Assembly: GCF_006874625.1 (NCBI RefSeq)
Contig: NZ_CP030034.1
Coordinates: 1,984,001 to 2,048,000, forward strand
DNA: 64,000 nt
Direction: 5' to 3'
Origin: Bdellovibrio sp. NC01
GTDB lineage: Bacteria > Bdellovibrionota > Bdellovibrionia > Bdellovibrionales > Bdellovibrionaceae
Part shown: piece after piece, positions 1 through 64,000 of the stretch
Layout of the letters: each line of letters opens with the position of its first letter
How positions within the stretch are numbered: position 1 is the stretch's first letter
Notes under the pieces: generated by a model
Database searches by the model: none
The model's input: the letters and a program-made list of their open reading frames with translations, nothing else
Told to the model about the DNA's origin: nothing
Made by a program: the position numbers and the translations under genes

Positions 1-1
1 G

Positions 2-1636
2 CAACAAACGCAAGAAGCTTCGACTACTGTAGAAATGAAATCAACAGCGGCCGTTGAGGTTTCAGCGGATGCTGCTGCGGTTGAAACTGTTCAGGCACCT
101 TCTCGTAGTGAATTAACAAAGAAGGCTCTTGAGAATTTAAAAAATCAAATCAATAACTCTTATAAAAACGTATCGTCTGGTGCGTCCGACCTTTCGCGTC
201 TTCGTGGTGCTGCGCAAATGAATTTGGAAATCGTAAGTTCTTTGCCGGGCGGCCAGGATTCTATGATTGTTCCTTCATATACAGAAAACAACGTGATCTT
301 CACTTTGCGTGTGACTGAAAAAGGCTTGGCTCATCCTGAGCTTTTGATCAGAAATGTTTCGACTTTGGCGATGCTCACTCATATGGTTGGCGTAGGCTAT
401 CCATCAAGCCAAGCTGAAATGGCAGCTCACAGTGCATTTATTCGTACTCTTGAATCACCACACTCTTGGGTTGAGACTTATATGAATGCGGCTGAAGGCA
501 GTATTGTTTCTAAAGCGCGTTTAAAAAATATTGAATTAAAAATCTTAAGTTCAAATGGCGTTGCGGGCGCTGTTGCACAAATGCTGTCTGGCGGTTCAAC
601 GATCGACAATGCGGCGGCACAAGTTCAAGAAGAGATCGCAAAGCTGACTCAAGAAACTGCTGAGTTGAATGAAAAAGCTGCGAAGTACGAGCGCCAACAA
701 GAGAAAGCTTTAGATAAATGGCGTTCTGAGACAGGCGCTTTGGAAAAATACGAAGCCGCTGCTTTAAAATTAGATGATCTTCTTTTGCGCAATGACCGTA
801 AAGGCGTTCGCGATATGCTTGAAGCTTATCTTCCTTGGCAAATCATGGAGCCGATGGAATACAAAGCTTGGAAAAACTGGTTAGAAGCGATCGAGCATCC
901 TGATTTAACAAAACAAACAGTGGCGTTCCGTGGTCTTGATTATAAAACGGATAAAATCCAACGTGAAATGACTGCAAAAGGCGAGAAATTCGCATTCATG
1001 TCGACGGTCTTGACGAAAAACCAAGGTAGTTACACACGTCGTTTGCGCTCTCTTTCAACGAATCGTTTGAAAAACGGTGACGATGGTCAAGCGGGCTTTG
1101 GTGAAAAGGTTGTGAACGTAAAAATCACGGACCAATTTACAGCTCATGCGCGTGATCCGAAAGCCTCTTCATTCTTGTCATTCACTTTCGACCCAAGCGT
1201 TGCAAATCGCTTCTTGGGTGGCGAGGTCATGAAGAAAGTGAAAGGCGTTGACACGAAAGTTCCAGGTGGCGGCATGCTGGTGGTAAAAATGGATTCACGT
1301 CGTTTGATTCCAAATGTTAGCTCAATGTATGCGAACGAGATCGAATTGTTAGCTCCGCTTGTTGTATTCCCGGATGAAGTCGTCGCTTACCATGAAGGTT
1401 CATTCAGAGAAATGGTTGACGGCAAAGACGGTTCAACTCGCTTTAAAGAGTTCATCGCAGATATCAGCACAAAAACGGGTGTTGATTTCACGAAGTGGAA
1501 TTCTTGGAATCCAGATGGCAGCAGCCAGATCATCATTGGCCAACAAAAAGAAGCCTTTAAAAAGGACGGCCTTCTGTTCATGAAGGACCTCTCTGAACAA
1601 GCGGTGAATGCTCCGTTCTGTTCGAAAATCTTCTAA
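2..1636 (+). CDS. ADP-ribosyltransferase-like protein, 5'-truncated by the window edge
   Basis: The frame is open to the first base of the window, so the N-terminus is missing; the first visible Met is at 35 and residue numbers count from it. Residues 195-255 are rich in Glu, Lys and Gln and look like a coiled coil. The C-terminal part carries the three landmarks of the R-S-E class of mono-ADP-ribosyltransferases in the right order: Arg299 in AFRGLD, Ser382 in FLSFTFDP (the STS strand position), and the ExE loop Glu435-Ile-Glu437 in NEIELLAP. In that family the second Glu is catalytic and NAD+ is the donor. The assignment rests on motif order and spacing only. The target is unknown, and no immunity-like gene is visible immediately downstream. 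A strong hairpin follows the stop codon. Confidence 0.62.
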   Translation, partial: QQTQEASTTVEMKSTAAVEVSADAAAVETVQAPSRSELTKKALENLKNQINNSYKNVSSGASDLSRLRGAAQMNLEIVSSLPGGQDSMIVPSYTENNVIFTLRVTEKGLAHPELLIRNVSTLAMLTHMVGVGYPSSQAEMAAHSAFIRTLESPHSWVETYMNAAEGSIVSKARLKNIELKILSSNGVAGAVAQMLSGGSTIDNAAAQVQEEIAKLTQETAELNEKAAKYERQQEKALDKWRSETGALEKYEAAALKLDDLLLRNDRKGVRDMLEAYLPWQIMEPMEYKAWKNWLEAIEHPDLTKQTVAFRGLDYKTDKIQREMTAKGEKFAFMSTVLTKNQGSYTRRLRSLSTNRLKNGDDGQAGFGEKVVNVKITDQFTAHARDPKASSFLSFTFDPSVANRFLGGEVMKKVKGVDTKVPGGGMLVVKMDSRRLIPNVSSMYANEIELLAPLVVFPDEVVAYHEGSFREMVDGKDGSTRFKEFIADISTKTGVDFTKWNSWNPDGSSQIIIGQQKEAFKKDGLLFMKDLSEQAVNAPFCSKIF

Positions 1637-1646
1637 TTTATCTATG

Positions 1647-1675
1647 GCGCCGGTGTGACACGCCGGCGCTTCTAC
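1647..1675 (+). terminator. Hairpin after the ADP-ribosyltransferase-like gene
   Basis: Ten base pairs with one G-T pair, 1647-1656 against 1660-1669, very GC-rich, with a 3-nt loop. It lies 10 nt after the stop codon. The T run after it is short (TTCT), so termination efficiency is uncertain. Confidence 0.5.
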
Positions 1676-1730
1676 TCGACAACAGCCTGCTCAGGGGTTA
1701 TTTTGCCTAAATGTTGGGAAATTTCCGTCT

Positions 1731-2729
1731 GTGAGTTCTGGTAGATCTCTTGTCATTTTCTTTAGTATGGTGGTTCTCTTTTTAGGAGCTATTGTCGGCT
1801 TCAATTTTTCCGTTGATCCACTTTGCAGCTATTGTGAAAACATCTCTTTAAGTCATAAAACTTTGAATCGTCGTTATCAACTTGCACAAATTGTATTGAA
1901 TCACCCAGATGCTCAACAGATTATTGTGGGATCATCAAGAGGTGAGACGACCTCTCCGCAGTGGATGACCGAGAGAACCGGTTTAAAGACTCTGAATCTT
2001 TCATTTCCTGCTGCAGGTGTCGTAACTAAAGAAACAATGATCCGCTTCGCATTAGCCCATGCGCAAATTAAGAAAGTGATCTGGTATGCAGACTACTTTG
2101 AGCTTATCGACATTGTGGCCGACAATGAAACATTTCAAACCAAGGCACTTGTTCCTTTTAGCGAAGATGTTTTTGGGAAGAATAGCTCAGCAACGGTCGA
2201 CTTCTTTAGTCGCGCAACCAAGCTTCTAGATCGCAACACTTTTGAAGCTTCTTTTAGAAAGTTTAAATCTTCAAATATCAAAAGTGATGATCTTGGGGCA
2301 GGATCAGATCTCGATATTGCCAAATGCTCTTCAGAGAATTTTAAATTTCCAGAAAGTCGTGCTGGTTTAAAAACGGATATTGAAGTTTTCTTCGATAACT
2401 ATGTTCATGGAATCATTGATCGACCACAAACGCAAAGTGCCTATCGCTCTTTTGAGGCTTTTATGAAGGAATTGCGTTCGAAGGGCATTGATGTTGAAGT
2501 TGTTATCCTGCCATATCATTCGATCTTTCGAAGCCGCCTAGAATCTGAGTATCCGACGATCTATAAAAATCATATGATGTGGATTGAGCGAATAAACAAG
2601 CTTCAAGAGGAAGTTGGGATAGAGGTTCTGAACCGATTTGATGGTCCTAAAGGGGACGATCAGAGTTTGAAGTATTGGAAGGATGGGGTTCATTTAACCT
2701 GCAAAGGTGCGATGGATTTGTATCGCTAA
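1731..2729 (+). CDS. Membrane-anchored SGNH-type acyl-esterase/acetyltransferase partner of MBOAT
   Basis: 332 residues starting at GTG; no in-frame ATG upstream fits, and the TM anchor begins directly (about residues 7-26), leaving the rest in the periplasm. SGNH landmarks are present: the nucleophile block GSSRGE (Gly67, Ser68, Ser69) and the C-terminal D-x-x-H block DGVH (Asp318, His321). Proteins of this kind (AlgJ/AlgX, PatB, DltD types) transfer acyl groups to surface polymers after an MBOAT protein moves them across the membrane. The next gene is an MBOAT and the one after is a paralogue of this protein. The polymer acylated here cannot be told from sequence. The ribosome site is weak (GGGAAA). 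Confidence 0.75.
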   Translation: MSSGRSLVIFFSMVVLFLGAIVGFNFSVDPLCSYCENISLSHKTLNRRYQLAQIVLNHPDAQQIIVGSSRGETTSPQWMTERTGLKTLNLSFPAAGVVTKETMIRFALAHAQIKKVIWYADYFELIDIVADNETFQTKALVPFSEDVFGKNSSATVDFFSRATKLLDRNTFEASFRKFKSSNIKSDDLGAGSDLDIAKCSSENFKFPESRAGLKTDIEVFFDNYVHGIIDRPQTQSAYRSFEAFMKELRSKGIDVEVVILPYHSIFRSRLESEYPTIYKNHMMWIERINKLQEEVGIEVLNRFDGPKGDDQSLKYWKDGVHLTCKGAMDLYR

Positions 2730-2801
2730 TATGTGTCAAAGTCAGTGCAACTAAGTCGTAATTTGTAGACTCCTACGGGCACCTAAGATAGTGATTTAAC
2801 C

Positions 2802-4217
2802 ATGCTTTTTAATTCTTATATTTTCATCTTCGGTTTTTTGCCTATCACTCTATTAGGCTATTATCTCATCCGCCATAAGTTTTATCAGCAGTGTTTTCTT
2901 TTGCTGTCTAGCGTGGTCTTTTATTGCTATTGGAGCACGACATACGTATTCCTGTTGTTCTTCACGGTTATTTTGGATTTCTATATAGCACGGGCGATTG
3001 CCCACGCTAAGACACAACAACTGCGCAAAACTTATCTTCTTATCTCAGTCGTTGCGAACTTAACGATTTTAGGGTTTTTCAAGTACTACAATTTCTTTGC
3101 TGATTCTCTGGATGGTCTAGCTATATTGATCGGGGCAGGGCAGAGACCTCTTCCAGCTTTGAATCTAATTCTGCCAATCGGTATTTCTTTTTATACGTTC
3201 CAGTCGATGTGTTATGTGATCGACGTGTATCGTAGAACTTCGGATGCTCACGCGAATCTTTTGTCATTCGCTGGCTACGTAACATTGTTTCCGCACCAAA
3301 TTTCTGGTCCGTTAGTTCGTCACAATAAAATCATCCCACAACTTGAAAGCGAATCGACGTACAAATTTCACGCGGATAACTTCTGGCGCGGATGTTATTT
3401 CTTTATTTTTGGTCTTTCTAAAAAAATGTTGATCGCAGATCTTATCGCTGCGGCAGTTGACCCTTTAGTTCACAATATGCAGAGTGCTTCAAATCTAGAA
3501 GCTATTCTTGCGATGTTTGGATATACGTTCCAACTTTATTTCGACTTTAGTGGTTACTCAGATATGGCTGTGGGTTTGGGTTTAATGATGAACATTCAAT
3601 TCCCACAGAACTTTAACTCTCCGTACAAGTCATTATCGATCACTGAATTCTGGCAACGTTGGCACATCAGTCTTTCTTCATGGTTAAGGGATTATCTTTA
3701 CATTTCTCTTGGTGGAAATCGCGAAGGCAAAATTAGAACTTACAGAAACCTCTTATTAACGATGGCAATCGGCGGTCTATGGCATGGCGCTAATTGGACA
3801 TACGTTTTTTGGGGCGTATTCCATGGTTTTTTCCTAGCTATTGAAAGATTTTTTAAAGATCGCAATTGGAATATCATTCGTAGCAAGTATATCAGCGGAT
3901 TCTTAACGTTTATGCTGGTAAATATAGGCTGGGTATTCTTCAGATCGCCAGATTTTAAAGTGGCGACTTTGTGGCTTAAGAAAACCTTCTTATTTACATC
4001 AGAGCATTCTTGGACGATCTATCACATCGCTTTGAAACATAAGGATCGTTTCTTAATAGCTTTAGGTCTTGGTATTATCATGGCCTTTTTCTGTAGAAAT
4101 ACTTGGGAAATCAAATTCAAACCTTCATTTAAGAATGCCTTTATCTTAGCTCTATTATTCGTGATTTGTCTCACTTACATGGGTGAAGAGTCGCCATTCT
4201 TATATTTCCAATTCTAG
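2802..4217 (+). CDS. MBOAT family O-acyltransferase (AlgI/PatA type)
   Basis: 471-residue polytopic membrane protein. Family signatures are clear: LPIGISFYTFQSM, the segment FPHQISGPLVR, the run FWQRWHISLSSWLRDYLYI, and GGLWHGANW with the invariant His328. In characterised relatives (AlgI, PatA, DltB) this protein passes acetyl or alanyl groups from a cytoplasmic donor to a periplasmic SGNH partner for O-acylation of alginate, peptidoglycan or other glycans. It is flanked on both sides by SGNH partners on the same strand, with only 2 nt to the downstream one, so the three form a probable operon. The usual length for the family is 450-500 residues. Confidence 0.93.
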   Translation: MLFNSYIFIFGFLPITLLGYYLIRHKFYQQCFLLLSSVVFYCYWSTTYVFLLFFTVILDFYIARAIAHAKTQQLRKTYLLISVVANLTILGFFKYYNFFADSLDGLAILIGAGQRPLPALNLILPIGISFYTFQSMCYVIDVYRRTSDAHANLLSFAGYVTLFPHQISGPLVRHNKIIPQLESESTYKFHADNFWRGCYFFIFGLSKKMLIADLIAAAVDPLVHNMQSASNLEAILAMFGYTFQLYFDFSGYSDMAVGLGLMMNIQFPQNFNSPYKSLSITEFWQRWHISLSSWLRDYLYISLGGNREGKIRTYRNLLLTMAIGGLWHGANWTYVFWGVFHGFFLAIERFFKDRNWNIIRSKYISGFLTFMLVNIGWVFFRSPDFKVATLWLKKTFLFTSEHSWTIYHIALKHKDRFLIALGLGIIMAFFCRNTWEIKFKPSFKNAFILALLFVICLTYMGEESPFLYFQF

Positions 4218-4219
4218 GA

Positions 4220-5226
4220 GTGAGCATGCCTTACAAAAGAAATATTCTTTTAGGAGCCGCCCTTGCGATTGTTTTTCTTTGTGGTATCGCTGTCTTTAAT
4301 TATTCAGTCGATCCTTTATGTTATTACTGCAAAGAGATCAGTACGAATCGCTCTACCTTAAATCGCTATTATCAAGTGGCACAGATGATCGAGATGAATC
4401 CGGATACTGAGCAAGTTATCTTAGGATCGTCTCGTGGCGAAACAACATCGCCACTATGGGTGCAGAAACAATCGAATTTAAAGACGTTAAATTTATCTGC
4501 GGCGGGTTCGGAATTCATTACTAAAAAAGCGTTCATTGATCTTGCTTTAGAAAAAACTAAAATACGCGAGTTATTTGGTTCGCGGATTATTTCGAATTAA
4601 TTACATCGAATGCAGATACAAAAATTAAGAATACCCAAGTCTTTAAAAAATACGTTGGCAATCTTCTTCAAGATCAGGGTTTAAAAGCCAAACTTACTGA
4701 GGCCCAACAACTTATCGATCATAATACAACAGAAGCATCATTTGCTGCCCTTAAGCAAGGTCCAGCATCGGGTCTCGGGCAGGGTGTGGGTGCAGATATC
4801 GACTACTCTGTTTGCGCGAGTTCCGAATTCAAGGGTAAAGAAACAGAATCCAGTCTTCGCAGCCAAGTTGATCTTCTTTATGAATCTTATGTGAATGGAT
4901 CAATTAAGCCGCCACAGAATCCCGAGGCTCTGGCTAACTTTCAGACTTTGATTCAGCGGCTACAAGAACGTCATGTTGAAGTTCTGATTGTAGTTCCACC
5001 ATATCATCCGACATTCATGAGTCGTCTTAAGTCAGAGCATCCTGAGATTTATGAAGGGCATTTGAAGTGGATTTCTAATATTGAAAAACTTCAAGGTCCT
5101 GGCGTAATCGTGAAAAATTACTTCTCTGGAATTTCTCAGGACGATGGTTCACCTTCATACTGGAACGACGGTGTGCATTTCACCTGCAAAGGTGTGATTG
5201 CAATGTTGGAATCATCTCTCAAATAA
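4220..5226 (+). pseudogene. Second SGNH acyltransferase paralogue, broken by a -1 frameshift
   Basis: The first frame (from 4220) encodes an anchor and GSSRGE block nearly identical to the gene at 1731, then runs into a stop at 4600 after a nonsense tail. From about 4570 a different frame continues the homology (VIWFADYFELI against VIWYADYFELI in the paralogue) without a stop to 5226, ending with NDGVHFTCKG, the D-x-x-H block. One missing base at about 4569-4570, within CGCGAGTTATT, explains everything. No homopolymer or slippery heptamer is visible there, so a real deletion is more likely than programmed frameshifting; a sequencing error is possible. All catalytic blocks survive, so repair by one base would restore a full protein of about 335 residues. 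Confidence 0.85.
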
Positions 5227-5259
5227 CATATCGAGACTGGTTGCGATCTTTCTTAAAAT

Positions 5260-5287
5260 ATCCCTAAGGGATTTAAATCCCTTTTTT
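5260..5287 (+). terminator. Perfect palindrome plus T run, with a competing upstream hairpin
   Basis: AAGGGATTTAAATCCCTT (5266-5283) is a perfect 18-bp palindrome followed by T residues. ATCCCT at 5260 can pair instead with AGGGAT, giving a mutually exclusive hairpin. It lies between the broken SGNH gene and the ribosome site (AAAGGAG) of the gene at 5301, so it could be a terminator or a weak attenuator. Confidence 0.55.
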
Positions 5288-5300
5288 AAAGGAGAATTTT

Positions 5301-5678
5301 ATGAAAATGCTCGCAGCTTTTTTATTTGTGAATCTTTTGGCTTTGCCAGGCTTTGCTTTAGAGCGAGTTAACGTCTATCCAAATCATGAAATCGGCTATC
5401 TAAGCCTTGAATTTGGTGAAGTTCCAGTAGGTCAAACTGTGATGCTTGAAGTGGGTATCAATGCGCCGGCGAATAAAGATCTTAATATCAACTCTATAAC
5501 AATCGCAGGTGAGACTTATCAGGCTGAAACAAATTGCGGTGATACTGTTTCTGCTGGGAAATTCTGTGTGATTGACGTCTATTTCACGCCGACATCTGTT
5601 GATGAATTCTATGGTGAATTAGGCATTAAAACGAGCGAAGGAAATCTAATTCTGAAGCTTTATGGCTATGGAAAATAA
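5301..5678 (+). CDS. Small secreted protein, probable ASH/HYDIN-type immunoglobulin-like fold
   Basis: 125 residues with a cleavable signal peptide (about 1-19, ending GFA-L). The mature part has the pattern of ASPM-SPD2-Hydin-like beta domains: FGEVPVGQTV, then NINSITIAG, a Cys pair (NCGDT ... FCVIDVYFTPTS) and a final strand GELGIKT. Such single domains are common exported binding modules; no catalytic residues are apparent. A good ribosome site (AAAGGAG, 7 nt before ATG) supports the start. It is preceded by a terminator-like palindrome and followed by another hairpin, so it is probably transcribed alone. Specific function unknown. Confidence 0.72.
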   Translation: MKMLAAFLFVNLLALPGFALERVNVYPNHEIGYLSLEFGEVPVGQTVMLEVGINAPANKDLNINSITIAGETYQAETNCGDTVSAGKFCVIDVYFTPTSVDEFYGELGIKTSEGNLILKLYGYGK

Positions 5679-6560
5679 ACGGGGAGACAAGGGGAGTTGC
5701 ACTCACCCGCTTCCCCTTGCCTTTTGCGATCTGCCTCTTAATGCGACATATAGGCGAAGGACTAGTGTCTGGCGTGGTTGAAAATATGATTTTAAATGAT
5801 CGCTTAAATCGATATTTAGGAATCAATTTTAAAGCTTAAAATTGTGCACGAATTATTATCTGAAAGTTTTTAGTTATATATTTTGAAAATGATTTTTCAA
5901 AATTATTAATCTGCGCGATTTTAATTTCTAATTTGTTGAATCTAAATTTTGTTTCAAACTCGATGACGTATTCAGATCAATTTCAAATACTGAATCAAAT
6001 TGAGTTTCTTAAATTCGGCCAGAAAATATCTCAATTTAAACGATCTAAAATTAGCCCAAAAAATACATCAAAAGAACCACCTAAAAAGCTACCTTTTTGA
6101 TACTTAAATGATATCGATTTTAAAAGACCAAATTTAAACTTCGCTTTAAGCATCGAAAACCTAGGTTATTTGATGGTCCCGAAATCTCGAATTTTAGAAC
6201 CTCAAAAGAAGCATCAAAAAGGTAGGCTTTAAGATGGTCTATTTAAAGAGTTCAACTCAAGGCTTGCCAAAAACAAGGTTCACCCATGGTTTAAGACAGG
6301 GTTTTTCATCGTTAATTTGAACTAAGATAGTCGGGCGCGAAATCAGATCAGCTCGAATGCGTGTGTGAAGTCTAGGAACTCATAAACAGCTTCAATTTGA
6401 TACAAAAACCCAGCAATATTAACGTGTTATCGGCCTATATTTGAAACCACATCCATACTCATTGTTACATAATATAACTTATCAGAAGTATTTACATCCC
6501 AGTTCCCGGGTTTAAAACGGCCTTTGATTTCAACCTCTTTGCTGCTTTAATTTTAGGTTT
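5679..6560. other. 882-bp gene-free AT-rich region with inverted repeats
   Basis: No convincing coding frame, RBS-led start or protein similarity was found on either strand. It is strongly AT-rich. It contains a 22-bp imperfect palindrome at 5881-5902 and a perfect 13-bp inverted repeat, CTACCTTTTTGAT at 6089-6101 against 6213-6225, about 110 nt apart. Variants of CATCAAAA...AACC recur in both orientations between 6064 and 6225. This could hold an untranslated RNA, regulatory sites or decayed sequence; I cannot distinguish these. Confidence 0.5.
5688..5725 (+). terminator. Probable terminator after the small ASH-like gene
   Basis: CAAGGGGA (5688-5695) pairs with TCCCCTTG (5712-5719) around a 16-nt loop, followed by CCTTTT. 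The loop is long, so confidence is moderate. Confidence 0.5.
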
Positions 6561-7037
6561 ATGAAGATCAAAGATTTGAATCCCGACATTCTCGAACAGC
6601 TGGTTGAATTGGAATGTAATAATATTCTTCCTATCTTGGCTAGCGTTGGTTTGAATTTAACTCCACAGCATATGCGTGATCAATTGGAGTTCTTCAAAGA
6701 ATCTAATGTCGTTATCAGCCAAAGCTCGAATCATGTTGATGGTTTTGCGATGTATGAAATTAATAATTCCGAAGTCACTGTTATTAGTTTCAATCTTAAG
6801 AAGTTTAACGATCTGCGAATTCTATCAACTCTTTTAGATGCGATCTTTCAACATCTTAAAGATACCCCGATTGAGACAATTAAAAGTCACGCCCATCACA
6901 CCAATACTAAATCTTTAAATTTTCATCGTCGCATGGGATTTAAAGAAGTGGAAAATACTCAGCATCATATCGTATTTGAAATCAGCAAAAATGATCTACT
7001 CAGTACGATTGCAAAACGGGTCAAAAAGCCCAACTAA
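6561..7037 (+). CDS. GNAT-family N-acetyltransferase-like protein
   Basis: 158 residues. The C-terminal half shows the GNAT pattern: a beta strand SEVTVISF, a helix, then the end motif SLNFHRRMGFKEVEN, which resembles the conserved 'A-x-x-x-Y-x-x-x-G-F' segment of acetyl-CoA-dependent acetyltransferases. The R/Q-x-x-G-x-G/A acetyl-CoA loop is not recognisable (NLKKFNDLRILSTLL sits in its place), so this is a divergent or possibly inactive member. It follows the long gene-free region and ends in a bidirectional hairpin. Substrate unknown. Confidence 0.6.
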   Translation: MKIKDLNPDILEQLVELECNNILPILASVGLNLTPQHMRDQLEFFKESNVVISQSSNHVDGFAMYEINNSEVTVISFNLKKFNDLRILSTLLDAIFQHLKDTPIETIKSHAHHTNTKSLNFHRRMGFKEVENTQHHIVFEISKNDLLSTIAKRVKKPN

Positions 7038-7075
7038 AAAAAAGAGGGAGCGTGCACTCCCCTTTTCATTTTTAA
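7038..7075. terminator. Bidirectional terminator between convergent genes
   Basis: AAAAG-GGGAG pairs with CTCCCCTTTT around CGTGCA at roughly 7040-7065, with A and T runs on the two sides. It separates the GNAT gene (+) from the small secreted gene (-). Confidence 0.7.
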
Positions 7076-7112
7076 TTCCTGGACCTTCAAAGTTATTTGC
7101 AGACAACTGTCT

Positions 7113-7424
7113 TTATTCGCAAATCATTTTGCGACCGTTGATATTGACCAGTAATTTGAAATTTTCGTAAGTGATCGACCCGACGTAATATGGGTTTCCG
7201 TGTTGGACCATCGAATCTGCATTATAAAGTTCACCACGTTCATTGATGGTCAAAATCCAACCATCTGTTGATGTCCTTAAATTTGAATAGGTAATCTCGC
7301 CATTTGCACCACTAAATTTACCAGCATCTTCGCCTGTTTTAAGATCAACACACATATATTCTTTAGCCGCATGGGCTTGAACTGCCAATAAAGAAACTAG
7401 TAAACCCATAAAAAATATTTTCAT
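7113..7424 (-). CDS. Small secreted protein of unknown function
   Basis: 103 residues. An ATG four codons upstream (at 7436) exists, but the ATG at 7424 is preceded by GGAG at 6-nt spacing and opens directly into a signal peptide (MKIFFMGLLVSLLAVQAHA), so I choose it. The mature protein is about 84 residues, with two Cys (YMCVD near the start and MICE at the very end) that may form one disulfide. No domain is recognised. It is a single-gene unit, convergent with the GNAT-like gene. Confidence 0.7.
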   Translation of the reverse strand: MKIFFMGLLVSLLAVQAHAAKEYMCVDLKTGEDAGKFSGANGEITYSNLRTSTDGWILTINERGELYNADSMVQHGNPYYVGSITYENFKLLVNINGRKMICE

Positions 7425-7630
7425 AAAAATCTCCATTCTTCTTCTTATAAATAAAAAAAAGATTCTGCCTTAAGCCTGACGATAAATCGTTTGCGTGAAG
7501 CTTTAAAGCAAATGGCATTCCAATTTTTTGATAGGTATTGAAGATTTTAAGACAGTTTGAATGCTGGAGCTCTATTAAAAAGAGCTGATTGATATAAAGC
7601 CAAACGGAAGTTCACAGCTAGTGAACACTC

Positions 7631-7660
7631 AAAAAAAGGGCCCAAAATCATTTTAGGCCC
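7631..7660 (-). terminator. Intrinsic terminator of the HAD phosphatase gene
   Basis: A 10-bp stem with one mismatch, 7638-7647 against 7651-7660 (GGGCC...GGCCC). Read on the minus strand it is followed by seven T residues (7637-7631), directly after the gene's stop codon. Confidence 0.85.
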
Positions 7661-7667
7661 GCAGTTA

Positions 7668-8357
7668 CTACTTTAAAATTGTCTCTAATTCTTTGAGGTG
7701 TTTGATTTGATACTTAGGACCAACCTCTAAGCCATGATGAATCCCCGCGGGATTAAACCAGCAGGAATCGACACCGAAGGCATGCGCCCCCATAATGTCG
7801 GCTTCAGTGCGATCGCCAACAACCAGGCTTGAGGCCTTGGAAAACTTCTTCGCCATCTTGGCGCTGTATTCAAAGAAGCGCACGTCTGGCTTCGCGTATC
7901 CACAAGCTTCCGAAACGCTGACAAAACTAATAAAAGGTGCAAGTGCGGAGTTTTTAATTCGCTCTGTTTGTACGTGCGAAATTCCGTTCGTGATAATCCC
8001 AAGCTCTCCGCGATCGCTAAGGTATTTGCATAGCTCAACAGCGTAATCAATCAAGACCACCGTTTGCGGAAGAGTATTCAGATAGGTTTCACTGGCTACT
8101 TCTGGATTAAGATCAATATTATTGGCGTTAAAAACGCGACGAAAGCGTTCGACTTTTAAGGCATCTTTCGTGGTTTGACCTTTTTCAAAGGCTTTCCACA
8201 ATGCGGAGTTTTCGATTTTGTATTGCTCGTAAATAGAATTAAGATTGAGCGATTTCAATCCCATCTTTTCCATGCTTGAGAAAAACGAAAGACGTTCAGA
8301 CTCTTTAAAATCTAAAAGCGTGTCATCAAGATCAAATAAGAACAGATCATATTTCAT
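7668..8357 (-). CDS. HAD-superfamily hydrolase, YjjG-like nucleotidase/phosphatase
   Basis: 229 residues. Motif I is FLFDLDDTLLD, with the nucleophile and general-acid aspartates. Motif II is IITNG, motif III is the Lys in GYAKPD, and motif IV is VVGDRTEADI. The helical cap between motifs I and II contains ALWKAFEKGQ, as in YjjG-type 5'-nucleotidases, which dephosphorylate noncanonical pyrimidine nucleotides. A longer reading from 8405 would run through a terminator hairpin (8378-8399), so the ATG at 8357, just before the catalytic strand, is preferred. It is monocistronic, with its own terminator. Confidence 0.87.
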   Translation of the reverse strand: MKYDLFLFDLDDTLLDFKESERLSFFSSMEKMGLKSLNLNSIYEQYKIENSALWKAFEKGQTTKDALKVERFRRVFNANNIDLNPEVASETYLNTLPQTVVLIDYAVELCKYLSDRGELGIITNGISHVQTERIKNSALAPFISFVSVSEACGYAKPDVRFFEYSAKMAKKFSKASSLVVGDRTEADIMGAHAFGVDSCWFNPAGIHHGLEVGPKYQIKHLKELETILK

Positions 8358-8372
8358 CTGCGTAGTATGACA

Positions 8373-8399
8373 CCAAAAACCCGATTTGAAAATCGGGTT
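8373..8399 (-). terminator. Terminator of the KH-protein/esterase transcript
   Basis: A perfect 9-bp stem (8378-8386 with 8391-8399) and a 4-nt loop. On the minus strand it is followed by TTTTTGG. It lies between the KH gene and the HAD start, and argues against the upstream HAD start. Confidence 0.75.
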
Positions 8400-8424
8400 C
8401 TGCATAAGAATATGCCTTGGAAAT

Positions 8425-8742
8425 CTATACGGGGATTTCTACGATCGAGCGTATCCCATTACGAGCCGTCATTGCGTGGACAACGGCGCGTAGACCCATA
8501 ATCGTTTTACCTTGGGCTCCAATAACCTGACCCAAATTATCTTTCGCACAGTTCACACGATAGACCGTCGTTTTCGGGCCGACATAGGTCGTAACCGTCA
8601 CACTGCTTGGATCATCGACAAGATAACGCACCAATTTTTCAATTAAGGAACGAATCTCTTCGCGATATGCTTCTTGATCGATATCGGCGCCTTTGATTTT
8701 GAAATCAGGATTATAAGATTTTAGAGGTTCCATATCATTCAT
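8425..8742 (-). CDS. khpA: KH-domain RNA-binding protein (KhpA/YlqC family)
   Basis: 105 residues. The C-terminal 75 residues form a single type-II KH domain with the RNA-binding GxxG loop IGAQGKT, preceded by LIEKLVRYLVDDPSSV, as in KhpA/YlqC proteins, which bind small RNAs and mRNAs. About 25 extra N-terminal residues precede the domain. The ATG at 8742 lies 1 nt after the upstream esterase stop and has GGAGG 9 nt before it, which decides the start over the longer reading from 8805. The pairing with an esterase instead of the usual rpsP/ffh neighbourhood is unusual. Confidence 0.85.
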   Translation of the reverse strand: MNDMEPLKSYNPDFKIKGADIDQEAYREEIRSLIEKLVRYLVDDPSSVTVTTYVGPKTTVYRVNCAKDNLGQVIGAQGKTIMGLRAVVHAMTARNGIRSIVEIPV

Positions 8743-8743
8743 A

Positions 8744-9643
8744 TTAAAACGCCTCCCCCATGATGAAATTAGCGGTTGTCCTACGATCAAAATTACAGTG
8801 CCCACCAGGAACAGGCACCCATGTCGATTTAAATCCCAGTTTTTTAGCTAAATCAGAATAGACTTCCGAACCCTCTTGAAAGCCGAAGTCATCAGCCGTA
8901 CCCGTAGAAACATAGAACGGCATTTTCTTCGCACGATAACGCGCAATAAGCTTCAACGGATCGTGTTTGTCCCAGTCATTTTGATTTAAAAAAACTTGTC
9001 GCGAGATGCTCAACAATAATTTAACTCTGCTTGGGACAGCGTGAGTGCGTTCCGTGTAGGCAGCAATTTCTTCAGGTGTTGAGAATGGTCCGACCGTTGT
9101 GATGGCCGGGCATAATAAGGCAACCTTCGAAAATGTGTTCGGCAATTGCAACGAAGCTTGGATCGCATTGAATCCCCCCATTGATTGACCGATCAACATG
9201 CGTTTACCTTTACCAAGCCCCCCGACCTTCTTTTCAAGGAACGGCATAATATTGTTTTTGAAAAACGGAATGAGTGGGAAGCGGTGATTGTTTACCAACA
9301 ACCAGACTTCACCAAAAGAGACTGTCACAATCGTCGGGTCATATCCGCGCCAGTGCCATTTACGCTCTAGCATGCCAGTGCCAAAGCGTTGCGTGAACCA
9401 TGTTTCTTCGTTACCCATTAATCCGTGAAAGAAATAGATGATGTCCTGATTTTTGCTACGATCGACATTGCGAATACAGTATTTGAAAGTTAAACCCATT
9501 TGCGATTCAGAACCGCATGAGTAGTCGGATTTATAATTAGGCTCAGCGCTGGTATCATCATAACCAGCGTCGATTGATTGAGCATGTGCCTGGAAAGAAA
9601 GAACCGAAATTATAAGGGCGATCACCAGCGTGAATCGTCTCAT
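8744..9643 (-). CDS. Secreted alpha/beta-hydrolase esterase (esterase D/Fes-like)
   Basis: 299 residues with a clear signal peptide (ending SFQAHA-Q). The core has the oxyanion-side motif FFHGLMGNEETW, the nucleophile elbow IGQSMGGFNA (G-x-S-x-G) and a C-terminal GGHCNFD supplying the His; GTADDFGF probably carries the Asp. The order fits the putative esterase family of S-formylglutathione hydrolase, antigen-85 and enterochelin-esterase proteins. An exported location suggests ester cleavage in the periplasm or prey. It has a strong ribosome site (GGAGG) and is followed after 1 nt by the KH gene, so translation is probably coupled. Confidence 0.83.
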   Translation of the reverse strand: MRRFTLVIALIISVLSFQAHAQSIDAGYDDTSAEPNYKSDYSCGSESQMGLTFKYCIRNVDRSKNQDIIYFFHGLMGNEETWFTQRFGTGMLERKWHWRGYDPTIVTVSFGEVWLLVNNHRFPLIPFFKNNIMPFLEKKVGGLGKGKRMLIGQSMGGFNAIQASLQLPNTFSKVALLCPAITTVGPFSTPEEIAAYTERTHAVPSRVKLLLSISRQVFLNQNDWDKHDPLKLIARYRAKKMPFYVSTGTADDFGFQEGSEVYSDLAKKLGFKSTWVPVPGGHCNFDRRTTANFIMGEAF

Positions 9644-9690
9644 CGGGAACCTCCACCGTTAAGTCAGGCTCCCTTGGGCAAAACAGAAAA

Positions 9691-10089
9691 TCAATTTGCA
9701 ATATCGAAATCTTCGCGAACTCTGTCTTTAGACACGAGAACTTGTTCACCGGTTTTCAAGCACTTCAAATAGTAGTGATTATAACCTCTGTTAGTGATCA
9801 CAAAACGATGTGGACGAACCGGCGCAATTTTCTTTGCGAGGACAGAACCCACATCAAGTTTTTCGTATTTTCCCAAAAGCTTTTGTGAAACTTTCGTGCG
9901 CACGAAATGCAACCATGAAGCCGTTGCTAAACAGCCCATCGCCACTAAACCAGAAATCGCCCAGCTGACTTTATGCTCTAAAAGCCATGTGAACGAAAGG
10001 GGCGCTAACACGGAAAACAAAACCAAACCACCGGTAAGGAATCGTTCACGTTGTTGGTATTTTTTGAATTCTTCAGCAAAAGAGGACAT
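9691..10089 (-). CDS. Small membrane protein of unknown function
   Basis: 132 residues with two hydrophobic segments (about 18-36 and 43-61) and a charged, basic C-terminal domain of roughly 65 residues (TNRGYNHYYLKCLKTGEQVL) that could be a small beta domain in the cytoplasm. The ATG follows AGGGA. It is upstream of the secreted esterase on the same strand with a 47-nt gap, so the two may be cotranscribed. No family recognised. Confidence 0.65.
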   Translation of the reverse strand: MSSFAEEFKKYQQRERFLTGGLVLFSVLAPLSFTWLLEHKVSWAISGLVAMGCLATASWLHFVRTKVSQKLLGKYEKLDVGSVLAKKIAPVRPHRFVITNRGYNHYYLKCLKTGEQVLVSKDRVREDFDIAN

Positions 10090-10240
10090 GCTTAGAGTCC
10101 CTCACTCAATAAGGAGACTCTTATACAATCATGAAAGGTTAGGGACTATCGAGTCCAGATTTGGATATTTTTTTGTGCCGCTGCGCTCCCCTGCTGACAT
10201 CTGGCTTTGTTTGTTTTCTGCTAATGATCACGAGGTACTT

Positions 10241-10936
10241 ATGAAAAGAATTTGTTCCATTTTATTACTTGCTCTTCCAATGACTTCATTTGCTCAGCAA
10301 GCCCCATCGCAGAACTGTCCTGACGTTGTCGATAGACGTGGTAGCATTCAACTTCAGCAGATGGCATCTGGTGACAACAAAAAATGCTATATCTCTATCC
10401 ATAACTTTAAACAAAATGAATTGGTTTATCGCGACTATATGTTCACTAACGATGGTGGATTCATGGTCTTCAATTCATTTGGTAACGGTCCAGAAGACGA
10501 ATTTACAGGAGCTCGTGAGTTCATGATGTTCCCACGTCCAGTAGCTCAATCCTACAAATGGAACGATGATGCTCGTCGCTTGGAAGTCACTGACGTTACG
10601 GGCACGACTTATTCTTTTGACTACGAAGACGCCGAATTGAAATCATCTGACAAAGCAACTGTTAAAGTAGCTTCTGAAGTTGCTGATTCAAACAAAGGTG
10701 GAGTCGAGATTTCTAAGTTTCAAGGTTTGTTGATGGATAGTGGCTTCACAAAAGGTCACGCACCAACATCTTCTAAAAACGGAATTTCTGTATTCACAGA
10801 TAAAACTGGTAAAACTTGTAAAGTTAAAAACAGCAGCGTGTTCAACTATACGTCTGATGGCGATAACAACTTCAAGTTTGATGACAAAGCTTTGGTGACG
10901 TTCCTTAAAGCGAACTGTCCAAAACTAACTCTTTAA
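10241..10936 (+). CDS. Secreted protein of unknown function
   Basis: 231 residues. The frame is open upstream to 9794, but the ATG at 10241 is preceded by GAGG and begins a typical signal peptide (MKRICSILLLALPMTSFA-Q), so the extension is rejected. The mature part is about 210 residues with four Cys and no recognisable motif; a short central run is rich in aromatic residues (FMVFNSFGNG, FMMFPRP). It ends at a strong terminator shared with the convergent peptidase gene. Confidence 0.75.
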   Translation: MKRICSILLLALPMTSFAQQAPSQNCPDVVDRRGSIQLQQMASGDNKKCYISIHNFKQNELVYRDYMFTNDGGFMVFNSFGNGPEDEFTGAREFMMFPRPVAQSYKWNDDARRLEVTDVTGTTYSFDYEDAELKSSDKATVKVASEVADSNKGGVEISKFQGLLMDSGFTKGHAPTSSKNGISVFTDKTGKTCKVKNSSVFNYTSDGDNNFKFDDKALVTFLKANCPKLTL

Positions 10937-10962
10937 TCTTTAAAGTTTAAACTGAGAAAAAG

Positions 10963-10992
10963 AAAAAGCCGGTTGATAAGACCGGCTTTTTT
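10963..10992. terminator. Strong bidirectional terminator
   Basis: AAAAAGCCGGT (10963-10973) pairs perfectly with ACCGGCTTTTT around a 7-nt loop, with A and T runs at both ends. It serves the convergent genes at 10241 (+) and 11003 (-). Confidence 0.92.
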
Positions 10993-11002
10993 ATTTTTAA
11001 GA

Positions 11003-13936
11003 CTACTCTTTAAGTTTTGGAGTGATCTTTAACTCGACCACTTGTCCGTTTCTTAGAACTTTAATCAAAGTCTCTTTATTTGGTTTCACACTTTGCAGCG
11101 TATAGACGTAATCATAAAGATTTTCGATCTTCGTGCCATCAAACTCGGTGATAACATCGTTTTCTTTAAGGCCGGCTTGTTCGGACGGACTGTCTTTTGA
11201 AACACCCGAAATCTTAACACCCTTAACGCCTTCTTGCGAATAGTCTGGGATCGTTCCCAAATAAACGCGGAATGTTCGACCTTCTAACTTATTCTGACCA
11301 CTGCCGACTTTTTGATATTTTACGTAACCAACAGGGGCTGCCTGCAAAGTATCAACAAAGCCTTGAAGTACAGACAAAGTTTTCACGATGCCTTCATAGT
11401 TAATCAATTCCGGCACATCACGAGGTGTATGATAATCCACATGTGAACCCGTGAACAAATTCACTGTAGGAACATTTGCCAAATACAAAGCCATTGAATC
11501 CGTTGGCAAGTAGGGATCTTCTTGAACAACTAAAGCCACGTCATGGGTTGCATTGATTTTCTCAACCATCGCGGTCCATTTATCACCCGAACCTAGACCT
11601 TGTACAAACAGACGATCTTTCAAGCGACCGATCATGTCCATGTTGAAGTAAGCTTCGATATTATTCTTTTTATCCAAGTTCTTAGCAAAGTGAGTTGAAC
11701 CTAAATCGCCAAGCTCTTCCCCAGACCAGATCGCAAAGTAAATATCCTTTTTCAATTTGCTTGGAGAGTTCTTCTTAAGATCTGAATAATAATGAGCAAG
11801 TTCCATCACGCCAGAGACACCTGACGCATTATCATCAGCACCTAAATGGGCCTTGCCTTGTTCCGCACCTTTCGCAAGCGTACTTCCGAATTCGCCATGA
11901 CCTAAGTGATCGCCATGAGCACCGATTAAAATTGCAGACTTAGAATTATGTACCGCAAGTTTTGCAACGACATTCACACCTTTGGCTTTTTGGAATTGAA
12001 GATCCACATCGGCCTTCATGTAAGTAGAAGGAATTGTGAAGCCTTCCACTTGTTCGCCTTTGTCTAAATCTCTTTGGATAACAGAAAGGTCTTTCCATGC
12101 GTATTTTACTAGCTCCATCGCAGAATTTGTCGAAAGACGAAGAACTGCTAAGCTGCTATCCGATAGCGAACCTTCAAATTTAACTTTACCGAATTTATCA
12201 CTCAGACCACTTAAAGGACCATTAACAACGACCACACCCACAGCGCCTTCGTTTTTAGCCACCGTTAACTTATGTTGCAGTCGTGAATACAAATTCAAAT
12301 ACTGACGACGAGCAGGTGCCACATCCGTTGGTAGATCCGTTAGGACCATAACCCATTTACCTTTAACGTCTAGACCGTGATAAGAATCGTAAGCCGCTTC
12401 TTTATCTGATGCCGGCGCTTTAATGCCGTAACCAGCAAAAACAATCGGCGCTTCACGAACAACACCCACTTTTGAGAATGAAAGCGGTTCGAAATCTTTA
12501 GAAAGAACGTATTTCTTTTTAAATGAACCAACAACCTCAAGTGAAGTGTTAGAACCAAGACTTACACCTGAAGTAAATTCGAAAGTATCAAAGAAGCTTC
12601 CATCTTTGGCTCCCCCGACCAATCCCCAGGACTTAAAGAGTTGCACGAATTTATCGGCATAGATCTTTTCTTGCTCGCTGCCAGTCGCGCGGCCCCCAAA
12701 TTGTTCAGACGCTAGATAATGAATCCATTTTTTTACGTCATCAACATTCACGGATGGCGACAACACACCCTTAGCTGCAGGATCGGCTGGCGGTAAGTTC
12801 AAAAGCTTACGCGCTTGAACATCATCCCATTTTGCCATCATGATCTGTGAATCGCCTTTTTGATTGCGATGAGTCCACGACAAGTGATTGCCATCTGGAG
12901 TAAATACTGGAAGACCATCAAAATCATCCATGAACGTCACACGAACTGGATCGTGTTTGCCAGCGCTGTCGACAATGAACAATTCAAAGTTCGAGTATCC
13001 CAAAACGCTTGAGCCAAAGATAATGTAATCGCCTGACGGATGAAAGAACGGCGCCCATGACATGGCTTTTAAATGTGTGATCTCTTTTTGCTCAGAGCCA
13101 TCGACATTCATTGTGTAGATTTCTGCCGTCGCACCATTTGGAGCGAAACGACGCCACGTGATCTTTTTACCATCCGCACTAAAGAATGGTCCGCCGTCAT
13201 AACCTTTTGAAGTCGTCAGACGTTTTACCTGAGTCCCATCAGCCTTCATGATATAAATGTCCATCATGTAGGAAGGGTCTTGCTCAAAGAACTTCTTATC
13301 TTCGCCTTCTAGTTTTTCAGTATAACCTGCACGATTTGATGCAAAGGCAATCCACTGACCATCTGGAGAGTAAGAACCCTCAGCATCATAGCCTTTTTCT
13401 TTTGTCAGGCGTTTCAAATGACCGCCATTCAAATCACTTTCAAAGATGTCGTAATTTTCGTCAAAGCTCCATGAGTAACGAGCTTTCACAGCTTTTTTAC
13501 GATTATCGATTTCCTCAGTCGTTTTCTTTTTAGTGAGTGGATCTAAGTGAGTTGACGAGAACATCACTTTTTTCATCGACGGATGAATCCAACCACATGT
13601 TGTCTTCCCCTGACCAGGAGATACGCGCGTCGTTTGACCATTTTCAAGGTTCATCACAAACATTTGATAGAACGGATTGCCGGGTTCGCGCTCTGATTGG
13701 AAGATCATGTGCTTGCCGTCTGGACTGAAGTAGCCTTCACCTGATTTAGAACCCACGAACGTCAGTTGATGCATTTCACCAATGAGGTTGTTTGGTTCAT
13801 TCCCAAATTGAGACGTCGTTGGAGCTGCTGCCGGAGCCGGAGCGCCTAATTTAGCGTCTTTTGACTTACAAGATGTGGTCGCGAAAACGACCGAAAAGCT
13901 AAACAAAAACGTAAGAAGGACTTTCACTTTTTTCAT
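11003..13936 (-). CDS. Exported TolB-like propeller / M28 aminopeptidase / PDZ fusion
   Basis: 977 residues. The signal peptide ends near SCKSK; a lipobox is poor (TTSC). Residues of about 55-375 carry WD40/TolB-type repeats (YFSPDGKHMIFQSE, SYSPDGQWIAFASNRAG and similar). A PA-like insert follows, then a full M28 zinc-peptidase domain. Metal ligands are visible in order: His674-Gly-Asp676 (GAHGDHLG), ADDNASG, the catalytic pair WSGEELG, NMDMIGR and GSHVDYHTP. The last 90 residues are a PDZ domain (SPSEQAGLKENDVITEFDG). Family members are envelope aminopeptidases; all key residues are kept, so it is probably active. It shares a terminator with the gene at 10241 and is divergent from the 2H phosphoesterase gene. 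Confidence 0.92.
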   Translation of the reverse strand: MKKVKVLLTFLFSFSVVFATTSCKSKDAKLGAPAPAAAPTTSQFGNEPNNLIGEMHQLTFVGSKSGEGYFSPDGKHMIFQSEREPGNPFYQMFVMNLENGQTTRVSPGQGKTTCGWIHPSMKKVMFSSTHLDPLTKKKTTEEIDNRKKAVKARYSWSFDENYDIFESDLNGGHLKRLTKEKGYDAEGSYSPDGQWIAFASNRAGYTEKLEGEDKKFFEQDPSYMMDIYIMKADGTQVKRLTTSKGYDGGPFFSADGKKITWRRFAPNGATAEIYTMNVDGSEQKEITHLKAMSWAPFFHPSGDYIIFGSSVLGYSNFELFIVDSAGKHDPVRVTFMDDFDGLPVFTPDGNHLSWTHRNQKGDSQIMMAKWDDVQARKLLNLPPADPAAKGVLSPSVNVDDVKKWIHYLASEQFGGRATGSEQEKIYADKFVQLFKSWGLVGGAKDGSFFDTFEFTSGVSLGSNTSLEVVGSFKKKYVLSKDFEPLSFSKVGVVREAPIVFAGYGIKAPASDKEAAYDSYHGLDVKGKWVMVLTDLPTDVAPARRQYLNLYSRLQHKLTVAKNEGAVGVVVVNGPLSGLSDKFGKVKFEGSLSDSSLAVLRLSTNSAMELVKYAWKDLSVIQRDLDKGEQVEGFTIPSTYMKADVDLQFQKAKGVNVVAKLAVHNSKSAILIGAHGDHLGHGEFGSTLAKGAEQGKAHLGADDNASGVSGVMELAHYYSDLKKNSPSKLKKDIYFAIWSGEELGDLGSTHFAKNLDKKNNIEAYFNMDMIGRLKDRLFVQGLGSGDKWTAMVEKINATHDVALVVQEDPYLPTDSMALYLANVPTVNLFTGSHVDYHTPRDVPELINYEGIVKTLSVLQGFVDTLQAAPVGYVKYQKVGSGQNKLEGRTFRVYLGTIPDYSQEGVKGVKISGVSKDSPSEQAGLKENDVITEFDGTKIENLYDYVYTLQSVKPNKETLIKVLRNGQVVELKITPKLKE

Positions 13937-13991
13937 AGTGTGTGTAGGCTAAAAGCTGGACCTGTTTAAGTCAATAAATCGGGGGTTTGCT

Positions 13992-14645
13992 GTGCGTGCC
14001 ATTCATTGCGTTTTCATCTGTGCTTTACTGACTTCGTGCGCTACTCAAAAGTCAACGGGCTTAAGTTCTTTAGAAATTCCCAAAGCACAAAAACGTGGTG
14101 TCGCTTCCGCTGAAACAGCTCCTTTCATTCGCCATGAAGACAAAGCAGAATTTAAGTCCTACTTAGCAATGAATCTTCCGTATTCCCACTACGAACAAAT
14201 TCGCACAAGCTTGGAAAAGAAAAACGGTCTTCATTTGATCAATCGCGGTGAAGCGCACATCACTGTTGTGAATCCAATTGAATACACAAAACTTAAAAAG
14301 AAAATTTCAATTAAAGAAATTCACGATCTAGCTGAAAAGATGAATATTCAGGATGCCCACTACCAAAAGGTTTGTGTCGGTAAAGGGACAGCCAAGGTGA
14401 ATCACAAGGACGAAGAAACTTACTTCGTTGTTGTTCACTCGGATCAATTGTTTGAGATTAGAAAAGCGATTCAAGATCTTTACGTCAAACGCGGTGGCAA
14501 TGCTTCGGACTTCAATGCTGAGTCATTTTATCCGCATGTGACTTTAGGCTATACAAAACGCGATCTGCACTTTGAAGATGGCGTTGTCAAAGATGCCAGC
14601 TCTTGCATGTATACCCTGCAAGAGACTGACACTGCGAAAAAATAA
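13992..14645 (+). CDS. Lipoprotein with a 2H phosphoesterase domain
   Basis: 217 residues starting at GTG (GGGGG 6 nt upstream). The signal sequence ends in the lipobox LLTSC, so it is probably lipid-anchored at residue 16. Both signature motifs of the 2H phosphoesterase superfamily are present, about 85 residues apart: EAHITVV and YPHVTLGY (H-x-T each). In characterised members, cytoplasmic or eukaryotic, the two HxT motifs hydrolyse 2',3'- or 1'',2''-cyclic phosphates. A membrane-anchored, exported version is unusual; its natural substrate is unknown. The stop abuts the convergent gene without a gap. Confidence 0.8.
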   Translation: MRAIHCVFICALLTSCATQKSTGLSSLEIPKAQKRGVASAETAPFIRHEDKAEFKSYLAMNLPYSHYEQIRTSLEKKNGLHLINRGEAHITVVNPIEYTKLKKKISIKEIHDLAEKMNIQDAHYQKVCVGKGTAKVNHKDEETYFVVVHSDQLFEIRKAIQDLYVKRGGNASDFNAESFYPHVTLGYTKRDLHFEDGVVKDASSCMYTLQETDTAKK

Positions 14646-15095
14646 TTAGTACGTAGCTGAAAGAGCAAGGTCCAACTTCTTGTTTTGAGGAGCGCCCGGG
14701 CCCGCTTGCAAAACCTTCACATCCATCAACGAAGCATCCGCAAATCTGCAGATATTGTAGATCTTGCCGCTATCGTTACGTGCTGGAACTGTTTCAGCAC
14801 CGATAGATTCGCAGTTATAACCCGCTGGCAAAGAATGATTGCGGTAAGCCTCAATCGCCATTGATTCACCTTGGTTTGTTTTGAAAAGGAAGAATTCTTC
14901 AGCACCGATCGGAGAGTCATTAAAGAAGCACATCCACAAGTAACCATCCTGAGAAGCCTGTGTCGTCAAACCATAGAAAATACCTTGGTCGATACGGCAT
15001 GTGCGCATCCAAGGATTTGAGTTTGGATTGGCTTTTGCGAAGTTGGCTGTGAAAGAAAGACCTAGAACCAAAGAAAGCAATAAAACTCTCATCAT
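14646..15095 (-). CDS. Secreted Cys-containing protein of unknown function
   Basis: 149 residues. The signal peptide (MMRVLLLSLVLGLSFTANFAKA) follows GGAG 9 nt upstream. The mature part of about 127 residues has four Cys (RTCRID, LWMCFFN, YNCESIG, NICRFAD), probably two disulfides. No known family. It is convergent and directly abutting the 2H phosphoesterase gene, and divergent from the RNA methyltransferase gene, whose upstream region it overlaps. Confidence 0.7.
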   Translation of the reverse strand: MMRVLLLSLVLGLSFTANFAKANPNSNPWMRTCRIDQGIFYGLTTQASQDGYLWMCFFNDSPIGAEEFFLFKTNQGESMAIEAYRNHSLPAGYNCESIGAETVPARNDSGKIYNICRFADASLMDVKVLQAGPGAPQNKKLDLALSATY

Positions 15096-15178
15096 TGTTT
15101 CAAACTCCTGGTAAGATACCTGTGCAAATCGATATAGCAGCAGGCCCTAAAGAGAACAAGAGACTTAGTTTTATTTTT

Positions 15179-16324
15179 ATGCAAAGTACCCCGAATCCGC
15201 TGAATCAGCTTCTAGAATGTCCTTATCAGCAGACCTGCTCAGGCTGCCAGTACTTGCATATGCCTTATGGGGAGCAATTAAATCAAAAACAAGGTGAGCT
15301 TGCCCAAATCTTTGCCCGCAAAGACCTTCAACACCCGCCTATTGAAATTTTATCAGCGGGCGCAGGGCACTTGCGCGATCGCTTGGATTTTAGCCTTCAG
15401 GGCGGCCGTTTAGGGCTTTACGGAAAAGGGACCCACGACATTGTGGACCTTGAAACCTGCGCCCAGCTTTCACCCGCCCTTCAAGAATGGCTGACAGAGT
15501 TCCGCCGTTTCGAGTGGCCTGTTGAAAAAGGCTCAATCCGTTTACGTGTGGGACCTGATGGGCAAAAAGGTGTGTGGCTTGATTTTGCTAACGTCGACAT
15601 TAAAAAAATTCTCGATGAACAAACGATCTTGCGTGGACTGCTTGAAGTGGCGTTTGTTGAAATCGGTCAGCGTCGCAAAGTTCCAGTCTGGACAGGCTCT
15701 GAATTCAAATTGAAAGATCCAGAACTCAACGTGTGGTTTGAAACTTGGATGGGTGAAACTCCAGTAGATCTTTATTGTCACGTTGCGAGCTTCACACAAC
15801 CAAGTCTTGAAGCAAATAAAATCATCGCCTCGCAAATCACAAAATGGATTTCGCAATTCACGCAGTCGCGTGTGATCGAATTTGGCTCAGGCATCGGTAA
15901 TCTTACGCTGCCAGCCCTGGCTTCGGCGTCTTCAGTCCTGGCGTGTGAGATCGATGCATTGTCTTTGGAAGGCTTAGAGAAGACATTAGAGCGTTTGCCG
16001 GCCTCTTTAAAAGATCAAGTCGGAAAGCTGCAAATTCATCGTGGGGATTTCCAAAAAAAGATCTTAAATGACTTTACGGAATTCGACGGCATCTTAGCGA
16101 ACCCACCGCGCTCAGGATTAATGGGTTTCTTGGATCCATTGGAGAAATTAAATCTACAGGATCGTCCGAAGTTTTTCATTTATATGTCATGCTTCCCAGA
16201 ATCAATGGCAGCCGATTTAGTGAAGTTAAAAAACTTTGGCTATGAAATGAAAGAATGCGTGATTGTGGATCAATTCCCACAAAGCACGCATTTCGAAGTT
16301 CTAAGTTTACTTCAAAGAAAATAG
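15179..16324 (+). CDS. 23S rRNA uracil-C5 methyltransferase (RumA/RlmC/RlmD family)
   Basis: About 382 residues. The N-terminus has the Fe-S cluster cysteines CPYQQTCSGC, with a fourth Cys in DLETCAQL. The SAM-binding site is EFGSGIGNLTLPAL and the acidic CEIDALSLEG. The catalytic region is ANPPRSG (Asn replaces the usual Asp), and the nucleophile Cys is in YMSCFPES. No TRAM domain precedes the cluster, so it is closer to RlmC in layout; the target uridine is undecided. The frame is open upstream to 15095, where it would overlap the divergent gene. The ATG at 15179, 14 codons before the first cluster Cys, is preferred, but a GTG at 15122 is possible. Its 3' end overlaps the RDD gene by 18 bp. 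Confidence 0.87.
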   Translation: MQSTPNPLNQLLECPYQQTCSGCQYLHMPYGEQLNQKQGELAQIFARKDLQHPPIEILSAGAGHLRDRLDFSLQGGRLGLYGKGTHDIVDLETCAQLSPALQEWLTEFRRFEWPVEKGSIRLRVGPDGQKGVWLDFANVDIKKILDEQTILRGLLEVAFVEIGQRRKVPVWTGSEFKLKDPELNVWFETWMGETPVDLYCHVASFTQPSLEANKIIASQITKWISQFTQSRVIEFGSGIGNLTLPALASASSVLACEIDALSLEGLEKTLERLPASLKDQVGKLQIHRGDFQKKILNDFTEFDGILANPPRSGLMGFLDPLEKLNLQDRPKFFIYMSCFPESMAADLVKLKNFGYEMKECVIVDQFPQSTHFEVLSLLQRK

Positions 16325-16945
16325 ACGAAGACCTGAACAAATCCCCGGCACATCTTTACCGATGAGCAAAGACAGTAGCGGCAATGTCACAATGCCCGTT
16401 GTAAGCACCAACGTGCTTCTTAAAATGACTTTTAAAACGTAAGTGCTTTCAAATCGTTCGTGCGGTTGACCTAAACGCAAATCACAAGCCCATTCACCAA
16501 TAGATGAACCCATAAAGCTACGAATAGCGATCATATAGATCCACGATGACAACGCATAAACTTCTGCAAACAGAAGCACACGATGTTGACCATGAGTCAA
16601 CGACGCCACAATGCCGCCCACTGATGTCTTCATTAAATAAGAAAACATCACCAAGAATACACAGCTTGTCGCGACTAAAATCAAAGCGTCGATGAACGAA
16701 GCAAGCCATGACCACAAAGCCAGACGATAACCTTTGCGACGTGCACTGGGGCCACCATGGAAACCTGTATTTTGATCAAAGCTCATGCCTTTGCGATCTT
16801 TAAACAGATCATTCAGCGGAGTCTTTCCCGGCTGAACAGGCTTTCTGCGACGAACCACAGGGGTTCTTAAAGGAACAGGGGCTTCTCTTTTCAGAGGAGC
16901 CCGCTGTGGATTTGCTTTACCTTTTTCTTTATTGATATCAAACAT
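16307..16945 (-). CDS. RDD-family membrane protein
   Basis: 212 residues. A basic, Pro/Arg-rich cytoplasmic stretch of about 75 residues is followed by three membrane segments. RDD landmarks are visible: YRLALWSWLASFIDALIL with the Arg and Asp of the family motif, and GSSIGEWACDLRLG at the second conserved block. Roles of RDD proteins vary (ion transport has been shown for some), so none is assigned. AAGGA before the ATG supports the start. It is 21 nt from the large secreted-protein gene on the same strand and probably cotranscribed with it. Confidence 0.8.
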   Translation of the reverse strand: MFDINKEKGKANPQRAPLKREAPVPLRTPVVRRRKPVQPGKTPLNDLFKDRKGMSFDQNTGFHGGPSARRKGYRLALWSWLASFIDALILVATSCVFLVMFSYLMKTSVGGIVASLTHGQHRVLLFAEVYALSSWIYMIAIRSFMGSSIGEWACDLRLGQPHERFESTYVLKVILRSTLVLTTGIVTLPLLSLLIGKDVPGICSGLRLFSLK

Positions 16946-16966
16946 CGTGTTTGATTCCTTTTCGGA

Positions 16967-18946
16967 TTAGCGAGTCGCCCCGCCTGTCACATTTCCTGTA
17001 CCTGTACCACCTTCAGTCGTCGGAGTTGTCACTACCGGCGGAGATGGCGGAGTTACAATCACATCTGGCGTACAAACTCCGTTCACAACAGTGTTACCTG
17101 CAGGACATGGGTTCGATGGCACCGGACTAATTGTTGTCGTTGCTGTTGCCGTCGCCGTTGGTGACGGATCCGTCAATGGCGGTGGAGCTGGAGCAACATA
17201 TTCAGGAGAAGATTTTTTTGTTTTCTTCTTCGTCAACCACCAGAACAAGCCCAAACCAACAAGACCGATACCGACTGCGATCAATACACCTTTGTACTTA
17301 CAAAGGAAACCGCACTCATTACCACCCTTAGCAACGTCTTTACCATCTGGAAGATTTCTGCCTGGGCCGTCATCAGGAATCACTGTACCAGTACCGCCGT
17401 CACAAGTCAGTTGACCTTGACCTGAACCAGAATCAGCTACGTCTGATGGAGGAGGTAATGATTTACCAGAAGACTTACCACCACGAGATGATTTCGGTTG
17501 TGGAGTTGGTGGGCGTGGAGGCTTACCATCCGAGCACACGCACTCGCCTTTTTCATTGCGGTTTGCACCAGCAACTTCACAGACAGGAGCAACCACTGGA
17601 CCTGCAACTTCGATTTTCAAATCAAAGAAACGGTCTTTCAAGTTTTCGCAGGCCTCTTTTTGGTCCTTAGCGATATCCTTACGTGCTTTGCTTTCCCATT
17701 CTTTCGCATTTTCGATGCTAGTTACGCCACCTTTTGTACAGAAGCCCGCAGCATTCAAATAGTGCTGTTGCAAGTTCTGAGTGTATTTTTCAAGTTTGTC
17801 TGCACAAGCTTGAGAAACAGTGTCGTCTTTCAATTTACAGATGCTACCGTCAGTGCCACGAGCTGCAACGATAGATTGAATGATCTTTTCTTTGCTGCCA
17901 GGAAGCGGAGTCGCTTCATTACATTGTTTTGTCGCTGAAGGAAGATTTGAAGTAATACAAATCGGGCTACCAGAGTTGTCACTGAAACCAAACAACAATG
18001 GATTACAAGGAAGACCGCCACCTTTAGCACAGCTAGAAACTTTTGATTTCACAGCATCGCTAAATGGAAGTTCTTGAACTTGTTTCAAAAGACTTGCTTG
18101 ACCTTGTTCAGGACGAGCACATGAACCTTTGTAATAACTTGCAATCCAACCAGAAGCCACACACGCTTGCTCAACTTTCGCAACCGCGTTTGTACCTAAT
18201 AGAACTTGCCAGATATTTGCTACTGCAGATGAATCTTGTTCTTCCAAATCGAAGAAATTAAATGAAGCACCTTTAGTTGCTTTACCTTGAGTCGCTAGAA
18301 CTTTATCAGCAGCTTGAACGGCTTCTCTCATTTTCAAGAAGTAGTCCATTTGCTGACGTACGTTCATTTTTGCAAGATCGTTACCTTTTAGGAAACGTTT
18401 TTCAGTAACTGTTTTACCAACAGGAGTCGCTGTATTTTTTGCCGAACCAGGTTTCAAAGAGCCTTTAAGCTTTGGATCTTGATTCGCTACTTTTTCAGCA
18501 AGCTTGTCGAAATGATTGTAATCAGCAAGGTCGTTGTACGTTAACGTCACGCCATTTACTTTCAACGGTTTGTCGTCGTCGCCAGTGAATGTCAACGTGT
18601 TCGATTCAGAACCTGAAGTCAAAAGCAAGCGCACTTGCTCTTTATTATCAGAGTCTTTGTAGCTTGAAGCTTCAATCGTTGGCATCATTTCATTTTTATG
18701 AATGGCCATCCACGGATCTAATTGTTTTTGCAAAACAGTCGGATAAACGTGACGAACCTTCGCCCAAAATTCACCGATAGTTTGTTTCTTCGTCGTCAAT
18801 CCCGTGTCTTTGAGATATTGACTGATGAGTTGCTTGTTGCGTGCAGCTTCTGCCCCTTGCGCGACAGGCGCAATACACATCGTCCACATAGATAATGTGG
18901 CTGCGACAGTTTTCATGACAGGAACCGGCTTAAACTTCCATCTCAT
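16967..18946 (-). CDS. Large exported Cys-rich protein with C-terminal membrane anchor
   Basis: 659 residues, no recognised family. A signal peptide (to about residue 31, IAPVAQGAEA) opens the protein; GAGG 5 nt before the ATG fixes the start. Residues 240-460 contain about ten Cys in pairs. A Pro/Ser/Gly-rich linker follows (PPRPPTPQPKSSRGG), then a TM helix near 550-570 (VLIAVGIGLVGLGLFWWL) with a stop-transfer KKKTKK, and a Pro/Thr-rich tail with CPAGNTVVNGVCTP. The layout suggests a large periplasmic domain tethered to the membrane with a short flexible tail on the other side. It is followed by the RDD gene. Confidence 0.72.
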   Translation of the reverse strand: MRWKFKPVPVMKTVAATLSMWTMCIAPVAQGAEAARNKQLISQYLKDTGLTTKKQTIGEFWAKVRHVYPTVLQKQLDPWMAIHKNEMMPTIEASSYKDSDNKEQVRLLLTSGSESNTLTFTGDDDKPLKVNGVTLTYNDLADYNHFDKLAEKVANQDPKLKGSLKPGSAKNTATPVGKTVTEKRFLKGNDLAKMNVRQQMDYFLKMREAVQAADKVLATQGKATKGASFNFFDLEEQDSSAVANIWQVLLGTNAVAKVEQACVASGWIASYYKGSCARPEQGQASLLKQVQELPFSDAVKSKVSSCAKGGGLPCNPLLFGFSDNSGSPICITSNLPSATKQCNEATPLPGSKEKIIQSIVAARGTDGSICKLKDDTVSQACADKLEKYTQNLQQHYLNAAGFCTKGGVTSIENAKEWESKARKDIAKDQKEACENLKDRFFDLKIEVAGPVVAPVCEVAGANRNEKGECVCSDGKPPRPPTPQPKSSRGGKSSGKSLPPPSDVADSGSGQGQLTCDGGTGTVIPDDGPGRNLPDGKDVAKGGNECGFLCKYKGVLIAVGIGLVGLGLFWWLTKKKTKKSSPEYVAPAPPPLTDPSPTATATATTTISPVPSNPCPAGNTVVNGVCTPDVIVTPPSPPVVTTPTTEGGTGTGNVTGGATR

Positions 18947-19009
18947 ATCGACCTCATGCTTTTGAGTCTTTTCGGTACACGTTTAAAATTACTTAAGATA
19001 TCCCTGGAC

Positions 19010-19750
19010 TTATCCTTGAGTTTCCATCTGAGTCTCATCTTGAGATTTCAGCCAGTCCTTTAAATGCCCTAAATCCTGACTACGAAGCTCTTTAAACTTC
19101 AAACGAAGAATATTATCCGAGTACTCCACGACTTGAGTCTTGATCTTAACGTTCTTAACTTCTGGGAAAATCACATCAACGAAACGCATCTCTGTGGCCA
19201 TCTCGCCCATATCACGCTGCAAACGCACGCGCACACCAGAGACTGAAACTGATTCCGTTACACCCGTGAAGATATCCTGAGCGACCACTTCAACCGGTGT
19301 TCTGACTTCATAACGTTGCGCTGCGGGAATAAACCAGCGCGTTCTGCGATCCAAGTAAGGAAATCGGAAATAGAAGGCCATAATTAACACAGCACACGTC
19401 GCAAAACTTGAACCGATCACTTGCCAACGAGCCATGTTACCAAGCCCCAAATCCCCAACTGCTGCGCGATACATGTTAATCGCTAAGACTAAAAGAAGAG
19501 TGATGATAGCCATCGTCCATGAAGCCTTATGAGGACGAAGCAAAAGAATCCCGGTGACAATCAGAAGACTCAACCACAACCAATCCAGTGGCGAGACACC
19601 TTGAAGAAAAGTCCACATGACAGAAGGTTCGCTCCAGTTTTTGACGCCACTGCCTGCGAAACTCAAAAGGAGATTTCCTATTGGAGCCAGTAAAAATAGA
19701 ACAGCCAAAACATAAACACCAATCGGTCTTTTAAGTTCTGTTTGCTCCAT
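19010..19750 (-). CDS. Four-helix membrane protein with C-terminal PilZ domain
   Basis: 246 residues. Four predicted membrane helices lie in the first 125 residues. The C-terminal cytoplasmic domain matches PilZ: RYEVR supplies the R-x-x-x-R c-di-GMP arginines, and SVSVSG stands at the (D/N)-x-S-x-x-G strand with Ser in place of the Asp/Asn. PilZ domains bind c-di-GMP, which in predatory bacteria separates lifestyle programmes; binding here is likely but the altered second motif leaves doubt. GGGGG 4 nt before ATG supports the start. A membrane-fused PilZ could pass the signal to the envelope. Confidence 0.75.
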   Translation of the reverse strand: MEQTELKRPIGVYVLAVLFLLAPIGNLLLSFAGSGVKNWSEPSVMWTFLQGVSPLDWLWLSLLIVTGILLLRPHKASWTMAIITLLLVLAINMYRAAVGDLGLGNMARWQVIGSSFATCAVLIMAFYFRFPYLDRRTRWFIPAAQRYEVRTPVEVVAQDIFTGVTESVSVSGVRVRLQRDMGEMATEMRFVDVIFPEVKNVKIKTQVVEYSDNILRLKFKELRSQDLGHLKDWLKSQDETQMETQG

Positions 19751-19862
19751 TTAACCCCCGCTTAAATGTTAATAGAACAGAGGGGTTGTTACGAAACAAA
19801 ATACTGTGGTCTAGACTTTAGTTCGAAGAGATTTTTAGGGAAATTTCAGAACGCGTACGGCC

Positions 19863-19896
19863 AAAACAAAACTCCCCCGGTGGTAGACCGAGGGAG
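19863..19896 (-). terminator. Terminator of the L,D-transpeptidase gene
   Basis: CTCCC-C-CGGT (19872-19881) pairs with ACCG-A-GGGAG (19887-19896). On the minus strand it is followed by TTTTGTTTT, a few bases after the stop codon. Confidence 0.82.
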
Positions 19897-19906
19897 CGGA
19901 TGGTTT

Positions 19907-20512
19907 TTATCTTTGTTGGTAAGAGCAGATTTCGATTTTTGTTTTTTCTTTTACCAGAGAGAAGATCTCTTTGATTTCGCTATCAGTCACTGCAATACAT
20001 CCTTGAGTCCAATCAGAAGGATGAACCTCAGAAACACCCGCGTGCTTCAAAGGATTCACAGGGAAACCGTGAACCATGATGTCGCCACCTGGGTCCTTGC
20101 CGCGTGATTTTGCATAAGCAACATCAGCCTCATTTGGATAAGATACGTGCAGACTTAACAAGTAAGCACTTTGTGGATTTTTATAATCAATCTCGTAGAT
20201 ACCTTCTGGAGTTTTCTGGTCACCTTGGAAGCGTTTTGGTCCGCCCCATGGGTCCATACCGAAAGCCACTTTATAAGTCTTAAGAACTTCTTCTTTATCA
20301 TTCAAAAGATAAAGTTCGTGCTTATACTTTGAAACCAAAATGCGTGTCACGGCACCCTTGTCCGCTAGATAACGATCGAACTGGCCTTTATCTAAGTGCG
20401 GAAGATTTGCGACTCGCGCCATATCGTCACAATAACGCTTTTGCTGTTGTTGTGCGTTTGCGATTGAAGAAGCTCCAACTAGAATAATTAAAAAGCTCAA
20501 TAGTGTTTTCAT
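19907..20512 (-). CDS. Periplasmic L,D-transpeptidase (YkuD domain)
   Basis: 201 residues with a signal peptide (to SSIANA-Q). The catalytic signature is HGFPVNPLKHAGVSEVHP...TQGCIAV: His148 in MVHG, His164 and the nucleophile Cys172 in T-x-G-C. Earlier strands RILVSKYKHELYLLND fit the YkuD fold. The family forms 3-3 peptidoglycan cross-links or anchors proteins to the wall; Bdellovibrio uses L,D-transpeptidases on its own wall and that of the prey. Upstream there is no Shine-Dalgarno sequence: the ATG is preceded by CTCCTCC and a TATAAA 7 nt before that, so a leaderless transcript is conceivable. Monocistronic. Confidence 0.9.
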   Translation of the reverse strand: MKTLLSFLIILVGASSIANAQQQQKRYCDDMARVANLPHLDKGQFDRYLADKGAVTRILVSKYKHELYLLNDKEEVLKTYKVAFGMDPWGGPKRFQGDQKTPEGIYEIDYKNPQSAYLLSLHVSYPNEADVAYAKSRGKDPGGDIMVHGFPVNPLKHAGVSEVHPSDWTQGCIAVTDSEIKEIFSLVKEKTKIEICSYQQR

Positions 20513-20686
20513 GGAGGAGATTTATAACATGTTCAACGCTATTTCGCGAGCGCTTCAAAACATTCCTTCACAAAAGAAATTTTCAAACCTCTAAAGCAAC
20601 CAATAAGAATTGGATCGATGAAAAGAGCCCCTCTTCGTCACTCTGTCTTAAACTTCGTCAGTGAAAAATCGGCTAAGTGAAAATAA

Positions 20687-20716
20687 AAAAGGCTGTCTTA
20701 AGAAGGACAGCCTTTT
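20687..20716 (-). terminator. Terminator of the NlpC/P60 lipoprotein gene
   Basis: AAAAGGCTGTC-TT pairs with AAGGACAGCCTTTT with a single bulge. It lies about 24 nt after the stop on the minus strand, followed by a T run there. Confidence 0.88.
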
Positions 20717-20739
20717 GAAACTCACTCTATTTTTCGGAA

Positions 20740-22305
20740 TTAGTTCGTGAAGTTTGCTGAAGAACAGCTTTGGATGCAGCTTTCTTTTGCAAGAGTCACA
20801 CGGGGAGCCATGCAGTCAGAAGTTCCTTTATGGCGAACCACTGATAGAGTACCCAAGTTTGGTGTGTACGTTTTGTTGTTCACTTTGGCAAGGCATGCGT
20901 AGTACGCGTACTTTTGTAGGCCTGTGTTCATCTTAGCTGATGTCGGCAGGTAATCTTTTGCGACAAAACGATTGATACCAACAGCACCCACACTTGGTGA
21001 GCTTTGCGCAACGACGAAATCAAAACCTTTTGACGTCAACGCTGCACAGTCTTTTTCGGTTTTTGCACCCGCGATACCAAATGGATCTGCGCCCACTTTA
21101 TCAATCAAGATCACGTGACCTTGAACCGCTACGATATCACCCGCCTTCATTGAAGTCGTTGGTGTTACAGAAATTTTCGATAAACAAGTCAGACCGTTAT
21201 TTTGTGGTTCGACGTAAGAAGTTGAACCCCATGCCCATGAGTCCGAAGCTTTTAAGGCACGGCCTGATTTCAACTTCAAACCTGCCGCTGCCATTGAAGT
21301 AAATACGAAACCAGAACAGTCGATACCAAGAACGCTTGTCCCATCACCATTGTTTTTAAATAAATCAATTGGTGAAGTCGCGGCCGTTGTCGCATAAGGC
21401 TTACCACCGTAGTCATAAATCAACGGATTATTTTTCACCGCAAAGCACGACGAACCATAAGAAGCTACATTTTTAATATACGGATGAGTTGCTTGAACTT
21501 TGCTTAAACTTGCAATCGCACGCTTGTTACCAACACCATCCGAATGTTTACCCACAACTTCAATACCTTGAATCGAAGGAGTTGAAGCATCCAGAGGATT
21601 CATTTCCAAGCTGTTGCATGATTGATAAGCTGTCGCAAAAGCCCAACGCTCACCAAAGACCGCCAGCGGTACGCCCGCAGCTAAAGCTTGGGCTTTTTGG
21701 TATTCGTAATCATAATTAGGTTCTGGTGTTGGCGTCGGAGTCGTTGAAGACTCGCTTCCTTGCGCCACATTTGAATCAGTCGTACCACTCGTCGCCGAAC
21801 CCGCCGTTGACGTATTTGTACAATTTAAATCATAAGAACTTACTGTTTTAGACAAAGTCGTAAAGTTCGCGCGAACGCGGTCTTGCATATAAGCTCTAAA
21901 AGTTGTTGTGCGATCACCAACGTCAATCGCTGACAACAACACTAGAAGTTGTTCTGGCGTTTCAACACGCTCGCCTTGGGGAGCTTCAGAAAGCAAAGAG
22001 TCAATCAACGCATCAAGATCGCCGTTCAACTTTTGCACTTGAGCATCGGTCATACGGGTGTTGTCCGCTTGCAGCTTAGAAACTTGGGCATGCATTGCGG
22101 ACTTCATTTCTTCAGCAGCCGGAATTGATTTTTGTTCAATCAGATAAGATTTCAAGCCGTCATAAAGCTTGGTTTCGAGTTGGTTGTCTTTGCAGGCAAT
22201 ATCTTGCACTGTGTTTGAGGCGATAGATTCCATCGCTGGCTGAAATTGCGGTGCGCAGGCTGTCATCGTTCCGAAGAGACTCAAATAGATGTATTGCTTT
22301 TTCAT
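20740..22305 (-). CDS. Lipoprotein with NlpC/P60-type peptidase domain
   Basis: 521 residues. A signal ends in MTACAP, giving a lipobox-like Cys at residue 17. A helical, Gln/Lys-rich region (about 35-170) is followed by a Ser/Thr/Pro linker and a C-terminal domain with the NlpC/P60 landmarks: Cys330 in GIDCSGFVF and His397 in GHVILI, preceded by MKAGDIVAVQ. Such enzymes cleave D-Glu-mDAP or related bonds in peptidoglycan stem peptides. Numerous extra Cys at the C-terminus (SCIQSCSS) suggest disulfides. The ATG lies 7 nt after GCCGATAG, a sigma-28-like -10, with no clear Shine-Dalgarno sequence. Long for the family because of the N-terminal helices. Confidence 0.78.
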   Translation of the reverse strand: MKKQYIYLSLFGTMTACAPQFQPAMESIASNTVQDIACKDNQLETKLYDGLKSYLIEQKSIPAAEEMKSAMHAQVSKLQADNTRMTDAQVQKLNGDLDALIDSLLSEAPQGERVETPEQLLVLLSAIDVGDRTTTFRAYMQDRVRANFTTLSKTVSSYDLNCTNTSTAGSATSGTTDSNVAQGSESSTTPTPTPEPNYDYEYQKAQALAAGVPLAVFGERWAFATAYQSCNSLEMNPLDASTPSIQGIEVVGKHSDGVGNKRAIASLSKVQATHPYIKNVASYGSSCFAVKNNPLIYDYGGKPYATTAATSPIDLFKNNGDGTSVLGIDCSGFVFTSMAAAGLKLKSGRALKASDSWAWGSTSYVEPQNNGLTCLSKISVTPTTSMKAGDIVAVQGHVILIDKVGADPFGIAGAKTEKDCAALTSKGFDFVVAQSSPSVGAVGINRFVAKDYLPTSAKMNTGLQKYAYYACLAKVNNKTYTPNLGTLSVVRHKGTSDCMAPRVTLAKESCIQSCSSANFTN

Positions 22306-22312
22306 GAAGAAT

Positions 22313-22340
22313 CTATCGGCAGACCCTTCACAGCAAATTA
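22313..22340 (-). promoter_or_regulatory. Possible sigma-28 promoter of the NlpC/P60 gene (weak)
   Basis: On the minus strand GCCGATAG (22320-22313) ends 7 nt before the ATG, the same distance as at the fibre genes. The expected -35 position (22340-22333, TAATTTGC) does not match TCAAG or TAAA. A sigma-70-like TATAAT lies at nearly the same place, so the assignment is tentative. Confidence 0.35.
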
Positions 22341-22417
22341 TAGTGCTCGCAAATTTTTATACTCGACTAGACTAAAAATTAGTCATTATACTAAGAACTC
22401 CAGAGGGAAATCAGACG

Positions 22418-23470
22418 ATGGCAGATAAGTTTATCAAAATTCAAGCACTCTACGGACTCTTAGAACTCGAGCCCTACATACTTTTAGGCTGTCTGATAGT
22501 TATTGCGTGGATCTTCTATAAGTTCTTTTTAAAAGAAGTTTCAGAGGAAAGACACAAAAGCATCCGCAATCACTTCCGCGTTTTACTTCGCCATTTCGTT
22601 ATTCTTAGTTTTCTTTTTGTTATTTTTATCTTCATGCAAACTTCCGAAGCTCAACTCGGTCGCTTCGTGCGCTTCACGCCGTACATCGCAATCCTGGCCT
22701 TTATTTGGGGCAACGTTGTCTTCGTTAAAACTTCGCGCCTGATAGTACTTCAATACCTTTTCCTAGGTTCGATGAAGCACGGTGTTCCATTATTATTGGT
22801 GAACATCTTTTCGTTGATGCTTTCAATTGTGTTGTTGTTCTGGGGTCTGTCGCACATCTTTACTTTGGAACTAGGACCGCTTTTAGCAACATCAGCAGCG
22901 GCATCCGTCATTCTGGGTTTGGCGCTACAAGATACGCTGGGTAATTTGTTTGCGGGAATTTCTTTGCAGGTCGATCGCAATTTTGAAATCGGCGACTGGT
23001 TAGAAATCACAAGCGGCATTCAAAAAGCAACGGGCCAAGTAAAAGAGATGACGTGGAGATCGGTGACGCTGGTTGGTTTTTCTGACGAGATCATTACGTT
23101 TCCGAATCGCTTTATGGCGAACGCGCAAATTTCAAACTTCTCCCCTGGCGACCACCCTATTTTGCGCCGTCAGATTTTCCGTTTGGCCTATGGTGCAAAT
23201 ATCGAATTGGCAAAACAGCTTTTGGAGCAAACGGTTGCAGGAATTGGCGAAATTCGCGGCATTCCAACGCCGTGGGCCTATGTTTCTGATTCCAACGAAA
23301 ACTGGGTTGAAGTGAAGATTCTTTACTTTATCGACAATTACGGTTCGCAATTTTCAATTGGCGATAAAGTTTATGTGCGCGGGATCGCGGCTTTACGTGC
23401 TAGTGGCATTGAATTAGCTCGACAAGTCATTCAGCTTTCAGATACAACCGTTAGCCATGGCAGCACTTAA
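22418..23470 (+). CDS. MscS-family mechanosensitive channel
   Basis: 350 residues. Four membrane segments precede the pore helix, which has the small-residue pattern AAASVILGLALQDTLGNLFAG, followed by the beta domain signature FEIGDWLEI and the segment WRSVTLVGFSDEIITFPNRFM. MscS channels release solutes on hypo-osmotic shock; in a predator this could matter when leaving lysed prey. CAGAGGGA upstream of the ATG supports the start. The last 14 bp overlap the start of ttcA, indicating coupled translation. Confidence 0.92.
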   Translation: MADKFIKIQALYGLLELEPYILLGCLIVIAWIFYKFFLKEVSEERHKSIRNHFRVLLRHFVILSFLFVIFIFMQTSEAQLGRFVRFTPYIAILAFIWGNVVFVKTSRLIVLQYLFLGSMKHGVPLLLVNIFSLMLSIVLLFWGLSHIFTLELGPLLATSAAASVILGLALQDTLGNLFAGISLQVDRNFEIGDWLEITSGIQKATGQVKEMTWRSVTLVGFSDEIITFPNRFMANAQISNFSPGDHPILRRQIFRLAYGANIELAKQLLEQTVAGIGEIRGIPTPWAYVSDSNENWVEVKILYFIDNYGSQFSIGDKVYVRGIAALRASGIELARQVIQLSDTTVSHGST

Positions 23471-24287
23471 CTTTGAACATCCATTAGCGATTAAAATTCG
23501 TAAGCAAATCGTCCAAGCGTTGAACGACTTCAATATGATTGAAGACGGTGACAAGTTGATGATTTGCGTTTCTGGTGGCAAAGACTCAAGTGTGCTTTTG
23601 GCTTTGCTGACTGAAATCCAAAAACGTTCTGCAAGAAAGTTTACTTTAGAAGCTGCCATCTTGGATCAAAAACAACCAGGCTTTGATCCGAAAGCTTTTC
23701 AAAATTGGATTGCCTCGTTAGGTGTTAAACTTCACGTCATCGAAAAAGACACCTATTCAATTGTGAAAGAGAAAGTTCCTGAAGGAGCAACGTATTGCTC
23801 TTTATGTTCTCGCCTTCGTCGCGCGATTCTTTATGATTTTGCCTACAACGAAGGATTCACTAAAATGGTTTTAGGGCATCATCGTGACGATGTCGTTCAT
23901 ACGACTTTGTTGAATATGTTCTATTCCGGTATGACATCTGCAATGCCACCGAAATTGATTTCGGACGATGGTAGAAATATCGTCCTTAGACCTCTGACTT
24001 ATGTTTCAGAGCGTGACATCGAAGATTTAGCAGCGGACTGGGCCTTCCCAATTATTCCGTGCAATTTGTGCGGCTCACAAGACGGTTTGAAACGAGTGCG
24101 TGTGAAAAAACTTGTTCGAGATCTCGAAAAAGAGATCCCAAACATTTACTCGACAATCCAAACGGCTCTGTCCAACGTGAAGCCAAGTCACTTGATGGAT
24201 CAAGAGCTGTATGATTTTAAAGGCCTTAAGCCATCCCCTTCTGAACCGCAGGGCGCTCGCCAACCAGAGACAACCAGCGAAGTATAG
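23457..24287 (+). CDS. ttcA: tRNA 2-thiocytidine synthetase TtcA
   Basis: 276 residues. The PP-loop for ATP is SGGKDSSVLLAL. The Fe-S cluster cysteines come from CSLCSRLRRAILYDFA and the downstream CNLCGSQ, the TtcA arrangement. The enzyme thiolates C32 of several tRNAs. Also characteristic are LGHHRDDVVHTTLLNMFYSG and the Arg/Lys-rich segment after the last Cys. Length is close to other TtcA proteins, minus part of the C-terminal extension. Starts inside the end of the mscS-like gene and overlaps the convergent GST gene by 62 bp at its 3' end. Confidence 0.93.
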   Translation: MAALNFEHPLAIKIRKQIVQALNDFNMIEDGDKLMICVSGGKDSSVLLALLTEIQKRSARKFTLEAAILDQKQPGFDPKAFQNWIASLGVKLHVIEKDTYSIVKEKVPEGATYCSLCSRLRRAILYDFAYNEGFTKMVLGHHRDDVVHTTLLNMFYSGMTSAMPPKLISDDGRNIVLRPLTYVSERDIEDLAADWAFPIIPCNLCGSQDGLKRVRVKKLVRDLEKEIPNIYSTIQTALSNVKPSHLMDQELYDFKGLKPSPSEPQGARQPETTSEV

Positions 24288-24843
24288 ACGGAGCTTCCGC
24301 GAACCATTCAGCGTTGTTTTGCGCGAATCCTGAAACCCATGTGTACGTTGTGATATCGGCGATTGTGTAGTTATCGCCCGCAACGTACTTATGTTTCGTA
24401 AGCTGAGAATTCAAAACCGTGATCAAACGTTTTGATTCTTTCTCGAAACGCTCAATAAACTCGGGCACTTGTTTTTCCATGTAGTGTTTGCCGTAGTGAT
24501 AGTTACCAAAGTTAGGACCAATCGCCGACATTTGGAACATCACCCATTGCAGACAATGCGCTTTTTCGGTCAAATTTGCGCCGAAAAATTTGCCACCATT
24601 TTTTTCTGCCAAATAAAAAAGAATCGCACCGCTTTCAAACACGGTTGTTTTTTGTCCGTTGGGACCTTCATGATCAACGATGACGGGAATGCGACCGTTG
24701 GGATTCATCGCAAGAAATTCAGGCGACTTTTGCTCCAAAGCTTTCAAATCCACCATGTGCTTCGTATACGGAATACCAAGCTCCTCAAGCATAATAACGA
24801 TTTTCTTACCATTTGGAGTCGCAGCTGTGAAAAGATCGATCAT
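24226..24843 (-). CDS. Glutathione S-transferase-like protein (YfcG/YghU type)
   Basis: 205 residues. The thioredoxin-like N-terminal domain begins IDLFTAATPNGKKI, the Thr-x-x-Asn-Gly-Lys glutathione site of the YfcG/YghU (nu-class) enzymes, followed by NPNGRIPVIVDH and FESGAILFYLAEK (Glu-Ser gamma-glutamyl site). A C-terminal all-helical domain follows. Known relatives act as glutathione-dependent disulfide reductases or peroxidases. The ATG at 24843 has GGAGGG 5 nt upstream and is preferred to a start at 24882. Convergent overlap with ttcA. Confidence 0.9.
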   Translation of the reverse strand: MIDLFTAATPNGKKIVIMLEELGIPYTKHMVDLKALEQKSPEFLAMNPNGRIPVIVDHEGPNGQKTTVFESGAILFYLAEKNGGKFFGANLTEKAHCLQWVMFQMSAIGPNFGNYHYGKHYMEKQVPEFIERFEKESKRLITVLNSQLTKHKYVAGDNYTIADITTYTWVSGFAQNNAEWFAEAPSILRWLSLVGERPAVQKGMA

Positions 24844-24989
24844 CAAACCCTCCCGGGATACTAGATAATGGAATGCTAGCAATTCCCATGGCGACGTCCA
24901 GACTCAACCCGCTGTGGCAAAGAGCGTCTAACCAAAATTCCTTGCCCACCTTGATGGGAAAAGCTAAATTTAACGTTCCCAACAGACGT

Positions 24990-25065
24990 GCGGATATAGC
25001 GTAGTTGGTAGCGCGCTTCCTTGACATGGAAGAGGTCACTGGTTCAAGTCCAGTTATTCGCACCA
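24990..25065 (+). tRNA. tRNA-Val(GAC)
   Basis: A complete 76-nt cloverleaf. The acceptor arm GCGGATA pairs with TATTCGC (one G-T). The D stem is GCGT/GCGC. The anticodon stem CTTCC/GGAAG carries the loop TTGACAT with anticodon GAC at 25023-25025. The T arm is ACTGG-TTCAAGT-CCAGT. The discriminator A and CCA are encoded. It lies alone between the GST gene and a secreted-protein gene. Confidence 0.96.
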
Positions 25066-25093
25066 ATTCTACCTTCTTTTTTTTACTACAAAT

Positions 25094-25552
25094 TTACCGG
25101 CAAGATGTTTCTTCAACCGCAAGATTTTTGAATGAAACAGATCCCGTTGCGCAGCCTTCGTCTGGAGTTTTAATTTCTCCCGCAAGATATTCCGAGTTAA
25201 GCACTAATATTCCGCCCACTTTTTTCATTGTAGTTTTACCGCCATCACATTCGACGGAAAAATCATCAGGGTGAGTTTCATCGAATTGATAGGCCGTCGT
25301 TTTAAATTTATATGATTTCGATTGAGCTCTGATTGCCAGACTTGGAAAAATCGTCACGCCCGACGGATCCACAGATTTTACATTCTGATAAACAATTCGC
25401 GCAGCAGAGGCGCGTTCGACTTTGCGATTCTCTGGTTTGATTGAAATATTTTGAGGATTCAAAGCCTTATAACAAACAGTTGACGCCAGCGTAGAGGAGC
25501 CAGCAAAGGCAATCAAAAAGGCGCACGTTGATTTGAAAAGACTAAAACTCAT
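25094..25552 (-). CDS. Secreted protein of unknown function
   Basis: 152 residues from the ATG at 25552, which has GGAG 6 nt upstream; a longer reading from 25606 lacks a ribosome site. The signal peptide is long and hydrophobic (to about GSSTLA). The mature domain is predicted beta-rich, with four Cys (TVCYKA, VECDGG, EGCATG and the penultimate residue TSCR), so probably two disulfides. No family recognised. It ends about 30 nt from the tRNA, converging on it. Confidence 0.7.
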   Translation of the reverse strand: MSFSLFKSTCAFLIAFAGSSTLASTVCYKALNPQNISIKPENRKVERASAARIVYQNVKSVDPSGVTIFPSLAIRAQSKSYKFKTTAYQFDETHPDDFSVECDGGKTTMKKVGGILVLNSEYLAGEIKTPDEGCATGSVSFKNLAVEETSCR

Positions 25553-25650
25553 CTGAAGCTCCTCGCTGGATGATTCAAATCTATTTCTTTCCAAACACTC
25601 TTGCATTTGGGTTTTACGTCGCTCTGTCAGAAATCAACTGCGACTGTTTT

Positions 25651-26967
25651 TTAGTGTAAGTTGGCCTGCGACGTTCCTTGCAAGCTTTGTAAAAACGCTT
25701 CTAATGTGTGCACTTGTTCTTCCACGGGTGCGAAGCGCGTTTGCAGCTCTTTACGAAGTTTTTTTGTCAGCGCATCGTAGCGACGTCGCGATGAAAACTT
25801 CCAGGCCGGATGTTTGCGACACGAAGAAAGACTCTTTTTGAGGGAGGCCAACTCGTCAGCCAAAACCAAAGAACTTTGATATATTTCATCCATAGTCATG
25901 TGGTTCAACTGACCTTGCTCGGCCATACAAATAATTTCAAGGCGTTTCAAAGCTTCGTGATCACGTTCCTTATAGGCCGCTTGCACTTTCAGCCACTTCT
26001 TTGCTGACCACTCTTGAAATTGCAAAGTGACATCTGCTTCTTGAACATCTGGATGCAACATACGCGCAAGTTTTCTATACGAAGAGCGCAAGGATATTTC
26101 TGTCTCTGTCAGATTTTCTGTCGAACCATTTTCAGACTCTTCTTCACAATTATATTCGGAAAATATCTGCTGTAAAAAATCTTTTAAATGCGCTGGCATC
26201 GGCTTCAAAAATCTTTGCTGATAAACCTCGCCCGTCTTCCAGATACGCGCCAAAAGTTTCCAGTTGCCGCACTTCATAGCAATTTGGAACGATTCTTTAA
26301 ATAACTGATAACCACCCGTCGCATCTGCAAGATGTCGCCCCATCATGCTGTCATCAATATCATTTAAGTAGTGATAAATGGCCCGAGCACAACGACGCAA
26401 GCCGCTTAAAGTTGAATCATCTTCGTGCAAAATATCTGCAAGATTCAACTCTGATACGACCTGTTCTGAATTAAGATTCACTGTTTGGATGTCAGGGTTT
26501 GCGTCAGCCGAGACCGCCTGTTCTTGAGGCATTTTGTTCTTGGTGGCGTTTTCAAAGCGTTGCTGGCGAAGACTATCGATGACGAATTTCCATTCCTCAT
26601 CACCACTCTGATACTGGACTTCCTCATCTTTGAGCATAAAGTAAGCACGTTGAGGAGTCACTTTTGAGGCCTGAATAATCTGATTTAAATGTATTTGAAA
26701 AGTAGAAAGCGTGCGAAGGCGTTTGTTAAGCAGTTCGCCTTCTTGCAGCTCTTTGCGAAAGGTCACGTTGTACCAATCTTGATAGAGCAATTGATCCCAG
26801 CTTAAAAAGTCAGCATGCTCTTTTTCAAGCTTACGAATTTTCTTCAGCAAATTTTCAGATGCCGAAAACATTTCTTTGCGAATTTTATAATCATTCACCA
26901 CTGAAAGATCGCGTGGCGCCAACGATTCTTGGGAATCGCTTTTCATGTTGTCATAATCAAGTTGCAT
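25651..26967 (-). CDS. Protein with internal J domain, unknown role
   Basis: About 438 residues from the ATG at 26967. A GTG at 27039, overlapping the upstream stop as TAGTG, could add 24 residues; the start is uncertain. Most of the protein is helical and charged. A J domain lies near residues 290-350 (numbered from 26967): SLRSSYRKLARMLHPDV with His305-Pro-Asp, the loop that stimulates Hsp70 ATPase, followed by KKWLKVQAAYKERD. A coiled coil ends the protein. Placing J near the C-terminus, with no Cys-rich or CTD domains, makes it a class C J protein that probably recruits DnaK to a particular client. An 8-bp inverted repeat (26973-26980/27002-27009) precedes the ATG. Confidence 0.75.
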   Translation of the reverse strand: MQLDYDNMKSDSQESLAPRDLSVVNDYKIRKEMFSASENLLKKIRKLEKEHADFLSWDQLLYQDWYNVTFRKELQEGELLNKRLRTLSTFQIHLNQIIQASKVTPQRAYFMLKDEEVQYQSGDEEWKFVIDSLRQQRFENATKNKMPQEQAVSADANPDIQTVNLNSEQVVSELNLADILHEDDSTLSGLRRCARAIYHYLNDIDDSMMGRHLADATGGYQLFKESFQIAMKCGNWKLLARIWKTGEVYQQRFLKPMPAHLKDFLQQIFSEYNCEEESENGSTENLTETEISLRSSYRKLARMLHPDVQEADVTLQFQEWSAKKWLKVQAAYKERDHEALKRLEIICMAEQGQLNHMTMDEIYQSSLVLADELASLKKSLSSCRKHPAWKFSSRRRYDALTKKLRKELQTRFAPVEEQVHTLEAFLQSLQGTSQANLH

Positions 26968-27038
26968 AGGGACGGTTCCCATACCATGCACGAGCCTGGA
27001 CGGGAACCGAAAATCACATTTTGCTGAATGAATCCGCA

Positions 27039-27596
27039 CTAAGTGCTGACTTCCAAATACATCGCCAAACTGTCAGAAACTTCTCCTGACGGAAGAATAA
27101 ATGCCTTTGGAAAAATTCCTGCTTTTTTGAAGCCTAAATTTTCATAAAGCTGCAAAGCTGCCTTATTATTCATCATCACTTCGAGCTCAATAATTTGAAT
27201 GCCAGTAAATTTCTTCATGCTTTCGATTAGGACTCTCATCAACTCTTGCCCGATGCCTAAACCACGATATTCATGACGAAGACTGACTCCTAAACCCGCG
27301 CGATGTTTGCGCTTGATATCTTTGTAAGCTCTGCCATTACAAAAGCCAATCATGCGACCTTCGCTATAAACTGCAAGAATGATTTCAGAATCACTTTCCG
27401 CACTTTCTTTAAACCATTTAATTTGGTTTTCTACTGATCGCCCTTTGAAACTTTCAGGAGTCGAAAGAATGTACGGACTTGTTGCAGCGACCTCGACCAT
27501 CATATCCAACGAGACTTGTGCTTCGGATTCCAGAGGCGTGCGAATCTCGAAGTGTTGACCGTTCTTAGCTGTGAATTGGATAGATGATTGAATCAT
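27039..27596 (-). CDS. GNAT-family N-acetyltransferase
   Basis: 185 residues. The acetyl-CoA loop is clear: YRGLGIGQELM (R/Q-x-x-G-x-G/A), preceded by the strand GLGVSLRHE. The end motif NNKAALQLYENLGFKKAG is textbook. The remaining N-terminal part sets substrate choice, which is unknown; the overall form resembles amino-acid or antibiotic acetyltransferases of the RimI group. GGGAG 6 nt before ATG supports the start. The stop overlaps or lies close to the start of the J-domain gene, so they are probably cotranscribed. Confidence 0.9.
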   Translation of the reverse strand: MIQSSIQFTAKNGQHFEIRTPLESEAQVSLDMMVEVAATSPYILSTPESFKGRSVENQIKWFKESAESDSEIILAVYSEGRMIGFCNGRAYKDIKRKHRAGLGVSLRHEYRGLGIGQELMRVLIESMKKFTGIQIIELEVMMNNKAALQLYENLGFKKAGIFPKAFILPSGEVSDSLAMYLEVST

Positions 27597-27779
27597 GAAT
27601 AACTCCCTTCTGAATTCATGATAACTTTTACGCAGACAGAAGGCGAATCGAATGAATTTATCGAACCCATTAGCAACACTCTAGTTCCAAATTGGAATCA
27701 GTGATTTTGTCGAAAGAGTTGTTCACGCGGTAAATTTGTTTGTGATAACTTGAGCAAAGACACATCTGCAGAGGTTTTT

Positions 27780-28331
27780 ATGACGAATACAATTCCAACA
27801 TTTGAAACCGAAAGACTTATTCTTCGTGAAATTCAAGAAAGCGATATCCCTGCTTATCACAAAAACTTTGTCGACTATGAAGTGATCCGCAATCTTTCTG
27901 CTGTCGTGCCGTGGCCTTATCCAGATGATGGCGTTAAGACATTTCTTAAATCACTTGCGCCTCAACTTGGAAAAGATCGTTGGACGTGGGGAATTTTTCT
28001 GAAAGACGCACCCGATGAAATTATCGGCACTGTGGATCTGTGGCGCCAAGGTCGCCCTGAACATCGCGGTTTCTGGCTTGCGCGCAAACACTGGGGTAAG
28101 GGTCTTATGACCGAAGCAGTTGCGCCAGTGATGGATTATGCGTTTGATGAATTAGGTTTTGAGGTTTTGGTGTTCGCAAATGCACTTGGTAACGTTGGAT
28201 CTCGCCGTGTGAAAGAAAAAACGGGCGCTAGACTTTTAGGTGTGAAGCCTGCGAAATTCGTGGATCCTAATTTCACCGAACATGAAGTCTGGGAACTTCG
28301 CAAAGAAGAATGGAAATCTCGCAAAAGATAA
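27780..28331 (+). CDS. RimJ/RimL-type GNAT acetyltransferase
   Basis: 183 residues. The N-terminus FETERLILREIQESDIPAYH is characteristic of the RimJ/RimL subfamily, and the acetyl-CoA segment is FWLARKHWGKGLMTEAV, followed by NVGSRRVKEKTGARLLG. Such enzymes acetylate N-termini of ribosomal proteins or small molecules. The ATG at 27780 has GAGG 5 nt upstream; a TTG ten codons earlier is less likely. It is divergent from the other GNAT gene and ends at an intrinsic terminator. Confidence 0.9.
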   Translation: MTNTIPTFETERLILREIQESDIPAYHKNFVDYEVIRNLSAVVPWPYPDDGVKTFLKSLAPQLGKDRWTWGIFLKDAPDEIIGTVDLWRQGRPEHRGFWLARKHWGKGLMTEAVAPVMDYAFDELGFEVLVFANALGNVGSRRVKEKTGARLLGVKPAKFVDPNFTEHEVWELRKEEWKSRKR

Positions 28332-28345
28332 TTTGCGACAACAAG

Positions 28346-28376
28346 AGCACGACCTTCCGCGAGGTCGCTGCTTTAT
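28346..28376 (+). terminator. Terminator of the RimJ-like gene
   Basis: AGC-ACGACCT pairs with AGGTCG-CTGCT with one bulge around TCCGCG, followed by TTATTT. Confidence 0.72.
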
Positions 28377-28411
28377 TTGTTCCATTTTTACTCTGAAATC
28401 GCACATTTGGA

Positions 28412-28439
28412 TTTATTTTTGAGTGTTTCAGACCGATAA
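28412..28439 (+). promoter_or_regulatory. Sigma-28 (FliA)-like promoter of the Asp-box gene
   Basis: ACCGATAA (28432-28439) ends 7 nt before the ATG at 28447. Twelve nt upstream the -35 position reads TTTATTTT (28412-28419), a partial match to TCAAGTTT. The apparent GTG start at 28423 lies within the promoter. Confidence 0.6.
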
Positions 28440-28446
28440 AAATAGA

Positions 28447-30210
28447 ATGAAAAGATACTTGGCTTCCGTCATTTTACTTGTCGCATTTAGCGTGTATTTT
28501 ACTGGCGTCTTTACTGAAAAAGGTTCGACAGATTTATCGAGCCTGAGTGAGGCACCAAGTGCTTCGCGCTCGTTCGCAAGTTTCAAATTACAACCCTTGC
28601 CATTGAAAGCCCAAGACTTTCCGAAGTTGACTTCAACTGAAGAGGCGCACTCGTATCTTGCAACTGTTCATGAACGCGTAACACAAAATTGGAAACCAAG
28701 TTATTCAGTATTCATTCCGTACTTTGATAGCTTGAACCGTCCTTATTTCCGCGAACACGATCGTGCGCAAACAGTTCCAATCACGAATGGCTTTCAAACG
28801 TTCCAAGCAGGCAAGCTTGTGACGAACTCGATTTCGCTTTCAACTTTCAATGATATTTACAGTGCGGAACTAACTCAGAAAGTTTCTGGATCTTCGCAAG
28901 ATATTTTGTGGGACCCAAAGATGGCTGTGTTTGATCAAAACGATCAAATGTACACGGTCACGCGTATGAATAAAAATCTTGCAGATGCGCCAAGCTATCT
29001 TATGTTGCAATCAAAAGATTATGGCGTGACATGGACTGCAACACCTATTGTGGGAACTCCGACTACAGCATGCGTATTTAAAAATATCAAAACGGGCGCA
29101 TGCCAAACTCCAGAGCTTTACGACATCGAAAGACCTTATTCCAAAGAAGCTTTACCTACGGCTCCAGCATTCTTGCATTATGTAGGCTCTGGGAAGCTGC
29201 CTGGTTACGAAAAAGCTCCTTCATGGTTGGGAACCTATGGTCGACTGTATTTGCAGCCCGTTAAAGACACGCCCGAAGGTTTAAAGCCCGAAGCTCCAAT
29301 CTTAATCAGCGAGATGGCGCAAGAAATTGGTTATCGCAGTGGTGGCGCTCCAAAGATCATTCATAGTGGTGAGAAATATTTTGTTGTCTGGCTTGAAGCC
29401 ACACCCTCTTACGTTCCAAAGATGGATCAAAACGGGCAGCCGATTGTTTTAGCACCCGATTCATCTGAAAATCCATTTTCTGCGATTTGGATTGCGGAAT
29501 ACAACACGCGCACTAAAATTTTGGCGAAACAAGAGTTGCTGAAAACTTGGCCCGTCAACGACACCCACAACCAACCAGGCATTGTGCGCGCAAGTGATGG
29601 CACTTTACATGTGATTGGTGGTGGTCATGGTTCACACTTTACATATACCTATTCTTTAAAACCGGATTCGATTGCTTCGTGGTCTCAAGCTGTGCCGATG
29701 AATACACAGGACTCAGGATATAAAGCGCGTTACAGCTCGCCAAATTGGACTGGTGGCAGTCAGACTTATATTTCGATGATGATTGATTCTAAAGATCAGA
29801 TTCATACGGTTTATCGCCAATGGGCTCACGATAAGTCTGTTTTTGATTTCGATTATTTTGGTGCTTTGGTTTATCAAAAAGGCAGTTACGATAAGAAAAC
29901 GAAGAAATTCGTTTGGGATGTGGCGCGCATCTTGGTTTACCCAAATGCTTCGGAATACACACACTGGTATCAATTGTTGAACCTAGACAAGCAAGATCAC
30001 TTGTATATCGAATACAGCAACTCGCGCCCTGCCGTTCCTTATTTCTTTAAAACCGCAGATGGCAAAGCGATCAACGTTTCGCCAATGTTGAACAATGCTC
30101 TTTTAAGATCAGATGATGAAGGCTTTACGTGGTACTTCCCGTCAGATCAGGACTTCATTCAGTCAGCGCAAGATAAGCCCATTCGCGTTCCAAAAACGCG
30201 GGCCGAATAA
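28447..30210 (+). CDS. Exported Asp-box (BNR/sialidase-like) beta-propeller protein
   Basis: 587 residues. A signal anchor opens the protein (YLASVILLVAFSVYFTGVF). Two Asp-box motifs (S-x-D-x-G-x-T-W) are visible: SKDYGVTW in the N-terminal third and SDDEGFTW near the C-terminus, typical of sialidase-like propellers and other BNR proteins. I do not see the Arg triad or FRIP motif of true sialidases, so enzymatic activity is not claimed. No Shine-Dalgarno sequence precedes the ATG; instead a sigma-28-like -10 ends 7 nt upstream, so the mRNA may be leaderless. The 3' end abuts the convergent binding-protein gene. It may recognise prey glycans or other surface structures (inference). Confidence 0.72.
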   Translation: MKRYLASVILLVAFSVYFTGVFTEKGSTDLSSLSEAPSASRSFASFKLQPLPLKAQDFPKLTSTEEAHSYLATVHERVTQNWKPSYSVFIPYFDSLNRPYFREHDRAQTVPITNGFQTFQAGKLVTNSISLSTFNDIYSAELTQKVSGSSQDILWDPKMAVFDQNDQMYTVTRMNKNLADAPSYLMLQSKDYGVTWTATPIVGTPTTACVFKNIKTGACQTPELYDIERPYSKEALPTAPAFLHYVGSGKLPGYEKAPSWLGTYGRLYLQPVKDTPEGLKPEAPILISEMAQEIGYRSGGAPKIIHSGEKYFVVWLEATPSYVPKMDQNGQPIVLAPDSSENPFSAIWIAEYNTRTKILAKQELLKTWPVNDTHNQPGIVRASDGTLHVIGGGHGSHFTYTYSLKPDSIASWSQAVPMNTQDSGYKARYSSPNWTGGSQTYISMMIDSKDQIHTVYRQWAHDKSVFDFDYFGALVYQKGSYDKKTKKFVWDVARILVYPNASEYTHWYQLLNLDKQDHLYIEYSNSRPAVPYFFKTADGKAINVSPMLNNALLRSDDEGFTWYFPSDQDFIQSAQDKPIRVPKTRAE

Positions 30211-31920
30211 TTAATAACGATCCAAGGCACGCCAGTCAGAAAGATTGTATTTTTTCAAAATACCCTCAAGGCGGCCGTTATCGCGCGAATTCATAAACCA
30301 TTCATTAATACGATCCCCAAGATATTCAACCTGGGGATTTTTTTGCAAACCCGCAAGCACAAAGAAGCTGAATCCAGTCATTGCGGTTGGCTGCAATTTC
30401 AAGGTCGCATCTTTTTCTGTCAGCTCATAACGAAGAACGTTGTAATCGCCAAGAGCCACATCGGCACGTTGTTCCTTCATCATCTTAATCATACGGTCCG
30501 CCACATCGACGCCTGTTAAGCGATTTCCACGCTCAACAATCTCCATGCGACCTTCATAACCAAAATCAGAATAAACAACCTTCATCTTTTTTAGCGCATT
30601 GTTATCTACTAAACTGATGTCTTCATTTTTTGGCAACAAAGCACCTGTGAAGCTGACGCCTAACGATGAACCCACAACCTGCACATCAGGCGTATAACGA
30701 ACCAAATATTGAGGTGTGATGATATAGTCGACCTTATGCTGCTGAAGTGATTGCACCAAGCGAGAATACGGCACACTTTCCAAACGCAGTTCAATACCTT
30801 GCTGACGAGCGATTTCACCTAAAATTTCAAATAGGTACCCAGTCCATACTCCCGGTCTTTTTTCGCAGATGTACGGACATAGAGGAGTTGTTCCCACTTT
30901 GAAAACAACATTTCCGCCCGGATATTTTTTAAGAGGGGTTGTTGTGGGCTTAACAACGGGTTTTGTTTCGGCAGGCACACCCATCCATCCTGGATAGGAA
31001 TTGACGTTTTGCAGAGTCACTGGGAACGTTGGAACACGAACTTTTCCAATCTCTGTCTCCCCTTTCATGACTCTGATCAAAGTGCGAATGCTACGGCGGC
31101 CAAGCTCTGCACAAAATTGCGCGGAATCGATTACAGTTAAACGACCCGCTTTGATATTTTCAATTGAAAGAGGATCACCATCGAAAGTCGCATGTTTGAT
31201 TTCGGTGCGTTTTTTCGCAAGTAATTCTTTAACGACAGAAAGACCACCACCATCATTTACGGTCAGCACAACGTCGACACTGTTTTTTTCTGGGTAATCG
31301 CGAAGGAATTTTGCGACGGCATTTTTTCCAGACTCGGGATCAACAGCTTCGTATCGCTGCACAACTTGAAAGCGGCGATGTTTTTCTCTTAAGGCATCAA
31401 AGAAACCATCCACACGCTCTGTTGTTGAAGAGACTTGTGGGTACTCGAACACCACGATTTTAATTTCTTTCTTGGCAGGAAAAAGCGAATCAATGTGATT
31501 GCCGTTATCGAAACCACCTTGATAGTTGTCACTTGTAACAAAACCAGAAAGTTTTCCGCCCACGATGTATTGATCATAGGCGATCACTGGAATGTTATGT
31601 TGATTTGCTAACTGCAAACCTTCTGCAAGAGCGGCGTTGTCTGTCGGCTGAATGATAATAGCATCAGAAGATTTTTTTACGGCTTGTTTAAGTTGCTCAA
31701 CCTGCTTGATGATTCCATCGCGGCCTTCACCAGCGACGTAAGCAGTCAGCTCAATCTTATCAAGATTTTTTGCGTTGAATTTGGCGGTCTCTTCTTCAAG
31801 CCCCTTGCGCATTAAAACTTGGCCTTCGATTTTCATGCTCCAGTAGAGCACGGAAACCTTCCACGTTTTCGCTTCAGCCAAATGGCAAAATAAAAGAATA
31901 AACAAAAAAATTCGAATCAC
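30211..31920 (-). CDS. Double periplasmic-binding protein: sugar-type domain fused to amino-acid-type domain
   Basis: 569 residues, GTG start, signal peptide to LAEA-K. Residues of about 20-315 are a type I periplasmic-binding domain of the ribose/xylose group (AIIIQPTDNAALAEGLQLAN, VIAYDQYI, VVLTVNDGGGLSVV, ATFDGDPLSIENI). A Pro/Thr linker (about 318-340) joins it to a complete SBP_bac_3-like domain (VFKVGTTPLCPYICE, WTGYLFEILGEIARQQGIEL, QQHKVDYIITPQYLVRYTPD). These two folds normally serve different ABC transporters. No permease, ATPase, kinase or chemoreceptor gene is adjacent, so it may act as a sensor input or a stand-alone binder. Confidence 0.83.
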   Translation of the reverse strand: MIRIFLFILLFCHLAEAKTWKVSVLYWSMKIEGQVLMRKGLEEETAKFNAKNLDKIELTAYVAGEGRDGIIKQVEQLKQAVKKSSDAIIIQPTDNAALAEGLQLANQHNIPVIAYDQYIVGGKLSGFVTSDNYQGGFDNGNHIDSLFPAKKEIKIVVFEYPQVSSTTERVDGFFDALREKHRRFQVVQRYEAVDPESGKNAVAKFLRDYPEKNSVDVVLTVNDGGGLSVVKELLAKKRTEIKHATFDGDPLSIENIKAGRLTVIDSAQFCAELGRRSIRTLIRVMKGETEIGKVRVPTFPVTLQNVNSYPGWMGVPAETKPVVKPTTTPLKKYPGGNVVFKVGTTPLCPYICEKRPGVWTGYLFEILGEIARQQGIELRLESVPYSRLVQSLQQHKVDYIITPQYLVRYTPDVQVVGSSLGVSFTGALLPKNEDISLVDNNALKKMKVVYSDFGYEGRMEIVERGNRLTGVDVADRMIKMMKEQRADVALGDYNVLRYELTEKDATLKLQPTAMTGFSFFVLAGLQKNPQVEYLGDRINEWFMNSRDNGRLEGILKKYNLSDWRALDRY

Positions 31921-32041
31921 GTACCAATAATAACGGAGCTAATTAAGTAAGCAATTCGACTTTTACAGTCTCTTGAAAGAGTAATGTTTTTAAACACAGG
32001 ATGGTTTGTAAAACGACAGTGTTCCACCCTGTTACAGATAT

Positions 32042-32968
32042 TTAGTACAATTCTACGCGATCGTTTTCTTTAAATCCGGAGCCCGAGTGGATGACAGCAA
32101 TGGCGCCGTCATTGCCAAAATAACTGATGACTTCAAGGGTTCCCTTGAGTCTTCCTGGAACACGACCAATATGAGTTCCACTTTCTGGATCATACACGTC
32201 GTCACCGTCTTCCATCACTTTTAAAAGATCGCCCATTTGCAAACCTGAAATTTTCCCGACGTTTAAATAAATGCGATCACCATTGATCGCGGCGATGCGA
32301 CCTTCCCAAGCGACTTTTTCAATCGAGCCCAGCACTTGCGGTGTGAAATCCAAGAAAGCATCTTTCACAAGAACTTCGATCATCTCTGGGTTGTTCTGCA
32401 AATACTTGTCTGTTTCAACACGTTCAGCGACACGCACACCTTGTTCTTCCAAAGTGACAGTTTTAACCGTGTTGAAAACTTCATTTCCTGTACGAGTTGT
32501 CACCACGCGAACTTGAGCCACAACTTCGAACACAGAAGTTAAATGACGAACGATACCGACGTTATCAGATTTACGTTTGATGCGAATATCATTGATCTTA
32601 CCTTCAAGCACGGCATTAACGCCCAATGCTTTTGCGGCTTTCGCAACATCGGCCAGTTTGTATTGGCCATTTTCCATCATTTTAGAAAGATCAAGATTGA
32701 GCTCTTTGCTATCAAGAGCAATCACGTCGCCTGAACGATTCAAATCCTGAATGAACGCACTTCGCGCGCGATCACGGAATTCTTGTGGACGTTGAGTCGA
32801 CGTATCCAAGAACGGCAACACCATAAGGCGTTTTCTTGGCGAAGAGTCTTCTTTGCGCGACATTTGGTTGTCGTCGCGAATATCACGTTTCATCGTTGGG
32901 TTTGTGCGATCTGTTGTTACACATCCCGCAAATGCTAAAACCAGCAACAGACTTAAAACTGCCTTCAC
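32042..32968 (-). CDS. Lipoprotein with FlgT/CsgG-like envelope domains
   Basis: 308 residues, GTG start with GGAGG upstream. The lipobox is LAFAGC. A TolB/CsgG-like N-terminal fold (RLMVLPFLDTS, VNAVLEGKINDIRI) precedes a C-terminal domain resembling FlgT_C: IYLNVGKISGLQMGDLLKV, DPESGTHIGRVPG and LEVISYFGNDGA. FlgT forms the H-ring around the basal body of sheathed flagella. It directly follows an exported gene with a possible FlgT_N domain (9-nt gap), so the two may supply the domains that are joined in FlgT elsewhere. This equivalence is inference from fold-level similarity. Confidence 0.65.
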   Translation of the reverse strand: MKAVLSLLLVLAFAGCVTTDRTNPTMKRDIRDDNQMSRKEDSSPRKRLMVLPFLDTSTQRPQEFRDRARSAFIQDLNRSGDVIALDSKELNLDLSKMMENGQYKLADVAKAAKALGVNAVLEGKINDIRIKRKSDNVGIVRHLTSVFEVVAQVRVVTTRTGNEVFNTVKTVTLEEQGVRVAERVETDKYLQNNPEMIEVLVKDAFLDFTPQVLGSIEKVAWEGRIAAINGDRIYLNVGKISGLQMGDLLKVMEDGDDVYDPESGTHIGRVPGRLKGTLEVISYFGNDGAIAVIHSGSGFKENDRVELY

Positions 32969-32977
32969 CGCAACCTC

Positions 32978-34159
32978 CTATTGGGCAAATTTAAGAACGA
33001 TTTCATCCTGCGCATCTGAAACTTTCGAAAGCTTCTTGCCATCGAAATCCAGAGCTTCAATTTTTTGCGCTAATTCAGACGCTGAAGCCGACGTATCAAC
33101 TTCATAACTAAGTCCTTCAGAGCTCACCACACGTTCACGGATGTTTTTCACTTGCGTGATTTGTGAACGGATTTTTTCTTTCATAGCTTCCATCATCGGA
33201 AGACCTTGGGCACCTTTGATCGTCACACGAATGATCGATGTTCCCAAAGAACCACGCTGCCAAGCTTCAAAGACTTGCGAAGCCAAATCATTCGCCGTGC
33301 CTTCCAAAACTTCGCGCATCTTTTTATCCACAGAAGTTTCAAATGCACCAGAATCCGTCGTAAATTTACGAGACACATCTGCAATAGGACGCGCATTACT
33401 TACCTGTGTCGCCGTCATACGAATTTCAATTGTATAGTTGCTGCCTTTTTCTTCTTTGCTGAACAAGACCTGACCATCAATTAAAACCGGCGCATTAAAA
33501 TACTGAGCGAAGAATTGCGCATCTTCGCCCGCGATTTTTTCATTTTGGAATTGCGGCGGTACACTTGCGCCAAGACCTGATTCCAATGGTTTGATCACAT
33601 AGAAGTTTTTAACCTGGAATGAATTGCGAAGCGCTTCTTCAACCGCACGGCCTTCTTTAAATAAGAAACCTGCTGGGTTTTTATCTACCGGCTGCCACCA
33701 ACGATAGCTACGGCCCTGCACGCGATCCACAAAGCTAATTGCAGGGATCACAACCGGAATCGTGTCGTTTTCATTGAGCAACGAATTTTCCTGCAGCATT
33801 TGTTTCAAGTCGCGCAAAGACACTTTCATCGCGACTGACATTTTGTATTCTTCACCTTCTTGAGTCAGATTCGAAGGTTTAGAAAACGGAATGTAGCGTG
33901 CTGAGTTTTTGATAACTTTATTTTGCAGCAAAGTTTTATTTTTCGTAAAACGATCTTCACCGATCAATTCACGAATCACTTCTTCAGAGATTTTTTGAGA
34001 AGCTTGATTTTGAATATCAGCTTTCGCAGCTTGCGGAGTCGTTTCTTTTGAAACTCCTGAAAAAGTTCTTTCCAAGAGTTCCGCTTGTTGTGCGAATGCT
34101 GGGGTCATTAATGTGCAGGCAGTAATCAGTGTTGCGATCCAAGTTGAAGTTCTGCGCAT
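32978..34159 (-). CDS. Exported protein, possible FlgT N/M-like partner
   Basis: 393 residues, signal peptide to TPAFA-Q, mature protein soluble. The first 100 mature residues have the alternating-helix pattern of FlgT_N domains, with the ending VAMKVSLRDLKQMLQENSLL. The middle (about 130-280) resembles a TolB/FlgT_M fold (PVVIPAISFVDR, FNAPVLIDGQVL), and the last 120 residues are a further alpha/beta domain with two BON-like strands. Its ribosome site GGAG overlaps the end of dnaE, 3 nt away, so it is coupled to dnaE. A role in flagellar sheath or outer-membrane assembly is plausible but not shown. Confidence 0.6.
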   Translation of the reverse strand: MRRTSTWIATLITACTLMTPAFAQQAELLERTFSGVSKETTPQAAKADIQNQASQKISEEVIRELIGEDRFTKNKTLLQNKVIKNSARYIPFSKPSNLTQEGEEYKMSVAMKVSLRDLKQMLQENSLLNENDTIPVVIPAISFVDRVQGRSYRWWQPVDKNPAGFLFKEGRAVEEALRNSFQVKNFYVIKPLESGLGASVPPQFQNEKIAGEDAQFFAQYFNAPVLIDGQVLFSKEEKGSNYTIEIRMTATQVSNARPIADVSRKFTTDSGAFETSVDKKMREVLEGTANDLASQVFEAWQRGSLGTSIIRVTIKGAQGLPMMEAMKEKIRSQITQVKNIRERVVSSEGLSYEVDTSASASELAQKIEALDFDGKKLSKVSDAQDEIVLKFAQ

Positions 34160-34162
34160 TCC

Positions 34163-37100
34163 TTAGCTCCTCAATTCAATAAAATCCGTTCGACCGAACA
34201 GAGAATGAACTCCCTCAAAGAATTCATTATTCACGTTAATACTTAAACCCTCTGTGACTTCCATCATCACACGACGATTCATGTCTGGCATATCAATTTC
34301 TAATCCAACCGCAGTAGGACCTGGATAATCTTTCATCAAAGAGTGTAAGCGATGATAGTCCTCGTGCGGAATACGATCTAACCTTAAGACCAGGCGTTTT
34401 GTTTTCTTTAAGATGTCTTCCATTGGCGAAACCGAATCCACCATGATCTTAGCGACACCTTCTTCGACCTCAAGACCACCACCAATTAAGACAGGACGCT
34501 CATCACGAAGTTGCGCTTCGTTTTTAGAGTACGCATCAGGGAAGATCACAAGCTCGACCGCCCCCGTTAAGTCCTCAAGCTTACCGAAGGCCATACGCGT
34601 GCCTTTCTTCGTGATCAGTTCACGAAGTTCGGTGATAAGACCGGCAACCACGACACGCTTTTTAGCGGCGTCACGGTTTTTCCAATCTTTCTTGGCAGCC
34701 TTCATAGCTTCCGCTTCCGGCGAACCCGGCGGCGGCATTTGCTTAGGTAAGTCGATCACTTTACAAGAGGTCCAGATCTCTGAAAGAGTGTCGAAGCCCT
34801 TCAATGGGTGATCGCTCAGATAGAATCCTAGAACTTCTTTTTCGTAAGCTAGCGAAGCAGTACGACTCCATGGCTTTACATCTTCCAAAACAACAACTGT
34901 TTCAGTTGATGGACCACCAAGGTCAAACAACGACGATTGACCTAATTCACGATCTTTTTGCAAACCTTGAGCACGATCCAAGAACTTTTGATAGCCACTC
35001 ATGATTTGCGCACGATGCGCACCAAAACCTTCAAACGCACCAGCTTTAATCAAGCACTCGATCACTTTTTTATTTACGCGACGAAGATCGATGGAATTAA
35101 AGAACTCGTCCAACGACGTGAATTTTTTGTTAGGAAGTGATTCACGCGCTTCAATGATCGCCTCTACGGCACCTTGACCGACACCTTTGATCGCGCCAAG
35201 ACCGAAGTAAATCTCGTCACCATGAACATCGAAAAGATAATCAGAGAAATTCACGTGCGGCGACTTCACAGTCAAACCACGTTTCGCCGCATCCTTCGAG
35301 TACTTCACGATTTTTTCTGTATCAGACAACTCGGTTGATAGAAGTGCCGCAAAGAATTCCGCAGGATAATGGCACTTCAACCAGGCCGTTTGAATTGTCA
35401 CGACCGAGTAAGCAGCGGCATGCGATTTATTGAAACCGTAGTCCGCGAACTTATACATCAGATCAAACAACTCAGAAGATTTTTCTTTATTATGACCACG
35501 TTCCACCGCGCCCTTCATGAAGCGTTCGCGGTGTTGATCCATCTCCTCTTTGATCTTTTTACCCATCGCACGACGAAGCATGTCGGCTTCACCGAGAGAG
35601 TAACCAGCAATCTTCGAGGCGATACCCATAACTTGCTCTTGGTAAACCATGATACCGTAAGTTTCTGAAAGAACTTCGCGTGTATCTTCAAGCAAGTATT
35701 CAACAGGTGCTTTACCGTGTTTACGATCCGTAAAGTCAGGAATGTTCGCCATCGGACCTGGACGGTACAACGACGTGATCGCAGTGATGTCGGCAAAACT
35801 TGATGGACGGATTTTTCTTGTGGCATCCGTGATACCCTCACCCTCGAACTGGAACACCCCTGCGGTATCTCCGCGGGACATCATTTCGAAAGTTGCGGCA
35901 TCGGTCATCGGAATCATTTTTGTCGTAATGACCTTATTACGATTCTTCTTAATCAACTTCAAAGCAAGGTTGATATGAGTCAGAGTTTTCAAACCCAAGA
36001 AGTCGAATTTAATCAAACCGATTTTTTCGGCGTGCTTCATGTCGTACTGAACGACTTGCTCGCCATCAGCACCTTTGTACAATGGCGCGTGCTTAACAAG
36101 TTGTCCGTCACCGATGATAACGCCGGCAGCATGGATACCAGCATTTCGCACCATACCTTCCACGCGTTGAGCGAGGTCGATAAGGGTCGCAACTGTTGGG
36201 TTCATCTCCATCAGTTCCGTCAAACGCGGTTCCATCTCGAGTGATTCTTTTAAAGTCACACCGAGTTTATCTGGAATTAATTTTGTTACTTGATCCGTTT
36301 CAGCAAACAACATCCCAAGCACACGCCCCACGTCTTTCAATGCGGCACGTGTTTGCAATTTACCGTACGTGATAATTTGCGATACAGATTGTTGACCGTA
36401 TTTTTCCGTCACATAACGAATCACTTCCTGACGACGATCTTGACAGAAGTCGATATCGAAGTCGGGCATCGAGATACGTTCTGGATTCAAGAAACGCTCG
36501 AACAGTAGGAAATTTGGAAGTGGATCTAGATCCGTAATTCTTAAGCAATAAGCGACAAGGGAACCCGCACCGGAACCACGACCCGGCCCAACCGGAATGT
36601 CATTGTCCTTCGCCCAACCGATGAAGTCTTGGACGATTAGGAAGTAACCGTTGAAACCCATGCGGTCGATAATTCCCAACTCGAATTCAAGTCGTGAATA
36701 GTATTCTGGCTTTTTTTCTTCAGGAACTGTTTCACCACGAGCTTCAGCTTCTTCGAAGCGCGCAAGCAAACCCTCTTTTGCTTTCGCTGCGATAAAATCT
36801 TTTACGGTCACACCTTCAGGCGTGCCGAAAGTTGGAAGATGGTAAATCGGTTTTCCGTTTTCATCTTTCAATTTAAATTTTACATCGCAACGTTCAGCGA
36901 TTTGCAAAGTGTTGCTGATAGCTTCTGGCACATCAGCGAACAACTCGTGCATTTGTTCTGGTTTTTTAAAATAGAACTCATCCGTTCCCAAACGGAAACG
37001 ACTTTCATCGCTCAAAGTTTTATTGGTACCGATACAGATCAAAACCTCTTGGGCGATTTGATCGTCTTGAGTCATGTAGTGCACGTCATTCGACGCCACC

Positions 37101-37705
37101 ACTGGCACACCAACAATTTTTGAAGCTTCAAGCAAGAATGGATTGATCTGATCCCACTCAGGCACACCTGTGCGGCACATCTCTAGATACAAACGATCAT
37201 CGAAGATTTCTTTAAGCTGACGGATCTTTGCAAGAGCCGCGTCTGGGCCTTCTTTCAGGAAAGCATCAGCCACTTCACCACGCAAGCCGCCTGTTAAACA
37301 GATCAAATTTGAATTGTACTCTTTGATCACTTCGTAATCGATACGCGGTTTCCAGTAGAAACCTTCTTGGTAACCGATTGTCGAAAGCTTACAGAGGTTT
37401 TGATAACCCAAAGTATTTTGCGCAAGTAAAACCAAACGACGAGGGCCTGCTGCAACTTGATCACGATCTTGTTTTTTTTCTAAACGAGAACCTGGAGCAA
37501 GATACGCATCCAATCCCAAGATCGGTTTGACGTTGTTGTCTTTACAAGCAAAGTAAAATTCAACAGCACCGAACATGTTTCCGTTATCAGTCAACGCAGC
37601 AGCCGGCATGCCCATGGCAGCAGCTTTTTTTGCGATAGCTTTAACTCGACAAGCGGCCTCTAAAAGAGAGTATTCAGAATGGGTATGAAGATGCACAAAA
37701 GACAT
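34163..37705 (-). CDS. dnaE: DNA polymerase III alpha subunit
   Basis: 1180 residues, the normal DnaE1 length. The N-terminal PHP domain starts FVHLHTHSEYSLLEA. The palm has the catalytic aspartates in MPDFDIDFCQDRR and the preceding GPGRGSGAGS. The finger region contains FGAHRAQ and similar, and the C-terminal OB fold runs VVVAGLITELRELITKKG. It performs processive chromosomal replication. The two exported FlgT-like genes follow within 3 and 9 nt, an unexpected partnership of replication and envelope functions in one transcript. Confidence 0.97.
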   Translation of the reverse strand: MSFVHLHTHSEYSLLEAACRVKAIAKKAAAMGMPAAALTDNGNMFGAVEFYFACKDNNVKPILGLDAYLAPGSRLEKKQDRDQVAAGPRRLVLLAQNTLGYQNLCKLSTIGYQEGFYWKPRIDYEVIKEYNSNLICLTGGLRGEVADAFLKEGPDAALAKIRQLKEIFDDRLYLEMCRTGVPEWDQINPFLLEASKIVGVPVVASNDVHYMTQDDQIAQEVLICIGTNKTLSDESRFRLGTDEFYFKKPEQMHELFADVPEAISNTLQIAERCDVKFKLKDENGKPIYHLPTFGTPEGVTVKDFIAAKAKEGLLARFEEAEARGETVPEEKKPEYYSRLEFELGIIDRMGFNGYFLIVQDFIGWAKDNDIPVGPGRGSGAGSLVAYCLRITDLDPLPNFLLFERFLNPERISMPDFDIDFCQDRRQEVIRYVTEKYGQQSVSQIITYGKLQTRAALKDVGRVLGMLFAETDQVTKLIPDKLGVTLKESLEMEPRLTELMEMNPTVATLIDLAQRVEGMVRNAGIHAAGVIIGDGQLVKHAPLYKGADGEQVVQYDMKHAEKIGLIKFDFLGLKTLTHINLALKLIKKNRNKVITTKMIPMTDAATFEMMSRGDTAGVFQFEGEGITDATRKIRPSSFADITAITSLYRPGPMANIPDFTDRKHGKAPVEYLLEDTREVLSETYGIMVYQEQVMGIASKIAGYSLGEADMLRRAMGKKIKEEMDQHRERFMKGAVERGHNKEKSSELFDLMYKFADYGFNKSHAAAYSVVTIQTAWLKCHYPAEFFAALLSTELSDTEKIVKYSKDAAKRGLTVKSPHVNFSDYLFDVHGDEIYFGLGAIKGVGQGAVEAIIEARESLPNKKFTSLDEFFNSIDLRRVNKKVIECLIKAGAFEGFGAHRAQIMSGYQKFLDRAQGLQKDRELGQSSLFDLGGPSTETVVVLEDVKPWSRTASLAYEKEVLGFYLSDHPLKGFDTLSEIWTSCKVIDLPKQMPPPGSPEAEAMKAAKKDWKNRDAAKKRVVVAGLITELRELITKKGTRMAFGKLEDLTGAVELVIFPDAYSKNEAQLRDERPVLIGGGLEVEEGVAKIMVDSVSPMEDILKKTKRLVLRLDRIPHEDYHRLHSLMKDYPGPTAVGLEIDMPDMNRRVMMEVTEGLSINVNNEFFEGVHSLFGRTDFIELRS

Positions 37706-37792
37706 GATAAATTCATATCTTAGATAGGCCTCTTATTCAAATCGGAAGCCCTGCATCATAGGGCTAAAGAAGGGTTATTTCCGAGGGAAATC

Positions 37793-40700
37793 CTATTTAG
37801 AGTTTAACTTGCTTTCAATAGCATCCAGACGCTTCTTTAAAGCCTCATTTTCTTGTTTCAGCTGCGCATTTTCCTGTTGAATTGATGAGATTTGTCGTTT
37901 CTGAGAGGCGAGTTCCGCATGAACGACCTGACTATCCCCCAGCCATCTTTGATAAAGCTCGCGCACAGCTTGCAAAACAACGGCTGACAAGTGCGAGTAA
38001 TCAACCGTTTTGATTCTCTTCAAAGTCGCGTTCTTATCGGCGTTATCCATTTCTCTCACTAATTCAGGGTATTGCTTTTCAAGACTTTGCGCAATCACAC
38101 CCACTTGATGACCTTGCTCTTGACGAGTCTTCGCATCTTTCCAATCAAAACCTACACCAGGAACTTGCATGATTTTATCCAACGTTCCTTTTAAAGGTTT
38201 GATATTTTCTTTTAAGCGAATGTCAGAGGAAGCAGTCAGTGCGCCTGTGTAGTATGTATTCGTCGCACTCAGGTAGAGATTTGGCATGTTATTGCCATTC
38301 CATCCCGTGATACGCAGACCGTTATTATTACCAGTGAAACTTGTGTTACCAATTTCCAAGTAAGAGTAACTGTCACTCCATCCCGGGAAAAATTCCATCA
38401 TCCCGTAAGGACTTTGGAATACGGTACTTGCTGACAATCCTGTCGAGTGATTGACATGTAGAAGAGTGATCGGCGCGCCGGTACCGATCCCCACGCCACC
38501 ATTACTAGCGATCGTCATACGAATCGCACCATTGGTATTTCCATCTGCGGTTGTCATAAAATTCATACCACCGCCAGCGTGAGTAGCATCCCAGTTTTCA
38601 GAAGCAAAAAAGTTAATGCCGATCGGCTGTGCCGGTAGTGGATAAGAACTTCCGTTGTAACCACTGGCCCAGATATAACCTAGACCATCATTCGCTACGA
38701 CTGCAGTTTTCGAGGCGCTCGTCCCGCGCGCACGATAGAAACCAAGACCACCGCCACCATTGGAAGTATTAGTGATATACTCATTACTCATTCCTCGAGG
38801 AGCGCCCGTCCCTGTATCCAACACATGAAAAACTGAAAAAGGCGAAGTCGTTCCAATCCCCACATTTCCAGAAGGCATTAACGTCATTTTACGTGAACAT
38901 GTCGGGTTGCAATTCTCAAACAGAAAGCCACCTGGTGAAGCGTCGGTCGTCCCAAGGTTATAAAGATTCCACTTATTGCCACCTGCAGAGTTATTAAAAA
39001 TGAGCGGGTTGTTCGCATCCGTTGGCGATTCAATCGTGGTCGTACCTTTCACGTGCAACGTAGAACCGGGAGCAGTTGTACCAATCCCTACCAGACCCGA
39101 GGAGTCAATTCTCATTCTTTCGGTCGCATCACTAGCCGTACCACCTGTCGTGTAAAATTCGATACGACCTTTCACTGTATGAGTGGCACTTGCCGGAGCC
39201 GCATCTGCGTGAGACGCCATGTAAGCCGCGCGATAAGTACCCGTGCCGTCATGACCATAGAACGATATAAAACCAAGTTCGTCGTTGTTATTAACAGCAG
39301 CGTAGTTGCGATTTTTCCAAAAGCTAAAAGTCGAACCACTTGAGGTCGCCGTATTATTTTCAAACGCAGCAGCTCCATTCACATGAAGATTCGCGCCTGG
39401 GTTTGTGACATTAATACCAACGTTACCGTTGTTCAAAATTGTCATGCGAGCCGTGTTGTTCGTAATAAAAGATAAATTATTATTGTCGGTCGTACCTAAA
39501 CTTGCAGCTGCCGCAAAGGCATTACCACCATTCGCAAAAAAACCAGAAGTTGCGTAGTTAGTACACCCCATGACTCCCGCAGCATCAAATGTCAGTAATT
39601 GACCAAGACCACAACTGAAAGGCACATAGGCAGAACCTGTTCCATTCGATGCAATCAGACGATTTGCCGTCATTGAGGTTGCACCCGTTCCGCCTTTGCT
39701 GACTGGTACGGCCGATGGGAAGTTTGCTGGATCAGCAGAAATAGTTCCTGAAGACACCGCGATGCCCGACCCCACTTGCACCACACCTTGAGTGGATGTT
39801 GTTGCAGCATTCACGCTGATCGCCGGTGTTGTTGAACCTGTTGCAACGACGATCGGCAAAGTGCCCGTCACATTGGTCACAGTCCCATTTGCTGGAGTAA
39901 TCCATTTCAATCCACTTGCTTGGGTTGAGTCTGCACTTAAAACTTGTGCATCAGCGCCCACAGGCAAACGAATATTGTTCGATCCGTCACGAACGTGAAT
40001 ATCACCTTTTGTAGTTAGCGGTGAAAGTGCGTTGAATGCAGCAAGCGCAGTCGTCGCACCGGTACCACCATTCGCAATTGGCAGTGTTCCAGTCACATCA
40101 GAAGTTAAATTAATTGAAGCCCCATTTGCAGCGGCAGTGATTCTGCCTTGAGCATCGACAGTGATATTCGCGCGAGTATATGATCCCGCTGTCACTGCGG
40201 TGTTTGCCAAATTCACTGTCACAGTCCCTGTCGTCCCACCACCAGATAAACCCGTGCCAGCTGTCACACCTGTGATTGTGCCGCCAGAACCCGTCGCAGA
40301 AGCAATTGATACCCACGCACCAGAGTTGTATTGATAAATAACTTTTGAATCGGTCGCGAAATAAATCGCACCAGCAGATGGCGAAGAAGGTTTAGAAGCA
40401 TCAAGACCTGTTTGAATTGATGGAGTTCCACCTGCGTTTGTCACTAATTGATCAAGTATGCCATAACCACTTAATGAGTTTGGTTTACCAGTCGTGATTT
40501 TCGACCAATCAAGTGCAGGAATATCGGCAGCTAATAACGAAGCAGCACCCGAAGTGACGCGCCCTTTAGAATCCGTTGTGACTTTATAATATGTGCCAGC
40601 CGTTCCAGCCGCAGCCAATGTTAAAGTCGTTGATCCAGCCGAAGAAGTCACATCACCAGTAAATGCTGGTAGATTCGCAGCTGGAATAGTTCCGCTTAAA

Positions 40701-42244
40701 TCACTTGCAGCCAAAGGTGAATTCACAAAAGCAGTACCATTGTATTTTAGATAATCTTTATTCGCAGGAGTCGTGATTGTTAAAGTTGAACCCTGGAGTT
40801 TCGCAACTGTTGCAGCCGCAGAACCAGGACCCGAAGCGGTCACATCGCCAGTTAATGCTGTCACATAGTTGCCAGCTGTTTGCTTGCCATTAAATGTATT
40901 CCAATCCGCAGAAGACAAATAACCGTTCGTCGAAGTCGTCGCTTGAGAAATTGAAATTGCAGGCGTCGTTGAACCATTAGAAACTGAGATCGGTGCAGAG
41001 CCAGATACGGAAGTAACAGTACCACCACCGTTATTGTCATTACCAGCAACCCATTTCGTGCCGTTATATTTTAAAACCTGACCATTCGTTGGTGCGGAAG
41101 ATAAATCAATATCGTAACCTTTGATCTTATCAACGGAAGCGGCACCAATGGAACCACTCACGTCGCCAGCCAAAGACACATTGATCGCCTGACATAAAAA
41201 CTTACCGGCGACCGAACTCCAGTAAGGAGTTTCGTAAGCAGCACAGTTTGCAGAACCAACAGCTGTGTTGAAAGCCGCCGTCGTATGATAACCCGATAAA
41301 TTAGAACTTAAATTCGTCACGTCAGAAATCGCAATTGCTGACGAAATCCAATTCGTCCCGTTGAATTTAAAAAACTCCCCAGAAGTCGGTGTCGTCGCAG
41401 AGACACCAACATTGCGAATGGCGACGACCGATGGCCCTGGATAAGTTCCACTTAAATCCCCGCTTGCAGAAGCACCCGATTGAATCGCGTTCACGATGCG
41501 AGGGTCATTACCTGCAGCCACAGTTCCTGACACCGTACCAACATTCAAAGTTAGATTCGGAGTGGCTGCCCCGTTTGTCACAGTCAAATACGAATTTGCG
41601 GAAGTGACATTTGTCACCGTACCACCACTGGCACCACTCACTCCCGAACAACCAAATTTTTGCGTCGAAGCATTCCAAGTTAAGAAATTTCCGGAATCAC
41701 AAGTGATATTGCCATTCACCTCGGCCTTCACAAGAAGATCGCTGACTGTTTTGTCTGCGATCTTTTCTGCTGACTGAGAGTACGCCGCAAAAGGCACAGA
41801 ACGGATCACAGCATCAGGAGTAATCGTCTGCCAACCTGAGCCATCATAAAACTTCACACGCAGCTTACGATTGTCGCCAGAGCTTGCAGAATAGACCGTA
41901 CCACCTTCACAAACTAGATCCGTCGAATTATTGAAAGCATCCAGCAAAGTGAAACTAGGACCCGCTGGATAGGCGCGAACGCCCCCACCAATAGGAACAT
42001 CAAACACACCACCTGAGTTTGTCATATCGACGTGATCGACTTGCTCGCGATATAAAATACACTGACCGTTGGGTGTCGTGATTTCAAATTGAAAACTGAC
42101 GTTATTGTATTGAAGAGGAGTGCTATCGCTTTTTAAAATTCGCCCTTGATAAGTAAACGATGACGGCGAGGCTGCCGCCGAATTCACCAGCAATAGGAGC
42201 ATCAATATTGGAAATAAGGGACGTTCAGGTGATTTCCAAACCAT
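37793..42244 (-). CDS. MAT-type chimeric surface fibre A with C-terminal S74 chaperone domain
   Basis: 1483 residues. A signal peptide (to NSAAAS) leads an N-terminal domain (about 27-170: SFTYQGRILKSDSTPL, DMTNSGGVFDVPIGGG) nearly identical in fibres B and C. Long Gly/Ala/Thr/Ser repeats form a shaft (SGDLSGTYPGPSV, TGDVTSSAGSTTL, VTAGTGLSGGGT). A distal variable region follows, then an S74-type intramolecular chaperone at 1339-1430 (SSDIRLKENI ... GVIAQSLEKQYPELV) and a coiled coil to the end. The layout matches the Bdellovibrio mosaic adhesive trimer fibres thought to contact prey. GCCGATAA ends 6 nt before the ATG, so FliA control and a leaderless mRNA are likely. Confidence 0.88.
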   Translation of the reverse strand: MVWKSPERPLFPILMLLLLVNSAAASPSSFTYQGRILKSDSTPLQYNNVSFQFEITTPNGQCILYREQVDHVDMTNSGGVFDVPIGGGVRAYPAGPSFTLLDAFNNSTDLVCEGGTVYSASSGDNRKLRVKFYDGSGWQTITPDAVIRSVPFAAYSQSAEKIADKTVSDLLVKAEVNGNITCDSGNFLTWNASTQKFGCSGVSGASGGTVTNVTSANSYLTVTNGAATPNLTLNVGTVSGTVAAGNDPRIVNAIQSGASASGDLSGTYPGPSVVAIRNVGVSATTPTSGEFFKFNGTNWISSAIAISDVTNLSSNLSGYHTTAAFNTAVGSANCAAYETPYWSSVAGKFLCQAINVSLAGDVSGSIGAASVDKIKGYDIDLSSAPTNGQVLKYNGTKWVAGNDNNGGGTVTSVSGSAPISVSNGSTTPAISISQATTSTNGYLSSADWNTFNGKQTAGNYVTALTGDVTASGPGSAAATVAKLQGSTLTITTPANKDYLKYNGTAFVNSPLAASDLSGTIPAANLPAFTGDVTSSAGSTTLTLAAAGTAGTYYKVTTDSKGRVTSGAASLLAADIPALDWSKITTGKPNSLSGYGILDQLVTNAGGTPSIQTGLDASKPSSPSAGAIYFATDSKVIYQYNSGAWVSIASATGSGGTITGVTAGTGLSGGGTTGTVTVNLANTAVTAGSYTRANITVDAQGRITAAANGASINLTSDVTGTLPIANGGTGATTALAAFNALSPLTTKGDIHVRDGSNNIRLPVGADAQVLSADSTQASGLKWITPANGTVTNVTGTLPIVVATGSTTPAISVNAATTSTQGVVQVGSGIAVSSGTISADPANFPSAVPVSKGGTGATSMTANRLIASNGTGSAYVPFSCGLGQLLTFDAAGVMGCTNYATSGFFANGGNAFAAAASLGTTDNNNLSFITNNTARMTILNNGNVGINVTNPGANLHVNGAAAFENNTATSSGSTFSFWKNRNYAAVNNNDELGFISFYGHDGTGTYRAAYMASHADAAPASATHTVKGRIEFYTTGGTASDATERMRIDSSGLVGIGTTAPGSTLHVKGTTTIESPTDANNPLIFNNSAGGNKWNLYNLGTTDASPGGFLFENCNPTCSRKMTLMPSGNVGIGTTSPFSVFHVLDTGTGAPRGMSNEYITNTSNGGGGLGFYRARGTSASKTAVVANDGLGYIWASGYNGSSYPLPAQPIGINFFASENWDATHAGGGMNFMTTADGNTNGAIRMTIASNGGVGIGTGAPITLLHVNHSTGLSASTVFQSPYGMMEFFPGWSDSYSYLEIGNTSFTGNNNGLRITGWNGNNMPNLYLSATNTYYTGALTASSDIRLKENIKPLKGTLDKIMQVPGVGFDWKDAKTRQEQGHQVGVIAQSLEKQYPELVREMDNADKNATLKRIKTVDYSHLSAVVLQAVRELYQRWLGDSQVVHAELASQKRQISSIQQENAQLKQENEALKKRLDAIESKLNSK

Positions 42245-42250
42245 GCTTCT

Positions 42251-42278
42251 TTATCGGCAATTCTTTAGAGAGGCTAAA
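42251..42278 (-). promoter_or_regulatory. Sigma-28 (FliA)-like promoter of fibre A
   Basis: On the minus strand GCCGATAA (42258-42251) is a perfect -10 match ending 6 nt before the ATG at 42244. The -35 position, 12 nt further up, reads TTTAGCCT (4 of 8 matches to TCAAGTTT). Confidence 0.68.
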
Positions 42279-42318
42279 GAATTGGATTTGGAAATCACTG
42301 GGCTTTTTTCGTTAAATA

Positions 42319-43260
42319 TCAGAAAGGGATGCTTTTAATAGACACGCCTTCTGGAATTTGAGCTTTATCCAAATTCAAACGATCGTTTACGATTGGGATT
42401 ATGACAGTCTTGTCGTCATCTCCCGCATTCAAGACTAGACGAAGCTGCACACCTTGAATCGCATTCGCATCTGTTGCGCCATCAATATTCCACATCGTTG
42501 CAATGCCATTTCTGAATTCGATCTTATCAGAATTGGGAGCGCTTGGGTCCGCCTCAAATTGAGCATCAAGGACACTGATCGCCCACCCTGGTTTGGCTAC
42601 CATGTCCACTTGCAAACGTTGGAAAAACTGAGTCTTGGAAGCATATTTCAACAACAAGGCATTAGCCATACCTTGTGCCGGAGTTTGAAAATCCAAATCA
42701 CGAGTCGAATCACCAGAGATAACTCCTAAGAAACGATAACCCAATTTTGAATTTGGAACTTCAAGGGCAAATGGATGGCGAACAACTTCGGAATTCGTAA
42801 AATCGTTAAAAGAAATAATCAATTTCCCTGTCGGCACATCATAAAGACGATAACCCGCCATCGCAGCACAACAGCCATCAAGTGACGTCAACATGTAGGA
42901 GCCAACATCACTAAAACCAAAATCAGTCGCAGTTTCTGACTTCGTATAAAGAGGTGTTGAAAAATTATTTCCGCCACGCACAGTCCATTTGATTGTGCCA
43001 TTGATGCCATCTGCATTCGTGTATTCCTGGCGAGTCAAAAGACTATCAACCAAATACAATCCCGAATCTGAACCCCAATCCTGAACAACGTCGTAATTTT
43101 GAATGCTCTTTTCAGCAACATTCAGACCGTCATTGTTTTTAAAGTAACGAAATTTTGAAACACCAGAGGCTTGATAATAAATCGTTTGCGCAGCCAACGC
43201 TGTCACAGAAACCAAGAGAGCTGCGGCAAGCACAGAAGTTTTTGATTTTACACGAACCAC
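42319..43260 (-). CDS. Secreted protein of unknown function
   Basis: 313 residues, GTG start with AAGGAG 8 nt upstream, signal peptide to VTALAA-Q. The mature domain is beta-rich (FNDFTNSEVVRHPFALEVP, IKWTVRGGNN) with no recognised family and a vicinal Cys pair (DGCCAA). It lies upstream of fibre A on the same strand, but the 75-nt gap contains the fibre's own promoter, so they need not be cotranscribed. Possibly an accessory surface protein; no evidence beyond position. Confidence 0.72.
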   Translation of the reverse strand: MVRVKSKTSVLAAALLVSVTALAAQTIYYQASGVSKFRYFKNNDGLNVAEKSIQNYDVVQDWGSDSGLYLVDSLLTRQEYTNADGINGTIKWTVRGGNNFSTPLYTKSETATDFGFSDVGSYMLTSLDGCCAAMAGYRLYDVPTGKLIISFNDFTNSEVVRHPFALEVPNSKLGYRFLGVISGDSTRDLDFQTPAQGMANALLLKYASKTQFFQRLQVDMVAKPGWAISVLDAQFEADPSAPNSDKIEFRNGIATMWNIDGATDANAIQGVQLRLVLNAGDDDKTVIIPIVNDRLNLDKAQIPEGVSIKSIPF

Positions 43261-43377
43261 AAGAAGACTCCTTCAAAGAAGTTTTGATTCAACTCTGAAA
43301 TCAAAGCGTTCTTTGTAGGACTCTTCAAATAAAAAAGCACGGCTTAAAAATTTATAATGAGAATTTGCTGCTGCGAA

Positions 43378-44898
43378 CTATTCCCACTCGATCGTTCCAG
43401 GAGGCTTGCTAGTCACGTCGTAAACGACGCGGTTCACACCTTTAACTTTGTTCGTAATCAAATTCGAAACTTCGCGCAGAAACTGGAATTCAAACGGATA
43501 CCAATCCGCTGTCATACCATCACTTGAAGTGACCGCACGTAAAGCCAAGACGTGGTCATAAGTGCGCGAGTCACCTTGCACACCCACGGTTTTCACGGGC
43601 AACAACACACAGAAAGCTTGCCAGATTTTTTCATACAAACCTTGTCTGCGAAGTTCAGAAATATAAACGTCGTCAGCGTCTTTTAAAATGCGCAACTTTT
43701 CTTCAGTCACTTCACCTAAGACACGAATCGCAAGCCCCGGCCCCGGGAACGGATGACGCCATAACATCGCGTGTGGCAAGCCCAACTGTGCACCCAATGC
43801 ACGAACTTCATCTTTAAACAGCTCACGCACGGGCTCCACAAGCCCTAGATGCATTTTTTCTGGAAGACCACCCACATTGTGATGCGACTTAATCGTGACA
43901 CTGCCACCGACCGAAGAAACGCTTTCAATCACGTCTGGATACAAAGTACCTTGCGCAAGCCATTTGATTGGCAAATTGCGATCGTAACTTTTATCAAAGA
44001 TTTCAATAAACACACGGCCGATGGTTTTGCGTTTATCTTCAGGATCGGTCTTACCTTTAAGAGCCGACAAGAATTCCTTCGAAGCATCAACGCCTTTGAC
44101 GTTCAGACCAATTTCTTTATAAGAAACTAAAACATTTTCGAATTCATTTTTACGTAGAAGTCCATTATCAACAAAAACACAGTGCACACGTTCTGAACCC
44201 AAGGCTTGAGTTAACAGAGTGGCAACAACTGTTGAATCAACGCCACCACTTAAACCGACAAGAACATGATCTGTGGGACCAACTTGCTTGCGAACTTCTT
44301 GTAGCAAATGATCTTTGATATGAGGAGCATCCCAATCCGCCCTCGCTTTACACATGTCTTTGGCAAAGTATTGAAGCAAGTTTAAACCGTGATCTGTGTG
44401 CGCCACCTCTGGATGGAATTGCACCGCTAGCACGTCATCAGAACGCATTGCTGCTGGGTGATTCCCATCTGACATCGCGATGATTTTAAAACCCGGTGGC
44501 ACCGCTTCAACAACGTCACCGTGACTCATCCAAACCTGTTGTTTCTTTGGAACTTCAGGCAGGGCTTCCGTCCATGTTACATAATTAAGACCATACTCGC
44601 GATGATGCGCCTTCGTTACTTTACCACCCAGTGAATGAGTCAGTAACTGCATACCATAACAAACGCAGAATAAAGGACTTATGTTACGAAGCTCCGGAAT
44701 ATTTCTTTGCGGAGAACCAGGTTCATAAACTGAATTAGGTCCGCCACTTAAAATAATTCCGTAAGGATTTTTTTTACGAATTTCCTCTGTTGGATATTGG
44801 TAAGAATGAATTTCAGAGTAAAATCCAAGCTCACGCAAGCGACGAGCGATTAATTGTGTAAACTGCGAACCAAAATCTAAAATAATAAAACCGCGCAT
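43378..44898 (-). CDS. guaA: GMP synthase (glutamine-hydrolysing)
   Basis: 506 residues. The N-terminal class I amidotransferase has the nucleophile in FCVCYGMQLL and the His-Glu pair in AVQFHPEVAHT. The ATP-PPase P-loop is LVGLSGGVDSTVV, followed by the GuaA dimerisation domain (RPRSRTYDHVLALR-like RTYDHVLALRAVTSSDGMT) and the terminal TKPPGTIEWE-like motif SKPPGTIEWE. It converts XMP to GMP. It starts 6 nt after guaB, the classic guaBA operon. Confidence 0.97.
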   Translation of the reverse strand: MRGFIILDFGSQFTQLIARRLRELGFYSEIHSYQYPTEEIRKKNPYGIILSGGPNSVYEPGSPQRNIPELRNISPLFCVCYGMQLLTHSLGGKVTKAHHREYGLNYVTWTEALPEVPKKQQVWMSHGDVVEAVPPGFKIIAMSDGNHPAAMRSDDVLAVQFHPEVAHTDHGLNLLQYFAKDMCKARADWDAPHIKDHLLQEVRKQVGPTDHVLVGLSGGVDSTVVATLLTQALGSERVHCVFVDNGLLRKNEFENVLVSYKEIGLNVKGVDASKEFLSALKGKTDPEDKRKTIGRVFIEIFDKSYDRNLPIKWLAQGTLYPDVIESVSSVGGSVTIKSHHNVGGLPEKMHLGLVEPVRELFKDEVRALGAQLGLPHAMLWRHPFPGPGLAIRVLGEVTEEKLRILKDADDVYISELRRQGLYEKIWQAFCVLLPVKTVGVQGDSRTYDHVLALRAVTSSDGMTADWYPFEFQFLREVSNLITNKVKGVNRVVYDVTSKPPGTIEWE

Positions 44899-44903
44899 CG
44901 TTT

Positions 44904-46367
44904 TTAACTTTCGATTCTATAGTTTGGAGCTTCTTTCGTGATGCTGACATCATGAACATGCGATTCACGAAGACCTTGTGCCGAAATCTGCACAAACTTC
45001 GCTTTCGATTGAAGTTCATCAATATTTCTTGCACCCAAATAACCCATACCAGATTTTAAACCACCAACAAGTTGATGAATCACGCCTGAAGCCGGTCCCT
45101 TGTAAGCGACCTTACCTTCAATGCCCTCTGGAACAAGCTTTTCGTTGTCTTCGATATCCATCTGACCATAACGATCTTTCGAACCGCGAGACATCGCACC
45201 AATCGAACCCATACCGCGATACACTTTATAAGAACGACCTTGGAAAAGAATCGTTTCACCCGGAGATTCTTCAGCACCTGCAAGCAAATTACCAATCATC
45301 ACCGAGTTCGCACCCAATGCTAATGCTTTCGTGATATCACCCGAGAATTTAATACCACCGTCAGCAATCACCGTTTTACCGCGCGCTTTCGCAGCCTTCG
45401 CACATTCAACCACTGCAGAAATTTGCGGCATACCCACGCCCGCAACCACACGAGTCGTACAAATTGAACCTGGGCCTACGCCGACTTTAATCACATCCGC
45501 ACCAGCATCAACCAATGCGAGCGTGCCTTCTTGAGTGACAACGTTACCTGCGATGATCATCACATCTTTGTGTTTCTGAGAAATGTATTTCACCATTTCC
45601 AAAACATTTTTAGAATGACCGTGAGCTGTATCGATACACAAAACGTCAACGTTTGCAGCGACTAAAGCTTCTGCGCGCTCTTTCGCATCAGCACCCACGC
45701 CAACTGCGGCGCCCACAAACAAACGACCGTGGTTGTCCTTTGTTGCTTGCGGATAGTTTTTAGCTTTTTCGATGTCTTTGATTGTGATCAAACCTTTTAG
45801 GCGACCTTTATCATCAACGACTGGAAGTTTTTCGATGCGATGTTTTTGCAAAATCTTTTTTGCTTCTTCCAGTGTTGTTCCCATTTTCGCTGTGACAAGA
45901 TTTTCTTTCGTCATCAAGTTGCGAATCGGTTGATTGAAGTTTTCTTCAAAACGCAGATCGCGATTCGTTAAGATACCAATCAATTCACCTTTTACTGTGA
46001 TCGGCACACCACTGATAGAATATCTTTCCATCAAATCAACCGCGTCTTGCACCATATGATCCGGTCCCAACGTCAGTGGGTCCATGATCATACCGCTTTC
46101 GTATTTTTTTACTTTTTCAACTTCAAGAGCTTGTTTTTCGATATCGAGATTTTTATGAATGATACCCAAGCCACCGAATTGCGCCATCACACGTGCAATA
46201 CGATTTTCAGTGACTGTATCCATCGCCGCAGAAATGATCGGCGTATTCAGAAATTTTTCGCGCGCAAATAAAGATCTCGGCACTACTTCCGACGGCGTAA
46301 TTTCAGAATATTGGGGAAGAAGAAGAATATCGTCAAAGGTCAGAGCGTAAGGTATCTCGCGTTCCAT
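44904..46367 (-). CDS. guaB: IMP dehydrogenase
   Basis: 487 residues. The barrel holds the catalytic loop [15 protein letters not shown] with the nucleophile Cys, the flap-side [11 protein letters not shown], and paired CBS domains inserted near residues 95-205 ([39 protein letters not shown]). It oxidises IMP to XMP, the committed step to GMP. The gene order guaB-guaA with a 5-nt gap is standard. No riboswitch-like structure was evident in the 94 nt upstream. Confidence 0.97.
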
Positions 46368-46461
46368 ATCACTAACTCCTGGCAGGTTTAAATAATTCTG
46401 AGGGGATTCCCCTCAGAGTTCAACCAGAAGTAATGTCAGGAATAAGTTTTGGCGCGGCGGA

Positions 46462-46977
46462 CTACTTTTCGTCGTACCAAGACTTATAAAGCAGGTAATT
46501 GTCTGCGGATTTTTCCAGCAACTGGACCTCTTCATCCGTCAACGGGCGCTTTACTTTTGCCGGACGACCTACCACTAAACTGCGCGGTGGAATTTCAGTG
46601 CCTTCCACTAAAAGAGAGCCAGCTCCAATTAAACAGTGCTCGCCGACTTTGACTCCATCCATCAAGATAGAGCCCATGCCGACAAGAGTCCCGCGGCCGA
46701 CTTCGCAACCGTGAAGCATCACCAAGTGACCGATCGTCACGCGGTCCGCCAATGTTGTCCCGTATTTTCCATAAGTGCCGTGAATCACGGTGCCATCTTG
46801 AACGTTCGTTTCTTTACCAATACGAATCGGCATAACGTCACCACGAATCGTCACGTTGTACCAAATCGATGAACCTTTCCCGACCTGCACATCACCAATG
46901 AGGCGTGCATTATCAGCAATGAAAACATCAGCTTCAACTTTAGGTTCAGAGCCACGAGCTTTAACAAAAACACTCAT
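46462..46977 (-). CDS. Gamma-carbonic-anhydrase-like hexapeptide protein
   Basis: 171 residues. A left-handed beta-helix of hexapeptide repeats is evident (IADNARLIGDVQVGKGSS, VKVGEHCLIGAGS). All three zinc-binding His are in place: VIHGTY, and TIGHLVMLHG with two. This matches the YrdA/PaaY/gamma-CA group; activity as carbonic anhydrase has been shown only for some members. The ATG at 46977 follows AGGA; a reading from 47088 adds a poorly conserved N-terminus without a ribosome site. It lies between the FGE and guaB genes, same strand. Confidence 0.9.
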   Translation of the reverse strand: MSVFVKARGSEPKVEADVFIADNARLIGDVQVGKGSSIWYNVTIRGDVMPIRIGKETNVQDGTVIHGTYGKYGTTLADRVTIGHLVMLHGCEVGRGTLVGMGSILMDGVKVGEHCLIGAGSLLVEGTEIPPRSLVVGRPAKVKRPLTDEEVQLLEKSADNYLLYKSWYDEK

Positions 46978-47020
46978 TACGAAGTCCTTTTTGAAATAAA
47001 GCCCATGATAACATAATTTA

Positions 47021-48163
47021 TTATTTAGAAACAGTATGAAGAGCGCCGTCGTCTTGCACCAGACGGAAACCGACTTGAGGCGAGCCACTCATAACATCAC
47101 CCTTACCACGAAAACCTGGACGAAGACCGCCACAATACTCTTCAGAACAAAGATACGATCCACCTTTTTGCACGCGTTTGCGAACCGCAGGTTCATCAGG
47201 ATCGAGTGCTGCCTCTGGACCTTGCGGATTTTTTACGACGCGCATTTTTGAAAGAGTTTTGTAGTAATCAGGTCGATACCAATCAGACGTCCACTGCCAT
47301 ACATTGCCAGTCATATCGTAAAGACCAAAGGCATTCGCCGGAAAACTTCCCACTGGCGATGGCCCTTGAAAACCATCTTCTGAAAGATTTTGTACAGGAA
47401 AATTTCCTTGCCAGAAGTTTGCCATAAACTTTCCTTGCGGATGAAGATCATCGCCCCAAGAATAAGTTTTGCGATCTAAACCGCCACGCGCCGCAAATTC
47501 CCACTCGGCTTCGGTTGGCAGGCGTTTGCCTTTCCATTGTGCATAAGCTTCCGCATCTTCATAGGCGATTTGTACGACCGGAAATTTTTCGCGACCACGA
47601 AGATCACTCTGTGGACCATCGGGATGTTTCCAGCTTGCACCTTTTTGCCAGTGCCACCAGATATGCCCACTGCTTTGCTCAACAGATTTTGGCGGATCAA
47701 AAACAACGGAACCAGGCTCTAGCATTTCCGCAGGAACATTGGGATAAGCAGAAGGATCAAGAGTGCGTTCTGCGACAGTGACGTAACCCGTGGCCTTGAC
47801 GAACTCCGAATACTCTTCGTTCGTTACGGGATATTGATCCATCCAAAAGCCATCGACATGAACTTTATGAACGGGATGAGCATCTTCAGAATCAGGAGTC
47901 GCGTCCCCCATCCAAAATTCACCACCGTTCACCCACACCATTTGTCCGCTGAGTTCTGAAGAAGAACTTGAAGTTTTTTCGGCAACAGCGCCTTTTGTCG
48001 ACGCCCAAAAGCCGCGACCCGAAGTTGAAGTGTCACTTGAACAAGCAAGACCTGAATCGGAATCCGTTTTCAGTGCTAAAGTTTTCTTATAAGCAATCAC
48101 ACTGCTGACAACCAACAAAACTGTGATCACCGCAATAGAGAGAAATAACTTTAACTTTCTCAT
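47021..48163 (-). CDS. Membrane-anchored formylglycine-generating enzyme (SUMF1/FGE-like)
   Basis: 380 residues. A TM anchor (about 5-25: LFLSIAVITVLLVVSSVIAY) and a Ser-rich linker precede the catalytic fold: VNGGEFWMGD, VHVDGFWMDQYPVTNEEY, WEFAARGG, GNVWQWTSDWY and the C-terminal GFRLV. Both copper-binding Cys of true FGE are present in GGSYLCSEEYC, unlike many FGE-fold relatives that lack them. The enzyme converts a Cys in C-x-P-x-R of sulfatases to formylglycine. No sulfatase gene is present in this window, so the partner is elsewhere or the substrate differs. The start is uncertain: a TTG at 48199 is also open. Confidence 0.85.
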   Translation of the reverse strand: MRKLKLFLSIAVITVLLVVSSVIAYKKTLALKTDSDSGLACSSDTSTSGRGFWASTKGAVAEKTSSSSSELSGQMVWVNGGEFWMGDATPDSEDAHPVHKVHVDGFWMDQYPVTNEEYSEFVKATGYVTVAERTLDPSAYPNVPAEMLEPGSVVFDPPKSVEQSSGHIWWHWQKGASWKHPDGPQSDLRGREKFPVVQIAYEDAEAYAQWKGKRLPTEAEWEFAARGGLDRKTYSWGDDLHPQGKFMANFWQGNFPVQNLSEDGFQGPSPVGSFPANAFGLYDMTGNVWQWTSDWYRPDYYKTLSKMRVVKNPQGPEAALDPDEPAVRKRVQKGGSYLCSEEYCGGLRPGFRGKGDVMSGSPQVGFRLVQDDGALHTVSK

Positions 48164-48232
48164 ACTTCCATTTTTTTCTGCCCGCACCGCTGCGGTCAAT
48201 ACATAAACAGATGAATTATAACACGCGTCCTA

Positions 48233-50434
48233 CTACTCGGATACAACCCACACCAGGTCTCCGTTTTCCAAGACAAACTCGGAAGAAGGTCCAAGGATGC
48301 GGTTTTTGCCGCGCTCAACGCCAACGACAAGAACTTTGCGGTCCTCACGAAGTCGACTGTCGCGAATTGATTTGCCCACATAAGGATCTTCATTTTCGAT
48401 AACAAACGAACTCAGTTGATATTTTCCACCGAATGGTTGAACCCAACGATGCTTTTCAGCGTCTTCATTGAGTTTACGATGAAGCTCGCTTAATTCTTCT
48501 TCGCTACCGAAACACACGATACGATCGAATGGCCATAAAACGAAATCACCGGTCGGCGCGAACACTTGTCGGTCTCCACGATTGATTGAAGCAATCGTGA
48601 CGCCCATTTTTTCTTTGAATGAAAGTTCACGCAGACTTTTGCCGATCAAACTTGAATCCATACCAAGATCGAAAGTTTCAACCGAGGCATTCCACGGCAA
48701 CAACGCTGGATCAAATTCCGCCGGGTTGTGAGTCTCTTTACCTTTTTCAGTCAAATTACGCAGGAATCTTTTTTCAAAAAATGCATAAAGTTTTTCACCA
48801 TAAAGCATCGTCAAGAACACCGCGATCACAACAATCCCTGCAAGCGCTCCTGAAGCAATTGGCAACGAAACAAATTGTGCAATCATCACTGACAACAACA
48901 ACACCGCAAGCAAGATTCGACCTAAAGTAATACCAGGCAAAAGAGATTGAATACGGCGAAGATCTTCAGCATCAACATCCTTACTTGGCTGACCTTGCAG
49001 CAGTCCCCAGAAGAAAGGTGCTGAAATCACCAAACAAATAATAAACGCAAAAGCACCCGCATGAGGACTTGCCTGAAGATGTTCATCAAGCTGGACCAGG
49101 ACGAAACTTTTCATTCCAAAGATGATCGCCAAGATCACGATTGAGTTCAGAATAATTTTTACGCCATAACTTGAAGCGATCAGACCACCAATACTTTTTC
49201 CACCTTGGCGCTTGATAGAACTTGAATAGCTATCAAGTAGAATTTTGAAACGATCCGGGAATTTTGAATCCGTCCAGCGATAAATGCTTTCAGAAGATTT
49301 AATCAAATACGGAGTCGTAAATGTCGTAATTGCCGAAGCCGCGACCGCCAGAGGATACAAGAAGTCACTTGTCAGTTTTAAAGTCATACCTAATGAAGCA
49401 ATGATGAATGAGAACTCACCGATCTGCGCAAGACTAAGACCTGCTTGCAACGATGTCTTACGCGATTGCCCTGATAGCAACGCACCTAAGTACGTACTTA
49501 CTAATTTACCCAAGATCGTAACGATCGTGAACAGCGCCACAAGACCGCCATTGTCGCGAATGATCTTTGGATCAATCAACATACCGACAGAGACGAAGAA
49601 CACGGCAGCAAACAAGTTCTTAACCGGATTCAATAGTTTTTCAATATGATGACCTTCCGGAGTTTCCGCAAGCAATGAGCCCATAACGAAGGCGCCCAAG
49701 GCTGGCGAAAATCCCGCGGCTGTGGCAATGATAACCATCACAAGACACAAACCGATTGCGACAACCAAAGTTGTTTCTTCATCCAAAAGATCGCGAATGT
49801 AACGTAAGAAAGCGGGCAAAAGGAAGATACCGAAAATAAACCAGACTAGAACAAGGAACACCATTCTAGTTGTGACAGCCACCACGTTGCCAATCTCAAA
49901 ACCATTACTTGAAACAAGTGTTGGCAAAAGAACCAGCAATAAAACCGCGACCACGTCTTCAACAACTAAGATACCAAAAACCAGTTCAACCAGGCGACTG
50001 CCCTTCATGCCCAATTCTTGGAAGGCACGCACGATGATCGTCGTTGAAGAGACAGAAAGAATCGCACCCATGAACAAACTGTCTGCGGAATTCCACCCGA
50101 TACTGCGCCCAACTAAGTAGCCAAGTCCCACCATGAAGAGAACTTCAAACACCGCAGTAAATCCCGCAGAGCCGCCGACTTTCACTAATTTTTTGAAACT
50201 AAACTCAAGACCTAAACCGAAAAGAAGAAAGATCACACCGATTTCGGACCACGTGTGAATGCTTTCTTTGTCTTGCACCGTTGGTAACCACGGCACGTGA
50301 GGACTTACTAAAAAGCCTGCGATTAAATACCCAAGAACTAGCGGCTGCTTTAGCTTTTTAAATAAAAGCGTGACCAACGCACCGATAAGAAGAATGAAAC
50401 CTAAATCCGTGATAAGTGCTGGTAAATGAATCAT
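48233..50434 (-). CDS. CPA2-family cation:proton antiporter with two C-terminal RCK_C/TrkA_C domains
   Basis: 733 residues. About 12 membrane helices form the Na+/H+ exchanger fold (KLKQPLVLGYLIAGFLVSPH, the GLGLEFSF segment, SPALGAFVMGSLLAETPEG, FFVSVGMLIDP). After further hydrophobic helices (about 430-560), two TrkA_C-like domains follow: SLIGKSLRELSFKEKMGV and YVGKSIRDSRLREDRKV. No TrkA_N nucleotide-binding domain was recognised. KefB/YbaL-type proteins exchange K+ or Na+ for H+. It is on the same strand as the FGE gene, 69 nt upstream of it. Confidence 0.9.
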   Translation of the reverse strand: MIHLPALITDLGFILLIGALVTLLFKKLKQPLVLGYLIAGFLVSPHVPWLPTVQDKESIHTWSEIGVIFLLFGLGLEFSFKKLVKVGGSAGFTAVFEVLFMVGLGYLVGRSIGWNSADSLFMGAILSVSSTTIIVRAFQELGMKGSRLVELVFGILVVEDVVAVLLLVLLPTLVSSNGFEIGNVVAVTTRMVFLVLVWFIFGIFLLPAFLRYIRDLLDEETTLVVAIGLCLVMVIIATAAGFSPALGAFVMGSLLAETPEGHHIEKLLNPVKNLFAAVFFVSVGMLIDPKIIRDNGGLVALFTIVTILGKLVSTYLGALLSGQSRKTSLQAGLSLAQIGEFSFIIASLGMTLKLTSDFLYPLAVAASAITTFTTPYLIKSSESIYRWTDSKFPDRFKILLDSYSSSIKRQGGKSIGGLIASSYGVKIILNSIVILAIIFGMKSFVLVQLDEHLQASPHAGAFAFIICLVISAPFFWGLLQGQPSKDVDAEDLRRIQSLLPGITLGRILLAVLLLSVMIAQFVSLPIASGALAGIVVIAVFLTMLYGEKLYAFFEKRFLRNLTEKGKETHNPAEFDPALLPWNASVETFDLGMDSSLIGKSLRELSFKEKMGVTIASINRGDRQVFAPTGDFVLWPFDRIVCFGSEEELSELHRKLNEDAEKHRWVQPFGGKYQLSSFVIENEDPYVGKSIRDSRLREDRKVLVVGVERGKNRILGPSSEFVLENGDLVWVVSE

Positions 50435-50504
50435 GCTTTATTGTTTCAAGCATGATCACATAATTCAATTTGCAGTCCGGCATTTTTGCGAAATTTTATT
50501 CTGA

Positions 50505-50524
50505 CGACTCACAGATGTGAGTCG
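50505..50524. terminator. 8-bp perfect hairpin between the DUF151 gene and antiporter gene
   Basis: CGACTCAC (50505-50512) pairs with GTGAGTCG (50517-50524) with a 4-nt loop. It lies just after the DUF151 stop on the minus strand. The following minus-strand sequence is AT-rich but without a clean T run, so it may be a weak terminator. Confidence 0.4.
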
Positions 50525-50533
50525 GAATGATCG

Positions 50534-51091
50534 CTAATTCAAATAACCCATCTTGCCCGTCAAAGGCCCATGGTTTTGTGACTTCTGAATCTGTCCTTCA
50601 ACTTCAGCACTCATCACACGGGAACGACCGATGAAGTTTTTTGTCGCGAACACTGGAACGTTCATATGAAGGCAGAAAGAAATCACTTCGTCTGCGCGAA
50701 GTTTCAACGAATTTAATTGCGGATGGCCGCTGATATACAGACGTAGATATTGATGTGCACCACGAATTTCAACAAACACCGCTTGTTTAATTTCGATGTT
50801 CAAAGAATTCATCAACATCTCTGCAAAACGATGCGGAGTCGATTGTGGAATTGTTTTATTCGACTGTGATAAAGCAACACCCGCCTCGATCGGACTGACC
50901 GCCACTGGCAAAGTGTATTGATGACCTTCATCTTTCAACAACAACATCGGACGAGATACATCACCCGTTACAGACAAACCGTAAGGGAACAAACGCACCA
51001 GGTCCTTTTGATGAAAAACTTCTTCATCTTGAGTCTCATTCGTGAAAATGATCTGAGCTTTAAGATTGTCAAAATCCAAAAGGTCTTTCAT
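50534..51091 (-). CDS. DUF151/bifunctional-nuclease domain protein
   Basis: 185 residues. The central and C-terminal regions follow the BFN (DUF151) pattern: RPMLLLKDEGHQYTLPVAVS, the SPIEAGVAL segment, TPHRFAEMLMNSLNIEI and a final LKLRADEVISFCLHMNVPVFA, which corresponds to the 'R-P-S-D-A-I-A-L-A-L-R' element. Some members have RNase/DNase activity in plants and Mycobacterium; many are uncharacterised. It overlaps the miaB stop by 1 nt (ATGA-type junction), so translation is coupled to the tRNA methylthiotransferase, hinting at an RNA-related role. Confidence 0.85.
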   Translation of the reverse strand: MKDLLDFDNLKAQIIFTNETQDEEVFHQKDLVRLFPYGLSVTGDVSRPMLLLKDEGHQYTLPVAVSPIEAGVALSQSNKTIPQSTPHRFAEMLMNSLNIEIKQAVFVEIRGAHQYLRLYISGHPQLNSLKLRADEVISFCLHMNVPVFATKNFIGRSRVMSAEVEGQIQKSQNHGPLTGKMGYLN

Positions 51092-52467
51092 TACTGAATC
51101 AATTCTCCTCTGAACACTGCTGGGAACGCTTTTGTAATACGCACGTCAACAGTTTTACCGATCAAATCAGGCGAACCCATGAAGTGAACAAGTTTATTGC
51201 TTGTAGAACGACCCTGGATTTTTCCATGTTCGCGGTCCACTTGCTCTACCAAGATCTTCATTGTTTGACCTTCGTATTTTTTAACCCATTCAAACGCCAT
51301 TTTATCGTGCGCTTCAAACAATCTGTTCAAGCGATCGAATTTCACGTCTTCAGGAAGTTGATCTTCAAACTTCGCAGCTTTCGTGAAAGGACGTGGTGAG
51401 TACGCAAATGCAAAGATAGTTTCAAAACCACCCTCTTGGCACATGCTGATTGTGTCTTGGAATTCTTCCTCTGTTTCACCAGGGAAGCCCACGATGATGT
51501 CTGTCGAGAACACCACGTTTGGAATTGTACGTTTCAACATCGCGATTTTTTCCAAGTATTCTTCGCGAGTGTAGTTACGATTCATACGCTCTAGGATACG
51601 CGTGTTACCACTTTGGAACGGCAAATGGATGTATTCCATCACCTTGTCGCCATTCGCAGCCATTGTATCGGCAAGCTTTTGATTGAAATCTTTTGGATGA
51701 GACGTCGTGAAACGAATGCGTTCAATATCAGTCTCGCGCGCCACTTTTTGCAACAACTCTGCGAAATCAACATCGCGATCGCCGTAAGAATTTACGTTTT
51801 GACCAAGCAACGTCACTTCTTTCACGCCACGAGTAACAAGCTCGCGCACGTCTTTCAGAATGTGATCGTAAGGACGAGATTTTTCACGACCGCGAGTGTA
51901 AGGCACAACACAGAATGTACAGAAATTATCGCAACCCTTAGTGATGTTCACGAATGTCGCAACACCTGGGTTACGCACCAAAGTGTCGATATTGTACGGA
52001 GCGCGATGTTCAAATTTCGCGTTCACGTGCTTACCACCCTCTGAGTAAGTTTTTGCAACCAAGTTTGGCAAATTGTCGATTTGATCCGTACCGAATACGA
52101 AATCGATCAACGGTTGTGATTTAATCAGGTTTTCTTTTTCTTGCTGACCCACGCAACCACCGATACCGATGCGCATGTCGGGATTTTTTTCTTTCATTTT
52201 TCTGAAAGTCCCAACTTCAGACATCACTTTGTGCACCGGCTTTTCACGCACGCTGCATGAGTTGATGATGATCAAGTCAGCTTCTTCCGGAGTTTTTACC
52301 GGTTCAAAATTTTGCATCTCTAGAAGTGAATACATACGTTCTGTATCGTTCACATTCATTTGGCAGCCGTAAGTAGAAATATAAACGCCACGACCTTCCC
52401 CCGTCTTTGGAGTTTGGTTTGCGCTTTCAGGATTTGCAGTCGTTTCAACAGTGTCAGCCACGGCCAT
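51091..52467 (-). CDS. miaB: tRNA-2-methylthio-N6-dimethylallyladenosine synthase
   Basis: 458 residues. The N-terminal MTTase domain has TYGCQMNVNDTERM, NSCSVREKP and IGGCVGQ, supplying the three auxiliary-cluster Cys. The radical-SAM motif is GCDNFCTFCVVPYTRGRE (C-x3-C-x2-C). A C-terminal TRAM domain (KILVEQVDREHGKIQGRS) binds tRNA. It methylthiolates i6A37. AGAGG precedes the ATG. It forms a translationally coupled pair with the DUF151 gene. Confidence 0.96.
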   Translation of the reverse strand: MAVADTVETTANPESANQTPKTGEGRGVYISTYGCQMNVNDTERMYSLLEMQNFEPVKTPEEADLIIINSCSVREKPVHKVMSEVGTFRKMKEKNPDMRIGIGGCVGQQEKENLIKSQPLIDFVFGTDQIDNLPNLVAKTYSEGGKHVNAKFEHRAPYNIDTLVRNPGVATFVNITKGCDNFCTFCVVPYTRGREKSRPYDHILKDVRELVTRGVKEVTLLGQNVNSYGDRDVDFAELLQKVARETDIERIRFTTSHPKDFNQKLADTMAANGDKVMEYIHLPFQSGNTRILERMNRNYTREEYLEKIAMLKRTIPNVVFSTDIIVGFPGETEEEFQDTISMCQEGGFETIFAFAYSPRPFTKAAKFEDQLPEDVKFDRLNRLFEAHDKMAFEWVKKYEGQTMKILVEQVDREHGKIQGRSTSNKLVHFMGSPDLIGKTVDVRITKAFPAVFRGELIQ

Positions 52468-52545
52468 TACCTCTTGTGTCTTTAAAGAGGTTGAGTTATA
52501 GACAAGGGCCTTAAAAATGTCAAAGTTCGAGGGAGGCTCCCACTC

Positions 52546-53175
52546 ATGAATCCAAGACTTAAAAGTTCCAAAAAGTGGACAAAATTCCCGAAAGAATACT
52601 CAGATCAAATCCAGGCTGTTTTCAAAGAAAATTTTGCCCAATATCTCGACGAAGCTGAGTTGATTATCGAAGGTCGTATTTACTCCGAAGAAATTACGCT
52701 TCGCGTTGGTTATCACGAAGAAGGCCGTATTTCTCAGGCCAATTTCGAAGTTTCTATGAATTATTCTCAAGACGAGCAAGATGCTTTGTCACGCATTCAC
52801 AATTGCGTAGATGCTGCTGCATCAATGATGATGGAATATTTCGAACAAGATGGCGAAGTCGATTTCCCTTATGTTTGGGCCGAGTATCCATTCCAAGGTA
52901 AGAAGTTGTATTTGCGTTTCTCGACTGAAAATTCATCTCTAGAAGCCGAAGCAGATAAGCTTTTAGGTCTTGATGGTGAAGCGATGGTTTCGGAAGAAAC
53001 TGATGACGAAGATGCTTTGACTCGCGCGGAACAAAGTGAAGAGTTGTCACCACCACGCGATGAAGATGAAGACTTCGCAGATGAAGATTCTGAAGAAGAG
53101 GATGACGGTGATGATGACTCTGAAGACCGCGGCCCGCGCATGTTTGGCGGAAAAGGTAAGAAGAAAGTACACTAA
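52546..53175 (+). CDS. Cytoplasmic acidic-tailed protein of unknown function
   Basis: 209 residues, no signal peptide. GGAGG 10 nt before ATG. The N-terminal 145 residues form a compact alpha/beta domain (FPKEYSDQIQAVFKENFAQY, ITLRVGYHEEGRISQANFEV). The last 60 residues are almost wholly Asp/Glu (about 170-195), ending in a basic tip KGKKKVH. Acidic tails with basic ends occur in nucleic-acid or chaperone-like proteins. It is divergent from miaB. Function unknown. Confidence 0.75.
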   Translation: MNPRLKSSKKWTKFPKEYSDQIQAVFKENFAQYLDEAELIIEGRIYSEEITLRVGYHEEGRISQANFEVSMNYSQDEQDALSRIHNCVDAAASMMMEYFEQDGEVDFPYVWAEYPFQGKKLYLRFSTENSSLEAEADKLLGLDGEAMVSEETDDEDALTRAEQSEELSPPRDEDEDFADEDSEEEDDGDDDSEDRGPRMFGGKGKKKVH

Positions 53176-53251
53176 ACTCACGACGCAGAGCATTCTTGTA
53201 TACTCTCTCCATCTTTTTACAGTAGCTATGAGTCCAAAAGGGGCACCAACT

Positions 53252-53530
53252 ATGAAAAATATCGTTCTTCTATTCGCAGTACTTTTCGCGGCGGTTTCTG
53301 CTTCTGCTCAAACTCAACAGCAAGCACAACCACTTCGTGTTCACCCGAACGCTGATTACATTCGCACGGCACGTGTTCAACTTGAGAAAGACACTGAGCT
53401 AAAAATTTTGGAAAAATTAGAAGAGTCACGTCTTCGTGAAGAACGCGCTCGTATGCAAATGATTGAAGGTTCAAACTTCAGCGTTCAAAATCCAGCGCCA
53501 AACCAACCAGTACAAACTCAGACTTTCTAA
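53252..53530 (+). CDS. Small secreted helical protein of unknown function
   Basis: 92 residues. AAAAGGGG 9 nt before the ATG; the frame is open upstream, but the signal peptide (MKNIVLLFAVLFAAVSASA-Q) fixes the start. The mature part is a charged helix (VQLEKDTELKILEKLEESRL), probably coiled coil, flanked by Gln/Pro-rich ends. It ends at a strong terminator just before fibre B's promoter. No family recognised. Confidence 0.75.
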   Translation: MKNIVLLFAVLFAAVSASAQTQQQAQPLRVHPNADYIRTARVQLEKDTELKILEKLEESRLREERARMQMIEGSNFSVQNPAPNQPVQTQTF

Positions 53531-53562
53531 TAGTTAACCACAACAAAAGTCTCGCTCATAAG

Positions 53563-53597
53563 AAGGCTGCTTTGTTTATACAAAGGCAGCCTTTTTT
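53563..53597 (+). terminator. Strong terminator before the fibre B promoter
   Basis: AAGGCTGC-TTTG pairs with CAAA-G-GCAGCCTT around TTTATA, followed by TTTT. It isolates the fibre genes from upstream transcription. Confidence 0.9.
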
Positions 53598-53656
53598 ATT
53601 TTTGATTACATCGCCCCAATCTGTCTCAACCTGAGTCGTTTTCAATCAGAATCCGG

Positions 53657-53684
53657 TCAAGATTTTTTAATTAGTGACCGAAAA
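53657..53684 (+). promoter_or_regulatory. Sigma-28 (FliA)-like promoter of fibre B
   Basis: TCAAGATT (53657-53664), 12-nt spacer, ACCGAAAA (53677-53684), then 7 nt to the ATG at 53692. The -35 and spacing match the Pseudomonas-type FliA consensus TCAAGTTT-N12-GCCGATA; the -10 has one deviation (A for T). The GTG at 53674 lies in the spacer. Confidence 0.68.
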
Positions 53685-53691
53685 GTTCTAT

Positions 53692-56600
53692 ATGAATCCC
53701 TGCACGTACTTGGTTGGAATCATTCTGGTTTTATTTGGGTTGGTGGCACACGCCTCACCGAACTCATTCACATATCAAGGCCGTATCTTAAAATCCGATA
53801 GCACTCCCCTTGAATATAATAACGTCAGCTTTCAATTTGAAATCACAACTCCGAATGGTCAGTGTATCTTGTATCGTGAGCAAATCGATCATGTCGACAT
53901 GACGAACTCTGGCGGTGTGTTCGATGTTCCCATTGGTGGAGGCACACAGAGTTTTCCGGGCAATGGTATTTTCGTTTTATCAGATGCCTTCAACAACACT
54001 GGCAGTTTGAATTGTGATGGTGGCTCCACTTACAACGCGGCTTCATCTGATGAACGACGTTTGCGTGTGAAGTTTCATGATGGTTCAGGTTGGAAAACAA
54101 TTTCCCCAGATAACGTCATCCGCGCTGTTCCTTATTCTTCGTATTCTTATTCAGCGGAACGCCTTGGTTCTAAAACAGCAAATGATTTCGTTTTAAAAGG
54201 TGATGTGAACGGCAACGTCACTTGCAATAGCGGAAACTTTTTAACTTGGGATGCAACAACCAAAACATTTGGCTGTTCCGGTGTTTCTGGTGCTAGTGGT
54301 GGGACTGTGACGAATGTCACTTCTGCAAATGCCTACTTAACCGTGACCAATGGTGCCGCAACACCAAATCTTACGTTGAATGTGGGTACTGTTGCTAACA
54401 CGGTGGCTGCCGGCAATGATCCACGCATCGTGAATGCGATTCAATCAGGCGCAACTGCAAGTGGTGACTTAAGTGGTACCTATCCGGGTCCGTCTGTTGT
54501 TGCGATCCGCAGTATCGGTGTGGCTGCGACAACGCCGGCTTCGGGTCAGTATTTTAAATTTGATGGCACGAACTGGACGCCAACTGCAATTGCGATTGCT
54601 GACGTCACCAATTTATCATCAACACTTTCTGGCTATCATACTTCTGCTGCATTTAATACAGCAGTGGGTTCTGCCAACTGTGCTGCTTACGAAACTCCTT
54701 ATTGGAATTCAGTTGCTGGTAAGTTTTTATGTCAGGCGATCAACGTGTCTTTGGCTGGCGACGTGAGTGGTTCCATTGGTGCCGCTTCCGTTGATAAGAT
54801 CAAAGGTTACGACATTGATTTATCTTCTGCACCAACGAATGGTCAGGTTTTAAAATACAACGGTACGAAGTGGATTGCGGGTAATGACAACAACGGTGGC
54901 GGCACTGTGACTTCAGTTTCTGCGTCTGCCCCATTATCCGTCACAAATGGAACAACCACTCCTTCGCTTACGATTTCTCAAGCAACGACTTCGACAAATG
55001 GTTATTTGTCTTCTGCGGATTGGAATACTTTTAATTCCAAGCAAGCTGCGGGCAGCTACATCACTGCCTTAACTGGTGATGTGACAGCGAGTGGTCCTGG
55101 TTCAGCGACTTCAACGGTTGCGAAACTTCAAGGCTCAACACTGACTTTAACTGCGCCTGCAAATAAAGATTATTTGAAATTCAATGGCACAGCGTTCGTG
55201 AATTCACCTTTGGCAGCGAGTGATTTAAGTGGAACGATTCCAGCAGCGAATCTTCCTGCATTTACTGGTGATGTGACTTCTTCAGCCGGATCAACGACTT
55301 TAACATTGGCTGCGGCTGGTACTGCCGGAACTTACTATAAAGTAACAACAGACTCTAAAGGTCGCGTCACTTCGGGTGCTGCTTCTTTAGTTGCTGCCGA
55401 CATTCCAGCGCTTGATTGGTCGAAAATCACGACTGGTAAACCAAATACATTAAGTGGCTACGGCATTATTGATCAATTGATCACGAATGCAGGTGGCACG
55501 CCTTCAATTCAAACAGGCCTTGATGCATCGAAACCTTCTTCCCCTTCTGCCGGTGCGATTTACTTCGCGACAGATTCAAAAGTTATTTATCAGTACAATT
55601 CTGGTGCGTGGGTCTCTATCGCTTCGTCATCAGGTTCGGGCGGTACCATCACAGGCGTCACAGCGGGCACGGGTTTGTCTGGTGGTGGCACATCTGGTTC
55701 AGTCACATTGAATCTTGCGAACACAGCGGTCACTGCGGGTTCTTACACTCGCGCTAATATCACAGTCGATGCACAAGGTAGAATCACTTCAGCTGCGAAT
55801 GGCGCAGCAATCGATTTAACTTCCGATGTCACGGGAGCTTTGCCGATTGCAAATGGTGGTACGGGCGCAACTACAGCGTTAAGTGCATTCAATCTTCTTT
55901 CACCACTTACTACTAAAGGTGATATTTTAGTTCGTGATTCTTCTAATAATATTCGTCTAGCTGTTGGTACAAACGGACAAGTATTATCAGCGGACTCAAC
56001 ACAAGCGAGTGGTTTAAAATGGATTACTCCAAATGCAGGCACTGTCACTAATGTCACAGGCACTTTGCCGATCGTTGTTGCAACAGGTTCAACAACTCCA
56101 GCAATTAGTGTGAATGCCGCAACAACATCCGCTCAAGGTGTGGTGCAAGTGGGTTCGGGTATCGCAGTTTCTTCAGGAACTATCTCTGCAGACCCTGCGA
56201 ACTTCCCGTCAGCGGTACCAACATCTAAAGGTGGTACGGGTGTTACGTCATTGACTCCGAATCGCTTGTTGGCATCTGACGGGACAGGCGCTACAGTTAC
56301 ACCGTTTACGTGTGGTCTGGGTCAATTGATCACATTTGATGCCAGTGGTATCGCAGGATGTGTGACCGCGACGTCTGCTGGGATGTTCGCTAAAGGTGGT
56401 AACGCTTTCGGTTCTGCGGCGGCACTTGGTACGACTGACAATTATAACTTGTCATTTATTACGAACAATACTGCGCGCATGACGATTTTGAATTCTGGTA
56501 ACGTTGGTATTAACACAACGAATCCGGGCGCCAATCTTCACGTTGTTGGTGCGGCGGCATTTGAAAATAACACTGCGACTTCAAGTGGCCCGACATTTAG

Positions 56601-58461
56601 TTTTTGGAAAAATCGCAACTACGCCGCTGTTAATAACAATGACGAATTAGGTTTTATTTCCTTTTATGGTCATGATGGCACGGGCACATATCGTTCATCT
56701 TATATTGCCTCTCATGCAGACGGTGCTCCTGCCAGTGGAACTCATACAGTTAAAGGGCGTTTAGAGTTTTATACAACTGGCGCTGGCGCAAGTGATTCGA
56801 CAGAAAGAATGCGCATTGATTCTGCTGGTAACGTCGGCATCGGTACAACTTCTCCGACAGAGTCATTAAGCGTCTATCGCGCCAATGCAACGGCGACAGT
56901 TGGGATTACCTCTGATAACACTTCAACAAATACAGCTCGCTACCCTGCTATCAGTGTGACTAACTTCATGGGCAGTCCCACAACTGGTAATGGTGGCAAT
57001 CCAAGTTTTAACTTAACAAATTTTCGCGGCTCATCCGGTGCACCGGCCGCAATGAAATCTGGCGAATCATTGGGTGCGTTTGTATTCAATGGTTCAAGCG
57101 ACACTTCCGGTAACTACATTGAAGGTGCTGCGATTTGGGCCAGCACAACACAGAACTATTCTTCAACTGCAGCTGGTACACAACTTCAGTTCTACACGAC
57201 TGCAAACAATACGATCACGGCAACTCCACGCATGACAATTGACCAAAGTGGCTACGTCGGTATCGGTTCAAGTATGACAACACCGACTTACCCACTTGAT
57301 GTCAGTGGCATCATTCGCTCTTACGGCACGACTGCCGGTGGCGCCGCCGTGAATGTCCAAGCCACAAACGCTTCCGCTTATTCAACGGTGGATCTGGTTT
57401 CAGACAATCGTCGCTATCAAGTCGGTACAGGTGGTTCGTCAACATGGGCTAACGGAAGTTGGTATCTTTGGGATGCGACCGCGAGTCTTCCAAGAATGGT
57501 TGTTAATTCATCTGGCTATGTTGGCGTTAACACGCAATCACCACAATATAACTTTCAGGTTGTAGGAAATGCTGCTGGCACAACAAACTGGATGAATCTG
57601 GTGAACAACAATGCCACTGGTGCAACAGGCGTCCTGTTCTCGAATGACGGAGCTAGTTATGGCGTCATCACGATGAATAGTTCTGGTCAAACCGGCTGGA
57701 GTGGCGCGAACTCACTAAACATTATCAATCAGTATAGCGCTCCAATCGCGTTCTTTAATGCTGGCGGTGAAAAAATGCGCCTTGCTAGCAACGGCTATCT
57801 TGGTATCGGAACCACAACTCCAGCAGCAGCACTTGACGTCAATATGAACCTTCCAGCTGCTGGCCAAGCTCCCCTTCGCATTCGCAACTCTGCAACCTCT
57901 GGCGGCTCACGCTTTTGGCAAATTGGTCCCGACGGAAACGGCAGTGGTAATTTTATTGTCTATAATGATCTTCAACAAGGTGCTTACATCGTATACGGAC
58001 AGACTGCATGGAGTGCCTCTTCAGATAGACGTTTGAAAAAAGAAATCACTCCGATTGAAGATGGCTTGAATAAGGTCTTACAATTGAACGGTGTTACTTA
58101 TCGTTATAATCGCGACAAAGAAACAGATCCACGCAAAGCCGGCGTGATCGCTCAAGACGTTGAAAAAGTTTTGCCAGAAGCTATCACAAAAGATGATAAA
58201 GGCTTCTTAAGCGTGAAATACACAGAGATCATTCCACTGGTTATTGAGGGTCTTAAACAAATGTACTCTCAGGTCCAGTCGCAATTCGCGGAACAAAAAC
58301 GTGAAATCGCCTCGTTGCAATCGCAATCGAACGATAAAGCTTCCAAGACTGAAGTGCAGGAGTTACGTTCACAAAATGCACAATTGAAACAAGAAAACGA
58401 GTTAATTAAAGCTTATCTTTGCAATAAAGATCCTCACGCTTCTTTCTGTCTCAAACATTAG
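53692..58461 (+). CDS. MAT-type chimeric surface fibre B with C-terminal S74 chaperone domain
   Basis: 1589 residues from the ATG at 53692; a GTG at 53674 is part of the promoter and rejected. The signal peptide ends LVAHASP. The N-terminal domain, repeated shaft and the start of the distal region (to about residue 1055) follow fibre A almost residue for residue, including TSSGPTFSFWKNRNYAAVNN. After SPTESLSVYRANATATVG the sequence is unrelated to A. The S74 chaperone begins near 1443 (SSDRRLKKEI, AGVIAQDVEKVLPEAI), followed by a coiled coil and the C-terminal signature YLCNKDPHASFC. Same-strand neighbour of fibre C, 67 nt away, each with its own promoter. Confidence 0.88.
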   Translation: MNPCTYLVGIILVLFGLVAHASPNSFTYQGRILKSDSTPLEYNNVSFQFEITTPNGQCILYREQIDHVDMTNSGGVFDVPIGGGTQSFPGNGIFVLSDAFNNTGSLNCDGGSTYNAASSDERRLRVKFHDGSGWKTISPDNVIRAVPYSSYSYSAERLGSKTANDFVLKGDVNGNVTCNSGNFLTWDATTKTFGCSGVSGASGGTVTNVTSANAYLTVTNGAATPNLTLNVGTVANTVAAGNDPRIVNAIQSGATASGDLSGTYPGPSVVAIRSIGVAATTPASGQYFKFDGTNWTPTAIAIADVTNLSSTLSGYHTSAAFNTAVGSANCAAYETPYWNSVAGKFLCQAINVSLAGDVSGSIGAASVDKIKGYDIDLSSAPTNGQVLKYNGTKWIAGNDNNGGGTVTSVSASAPLSVTNGTTTPSLTISQATTSTNGYLSSADWNTFNSKQAAGSYITALTGDVTASGPGSATSTVAKLQGSTLTLTAPANKDYLKFNGTAFVNSPLAASDLSGTIPAANLPAFTGDVTSSAGSTTLTLAAAGTAGTYYKVTTDSKGRVTSGAASLVAADIPALDWSKITTGKPNTLSGYGIIDQLITNAGGTPSIQTGLDASKPSSPSAGAIYFATDSKVIYQYNSGAWVSIASSSGSGGTITGVTAGTGLSGGGTSGSVTLNLANTAVTAGSYTRANITVDAQGRITSAANGAAIDLTSDVTGALPIANGGTGATTALSAFNLLSPLTTKGDILVRDSSNNIRLAVGTNGQVLSADSTQASGLKWITPNAGTVTNVTGTLPIVVATGSTTPAISVNAATTSAQGVVQVGSGIAVSSGTISADPANFPSAVPTSKGGTGVTSLTPNRLLASDGTGATVTPFTCGLGQLITFDASGIAGCVTATSAGMFAKGGNAFGSAAALGTTDNYNLSFITNNTARMTILNSGNVGINTTNPGANLHVVGAAAFENNTATSSGPTFSFWKNRNYAAVNNNDELGFISFYGHDGTGTYRSSYIASHADGAPASGTHTVKGRLEFYTTGAGASDSTERMRIDSAGNVGIGTTSPTESLSVYRANATATVGITSDNTSTNTARYPAISVTNFMGSPTTGNGGNPSFNLTNFRGSSGAPAAMKSGESLGAFVFNGSSDTSGNYIEGAAIWASTTQNYSSTAAGTQLQFYTTANNTITATPRMTIDQSGYVGIGSSMTTPTYPLDVSGIIRSYGTTAGGAAVNVQATNASAYSTVDLVSDNRRYQVGTGGSSTWANGSWYLWDATASLPRMVVNSSGYVGVNTQSPQYNFQVVGNAAGTTNWMNLVNNNATGATGVLFSNDGASYGVITMNSSGQTGWSGANSLNIINQYSAPIAFFNAGGEKMRLASNGYLGIGTTTPAAALDVNMNLPAAGQAPLRIRNSATSGGSRFWQIGPDGNGSGNFIVYNDLQQGAYIVYGQTAWSASSDRRLKKEITPIEDGLNKVLQLNGVTYRYNRDKETDPRKAGVIAQDVEKVLPEAITKDDKGFLSVKYTEIIPLVIEGLKQMYSQVQSQFAEQKREIASLQSQSNDKASKTEVQELRSQNAQLKQENELIKAYLCNKDPHASFCLKH

Positions 58462-58493
58462 AACTCGTGGAACATTTTCTCATAATAATACTG

Positions 58494-58521
58494 TCAAGAA
58501 TTCATGAATTTTGACCGATAA
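58494..58521 (+). promoter_or_regulatory. Sigma-28 (FliA)-like promoter of fibre C
   Basis: TCAAGAAT (58494-58501), 12-nt spacer, ACCGATAA (58514-58521), 7 nt to the ATG at 58529. This is the best match of the set: -35, spacing and -10 all agree with the FliA consensus except the first -10 base. A TTG at 58511 lies within the spacer. Confidence 0.72.
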
Positions 58522-58528
58522 GTACTAC

Positions 58529-61500
58529 ATGAAACACTGTACGTCTTTGGTTTTTCTAGCGATTCTGCTATTGATGCAAACATCCTTTGCGTCCCCATAT
58601 TCATTGACGTACCAAGGCCGCATCCTTAAATCCAACAACAACCCGCTTGAATACAACAACGTAAGCTTCTTGTTTTCGATTATGGCTCCGAACGGAAGCT
58701 GTATCATCTATCAAGAACAAGTCGACGGTATTGATATGACAAACTCGGGCGGTGTGTTTGACGTTTCAATTGGTTCAGGAACTAAGAGTTACCCTGTCGC
58801 ACCTTCCTTTGCACTGCCCGACGCTTTTGACAACTCCAGCGACATCACTTGTAAAGGCGGCGCGACCTATTCACCCGTCCTTGATGATGGTCGTTTGTTG
58901 CGTGTGCAATTTCACGACGGCGTAGGCTGGCAAACTATTTCTCCAGACAACGTCATTCGCAATGTGCCTTACGCACTTCATTCAGCAGTTGCACAAAAAC
59001 TTGGAACTAATGTCGCTTCTGACTTCGTTAAAAAAGTTGAAGTCAATGGCAACACAACTTGTGATAGTGGCAACTTCTTAACTTGGAATGCGACGACAAA
59101 ATCATTTGGTTGCTCCGGTGTGTCTGGCGCAAGCGGTGGTACAGTTACGAATATTTCTTCTGCAAATTCTTACCTGAGTGTTGCGAATGGGTCAGCAAAT
59201 GCAACATTAACCTTAAACGTAGGTACCGTTGCAAATACGGTCGCTGCTGGTAATGATCCACGCATCGTAAACGCCATTCAGTCGGGTTCGTCAGCAAGTG
59301 GCGACCTAAGTGGAACTTATCCAGGTCCTTCTGTTATCGCTCTTCGTGGAGTTGGAATTTCAGCAACGACTCCAACGTCAGGACAATTCTTTAAATTCAA
59401 TGGTACGAACTGGACTCCGGCTGCTATTGCGATAAGTGACGTTACAAACTTAACAACGACGTTATCGGGCTATCAAACAACATCTGCATTTAATACAGCA
59501 GTTGGTTCTGCAAATTGTGCTGCTTATGAAACTCCGTATTGGAATTCAGTTGCGGGTAAATTCTTGTGTCAGGCAATCAATGTATCACTAGCTGGTGATG
59601 TGAGTGGAACTATCGGTGCTGCATCTGTAGATAAAATTAAAGGCTATGACATTGATTTATCTTCTGCACCAACGAATGGTCAGGTTTTAAAATATAACGG
59701 CACAAAATGGGTTGCCGCTAGCGATAACAATGGCGGTGGGACTGTAACTTCAGTTTCTGCTTCAGCACCGTTGTCTGTCACTAACGGTACAACAACTCCC
59801 GCACTTTCAATTTCACAAGCGACGACTTCGACGAATGGTTATTTGTCATCTGCAGATTGGAACACTTTTAATTCTAAGCAAGCTGCGGGCAATTATGTCA
59901 CAGCATTAACTGGTGATGTGACGGCCACAGGTCCTGGTTCTGCGGCTGCAACAGTTGCGAAACTCCAGGGTTCAACTTTAACAATCACGACCCCTGCGAA
60001 TAAAGATTATCTAAAATACAATGGTACTGCTTTTGTGAATTCACCTTTGGCTGCAAGTGACTTAAGCGGAACTATTCCAGCTGCGAATCTTCCTGCATTT
60101 ACTGGTGATGTGACTTCTTCTGCTGGCTCAACGACTTTAACATTGGCGGCGGCTGGAACTGCTGGAACTTACTATAAAGTAACGACAGATTCTAAAGGTC
60201 GTGTTACTTCGGGTGCTACTTCATTGGTAGCAGCTGATATTCCAGCCCTTGATTGGTCAAAAATCACGACGGGTAAACCGAATTCGTTAAGTGGTTACGG
60301 AATTAATGATCAATTGGTCTCTAATGCTGGAGGCACACCATCAATTCAAACAGGTCTTGATGCTTCAAAACCAGGAACACCTTCTGCGGGTGCAATTTAC
60401 TTCGCCACAGATTCAAAAGTTATTTATCAATACAACTCTGGTGCGTGGGTATCAATTGCTTCGGCAACTGGTTCTGGTGGTACGATTACAGGCGTGACGG
60501 CTGGTACGGGTTTGTCTGGTGGTGGTACAACTGGCAGTGTAACACTGAATCTTGCAAACACTGCGGTAACTGCGGGTTCATATACTCGTGCAACTATTAC
60601 GGTTGATGCTCAAGGTAGAATTACCTCCGCAGCAAATGGTGCAGCGATTGATTTAACTTCTGGAGTTACAAACATTTTACCAATCGCGAATGGCGGTACT
60701 GGCGCTTCAACAGCGTTAGGTGCGATAAACGCTTTATCTCCTTTAACTACTAAAGGTGATATCTTAGTTCGCGATGCCACGAACAACATTCGTTTCCCTG
60801 TAGGTACGAACGGTCAGGTATTATCTGCTGATTCTGCGCAAACGAGTGGTTTGAAATGGATTACTCCTACAAATGGCACGGTAACGAATGTCACTGGCAC
60901 TTTACCGATCGTTGTGGCAACCGGAACTTCAACTCCAGCAATCAGTGTGAATGCTGCAACAACATCCGCTCAAGGTGTGGTGCAAGTAGGTTCTGGTATC
61001 GCTGTTTCTTCGGGAACGATCTCCGCTGATCCAGCAAACTTCCCTTCTCTTGTTCCAATTGCTAAAGGTGGTACAGCTGCATCCTCAATCACTGCAAATA
61101 GCCTAGTTGCCGCAAACGGAACTGGCAGTGCTTATCAATCATTCACTTGCGGTGTTGGACAATTAATTACATTCAATGCCAGCGGCGTTGCGGGTTGTTC
61201 GACTTATACGACTGCGGGTGTTTACGTCAATGGCGGCAATGCTTTCGGCTCTGCCGCAACTTTAGGAACAACAGATAGCAATTCGCTGTCACTGATGACT
61301 GGCAACACGAATCGTTTCACCTTAGATACTTCAGGCAATGCGACTTTCATTAATGGTGGCTCGACATCAACGACACCAATGGTGACCATCCAAGGTGGCG
61401 CTGCGGTTACCACAAACATTGCCTTGCGCTTATATGACGCTGGTACTGGTGGTAGTAACGACAACTACCTTGAATTCGCATCAAACAATGGCTCGGGTCC

Positions 61501-63367
61501 TGTGGCTACATCACGCATTCACTCGATGGGACTTGGAACTCAATCAGTAAATGGTGCCTCTTTGTATTTTGAAACGGCCAGCGACAACGCCGGCACATGG
61601 AATTCAAATCAATTAGTTTTAGCAAACAGCGGCAAGGTGGGTATCGGAACTAGTTCGCCTGCTGCGCCCCTTGATGTCATCGGCAATACTGGTTGGATCC
61701 GTGTTCAACAATCAAGTCCCGATACAAACGGGCCTGCAATTGGTTTTGCTAAATCTCGAGGTACGACAGCCGCACCAGCGCAAACGCTCAAAGGTGACCG
61801 TATCGGTGCGTTGTATGCGACTGGTTATACTTCTGGTGGCGCCTACGGCACCAACAACGGGGCACTGCAATTCGTAGCAGCAGAAGATTTCACAGCCACA
61901 GGCAACGGAACAAAAATTGATTTTGGCGTCACTCCAGTTGGTGGAACGGCTCGCCTTTCACGCATGACTTTAGATAGCACAGGCTTCTTAGGCCTTGGCA
62001 CTTCTTCACCAACAAGTATGCTTCATGTAGAATCAGCAAGTGTTGTCGGCAATCAATCGATGGTACTCTTAAAAGGCAACCAACCAGCGGGTGACGTTGA
62101 TGACAATTCTGCTGTCAGCATGGATTTCACTTTAACGGATTCAAATACGAACGCTCCAACAAACCCACAAGCGCGCATCGCTGCAAAAGTAGGTTCGATT
62201 CATGGAACTGCAGCTGGTGAAGCTTCGGGACAATTGGCGTTCTATACATCCGTAGGCGACACGACCAACCAAACTTTCAATACCAACACCCTTGTTGAAC
62301 GCATGCGTATCACTGAAAACGGTGACGTTGGAATCGGCACATCAAGTCCTGGCATTAACAACGATTTAATGGGTCGTACTTTCCTAACACTTAAAGGAAG
62401 AGGCACAACCGCACCGTACGGTTCAGGTATCTTGCAATTAACTTCGAATGCAGTTGATGGCGTGGGAACTAATCTGGGTAATATTGAATGGATGGATCTA
62501 AATAATAATCAGGCCAGCCAACGTGTTGGTTATATCAGCATGGGCACATCAACTGCGACGGCAAACAACCGCGGCGCTGACATGGCGTTCGCAACAAGAC
62601 CAGACGCTGGCACTGGTGCCATTGAGCGCATGAGAATCAACGCTATCGGTAACGTCGCCATCGGTACAACTAATAATAATATCAATGGTAAATCATCAGC
62701 TCTACTAGTCAGCAGTTCCAACGCGAATGGCTGGGCCATCTCAACTTATATTCCGACGACAGCAAATGCCAACCAAATTACATTCAACAATCCAAATGGC
62801 GAAGTGGGTGTGATTAACACATCCGGCTCAACGACAACATACAGCACGACATCAGACCGTCGCATGAAAACCAACATCGCAGACCTCGATGCCGAGAAAA
62901 ACGATGCGATCTTCGACAAACTCCAACCACGCAAATGGAACTGGAAATACGAACAAGGCCAACCGCAAGGCGAAGGATTTATCGCTCAAGAACTTTATGA
63001 GTTGATCCCAGCAGCTGTCAGCAAAGGCGAAGGCTCAGCCAATAGCAAACCTGGCGACAAAGATTTTAAAATGTGGACCGTCGACTATAGTAAGCTCACG
63101 CCTTATCTTGTCGCGGAAGCAAAATATTTGAAAAAGAAAATTGTAGATCTAACTGCAAAAGTGCAAACATTGTTCACAACAACTGACCAACACTCCCGCG
63201 AAATCGCGTCACTTAAAGAGCAAAATATTGTGATGAGAAAAAACTCAGAACAATTACGTCACGAGAACGAAAAAATAAAAGCCAACGCACTTCACTTGGA
63301 ACAACAAAACCAAATGATGAAGTCCTACCTATGCAAAAAAGACCCAAGCGCCCCATTCTGCAAATAA
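58529..63367 (+). CDS. MAT-type chimeric surface fibre C with C-terminal S74 chaperone domain
   Basis: 1612 residues from the ATG at 58529; a TTG at 58511 is inside the promoter. Signal peptide ends QTSFASP. The anchor and shaft match A and B up to about 61220, after which the distal region differs: NTNRFTLDTSGNATF and repeats of VGIGTSSP-type lead-ins to several unrelated modules. The S74 chaperone begins near 1441 (TSDRRMKTNI, GFIAQELYELIPAAV) and is of a different subtype from A and B. A coiled coil and the terminal signature YLCKKDPSAPFC close the protein. It is followed by the palindromic element at 63446. Confidence 0.88.
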   Translation: MKHCTSLVFLAILLLMQTSFASPYSLTYQGRILKSNNNPLEYNNVSFLFSIMAPNGSCIIYQEQVDGIDMTNSGGVFDVSIGSGTKSYPVAPSFALPDAFDNSSDITCKGGATYSPVLDDGRLLRVQFHDGVGWQTISPDNVIRNVPYALHSAVAQKLGTNVASDFVKKVEVNGNTTCDSGNFLTWNATTKSFGCSGVSGASGGTVTNISSANSYLSVANGSANATLTLNVGTVANTVAAGNDPRIVNAIQSGSSASGDLSGTYPGPSVIALRGVGISATTPTSGQFFKFNGTNWTPAAIAISDVTNLTTTLSGYQTTSAFNTAVGSANCAAYETPYWNSVAGKFLCQAINVSLAGDVSGTIGAASVDKIKGYDIDLSSAPTNGQVLKYNGTKWVAASDNNGGGTVTSVSASAPLSVTNGTTTPALSISQATTSTNGYLSSADWNTFNSKQAAGNYVTALTGDVTATGPGSAAATVAKLQGSTLTITTPANKDYLKYNGTAFVNSPLAASDLSGTIPAANLPAFTGDVTSSAGSTTLTLAAAGTAGTYYKVTTDSKGRVTSGATSLVAADIPALDWSKITTGKPNSLSGYGINDQLVSNAGGTPSIQTGLDASKPGTPSAGAIYFATDSKVIYQYNSGAWVSIASATGSGGTITGVTAGTGLSGGGTTGSVTLNLANTAVTAGSYTRATITVDAQGRITSAANGAAIDLTSGVTNILPIANGGTGASTALGAINALSPLTTKGDILVRDATNNIRFPVGTNGQVLSADSAQTSGLKWITPTNGTVTNVTGTLPIVVATGTSTPAISVNAATTSAQGVVQVGSGIAVSSGTISADPANFPSLVPIAKGGTAASSITANSLVAANGTGSAYQSFTCGVGQLITFNASGVAGCSTYTTAGVYVNGGNAFGSAATLGTTDSNSLSLMTGNTNRFTLDTSGNATFINGGSTSTTPMVTIQGGAAVTTNIALRLYDAGTGGSNDNYLEFASNNGSGPVATSRIHSMGLGTQSVNGASLYFETASDNAGTWNSNQLVLANSGKVGIGTSSPAAPLDVIGNTGWIRVQQSSPDTNGPAIGFAKSRGTTAAPAQTLKGDRIGALYATGYTSGGAYGTNNGALQFVAAEDFTATGNGTKIDFGVTPVGGTARLSRMTLDSTGFLGLGTSSPTSMLHVESASVVGNQSMVLLKGNQPAGDVDDNSAVSMDFTLTDSNTNAPTNPQARIAAKVGSIHGTAAGEASGQLAFYTSVGDTTNQTFNTNTLVERMRITENGDVGIGTSSPGINNDLMGRTFLTLKGRGTTAPYGSGILQLTSNAVDGVGTNLGNIEWMDLNNNQASQRVGYISMGTSTATANNRGADMAFATRPDAGTGAIERMRINAIGNVAIGTTNNNINGKSSALLVSSSNANGWAISTYIPTTANANQITFNNPNGEVGVINTSGSTTTYSTTSDRRMKTNIADLDAEKNDAIFDKLQPRKWNWKYEQGQPQGEGFIAQELYELIPAAVSKGEGSANSKPGDKDFKMWTVDYSKLTPYLVAEAKYLKKKIVDLTAKVQTLFTTTDQHSREIASLKEQNIVMRKNSEQLRHENEKIKANALHLEQQNQMMKSYLCKKDPSAPFCK

Positions 63368-63445
63368 CCCCAACGCAAACACTCAACCAAAAGTAAGTCC
63401 ATACCTTCTCGACGAAAACCAAAAATAAGCCACACCCGTCCCGGT

Positions 63446-63722
63446 CCGCTTTCGATCTCATAGTCGCAAACTCTGTCGACATTTTTTTGATTCTTATTAT
63501 TCGAAGATACATTTTCTGAAGAAGTATTTCAGCGCTTCTGCGTAGAGCGGCCTTCGTCGGCGCCACGATGGCGCGAACCACAGCGCAGCTGTGGCGACGA
63601 TCGAGCCCGGACGGCGTGCCGCTCGAAGAAGAAGTGCTGAAATACTTCTTCAGAAAATCCCCGCACTACGAAAAACGAAGACCCAAAAAGTACGAAGCCC
63701 GTCCGACTATGAATCGAAACGG
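63446..63722. repeat. Nested palindromic element, GC-rich core, MITE- or REP-like
   Basis: The 403-nt gap after fibre C holds a symmetrical element and no gene. Outer imperfect arms: CCGCTTTCGATCTCATAGTCG at 63446-63465 region against its complement at 63704-63722. Inner arms: 29 bp with one mismatch, 63511-63539 against 63630-63658. Inside these GAGCGGC (63545-63551) pairs with GCCGCTC (63618-63624), and CCACAGC-GCA-GCTGTGG forms a central hairpin. The core is clearly more GC-rich than its surroundings. No transposase frame is present, so a non-autonomous mobile repeat or a large RNA/DNA hairpin is likely. Confidence 0.75.
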
Positions 63723-63770
63723 GCTCAGATCTCCCCCACAGAGATAATCTTTTAAATCTAAATTTGAATA

Positions 63771-64000
63771 TTAAAGCGCTTGCGCTTTAGCGATGATCGC
63801 TGGAACTTGATCAAGGTGCGCTTTACCGTACTTGATCATAGCGATTGCATCTTTTTGAAGAAGTTTACCTTGCGCCATTTTTTCGCAAAGAACTGGCTCC
63901 AAAGGATCTGTGATTGTGTACACGCTTACGTGTTGTGGCCACAAGTTATCTTCAGAGTTCGCGCCACCCATGCACAATGGAATATAGTGATCGATTTTGA
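63771..64000 (-). CDS. HNH endonuclease C-terminal part, gene runs off the window
   Basis: The frame is open to the window end on the minus strand, so only the last 76 residues are visible. They contain IDHYIPLCMGG followed by ANSEDNLWPQ, the 'D-H-x-I-P-L-x-x-G-G ... N-L-W-P-Q' signature of small HNH nucleases, in which the His and Asn help hold the catalytic metal. A helical tail follows (KMAQGKLLQKDAIAMIKYGK). Exported or cytoplasmic location cannot be judged without the N-terminus. Confidence 0.72.
   Translation of the reverse strand, partial: KIDHYIPLCMGGANSEDNLWPQHVSVYTITDPLEPVLCEKMAQGKLLQKDAIAMIKYGKAHLDQVPAIIAKAQAL

Follow-up and report, generated by a model that had tools for sequence, protein, structure and literature searches.

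A fused type I–type II periplasmic binding protein of Bdellovibrio sp. NC01 and a possible role in sensing

The binding proteins LuxP and TorT both have type I folds. According to PMC8534201, LuxP/LuxQ and TorT/TorS each consist of a binding protein and a sensor kinase, and BvgS and EvgS carry two clamshells per sensory polypeptide. Both clamshells of BvgS are type II domains, attached to a kinase in the membrane. GlnPQ likewise has two type II binding domains on one chain, fused to an ABC permease. In the ectodomain of eukaryotic ionotropic glutamate receptors (iGluRs) a type I domain (ATD) is followed by a type II domain (LBD), and a bacterial binding-protein origin is accepted for both (PMC3483616). 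Binding proteins are described in PMC11113362 as activating chemoreceptors, kinases and c-di-GMP enzymes, with the genes adjacent in only 3 of the 11 studied chemoreceptor couples, and with binding proteins whose genes lie near those of AgtS and AruS failing to activate these two kinases. As these sets did not interact, caution is needed when function is inferred from the adjacency of a kinase and a binding protein. SBP_bac_3 is reported as an arginine sensor in RmcA (PMC8846402), and 69% of the binding proteins of Bdellovibrio bacteriovorus HD100 are SBP_bac_3 proteins (PMC9602780).

The gene described here lies in a 64-kb window, the whole stretch of DNA that was analysed (positions 1984001-2048000), of the complete 3,975,853-base genome of Bdellovibrio sp. 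NC01. It is one unbroken open reading frame (ORF) with a GTG start, encoding 569 amino acids and stopping after its second domain, without a transmembrane kinase (Table 1). A scan for promoters and terminators found nothing above shuffled sequences.

Table 1. Features of the fusion gene and of two upstream genes, in window coordinates.
Feature	Position	Strand	Basis
Fused two-clamshell periplasmic protein	30211..31920	-	ORF, Pfam, AlphaFold2 model
Putative signal peptide, residues ~1-17	31870..31920	-	Hydrophobic N-terminus by eye; model helix 2-13
Type I domain (ribose-binding-protein fold, Peripla_BP_4), residues ~18-314	30979..31869	-	Pfam, model, fold match
Flexible linker, residues ~315-338	30907..30978	-	Low pLDDT; variable among 21 fusions
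Type II domain (SBP_bac_3), residues ~339-569, CPYxC subfamily	30214..30906	-	Pfam, model, alignment
308-aa lipoprotein-like gene (by eye), upstream	32042..32968	-	Syntenic in genus; no Pfam match
393-aa secreted-protein-like gene (by eye), upstream	32978..34159	-	Syntenic in genus; no Pfam match

An earlier note on this DNA had proposed that a type I and a type II binding domain are fused in this protein, and this was borne out by both Pfam cut-offs and by a two-domain AlphaFold2 model. Pfam placed PF13407 (Peripla_BP_4) at residues 32-288 (E 7.4e-37, 127.7 bits against a cut-off of 35.1) and PF00497 (SBP_bac_3) at residues 342-402 (E 1.7e-7, 31.5 bits against 26.4). The model of the whole protein, built from 18 aligned copies, had two folded domains with a mean pLDDT of 85.1 and a pTM of 0.85, and among longer stretches only residues 320-330 fell below a pLDDT of 50. 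The note's description of the linker as Pro/Thr-rich holds for the NC01 copy, which is rich in Pro, Thr and Lys; the length and sequence of the linker vary among the 21 fusions. Domain I has the fold of the ribose-binding proteins (2ioy, Z 32.0, 272 residues, 2.2 Å).

Domain II modelled alone was continuous over 230 residues (pLDDT 87.5), and in fold it matched sensor domains as well as amino-acid binding proteins of type II. The histidine-kinase sensor domain 3h7m (Z 20.1, 214 residues, 3.5 Å) was tied with GluR0 (1ii5, Z 20.0, 208 residues, 2.7 Å), and the VFT2 domain of BvgS was also among the matches (3mpk, Z 18.4, 209 residues, 3.9 Å). Searched against PDB sequences at E<=1e-10, the domain II profile matched only SBD1-SBD2 of GlnPQ (6h30, E 1.2e-15). 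Residues C348, C352, R408 and D492 were invariant in 18 aligned fusions; in a separate alignment of domain II, R408 was invariant in all rows and an acid, D or E, stood at the position of D492 in 12 of 12. It is plausible that domain II binds an amino acid. Such binding is not secured, because the alignment puts R408 two residues off the canonical carboxylate Arg, as judged from what we take to be the canonical ligand-binding positions of the type II family.

Like LuxP-LuxQ and TorT-TorS, the fusion would have a type I protein as a ligand-binding half of a sensor, and close relatives of its domain I are encoded beside a sensor kinase, in their case one with a single sCache-type sensor. Unlike those systems, its own genome has no adjacent or detectable cognate kinase, and a type II clamshell is what its domain I is joined to. 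It shares with BvgS, EvgS and GlnPQ the presence of two binding domains on one chain, but it joins type I to type II, has no kinase or membrane part and is not fused to an ABC permease. The iGluRs were the only well-known proteins to come up with the same order of type I then type II, and chains of NMDA, GluD2 and GluA2 were aligned by Foldseek to the complete model across ~700 columns (E between 1e-17 and 1e-15). However, the fusion has no pore between its type II lobes, its domain I is ribose-type and its domains are differently oriented (rmsd >20 Å). The likeness is one of architecture and probably reflects convergence rather than descent, given the ribose-family domain I, the missing pore and the different spatial arrangement. 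We consider the folds ordinary, and their combination and partner history unusual. The literature found by searching, in which subscription journals are thinly covered, did not describe this architecture, and we make no claim that a description is absent. The available parts of PMC11271337 and PMC8846402 contained nothing on the fusion protein, and the partly available literature under the HD100 loci Bd2045-Bd2050, numbers that were guessed from position, concerned other matters only.

A profile of 18 fusion copies, searched against 368 genomes of the phylum at E<=1e-25, matched in 33 genomes. Intact, full-length fusions were present as 28 copies in 19 of the 368 genomes, some of them single-contig. 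The same genus accounted for nearly all of these, with the fusion in 19 of its 24 genomes (18 intact, one broken; the genomes without it are G004, G007, G014, G016 and G024); the other carrier, G077, belongs to another family. Among the 66 family genomes, the full-length fusion occurred in the same genus only. In the broken case (G010, L068:7268-9129) the fusion is broken into two ORFs that overlap, and a short stretch at about residues 213-233 is repeated in them. This resembles a frameshift combined with a small tandem duplication, or else an error of sequencing. Several genomes had second copies elsewhere, and G013 and G011 had tandem copies. The second copies in G022, G015 and G013 (L073, L074, L080) lay near a 707-aa gene; the one such gene that was scanned (L074:3451-5574) had no Pfam match.

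Upstream of the fusion, 17 of 17 other genus genomes had, as in the window, the 308-aa gene and a 1180-aa gene that by eye encodes DNA polymerase III alpha, a count made on first-group copies retrieved with their neighbourhood. The 393-aa gene was predicted in all of these except L064 (16 of 17); there the ORF caller retained an ORF on the opposite strand. Throughout the genus, the 308-aa and 393-aa genes (32042-34159) remain flanked by the polymerase gene on one side and the fusion on the other. Downstream neighbours varied and included a class II tRNA synthetase, a luciferase-like monooxygenase, one MCP (G021) and others. No receptor gene was conserved beside the fusion across the genus neighbourhoods compared, and no neighbour was taken as its partner. 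A plasmid-borne origin was rejected, as tblastn at E<=1e-20 found no match in 72,556 plasmid records.

The partners of the type I subfamily divided its 33 genomes into three classes. The type I domain was fused in 20 genomes (19 intact, one broken), followed by a separate, adjacent type II gene in 6 (G034, G108, G110, G111, G112, G189) and linked to an sCache-type kinase in 7; no genome had both a type II and a kinase partner. A seventh separate pair was found in a gammaproteobacterial MAG, taken as binned (Neptuniibacter, L102). All separate pairs (7 of 7) had a start, followed by a signal-peptide-like stretch, at -14 to +8 nt relative to the stop of the type I gene, and domain II in the fusion is without the signal peptide that the separate type II genes carry. 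The neighbours of the separate pairs (aldehyde dehydrogenase, RoxA-like cytochrome, transketolase, an AcrB-type pump by the G189 pair, helicase, an ion-channel gene by the L102 pair) revealed no common partner.

The kinase gene directly followed the type I gene in six genomes (G044, G053, G068, G114, G115, G116), and in G067 the type I gene ended one contig and the kinase began another. The phylum kinases that were scanned (L070, L071, L137, L099) had HisKA and HATPase_c domains plus PAS or receiver domains. Outside the phylum, receptor-linked type I genes were found in four MAG loci, L095 and L096 (Campylobacterales), L104 (Candidatus Tharpella) and L101, and the L095 relative adjoins a HisKA/HATPase kinase. 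The sensor was identified by Pfam as sCache_3_2, above the cut-off in L095 and L101 and below it in L070, L071 and L137 (L099 was not listed). Ten sensor regions aligned with common invariant residues; identity to L070 was 41% for L137, 40% for L099 and 24-31% for the others. In L101, a proteobacterial MAG (5893-9650), the type I gene was followed by an sCache-PAS-GGDEF-EAL protein, with no kinase. The same sensory front end may therefore act on c-di-GMP turnover at this locus, in place of a kinase.

Profile searches gave the same division. The kinase-sensor profile (10 rows, E<=1e-6) matched in 10 of 368 genomes, with seven strong matches (E 1e-83 or better) and three weak ones (1e-12 to 3e-7). 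The genomes with strong matches were precisely the seven in which the type I gene has no type II partner, and there was no match at this threshold in any of the 26 that have one. The profile of the type II subfamily (E<=1e-15) matched in 40 of 368 genomes; the 26 with E<1e-70 were exactly the fusion and pair genomes, and the next best match was at 6e-29. As members of these sets had gone into both profiles, their informative part is the absence of matches elsewhere and from each other's genomes.

The predicted pocket of domain I was constant across these classes. Thirteen pocket positions were defined by alignment with the ribose contacts of RbsB, using what we take to be its contact list, the first four being placed by ungapped offset. 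Ten of the 13 (W27, I31, Q34, Q91, D116, Q117, R169, N222, D247 and Q268) were identical in 39 of 39 sequences from all three partner settings, compared with 35 strictly invariant columns among the 297 of domain I overall (hypergeometric p 3e-8). D116, R169, N222, D247 and Q268 correspond to D89, R141, N190, D215 and Q235 of RbsB, presumed ribose contacts. The remaining five of the ten differ from RbsB, so that half of this pocket is unlike that of the ribose-binding protein. As the positions are invariant whichever partner is present, the ligand of domain I, to judge from these residues, is probably the same in all settings, and would be small and hydroxylated and not necessarily ribose.

A maximum-likelihood tree was built from 41 type I domains (21 fusions, 7 pairs, 11 receptor-linked and 2 transporter-linked). 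The 20 Bdellovibrio fusion rows formed one clade (support 100/99), to which the G034 pair was next (97/93). The G077 fusion sat on a long branch (1.51) and may represent a separate fusion event. The root was a single, very distant outgroup, which leaves the direction of change between kinase and type II partner undecided by the tree; the kinase-partner state presumably came first.

Based on these data, we propose that the fusion is secreted and soluble and works in the periplasm as a two-headed binding protein for sensing, with a domain I that came from a sensing type I protein, a reading to which we give a probability of about one half. Its job in sensing, the classes of its ligands, its docking on a separate receptor and a joint read-out of the two ligands are parts of this proposal that we infer. 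Sensing is a better reading than transport, since the closest non-fused relatives of domain I adjoin kinases or a c-di-GMP receptor and the NC01 genome lacks matching permeases. The earlier note's idea that a sugar and an amino acid from prey are integrated into one signal stays conjectural. The note had also suggested seeking a partner sensor or transporter elsewhere in the genome, and no cognate one emerged among the families searched for. A search of 66 family genomes, in which the query was the periplasmic region of the G044 kinase, found no kinase-sensor homologue in the NC01 genome, which also had no sCache_3_2 domain (PF17203, present in 2 of 24 same-genus genomes) and no polar-amino-acid permease domain TIGR01726 (present in 12 of 14 control genomes).

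One alternative is uptake, in which the fusion would feed solutes to ABC or other transporters encoded elsewhere, as a binding protein that is shared or has dual specificity. Both folds are those of classic transport binding proteins, the NC01 genome has 15 BPD_transp_1 and 6 BPD_transp_2 matches, and distant type I relatives (~24% identity) lie in CUT2-type operons with an ABC ATPase and BPD_transp_2 (G041, as scanned, and G042, from its layout). However, the six BPD_transp_2 matches form three pairs that are already with binding proteins of other families, two with Peripla_BP_6 and one with Bmp, and TIGR01726 is absent. No ABC importer gene was recognised among the scanned neighbours, a subset, of the fusion, pair or kinase loci. 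The statement that no transporter lies near the gene is accurate for ABC importers, since the nearest BPD_transp_1 permease match (genome position 1971384) and the nearest BPD_transp_2 match (1851795-1852613) are both outside the window. The only PF13407 match in the genome is the fusion protein itself, and this, together with the lack of TIGR01726 and the otherwise served BPD_transp_2 pairs, led us to read the fusion as sensory; uptake we regard as unlikely.

A sensory protein might also still signal to a kinase that descends from the sCache-type one but is by now too divergent to be detected. Sensors diverge fast, as the identities to L070 given above illustrate, but the kinase-sensor profile found nothing in 26 of 26 type II-partner genomes, and PF17203 is as rare in the genus as stated. 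We therefore think such a kinase rather improbable.

It is more doubtful still that the protein works without any receptor, with domain II turned enzyme or the pair buffering or chaperoning a ligand. An amino-acid binding protein gave rise to cyclohexadienyl dehydratase, and the ancestral precursor of this enzyme, 5t0w, was among the domain II fold matches (Z 18.2, 209 residues, 3.6 Å), although not above the binding proteins; the failure to find a receptor also fits this explanation. On the other side, we recognised no catalytic motif in the sequence, and the setting of the relatives beside sensor kinases does not suggest catalysis.

A misassembly, a frameshift or a recent accidental fusion, which the separate pairs in relatives and the broken ORF of G010 might have suggested, is ruled out by the 28 intact copies in 19 genomes, single-contig ones included, and by the 20-row Bdellovibrio clade. 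The earlier note had held that a split gene pair in homologues would imply such an origin. Pairs do exist, in six genomes and the one gammaproteobacterial MAG, and they carry no such implication, because the Bdellovibrio clade is supported, the signal peptide of domain II has been lost and both halves are conserved.

If the fusion is sensory, its history may have run as follows. Domain I would descend from a sensing type I protein that, in relatives, is encoded beside an sCache-type membrane receptor. This receptor would have been lost and its place in the neighbourhood taken by a dedicated type II protein, which would have stayed separate in some Bacteriovorax-like genomes and become fused in Bdellovibrio. 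Domain I would close on a small polyol-like ligand, the same for all partners, and domain II on an amino-acid-like one; the joined pair would then dock on a membrane receptor encoded elsewhere, whether a chemoreceptor, a kinase or a c-di-GMP enzyme, and report both ligands. We speculate, tentatively and with the odds against this full version, that such a receptor swap in Bdellovibrio ancestors yielded a free-floating coincidence sensor resembling an iGluR ectodomain, in which one clamshell, on closing, tunes the other and which is read by a receptor encoded elsewhere during prey search or digestion.

If the sensory reading is correct, the fusion would unite two unrelated clamshell folds in one soluble sensor. 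Little is known of the metabolic cues of these predators, and the fusion would provide a two-input signal that can be tested in them; for the type I and type II order of glutamate receptors it would serve as a simple model from bacteria. The alternation of partners, kinase or type II and never both, would represent a binding protein that swapped its partner with its predicted pocket unchanged. The SBP_bac_3 proteins of this predator should not be presumed to be transport proteins.

There were 17 SBP_bac_3 matches in the NC01 genome, the nearest of them 16.6 kb from any BPD_transp_1 match, and from their positions and the absence of TIGR01726 these proteins look transport-orphan as a group. One of the matches (L044) appeared by eye to be an MltF-like combination of a binding domain and a transglycosylase. 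On its other side, the fusion gene abuts a BNR-repeat gene (28423-30210, plus strand) tail to tail, with 0 bases between the two stop codons.
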